Shown: piece after piece, positions 1 to 10,796 of the stretch
Position numbering within the stretch: the stretch's first letter is position 1
Layout of the letters: every line of letters begins with the position of its first letter
NCBI GenBank assembly: GCA_003193815.1
Contig: PSPB01000008.1
Location: 1-10,796 of the forward strand
Source: Methanobacteriota archaeon
GTDB lineage: Archaea; Thermoplasmatota; Poseidoniia; MGIII; CG-Epi1
DNA: 10,796 nt
Reading direction: 5' to 3'
Program-made: the position numbers and the translations under genes
Notes under the pieces: model-generated
The model's database searches: none
What the model saw: the letters and a program-made list of their open reading frames with translations, nothing else
What the model was told of the DNA's origin: nothing

Positions 1-3000
1 GCGGCGCCCTCGGTGCCGTCTGGCAGCGCCGCGCGCAGGATGAGTCCCGGCACCGGCCGACCGGCGCGGTCAACGACGGTGCCCTCGATGAAGGTCGTCT
101 GGTTCAGGACGCCCTCGACCGGCGCGACCGTCAGGTGCGTAGTGTGGTAGACCTGCACCAGCTGCCAAGCCGAAGTGGGGAGGAACCAGCCGCTACCGGC
201 GAACTGCACCGTCAGCGTGTTCTGCCCTGCAAGCAGGTCGGTCGGCACCGCGAAGTCGTAGCTGTAGGAACCGTCGCTGCCCGTCGCGAGCGTCGCCACC
301 GGCAGGCCGCCGAAGTAGAACTCGATGTCGCCCTGTAACGTCGCGCCGAGGTCATCGGTGAGGTCGCCGCTGACGTGGAAGCTCTCGCCCACCAGCACCG
401 CGTCGCCCGCCGACAGCGTCAGCTGCGTCGGGCTGACGACGGTAAGCGGATGCGGCGTGCTGCCGGAGAGGTAGTAGTCGCGGCCGCCGAAATTCCAGGT
501 CGCCGTCAGCGGGCCGAGCGGTTGCGACGCCGGCAGCGTCAGGTCTATCGAGACCGTGCCGTCGCCCGCCGTCATCAGCTCGTGCGGGTTGCCGCGCAGC
601 GTGAGCGTCACCATTTCGCCCCCGAGCGGAGCGCCGAGGTCGTCGAGCAGCGTCGCCTCCAGAGTGAATTCGAGCACGCGCTGCACCTCCAGCGGCTCAA
701 GCGCGAAACTGATCGCGGCAACGATGTCGCCGGTTACGGATCCGGTCGAGGGGAGGTAGAAGTAGCTGCCAGCGAAACTGGCGCTGAAAGTGTGTGGGCC
801 GAGCGTCGTCGCTTCCGGAACGGCAAAGCTGAACGGCAGCGCGCCGAACTCGGCCGAGGCGGTCGCGCCAGCCGATTCGCCGTCGAAGCTCCACGCAATC
901 TCCTCGCCCGGCAGCCCCGCGCCGGAGGAGTCGCGCAGCCAGCCGGTGACCGCCGTGGTCGCGTTGCGGAAGCCCTGCTCCCAAGTCAACTCGATAGTCG
1001 TGTAGCGCTGCACCGTGACCATGCCCGAGTCGGAAGTGCCGCGCAGCCAGTTCTGGTCGCTGGTCGCGAGCGTCAGCGTGAAGTTGCCGACCGGTGCGTC
1101 GGGAGGCAGCGCGAAGCTGCCGCTGAACTCGCCGTTCACCACTTCGACGCTTGTGCGCGTAATTCCGTTCCAGAGCACCGCAAGGGTGCGGTCGAGTGGT
1201 TCGTCGAGGTCGCTGCGCACCGTCCCCGAGTAGGTGACGTTGCTGCCCGCCACGACCACCGGCGAGAACGTTTCGAGTGTCGTAATCGCGCGGCCCCAGA
1301 GCGACCACGACTGCTCCAGCTCGGCCGGCATATACCAGCCGAAACCGTCGAAGGAGAGCAGTACCGCGACCTCGCCGACCGGGTGCTCCGCGTCCCCGCA
1401 AGGCCATGCGGGGTCACATGCAATCGCGAAACTGCCGTTGGCGTCGCCCTCGAAGTTGGTCAGGTAATCCTCATTCCAGAACAGGTTCAGCGCCAAGTCC
1501 TCGACTGGCTCGCCGCGGTCGTCATGGAGCGTGCCGTTGAACCAGACCTGCTCGCCGCGCACCAGCTGCTGCTGCTCGAGCGTGATAACCATATCACTCA
1601 CGACGGTGAACGGCGCCGTTGTTTCGGTCGAGTCGTAGTAGGGCGCGGTCGCGTTGTCGAAGAGCGCGCGCACCTCGATCTCGCCGAGCAGTTGCGCGTT
1701 GGGTACCGTAAAGTCGCTCTCGTAGTCACCACTGGCGCCGGTGGTCGCCGCGGGCGGCTGGTTGGGCGCGTCGGGCCAGTCGAAACTGATTTCGATGCCG
1801 GCGACCGGAAGCGAGCCGCTGTCGCGCGCGTCGCCCTCTAGCGCGATAATCTCGCCGCGCCGCACTTCCTGCCCCTCCAGATCGAGGAGCACCGTACGGT
1901 GGAGCCAGATAGTCGTGGAATTGGCGACCGCGGCGTTGGTGCCGTCACGGCCGTAGTCCAGTTCGAGCGCGTGTGCGCCGACACCCAAGTAAGAGGTGTC
2001 GGGCACGTAGGAGAAGGAGAAAACGCCGTCAGCCGCCTCGACGCGCACGAAGACGCCGTCCAGCAACAGACTGAGGCTGCCGGCCAGCGGGGTACCATTG
2101 TCCATTGCGAGGCTGCCGTCGACCTGCACGCTGTCACCAGGGTAGAAATGGCGGCCCGCGACAGCCAGTTCAAGGACTGTCTGCTGCAGGACGTCTACAT
2201 CAGCCGAGGCGGATGAGCTCGCATGGAGTGTGTTGCCGGCATAGCTGGCGCCCCAGCTAGCCGGGCCAAGTGCATGTGTAATCGGAAGCTGGTGTTCGAG
2301 CGCAAAATCACCGTCCGCCTCAGTCGTCGTGCTACCGATAGTTGCACCCTCCCAAAGCAGATTAACCGTCTCATCCGCCAGTGGCTCACCAAGGTGGTCA
2401 ACCAGCCGCCCCTCGAGTGTTACAGGGCCGTTGCGAATCGTGTCGGGCAGCGCGTCCAGCGCAATACTGCTCAGGCCGAGCAGTGTCAGCGTCAGCGAGA
2501 CCCGCTCCTCGGGGAGGGTCGAATTATCGGGGTCGTCGGGGTAGAAAATAACCAGCACCGTGTAGTTGCCGGCCGGCAGATGGATTGGCGCCGTCGCCTC
2601 AAGCGACCAGGTCGTCGCCTGCACTGCGGTGCTGGCGAGCAGATTACCGTCCAACTCCACCGTGATGGTGCCGTTACCGATTGCCGCCTCGATGATAGTG
2701 CCGTTGACCCAGAAGTCGTCGCCAACCGTGACCGTATCAGGGTCGAGCCACGCTTCCAGTTCGACCGAAGATTCCAAGATGCGCAGGTCTGTAGTCTCAA
2801 CCGTAGAGTAGCGATATGTCGAGCCTGTGAACAGCACCTCGATATGGTAGTTATTAGCTGCTGTTGGCTGGCCTGTCTCGGGGACCGTCCAGTTAAAGAC
2901 AAAATTGCCGAATTCATCTGTTCCAGCAGTCCCGACATCACAGCGATATCGCTGCCACCCTCCTGTTGGGTTGCAACGCACAGTGCCTGGCTTCGATCCA

Positions 3001-3460
3001 CCCCAGCTTGGTTCCCAGACCTCAAACTCCAGCGTTTCGCCCGATGCCGCTATTCCGCCGATGTCAAGCAGGCTGCCGGTAACGACCAGCTCCTGCCCCT
3101 TGCCAACTGAGGCTGGTGCATCTACGGTGAGCACGGTATCGGTGGAGACTTCGACATCCTCGGGACCATCGATACCGATAAAACCGCTCTCATAGGAAGC
3201 CGCATAAATTTCGTTCCACCCCGGCAGTGCCGCGAGGAAGCCAGTGGCGTTGAAATCGAAGTCGCCAGTGGCATTGGTAATGCCGGTACCAATCTCGAAC
3301 GCTGGCTCGGCATGGTTCTCGTCCCACATCCCGCCACCGACGCTAAAGCCGTCGATTCGTGTCCCGTTGCGGTCCTCAACATAGCCCCAGAGGCGGAACA
3401 ACTCGCCCTTGTCGGCAGCCGAAGGCGCGACGCCCTCGAGCACGACCGTGACCTGCTCGC
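1..3460 (-). repeat. Array of about 11.5 Ig-like beta-sandwich repeats
   Basis: Each unit follows one pattern: a T-x-L start, G-E/D-x-x-x-x-x-G-x-L-x-D about 20 residues in, a G-x-P-L/V turn, a DG-x-F/Y turn, an F-x-x-P-x-x-x-x-x-G stretch, and a closing strand leading to V-T/S-V. Examples begin at DLTDDLGATLQG, TLHDDRGEPVED and RLVDHLGEPLAD. This is typical of bacterial/archaeal Ig-like repeats in surface stalks. Units are strongly diverged from each other, so the array looks old rather than recently amplified. The last unit is cut by the window edge. Confidence 0.8.
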
Positions 3461-5051
3461 CGGTCATGTTGTCGATATCATTCGGGTCGAACTCGTCGAA
3501 GTTGAACTCATCGCCCCCCTCGTCGCTGTCGGGGCGGTCGAGGGTGGTGCTCGAGCCGGTGCCGCCGAGGTTGATGCGCTTCCAGTGACTGTCAGAGTAG
3601 GTCTGGTTGTCCACGGGCACGTAGACTTCGACGAAGGCGTGCGCCTCGTTCGAGACGTAGCGCGTCGGCAGCCCCAGCACGTTGGCCGTGACGAAGAAGC
3701 CGAAAGAGCGGTGGCGGCAGGCGCCGATGCCGTTGATGCAGATGGACTGGTAGACATCGTAGGGCGGCTCGGGGTCGGGGACGTCGCCGTCGCCCTCGCG
3801 GAAGTTGGAGAAATACCAGGTGAGGTTGGTGACCAGTTTCTCGAGGTTGGTCTCCATCGTGCCGTTCTCGGGCCAGAGCCAGTAGAGCGGCGCGTTGGCC
3901 GGCTCGGTCCCGTTCTTCAATTGCAGGAACTGCTTCACCTTCTCCTCGACCTCGGACTGCCCGGTGATGGGGCGAATCGCCTCCGGGGGCAGGTCGGCGG
4001 TGGTGAGCGTGTCGGGGACGGGGCGGTTGAAGTAGGAACCATTGGTTCCCATGCGGTAGCGCAGGTCGATTGTGGCGCCCTCACTGCCGAGGATGTAGTA
4101 GTTGTCGGCGCCATCCTTGTAGAAGTAGATTTCGAGGCCGGTCAGGTTGGCGTCGTAGTCGATGATATCTGCATCGGGCGAGACCGAGGGAATCGGCGTG
4201 TAGACGTCGGTCGTGACCGTGACGCCCATCCAGAGCCACCCCTCGAAGATATGCGTGTAGTCGGTTGAACCGGTCGGCGCGATTTCGATCTTGGAAGTGT
4301 CATAGACATACATGGTGTAGGGGTCGGTGCTCGAGCTGTCGTAGTAGAGCGCGTCCTGCGCCGACCAGCGCTTGAGCGACATCAGCGCCGGGTCGAAGAT
4401 TTCGTAAATCGTGACGTTGCCGTCGGTGCGCCCGGTATCGGGCTTGGTGCCGGGCGGCTCGCCCGGCTCGATGGGCGGCGGGTCCTCGCCGTCCGGGTCG
4501 CCATCGTCGTCGCTATCCTCGTCGCACGGGTCGGTATCCTCGTTGTACTCGCGCAGGTTGTCCGAGCCGTCATTGTCGGGGTCAGCGTGCTGGTCGCCGA
4601 AGTCCGAGGGGTCGAGGCCGCACTGGTCGTTCTTCTCGGAGTAGTAGTGCTCCCAGCCGTCCGGCATTCCGTCCTGGTCGCTGTCGGCGGTGAAGGGGTC
4701 GGTGTCCCACGCGAACTCCCAGTAGTTGGAGAGCTCGTCACTATCGGGGTCGGCGCCGTCGTCGGTGACGTTACGCGGGTTGAAACCGTAATATATTTCC
4801 CAGCCATCTCCAGCACCGCCTCCGTCGGTATCGGGATTGTTGGGGTTGGTGTTGTTGTTGTACTCCTCGAGGTTGGTGTACATCTCCTCGGCCGAGATTT
4901 TACCGTCACGGTCGGCGTCGTAGCCGTCATTATCGTCGTCCTCGTCACCGTCCGGGTCATTCGGGTTCGAGCCAAAAACCGGCAGCGCCGCCAGCGGCGT
5001 GAGCAGCATCACCAGCGCGACCAGCAAACTCAGCCACTTCTGCCTCTCCAT
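1..5051 (-). CDS. Giant secreted surface protein: TSP3/EF-hand repeats, transglutaminase-like core, Ig-like repeats (3' end outside window)
   Basis: My translation from ATG at 5051 stays open to position 1: 1683 full codons, 5' end complete, C-terminus missing. Residues 1-28 are a signal peptide (MERQK, then a hydrophobic run ending near PVFGS). Residues 30-190 hold calcium loops: an EF-hand-like loop at 45-56 (D45, D47, D49, G50, E56) and TSP3 loops near 74 and 123; the one at 74 is degenerate (DTDGGGAGDGWE). A Pro-rich linker spans about 190-205, followed by about 170 residues I do not recognise. A transglutaminase-like core lies at about 380-510: GACRHRS with Cys445, EAHAFVEVY with His471, and WKRINLGG with Asn494 where Asp is usual. 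From about 531 onward come 11 Ig-like repeats of 90-105 residues and part of a twelfth. Many N-glycosylation sequons are present. Role inferred: exported adhesin or envelope protein; the core could be a crosslinking enzyme, a peptidase or inactive. Confidence 0.9.
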   Translation of the reverse strand, partial: MERQKWLSLLVALVMLLTPLAALPVFGSNPNDPDGDEDDDNDGYDADRDGKISAEEMYTNLEEYNNNTNPNNPDTDGGGAGDGWEIYYGFNPRNVTDDGADPDSDELSNYWEFAWDTDPFTADSDQDGMPDGWEHYYSEKNDQCGLDPSDFGDQHADPDNDGSDNLREYNEDTDPCDEDSDDDGDPDGEDPPPIEPGEPPGTKPDTGRTDGNVTIYEIFDPALMSLKRWSAQDALYYDSSSTDPYTMYVYDTSKIEIAPTGSTDYTHIFEGWLWMGVTVTTDVYTPIPSVSPDADIIDYDANLTGLEIYFYKDGADNYYILGSEGATIDLRYRMGTNGSYFNRPVPDTLTTADLPPEAIRPITGQSEVEEKVKQFLQLKNGTEPANAPLYWLWPENGTMETNLEKLVTNLTWYFSNFREGDGDVPDPEPPYDVYQSICINGIGACRHRSFGFFVTANVLGLPTRYVSNEAHAFVEVYVPVDNQTYSDSHWKRINLGGTGSSTTLDRPDSDEGGDEFNFDEFDPNDIDNMTGEQVTVVLEGVAPSAADKGELFRLWGYVEDRNGTRIDGFSVGGGMWDENHAEPAFEIGTGITNATGDFDFNATGFLAALPGWNEIYAASYESGFIGIDGPEDVEVSTDTVLTVDAPASVGKGQELVVTGSLLDIGGIAASGETLEFEVWEPSWGGSKPGTVRCNPTGGWQRYRCDVGTAGTDEFGNFVFNWTVPETGQPTAANNYHIEVLFTGSTYRYSTVETTDLRILESSVELEAWLDPDTVTVGDDFWVNGTIIEAAIGNGTITVELDGNLLASTAVQATTWSLEATAPIHLPAGNYTVLVIFYPDDPDNSTLPEERVSLTLTLLGLSSIALDALPDTIRNGPVTLEGRLVDHLGEPLADETVNLLWEGATIGSTTTEADGDFALEHQLPITHALGPASWGASYAGNTLHASSSASADVDVLQQTVLELAVAGRHFYPGDSVQVDGSLAMDNGTPLAGSLSLLLDGVFVRVEAADGVFSFSYVPDTSYLGVGAHALELDYGRDGTNAAVANSTTIWLHRTVLLDLEGQEVRRGEIIALEGDARDSGSLPVAGIEISFDWPDAPNQPPAATTGASGDYESDFTVPNAQLLGEIEVRALFDNATAPYYDSTETTAPFTVVSDMVITLEQQQLVRGEQVWFNGTLHDDRGEPVEDLALNLFWNEDYLTNFEGDANGSFAIACDPAWPCGDAEHPVGEVAVLLSFDGFGWYMPAELEQSWSLWGRAITTLETFSPVVVAGSNVTYSGTVRSDLDEPLDRTLAVLWNGITRTSVEVVNGEFSGSFALPPDAPVGNFTLTLATSDQNWLRGTSDSGMVTVQRYTTIELTWEQGFRNATTAVTGWLRDSSGAGLPGEEIAWSFDGESAGATASAEFGALPFSFAVPEATTLGPHTFSASFAGSYFYLPSTGSVTGDIVAAISFALEPLEVQRVLEFTLEATLLDDLGAPLGGEMVTLTLRGNPHELMTAGDGTVSIDLTLPASQPLGPLTATWNFGGRDYYLSGSTPHPLTVVSPTQLTLSAGDAVLVGESFHVSGDLTDDLGATLQGDIEFYFGGLPVATLATGSDGSYSYDFAVPTDLLAGQNTLTVQFAGSGWFLPTSAWQLVQVYHTTHLTVAPVEGVLNQTTFIEGTVVDRAGRPVPGLILRAALPDGTEGA
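4482..4964 (-). repeat. TSP3/EF-hand calcium-loop repeats in the N-terminal part of the giant protein
   Basis: Residues about 30-190 contain units of the same kind as the neighbouring 972-residue protein: DxDxDGxxDGWE loops followed by an Asp-rich stretch and a TNLEEYNNNTNP-type ending. The units are irregular in length compared with the neighbour's 63-residue register. Two cysteines (144 and 176) bracket one unit and could form a disulfide. The shared repeat shows that the two genes are related by duplication or recombination of repeat-coding DNA. Confidence 0.8.
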
Positions 5052-5057
5052 CACGCG

Positions 5058-5062
5058 CACCT
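5058..5062 (-). promoter_or_regulatory. Possible Shine-Dalgarno site of the giant surface protein gene
   Basis: AGGTG lies six bases upstream of ATG 5051 and matches the GGTG core complementary to archaeal 16S rRNA ends. It supports ATG 5051. GTG 5054, immediately before it in frame, is the alternative and would add one residue. Confidence 0.45.
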
Positions 5063-5075
5063 GCGCGTTCCGACG

Positions 5076-5089
5076 GTAGCTTTTGCTAC
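5076..5089. promoter_or_regulatory. Interrupted palindrome GTAGCTTTTGCTAC between TATA element and gene start
   Basis: A perfect 5-base inverted repeat with a 4-base spacer overlaps the downstream edge of the TATA-like element. That is where archaeal repressors often bind, so an operator is possible. As RNA it would form only a weak hairpin, and it lacks a downstream T-tract, so a terminator is less likely. Its function is unproven. Confidence 0.3.
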
Positions 5090-5096
5090 ATATAGG
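5087..5096 (-). promoter_or_regulatory. TATA-like element upstream of the giant surface protein gene
   Basis: On the minus strand CCTATATGTA is centred about 41 bases upstream of ATG 5051. With an archaeal TATA-to-start distance of about 25 bases, transcription would begin near 5066, giving a leader of about 15 bases that includes the AGGTG site. The element lies in the 64-base gap after the upstream gene's stop, so this gene may have its own promoter as well as readthrough. Inferred from sequence only. Confidence 0.45.
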
Positions 5097-5115
5097 TTGT
5101 GGGCTCGGCTGCGCG

Positions 5116-8034
5116 TCAATTGTCCGCCTCGTAGCCGTCGCTCATCCCGTCGTCGTCCGAGTCGGCGTCCCACGGGTCGGTCTGCGCCTCTTCCTCGCGC
5201 CAGTTGGGAAAGTCGTGCCAGTTGCCCTCCCAGTCCTCCCAGCCGTCGTCGTCGTAGTCGAGGCCGCCGTCGCTGGCGTCGAGCGGGTCGAAGCCGCGCG
5301 TCTCGTTGGCCGGCTTGTGCTCGTCCCAGTAAACCTCCCAGCCGTCGGTGCAGTTGTCACCGTCGCTGTCGGGCAGCGCCGGGTTGGTGTTGTTGCGGAA
5401 CTCCTCGAGGTTGGTAAATTTCTCCTCGGGCGAGAGCTCGTCGTCGCGGTTAGCGTCGTAGCCGTCGCTGTCGAGGTCGAGAGCCGCGTCAGCCGCGTCG
5501 CCCGGGTCGAGGCCATACCACGCCTCCCAGCCATCGGGCATCCCATCGCCGTCACTGTCGGCTTCCCAAGGGTCGGTGCCGTTGAGGTATTCCTGCAGGT
5601 TGGTAAAACGCTCGTGCGGCTCGAGAGTGCCGTTACGGTCGAAGTCCCAACCGTCGTCATCGGGATCCTCTCCGGCGTCGCTGGCGTCGAACGGGTCGAG
5701 GCCATACGAAATCTCCCAGCCGTCGGGCATCCCGTCTCCGTCGCTGTCGGGATTGGACGGGTCGGTAACGTAGTCGTCATCACCGGCGACGACCTCCTCG
5801 CCATCCTCAATCAGGTCGCCGTCGGTGTCCCGCCCCAGCGGGTTACTGCCGGGAATCGCGTCGGCGGCAATCACGTTCTCGTCGTAGCCTTCGACAAGGG
5901 AATTGTTGAACTCGTGCAGGTTCACCAGCCCGTCGTTATCAGGGTCGTCCCAGGCGTCGCTGTTGTTGAGCGGGTCGAAGCCCCAGTAAACCTCCCAGCC
6001 GTCGGCCATGCCATCGAAATCGCTGTCGCCATTGGTCGGGTCGGTGGAGTTCAGGTACTCCTCGAGGTTGGTGAACAGCTCCCCTTGCTCAAGGCTCAGG
6101 TTCAGGTTGGCATCGTAGCCATCATTATCGCCATCGAGCCAGGCGTCGCCCTCCCAGAGAGGGTCGAGGCCGTACCGGATTTCCCAGCCGTCCGGCATCC
6201 CGTCCATGTCGGTGTCGTTCCAGGTCGGGTCGGTGAAATAGACGAAGATTTCCTCGCCATCGAGGAGTCCGTCGCCGTCGGTATCGTTGAGCAGCGGGGT
6301 GGTCGAGCGGATGCCGTCCACCTCGCTGTAGCCGGTCCCGACACGGGAGTTGTTGTATTCCAGCCGGTTGACGAGGCCGTCGCCATCGGGGTCGGTCAGG
6401 GTGTCGAGCGGATTGTTGGGGTCCAGCCCTTGCTGGTATTCCCAGCCGTCCCACATCCCGTCGCCGTCGGTATCTGCGACCCACGGATGGGTGTCGGCCA
6501 TGAACTCGAGCAGGTTGGTGTGCAACTCGTCGCTCTCGAGGCTGCCGTTCCAGTTGGCGTCGTGGCCGTCCAGGTCGTAGTCGACGCCAGCATCGAACGG
6601 GTCGAGCGGGTTGAGGCCGAACCACACCTCCCAGCCGTCCCACATCCCGTCGCCGTCGGTGTCGTTCAGGTCGGGGTGCGTATCGCTGCTATATTCCTCG
6701 AGGCTGGTGAAAGTCTCGTTGCCCGCCACCTCGCCGTTGCGATTGAAGTCCCAGCCGTCGCCGTCCGTGTCGAGCACCGCATCGAGCGGGTCGAGCGGGT
6801 CGAGGCCATACTGCACTTCCCAGCCGTCCGGAATCCCGTCGTTATCGCTGTCGGGGTTAGTGGGGTCGGTCCCGTTCAGGTATTCCTGCAAATTGGTATA
6901 GTATTCATCCGGCTCGACCGCCTGCGAGCGGTCGTAGTCATGGCCATCGTTGTCGAGGTCGCTGCGCGCGTCGGCAGGGTCGCGCGGGTTGAAGCCATAC
7001 TGCACTTCCCAGCCGTCCGGCATCCCATCGAAATCGGTGTCGTTGAAGGTCGGGTCGGTCAGCCAGGTGCTCAGCTCGGCGAAGTCGCTGAGGCTGTCGC
7101 CGTCGGTATCGTTCAGGTCGGGGCGCGTCGTGTCAATCTCGTCGGCGCGACGCCAGCCGGTATCGAGCAGGCTGTTGTTGTATTCGTAGATATTGGCGAG
7201 GCCGTCGCCGTCAAGGTCGCCCCAGTTGTCGCCGGGGAAGAGCGGGTCGAGGCCGAAAGTGACCTCCCAGCCGTCGGGCATCTCGTCGTTGTCGGTATCG
7301 GCATCGCGCGGGGCGGTGTCGTTCAGGTATTCGGCGAGATTGGTATAGAATTCGGCGAACGAGAGGTCGCCGTTGAAGTCGGCGTCCCAACCGTCGTTGT
7401 CGGCATCCTGCCAGGCGTCGACGCCGCTGGTGGGGTCGAGATACCAGAATGCCTCCCAGCCATCCGGCATCCCGTCGCCATCTGTGTCAGGCTCCCACGG
7501 ACTGGTGCCGTTCTGGAACTCGGCCAGATTTGTGAATTTTTCGGAGTCGGTAATGCTTCCGCCGTAGTCAAAATCGTGGCCGTCGTTATCGAAATCCAGT
7601 TTCGCGTCGCCCTCGAAAAGCGGGTTGAGGCCGTAGAGCGCCTCCCAGCCGTCCGGCATCCCGTCGCGGTCCGAGTCGGGGTCATTGGGGTCGGTCGAGT
7701 TGCCGAGCAGCGATTCCATCTCGAACTCCATCAAGTTGGTGAAATTCTCGGAACTATCGAGCATCCCGTCCCCATTCAGGTCGAAGCCGTCGTGGTCGGT
7801 ATCCCACGCGGCATCCGCGGCGTCGAACGGGTTCAGCTTGTGAATCAGCTCCCACCAGTCGGGCATCCCGTCGTTGTCGCTATCCTTGGTCGGCAGGTGC
7901 GGGTCGTCGGTAGCGCTAGCGGGGTCAATGTGCTGCGACGACTGGAAGCTCACCAGCGGGGAGAACGGCAACGCCGCCAGCAGCATGATTACAACCGCCA
8001 GCACAACGTAGCGCCGGCCACCCGTCTCCGCCAT
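5116..8034 (-). CDS. Secreted 972-residue calcium-loop (TSP3/EF-hand) repeat protein
   Basis: Residues 10-32 form a hydrophobic export signal or N-terminal anchor after MAETGGRR. Residues 51-972 are 17 units, each starting with a D-x-D-x-D-G-x-x-D-G-W-E loop. Most long units carry a second Asp-rich site and, in about half, an EF-hand-like loop (for example DLNGDGMLDSSE in unit 1) before a FTNLxEYxNGTDP ending. The acidic loops match the TSP3 (PF02412-like) calcium-binding style, so the protein is expected to be rigid and calcium-dependent outside the cell. By my count about 23 N-x-S/T sequons occur, many at fixed repeat positions. There is no enzymatic domain and no C-terminal anchor; the last unit stops after its first loop. 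It is followed 64 bases downstream by a giant protein sharing the repeat, suggesting a joint surface role. Start ATG 8034 is chosen because the signal follows at once and a TATA-like tract lies 27 bases upstream. Confidence 0.93.
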   Translation of the reverse strand: MAETGGRRYVVLAVVIMLLAALPFSPLVSFQSSQHIDPASATDDPHLPTKDSDNDGMPDWWELIHKLNPFDAADAAWDTDHDGFDLNGDGMLDSSENFTNLMEFEMESLLGNSTDPNDPDSDRDGMPDGWEALYGLNPLFEGDAKLDFDNDGHDFDYGGSITDSEKFTNLAEFQNGTSPWEPDTDGDGMPDGWEAFWYLDPTSGVDAWQDADNDGWDADFNGDLSFAEFYTNLAEYLNDTAPRDADTDNDEMPDGWEVTFGLDPLFPGDNWGDLDGDGLANIYEYNNSLLDTGWRRADEIDTTRPDLNDTDGDSLSDFAELSTWLTDPTFNDTDFDGMPDGWEVQYGFNPRDPADARSDLDNDGHDYDRSQAVEPDEYYTNLQEYLNGTDPTNPDSDNDGIPDGWEVQYGLDPLDPLDAVLDTDGDGWDFNRNGEVAGNETFTSLEEYSSDTHPDLNDTDGDGMWDGWEVWFGLNPLDPFDAGVDYDLDGHDANWNGSLESDELHTNLLEFMADTHPWVADTDGDGMWDGWEYQQGLDPNNPLDTLTDPDGDGLVNRLEYNNSRVGTGYSEVDGIRSTTPLLNDTDGDGLLDGEEIFVYFTDPTWNDTDMDGMPDGWEIRYGLDPLWEGDAWLDGDNDGYDANLNLSLEQGELFTNLEEYLNSTDPTNGDSDFDGMADGWEVYWGFDPLNNSDAWDDPDNDGLVNLHEFNNSLVEGYDENVIAADAIPGSNPLGRDTDGDLIEDGEEVVAGDDDYVTDPSNPDSDGDGMPDGWEISYGLDPFDASDAGEDPDDDGWDFDRNGTLEPHERFTNLQEYLNGTDPWEADSDGDGMPDGWEAWYGLDPGDAADAALDLDSDGYDANRDDELSPEEKFTNLEEFRNNTNPALPDSDGDNCTDGWEVYWDEHKPANETRGFDPLDASDGGLDYDDDGWEDWEGNWHDFPNWREEEAQTDPWDADSDDDGMSDGYEADN
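5119..7884 (-). repeat. Tandem array of 17 calcium-loop units with a constant 63-residue register
   Basis: Unit starts by residue: 51, 120, 183, 246, 309, 332, 395, 458, 521, 584, 607, 670, 736, 763, 826, 889, 958. Units 2, 3, 4, 6, 7, 8, 9, 11, 14 and 15 are exactly 63 residues (189 bases). Units 5, 10 and 13 are short (23, 23 and 27 residues), with a D-x-x-E form lacking the GWE tryptophan. At DNA level a conserved CCGTCxGGCATCCC core recurs on the plus strand in most units. Confidence 0.92.
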
Positions 8035-8051
8035 CCCCGGCTACGCCGGGG
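8035..8051. promoter_or_regulatory. Perfect GC palindrome abutting the start codon of the repeat protein gene
   Basis: CCCCGGCTACGCCGGGG is a 7-base perfect stem with a 3-base loop ending at the base just before ATG 8034. If transcribed from the upstream peptidase gene it would form a stable hairpin beside the start codon and could limit translation or mark the peptidase mRNA end; no T-tract follows. If the gene uses its own promoter, transcription would begin at the ATG and the palindrome would act only as DNA, between TATA element and start. Confidence 0.5.
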
Positions 8052-8055
8052 TGCG

Positions 8056-8065
8056 CTAGATAAAA
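8056..8065 (-). promoter_or_regulatory. TATA-like element for a probably leaderless repeat protein transcript
   Basis: TTTTATCTAG on the minus strand is centred about 27 bases before ATG 8034 and overlaps no coding sequence: the peptidase stop is at 8067-8069. The archaeal TATA-to-start distance predicts initiation at or next to the A of ATG. It is the only A/T-rich tract in this 32-base gap. Confidence 0.5.
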
Positions 8066-8066
8066 C

Positions 8067-9155
8067 TCACCCGACAACCAGCAGGTCGCGCGGCAGGCTG
8101 GTGAGGCTGCGGCTGCCATCCTGCGTGATGACCATATCGTCCTCAATCCGGATGCCGCCGAGGGTCGGGATGTAGACGCCCGGCTCGACCGTGAAAGTCA
8201 TCCCGGGCTCGAGCGCGACGGCGGAGTTCTGATTTATATACGGCTCTTCGTGAACTTCGAGCCCCAGCCCGTGGCCGGTGCGGTGGATGAAGAACTTGCC
8301 ATAGCCCGCCTCGGTGAGGGCATCGCGCGCCGCCGCATCCACCTCGCTGGCGGCGACCCCGGGCGCGGCCAATGTGCGCGCCGTCCGCGCGGCGGCGCGC
8401 ACCGCTCCGTGTGCCTCGAGCTGCGGCTGCGTCGGCTCGGCGGCGACCACGAACGTGCGGGTGATGTCCGAAAAATATCCCTCGCAGGTTGCGCCCCAGT
8501 CGACAATCAGCAGGTCGCCCCGCGCCAGCTTCCGGTCGCCCGGAAAGTGGTGCGGGCTAGCACTGTTGGGGCCGCTGGCGATGATGGGGGCGAACGGCAG
8601 TTCCGGCTCGGAGCCCGCCCCGTAGAGCGCCTGCACCAGCGCCGCCGCCAGCTCGCGCTCGCGCATGCCGACGGCAATGGTGGGTTGCACCTCGCGGAAG
8701 GCGGCCTCCGCCAACGCCACGGCGCGCTCCATCTTCACCAGTTCCTCGGCCGACTTGCGCATCCGCAGTTGCGCCAGAATGGCCCCGGCATCAATCCGCT
8801 CGTCGCCGATGCCTGCCTGCGCCAGCAGCTCCAGTTCCATGAAGCGCAGACTGCGCCCTTCGACCCCGAGTCGACCCGGCGGCAGCGCCGCTGCCGCCGC
8901 CTCGAACGCGCTGGCGGGGCCGGTCGCATCGGAGTAAGTCACGATATCGCACTCGAGCGCTTCGGCACGGGAGCGCTCCAGCTCTGGCAGCACCAGCACC
9001 GGCCGCGCCCGCTGCGGGACGACGAGCACCAGCGGCCGCTCGCTGAGGTGGAATTGGAGCCCCGTCAGGTACCGCAGGCTGGGGCCGGGGACCAGCGCCA
9101 GCAACTCGAAACCTGCGTCGATCATCGCTTCGCGCAGCTGCGCAAGTCGTTCCAT
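8067..9155 (-). CDS. M24 family metallopeptidase (Xaa-Pro dipeptidase/aminopeptidase P-like)
   Basis: A complete 362-residue protein of usual length for archaeal and bacterial Xaa-Pro peptidases, which cleave X-Pro bonds during cytosolic peptide turnover using two divalent metal ions. Residues 1-130 form the N-terminal creatinase/prolidase-type domain. Residues about 140-360 form the pita-bread fold. All five metal ligands are visible: Asp219 (IVDWGA), Asp230 (FSDITRT), His295 (RTGHGLGLE), Glu324 (FTVEPGVY) and Glu338 (IRIEDD). His202 (SPHHFPG) and His302 (VHEEP) fit the usual substrate-site histidines. There is no signal peptide, so it is cytoplasmic. Dipeptidase versus aminopeptidase P specificity cannot be decided from sequence. 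ATG 9155 is chosen because the family N-terminus (MERLAQLREAM) starts there and a TATA-like tract lies about 24 bases upstream. It is divergent from the nuclease gene and lies 32 bases before the repeat protein gene. Confidence 0.96.
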   Translation of the reverse strand: MERLAQLREAMIDAGFELLALVPGPSLRYLTGLQFHLSERPLVLVVPQRARPVLVLPELERSRAEALECDIVTYSDATGPASAFEAAAAALPPGRLGVEGRSLRFMELELLAQAGIGDERIDAGAILAQLRMRKSAEELVKMERAVALAEAAFREVQPTIAVGMRERELAAALVQALYGAGSEPELPFAPIIASGPNSASPHHFPGDRKLARGDLLIVDWGATCEGYFSDITRTFVVAAEPTQPQLEAHGAVRAAARTARTLAAPGVAASEVDAAARDALTEAGYGKFFIHRTGHGLGLEVHEEPYINQNSAVALEPGMTFTVEPGVYIPTLGGIRIEDDMVITQDGSRSLTSLPRDLLVVG

Positions 9156-9202
9156 GCTGCGCCAGTGGCCCCTGCCTTTTTAGTGACCAGCCCTGCCCGG
9201 CC
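9156..9202. promoter_or_regulatory. Compact divergent promoter with one central A/T tract
   Basis: These 47 bases separate two divergent start codons (ATG 9155 minus, ATG 9203 plus). The only A/T tract is TTTTTA at 9177-9182, centred at 9179.5 and so about 24 bases from both start codons. Read as CTTTTTAG or CTAAAAAG it could be a TATA box in either direction. Both transcripts would then start at or within a few bases of ATG, that is, leaderless. No Shine-Dalgarno-like motif is obvious on either side. Confidence 0.5.
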
Positions 9203-9970
9203 ATGGAAGAGAAGGTTTACCGGGAAATTCTCAGGGAACTGGACCGGCATCGCGGCTACGGCGTGCATACCGGTGTCGAGGAAGTCGCCAACAAATTCGA
9301 GCAACCGTACGACGCCGTGCGCGCCATCCGCTCGCAGTTCCTGCAGCGCAAGTCAATCAAGAACCACTACCGCGTCAAGGACCGTGCGCGGAAGCACCTG
9401 CAGCGCTGGAAGTCGGGCGTCTCCATCGGTGACTTGGCGCTCGAGCTGGACTTTCCGCCGGTGCTGCTTGCCAATTTCCTGTTAATGGAGATGCGCCACT
9501 CCAAGAAGCGCACCAAGGAAATGCTGAGGAACCTGAAGCTGGTCAAAGACGAACGACTGCGGAAGGAGCTCGAAGAGGTGACCACACGTGACGAACTCTA
9601 CACCCCCATCTCGCACAACAAACAGGCGGCCGAGGGCAACCGCCGCGAGGACCGGCTGGCGGTGTGGCTCGATGGACTGGAGCTGGAATACTTCACCGAG
9701 AACGACCTGCGGCATGGAACGGTCGAAGGGAAAACTCCGGATTTCCTGCTGCTGAAACCACTCGTGTGGCACGGCGACGAATACCACTGGGTCGAGTCCA
9801 AGGCGAGCTTTGGCGACGACTACATCCACCGCAAGAACCACCGCGGACAGGTCTCGCAATACGTCGAGCTCTACGGCCACGGCATGCTGGTCTACTGGTA
9901 CGGCTACCTGACCAACCTGCAGCGCAAGAACTACGTCATCGTCGACCGGCGCGAGCTGGGCCTCGAATAA
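9203..9970 (+). CDS. CDIN1 (C15orf41)-like PD-(D/E)XK nuclease, TPD-motif family
   Basis: A complete 255-residue protein. The C-terminal half has the signature of the TPD-motif family that includes human CDIN1, the codanin-1-interacting nuclease: GKTPDF at 176-181, HWVESKASFGDD at 195-206 and LVYWYGYL at 229-236. From memory, human CDIN1 has KTPDF, HWIESKASFGDE and VIYWYGF in the same order. Predicted catalytic residues are Asp180, Glu198 and Lys200, with Glu144 and Gln216 as possible helpers. The N-terminal part has two probable helix-turn-helix segments, about 21-50 and 71-98; the second (GDLALELDFPPVLLA) resembles the human region around DLANEVDYAPSLMARL. The domain order and length therefore match CDIN1. 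It is probably a DNA-acting nuclease related to Holliday-junction resolvases, in the cytoplasm; its substrate is unknown. The gene is divergent from the peptidase gene and ends six bases from the convergent dehydrogenase gene. Confidence 0.92.
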   Translation: MEEKVYREILRELDRHRGYGVHTGVEEVANKFEQPYDAVRAIRSQFLQRKSIKNHYRVKDRARKHLQRWKSGVSIGDLALELDFPPVLLANFLLMEMRHSKKRTKEMLRNLKLVKDERLRKELEEVTTRDELYTPISHNKQAAEGNRREDRLAVWLDGLELEYFTENDLRHGTVEGKTPDFLLLKPLVWHGDEYHWVESKASFGDDYIHRKNHRGQVSQYVELYGHGMLVYWYGYLTNLQRKNYVIVDRRELGLE

Positions 9971-9976
9971 GCGGCG

Positions 9977-10796
9977 CTACGGCTGCTGCCCCAGTCGGCG
10001 CGCGATGAACAGGCTCCCACCGAGCAGCAGCAGCGCCAGCGGGTTGAGCAGGACGCGCTCCCAGAGCCAGGCGCCCTCCGCCTGCGGGTCGACCCCACTA
10101 CAGCCCCAGCCGTCGTAATGCTCGAAGGGCGACTCGTAGCAGTGGCTCCCCTCGTAGTAGGCCCAGCCGTAGTTACCGCCGCGCTCGACGACGTTGATTT
10201 CCTCCCACGCGTCCTGCCCCACGTCGCCCAGCCAGAGCTCCCCGGTTTCGGAATCGAAGCTGAACTTCCACGGATTGCGGAAGCCGTAGGCCCAGATTTC
10301 GGGGGCGCCGCCACCGTCAGCGAACGGGTTGTCATCCGGGATTCCATATGGGTCACCCTCGTCGACATCGAGCCGTAGCAGCGACCCCTTCAATGTTTCC
10401 AGGTTTTGCGCGTTGGCGAAGGCGTCGCTGTACTTGCCGCCATCACCGAGCCCCAAATAGAGATAGCCGTCGGGGCCGAATTCCAGGTGGCCGCCGTTGT
10501 GGTTGCGGTAGGGCTGCATCACCTCAAGCAGCACCCTCTCGCTGTCGGTGTCCGCGTGGTCGCGGACGCCGGTGCCGTTGGCGCTGGCGCCGAACTCCGC
10601 CAGTCGTAAGGCACCGTCATCGTGCGTCGTGTAGGCGACGAAAAAGCGGCCGTTCTCTGCAAAGCCGGGGTGGAACGCCAGCCCCAGCAGCCCCTGCTCC
10701 CAGTCGGCATCGTTCACCGTTTCACGGATGTCGAGCAGCAGGCTGGCGTTGCCGCCTTGCGGACAAGTGACGCGGCCGGGCTGCTCGACGACGCAG
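9977..10796 (-). CDS. PQQ-dependent sugar dehydrogenase-like (GSDH/HHIP-type) beta-propeller with C-terminal anchor, 5' end outside window
   Basis: The frame is open past GTG 10717 to the window edge, and the added residues fit the family (VVEQPGRV, SLLLDIRETV), so the true start lies beyond 10796. Conserved blocks in order: EQGLLGLAFHP, NHNGGHLEFGPDG, YLGLGDGG, GFRNPWKFSFD, LWLGDVGQDAWEEINVV and GGNYGWAYYEG. These match soluble glucose/sorbosone dehydrogenase (PF07995) and hedgehog-interacting-like proteins, which use PQQ and calcium to oxidise sugars outside the cytoplasm. The usual blades after the NYGW-EG-HC block are missing. The protein runs through a short Cys-containing stretch to a membrane segment (about NPLALLLLGGSLFIA) followed by RR and the end, so it is likely anchored at the outer face. 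It lies six bases from the convergent nuclease gene. Sugar specificity cannot be read from the sequence. Confidence 0.88.
   Translation of the reverse strand, partial: CVVEQPGRVTCPQGGNASLLLDIRETVNDADWEQGLLGLAFHPGFAENGRFFVAYTTHDDGALRLAEFGASANGTGVRDHADTDSERVLLEVMQPYRNHNGGHLEFGPDGYLYLGLGDGGKYSDAFANAQNLETLKGSLLRLDVDEGDPYGIPDDNPFADGGGAPEIWAYGFRNPWKFSFDSETGELWLGDVGQDAWEEINVVERGGNYGWAYYEGSHCYESPFEHYDGWGCSGVDPQAEGAWLWERVLLNPLALLLLGGSLFIARRLGQQP

Follow-up and report, generated by a model that had tools for sequence, protein, structure and literature searches.

An archaeal member of the TPD/CDIN1 family with an intact predicted nuclease site

CDIN1 (C15orf41), known as an anemia protein, is essential in humans, and the available parts of three papers (PMC7261414, PMC13370696, and PMC11911400) report no demonstrated enzyme activity for it. 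The locus described here raises the question of whether an archaeal relative keeps the makings of a nuclease and, if so, what such an enzyme might cut. The TPD domain has been associated with human C15orf41 (accessible text of PMC6077826). As far as its available text goes, PMC7261414 describes the human protein as inactive on plasmids, on linear, flapped, forked, and four-way DNA, and on RNA; it mutates D196 as an active-site residue and likens the protein to archaeal Hjc, with which it shares an (E/D)-x-K motif and a superfamily. The portion of PMC13370696 that is accessible states that there is no published evidence of CDIN1 nuclease activity, and that of PMC11911400 assigns CDIN1 binding to the MA3 domain of Codanin-1, the complex being represented by a map of only ~6 Å. 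No assayed archaeal TPD member appeared in the open-access literature, as judged by titles and the starts of abstracts among the matches listed.

The window, by which we mean the whole 10,796-nucleotide stretch of contig PSPB01000008.1 that was analyzed, belongs to the genome of a marine archaeon, 0.70 Mb in 100 contigs and 64% complete. It contains an open reading frame of 255 codons on the plus strand, with ATG at 9203 and TAA at 9968-9970 (translation). The first-pass annotation had placed the product in the TPD family, and the PF14811 (TPD) search bore this out: PF14811 was the single Pfam match at E values up to 1 (128.9 bits against a cutoff of 27, residues 116 to 248, E = 1.6e-37). A search of the window's genome with PF14811 returned one match, at 9203-9970 (E = 2.1e-38), and an E value of this size at a single genomic place excludes a chance match. 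Three same-genus genomes carry the protein at 95%, 89%, and 88% identity, with dN/dS values of 0.056, 0.062, and 0.053, respectively; for three more distant pairs, dS was unusable. Ratios of 0.05 to 0.06 in the same-genus pairs indicate a real gene under purifying selection. Close relatives in named records come from the "Euryarchaeota archaeon" isolates NP112 and ARS43 (two records), and a partial protein of 59% identity carries the name Candidatus Poseidoniia archaeon (among the matches listed). The TPD protein had no match among NCBIfam profiles, in PADLOC or PHROGs, or by tblastn among plasmids and phages. Viral contigs searched with the alignment gave five pattern matches, none of them a relative. 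A sequence search of the PDB, with the single protein or with a 44-row profile, returned no relative (listed rows at E = 0.54 or worse), and Rfam and tRNA scans across the window returned nothing. The features of the gene, all on the plus strand, are as follows.

9203..9970, plus strand: TPD/CDIN1-family protein, 255 amino acids plus stop codon (Pfam match, dN/dS)
9275..9379, plus strand: first HTH-like helix pair, residues 25 to 59, helices 25-31 and 36-59 (model)
9425..9490, plus strand: second HTH-like helix pair, residues 75 to 96, helices 75-82 and 86-96 (model)
9548..9946, plus strand: PF14811 TPD domain, residues 116 to 248, which form the PD-(D/E)XK-like core in the model (Pfam, model, fold alignment)
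9647..9649, plus strand: codon of E149, an acidic residue of the first core helix that never varies (44/44 in alignment A1, 82/82 distinct proteins)
9734..9742, plus strand: T178-P179-D180 motif (82/82 distinct proteins)
9794..9802, plus strand: E198-S199-K200 motif (82 distinct proteins)
9848..9862, plus strand: Q216-x3-Y220 motif (82/82 distinct proteins)

The predicted model of the window protein is of high quality by its own measures (mean pLDDT 92.8, pTM 0.87). Its C-terminal core comprises a helix (135-158), three strands (163-165, 181-189, and 192-200), a helix (206-224), and a final strand (227-231). The model thus has the alpha-beta-beta-beta-alpha-beta core of the PD-(D/E)XK superfamily, with the acidic and lysine residues on it. 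In the model, D180 lies directly ahead of the second strand and E198 and K200 lie on the third, which we take to be the placement expected of PD-(D/E)XK enzymes. The TPD and (E/D)-x-K motifs are in register in the window protein (T178-P179-D180 and E198-S-K200), and the residue numbering given earlier for T178, P179, D180, E198, and K200, as well as the ESKASFGD and YWYG blocks, proved correct on translation and alignment. The same annotation had attributed the whole CDIN1 layout to the protein. The TPD, ESKASFGD, and YWYG blocks were indeed found; the two N-terminal HTH-like segments are weakly supported, by helices of the model. HTH families in Pfam gave no match for the window protein, and among 44 relatives hits to four such families were confined to one or two members per family (E = 0.0025 to 0.11). 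The order of a helical N-terminal part followed by a nuclease domain is that described for the human protein in the available text of PMC7261414.

Fold alignment of residues 138 to 255 gave as best scores AF1548 (function unknown, Z = 7.7) and the small subunit of R.BspD6I (Z = 7.4), followed by a Pyrococcus repair endonuclease (7.0), EndoMS (6.8), FokI (6.7), Bax1 (6.5), and Vsr (6.2); every Z is below 8, a range in which the tool warns that a match may reflect merely a common arrangement. The model core thus aligns at modest Z with PD-(D/E)XK DNA nucleases (EndoMS/NucS, Bax1, Vsr, and restriction enzymes). The fold rows also include chains of a non-nuclease, RPB5 (Z up to 5.4). Separately, one TPD protein of the collection (P0146) bears the source name "G:T-mismatch repair DNA endonuclease (very short patch repair protein)," which fits the presence of Vsr among these rows.

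Conservation of the predicted site was examined in two sets. The first, alignment A1, combines the window protein with 43 sequences taken from the best 120 of 171 relatives (44 in all); here none of the residues E149, D180, K200, Q216, and Y220 varies, and position 198 is occupied by E in 41 sequences and by D in 3. The second set comprises 112 TPD loci that encode 82 distinct proteins once exact duplicates are dropped, the window's own included. These loci were collected with the family's own profile, which favors intact motifs in the following counts: E149, T178, P179, D180, Q216, and Y220 are kept in 82/82 proteins, K200 is kept in 81/82 (the remaining one being unreadable), and at position 198 there are 72 proteins with E and 10 with D. 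Of the ten D variants, nine come from families f2 and f3 (our labels; the tenth is from f9). These nine proteins (L014-L020, L066, and L068) are divergent, at 330 to 402 amino acids and with R at position 232; D-A-K replaces E-S-K and the tree branch is long, and the predicted site is nonetheless conserved. Profile match, model, fold alignments, and conservation across the 82 proteins agree with the earlier claim of an intact predicted PD-(D/E)XK site. We conclude, from sequence comparison and the model, that the 255-residue product is a true archaeal member of the TPD/CDIN1 family with an intact predicted nuclease site; family membership, site conservation, the predicted fold, and purifying selection are directly supported by these data.

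The gene is common among the relatives of the window's genome. PF14811 was detected in 50 of 60 relatives searched and in 27 of the 28 good genomes; across 292 genomes drawn from the phylum it occurs in 159, including 92/158 of the good ones. The 21 genomes of the window's own family comprise 13 that carry TPD and eight, 55 to 88% complete, that do not. Among 14 control genomes, only Methanosarcina acetivorans has TPD. One genome (G294) has two TPD matches on different contigs (L088 and L089). Archaeal relatives bear the NCBI label "C15orf41 family protein," and their names include Methanomethylophilaceae, Thermoplasmata, Poseidoniia, Methanofastidiosum, and Micrarchaeota (among the matches listed). 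In a tree of 56 chosen sequences, archaeal or unnamed (LG+G4, midpoint root), the window's family forms a clade with two unnamed proteins (support 99), and these together with f2/f3 form one clade (support 100), which fits vertical descent within the window's class. That class would be Poseidoniia, with the window's family (f1) probably belonging to Marine Group III and the sister families f2 and f3 probably to Marine Group II. The first-pass annotation had argued that the nuclease is older than its eukaryotic partner. The age of the gene within archaea is supported by the 27/28 good genomes, the tree, and the Micrarchaeota and Methanofastidiosum relatives, and its precedence over Codanin-1 had already been published, as had the existence of archaeal members: the available text of PMC7092493 (2020) places C15Orf41 orthologues in Euryarchaeota and traces them to deeper roots than those of Codanin-1. 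The archaeal range found here is wider than in that text, which has orthologues among archaea in Euryarchaeotes only. The link between the archaeal protein and human CDIN1 is drawn through the shared Pfam family and the literature. In line with the first-pass annotation, which saw no Codanin-1, the Codanin-1 profile PF15296 matched in 0/60 genomes; it was equally silent in every control genome, so that absence is not thereby shown. The human protein has Codanin-1 as its partner, whereas we know of no Codanin-1 in archaea.

Further genes of the window, on the minus strand, are listed below.

8067..9155, minus strand: M24 peptidase gene, head-to-head with the TPD gene at 47 bases (Pfam M24)
5116-8034, minus strand: long ORF with TSP3_bac repeats in 10 stretches (Pfam; recurs in 11/11 family loci)
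3-5060, minus strand: long ORF running to the window edge, similar by eye to the TSP3 ORF (recurs in 11/11 family loci)
9977..10717, minus strand: glucose/sorbosone dehydrogenase-like gene, convergent with the TPD gene (Pfam; 6/11 family loci)

All 11 loci examined in the window's family have the head-to-head M24 peptidase with the TSP3-repeat protein behind it, the dehydrogenase-like neighbor is absent from sister genera, and the six f2/f3 loci examined have neither an M24 peptidase nor a TSP3-repeat neighbor. Elsewhere, among the genomes of the phylum sample that carry TPD, a same-strand gene follows it with a spacing of −4 to 72 bases in f30 (8/8), f37 (2/3), f38 (1/1), and f42 (1/1). The two copies tested in Pfam, from f42 and f38, hit PDDEXK_1 and Cas_Cas4. 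A Cas4-like PD-(D/E)XK neighbor shares the TPD strand in 12/13 genomes of these families, and the pair also occurs in one f17 genome (G163, by match coordinates). By a simple hydropathy count, the five Cas4-like copies inspected (L084:4296-5312, L086:8326-9300, L087:9826-10809, L090:9889-10875, and L070:8523-9506) have four or five hydrophobic segments; such a membrane version of the protein looks unusual. A Mut7-C RNase, identified by Pfam runs on two of the neighbors, lies upstream of TPD on the same strand in f11 (5/6 genomes, one weak at E = 3e-9) and f28 (1/1), and the f25 locus tested has a CCA-adding enzyme downstream on the same strand. In f17 (L071, L091, and L103-L106), a gene resembling, by eye, a pyridine-nucleotide disulfide oxidoreductase ends 3 to 8 bases before TPD at 6/6 long-flank loci. 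Neighbors differ between the window's family, f2/f3, and other families, and a single conserved TPD operon was therefore rejected. A Cas4-like partner as a specific TPD signature was rejected as well: the Cas4-like protein is found in 185/292 phylum genomes, including families without TPD and the window's genome (on another contig). We regard the TPD neighbors as hints of nucleic-acid work.

The reading we favor, with our confidence about evenly balanced, is that the protein is a vertically inherited TPD/CDIN1 nuclease that acts without a Codanin-like partner on structured or damaged nucleic acid, cutting DNA more probably than RNA. A helical N-terminal half, probably nucleic-acid-binding, would be joined to the C-terminal PD-(D/E)XK nuclease domain; D180 and E198 would most likely hold a divalent metal beside K200, assisted by E149 and Q216/Y220. 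The parts of this reading that we infer are metal use, catalysis, the choice of DNA as substrate, and action without a partner. Fold alignments to DNA enzymes, the conserved site, and the Cas4-like PD-(D/E)XK neighbor favor a DNA nuclease. The reading is weakened by the inactivity of human CDIN1, by Z scores below 8 and the non-nuclease RPB5 chains among the fold rows, by conservation counts drawn from loci that the family's own profile selected, by Mut7-C RNase neighbors, which point to RNA, and by the frequency of the Cas4-like protein, also where TPD is missing. The hope expressed earlier that a stand-alone protein could reveal the basic DNA or RNA substrate went unrealized, as nothing in this analysis reveals a substrate. 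A histone fold was matched in 22/292 genomes, none of them among the seven that represent the window's family there, an indication that the role of TPD in archaea is independent of histones.

A narrower proposal is that the protein acts as a Holliday-junction or branched-DNA resolvase, substituting where Hjc is missing. Hjc exceeded the cutoff in 0/21 genomes of the window's family, is missing from TPD-bearing genomes of f30 (8/8), f37 (3/3), and f38 (1/1), and was not found at E = 0.001 in the TPD-bearing M. acetivorans control; the likeness to Hjc published for human C15orf41 (motif and superfamily, in the accessible text of PMC7261414) points the same way. At the family level, Hjc is absent from 8/23 TPD-bearing families versus 2/20 without TPD, a trend (p = 0.076) that was hand-counted and carries no phylogenetic correction. 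Against this, the 21 genomes contain three weak sub-cutoff Hjc-like matches (E = 0.13 to 0.27), and Hjc is present at E = 0.001 in 243/292 phylum-sample genomes: 131 have both genes, 28 TPD only, 112 Hjc only, and 21 neither (p = 0.75), on which count TPD/Hjc complementarity was rejected as a general rule. PF01870 (Hjc) was not reported for the TPD protein by Pfam at E values up to 1. When the TPD profile was compared with 18 Hjc proteins, only the ESK-like motif stretch aligned (0.15% probability); the test lacked the sensitivity to settle the matter, since its control, Hjc against the Cas4-like proteins, failed as well. None of the 50 fold rows listed carries the name Hjc, which leaves room for an Hjc-like fold. 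The accessible text of PMC7261414 also has four-way junctions uncut by human CDIN1. Overall, we consider a resolvase very unlikely. Equally improbable, in our judgment, is the larger scenario in which TPD resolves branched recombination intermediates in Hjc-less archaea, in some lineages with the membrane-bound Cas4-like nuclease, and human CDIN1 is a descendant that later came under Codanin-1 control.

Somewhat better placed, though still rather unlikely, is an RNA nuclease that trims or cleaves tRNA, rRNA, or mRNA, a role that CDIN1 would have kept under a CNOT1-like scaffold, Codanin-1. The resemblance of Codanin-1 to CNOT1 (available parts of PMC7092493 and PMC11911400), the same-strand upstream Mut7-C RNase in f11 and f28, and the CCA-adding enzyme in f25 speak for it; the fold rows, however, are mostly DNA nucleases, the genes near TPD in the window encode a peptidase, a dehydrogenase, and a TSP3-repeat protein, and the human protein is without effect on RNA in the accessible text of PMC7261414. 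The protein might instead be no longer, or never have been, a nuclease, but a factor that binds nucleic acid or protein, with the fold serving as its scaffold. Human CDIN1 activity has repeatedly gone undetected (PMC7261414 and PMC13370696, in their available text), and the RPB5 chains show the fold rows to include non-nucleases. Decay would be the expected fate of an idle site, and the fact that 82 proteins retain the acidic residues, the lysine, Q, and Y, with E to D at 198 as the sole change, counts against this explanation, which we consider quite unlikely. The partnerless nuclease acting on structured or damaged nucleic acid is the reading we favor.

What this analysis adds is the contrast of TPD and Hjc counts in the window's family (13/21 versus 0/21) and the Cas4-like and Mut7-C neighbors elsewhere; the neighborhood and Hjc results are leads, not answers. 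If the resolvase reading were true, human CDIN1 would descend from a DNA-junction enzyme, with Codanin-1 control arising later. The Cas4-like and Mut7-C RNase neighbors narrow the candidate substrates, and the compact archaeal form, its predicted site unchanged, offers a cleaner protein for assay than human CDIN1. The archaeal relative may therefore help to find what a CDIN1-family enzyme cuts.
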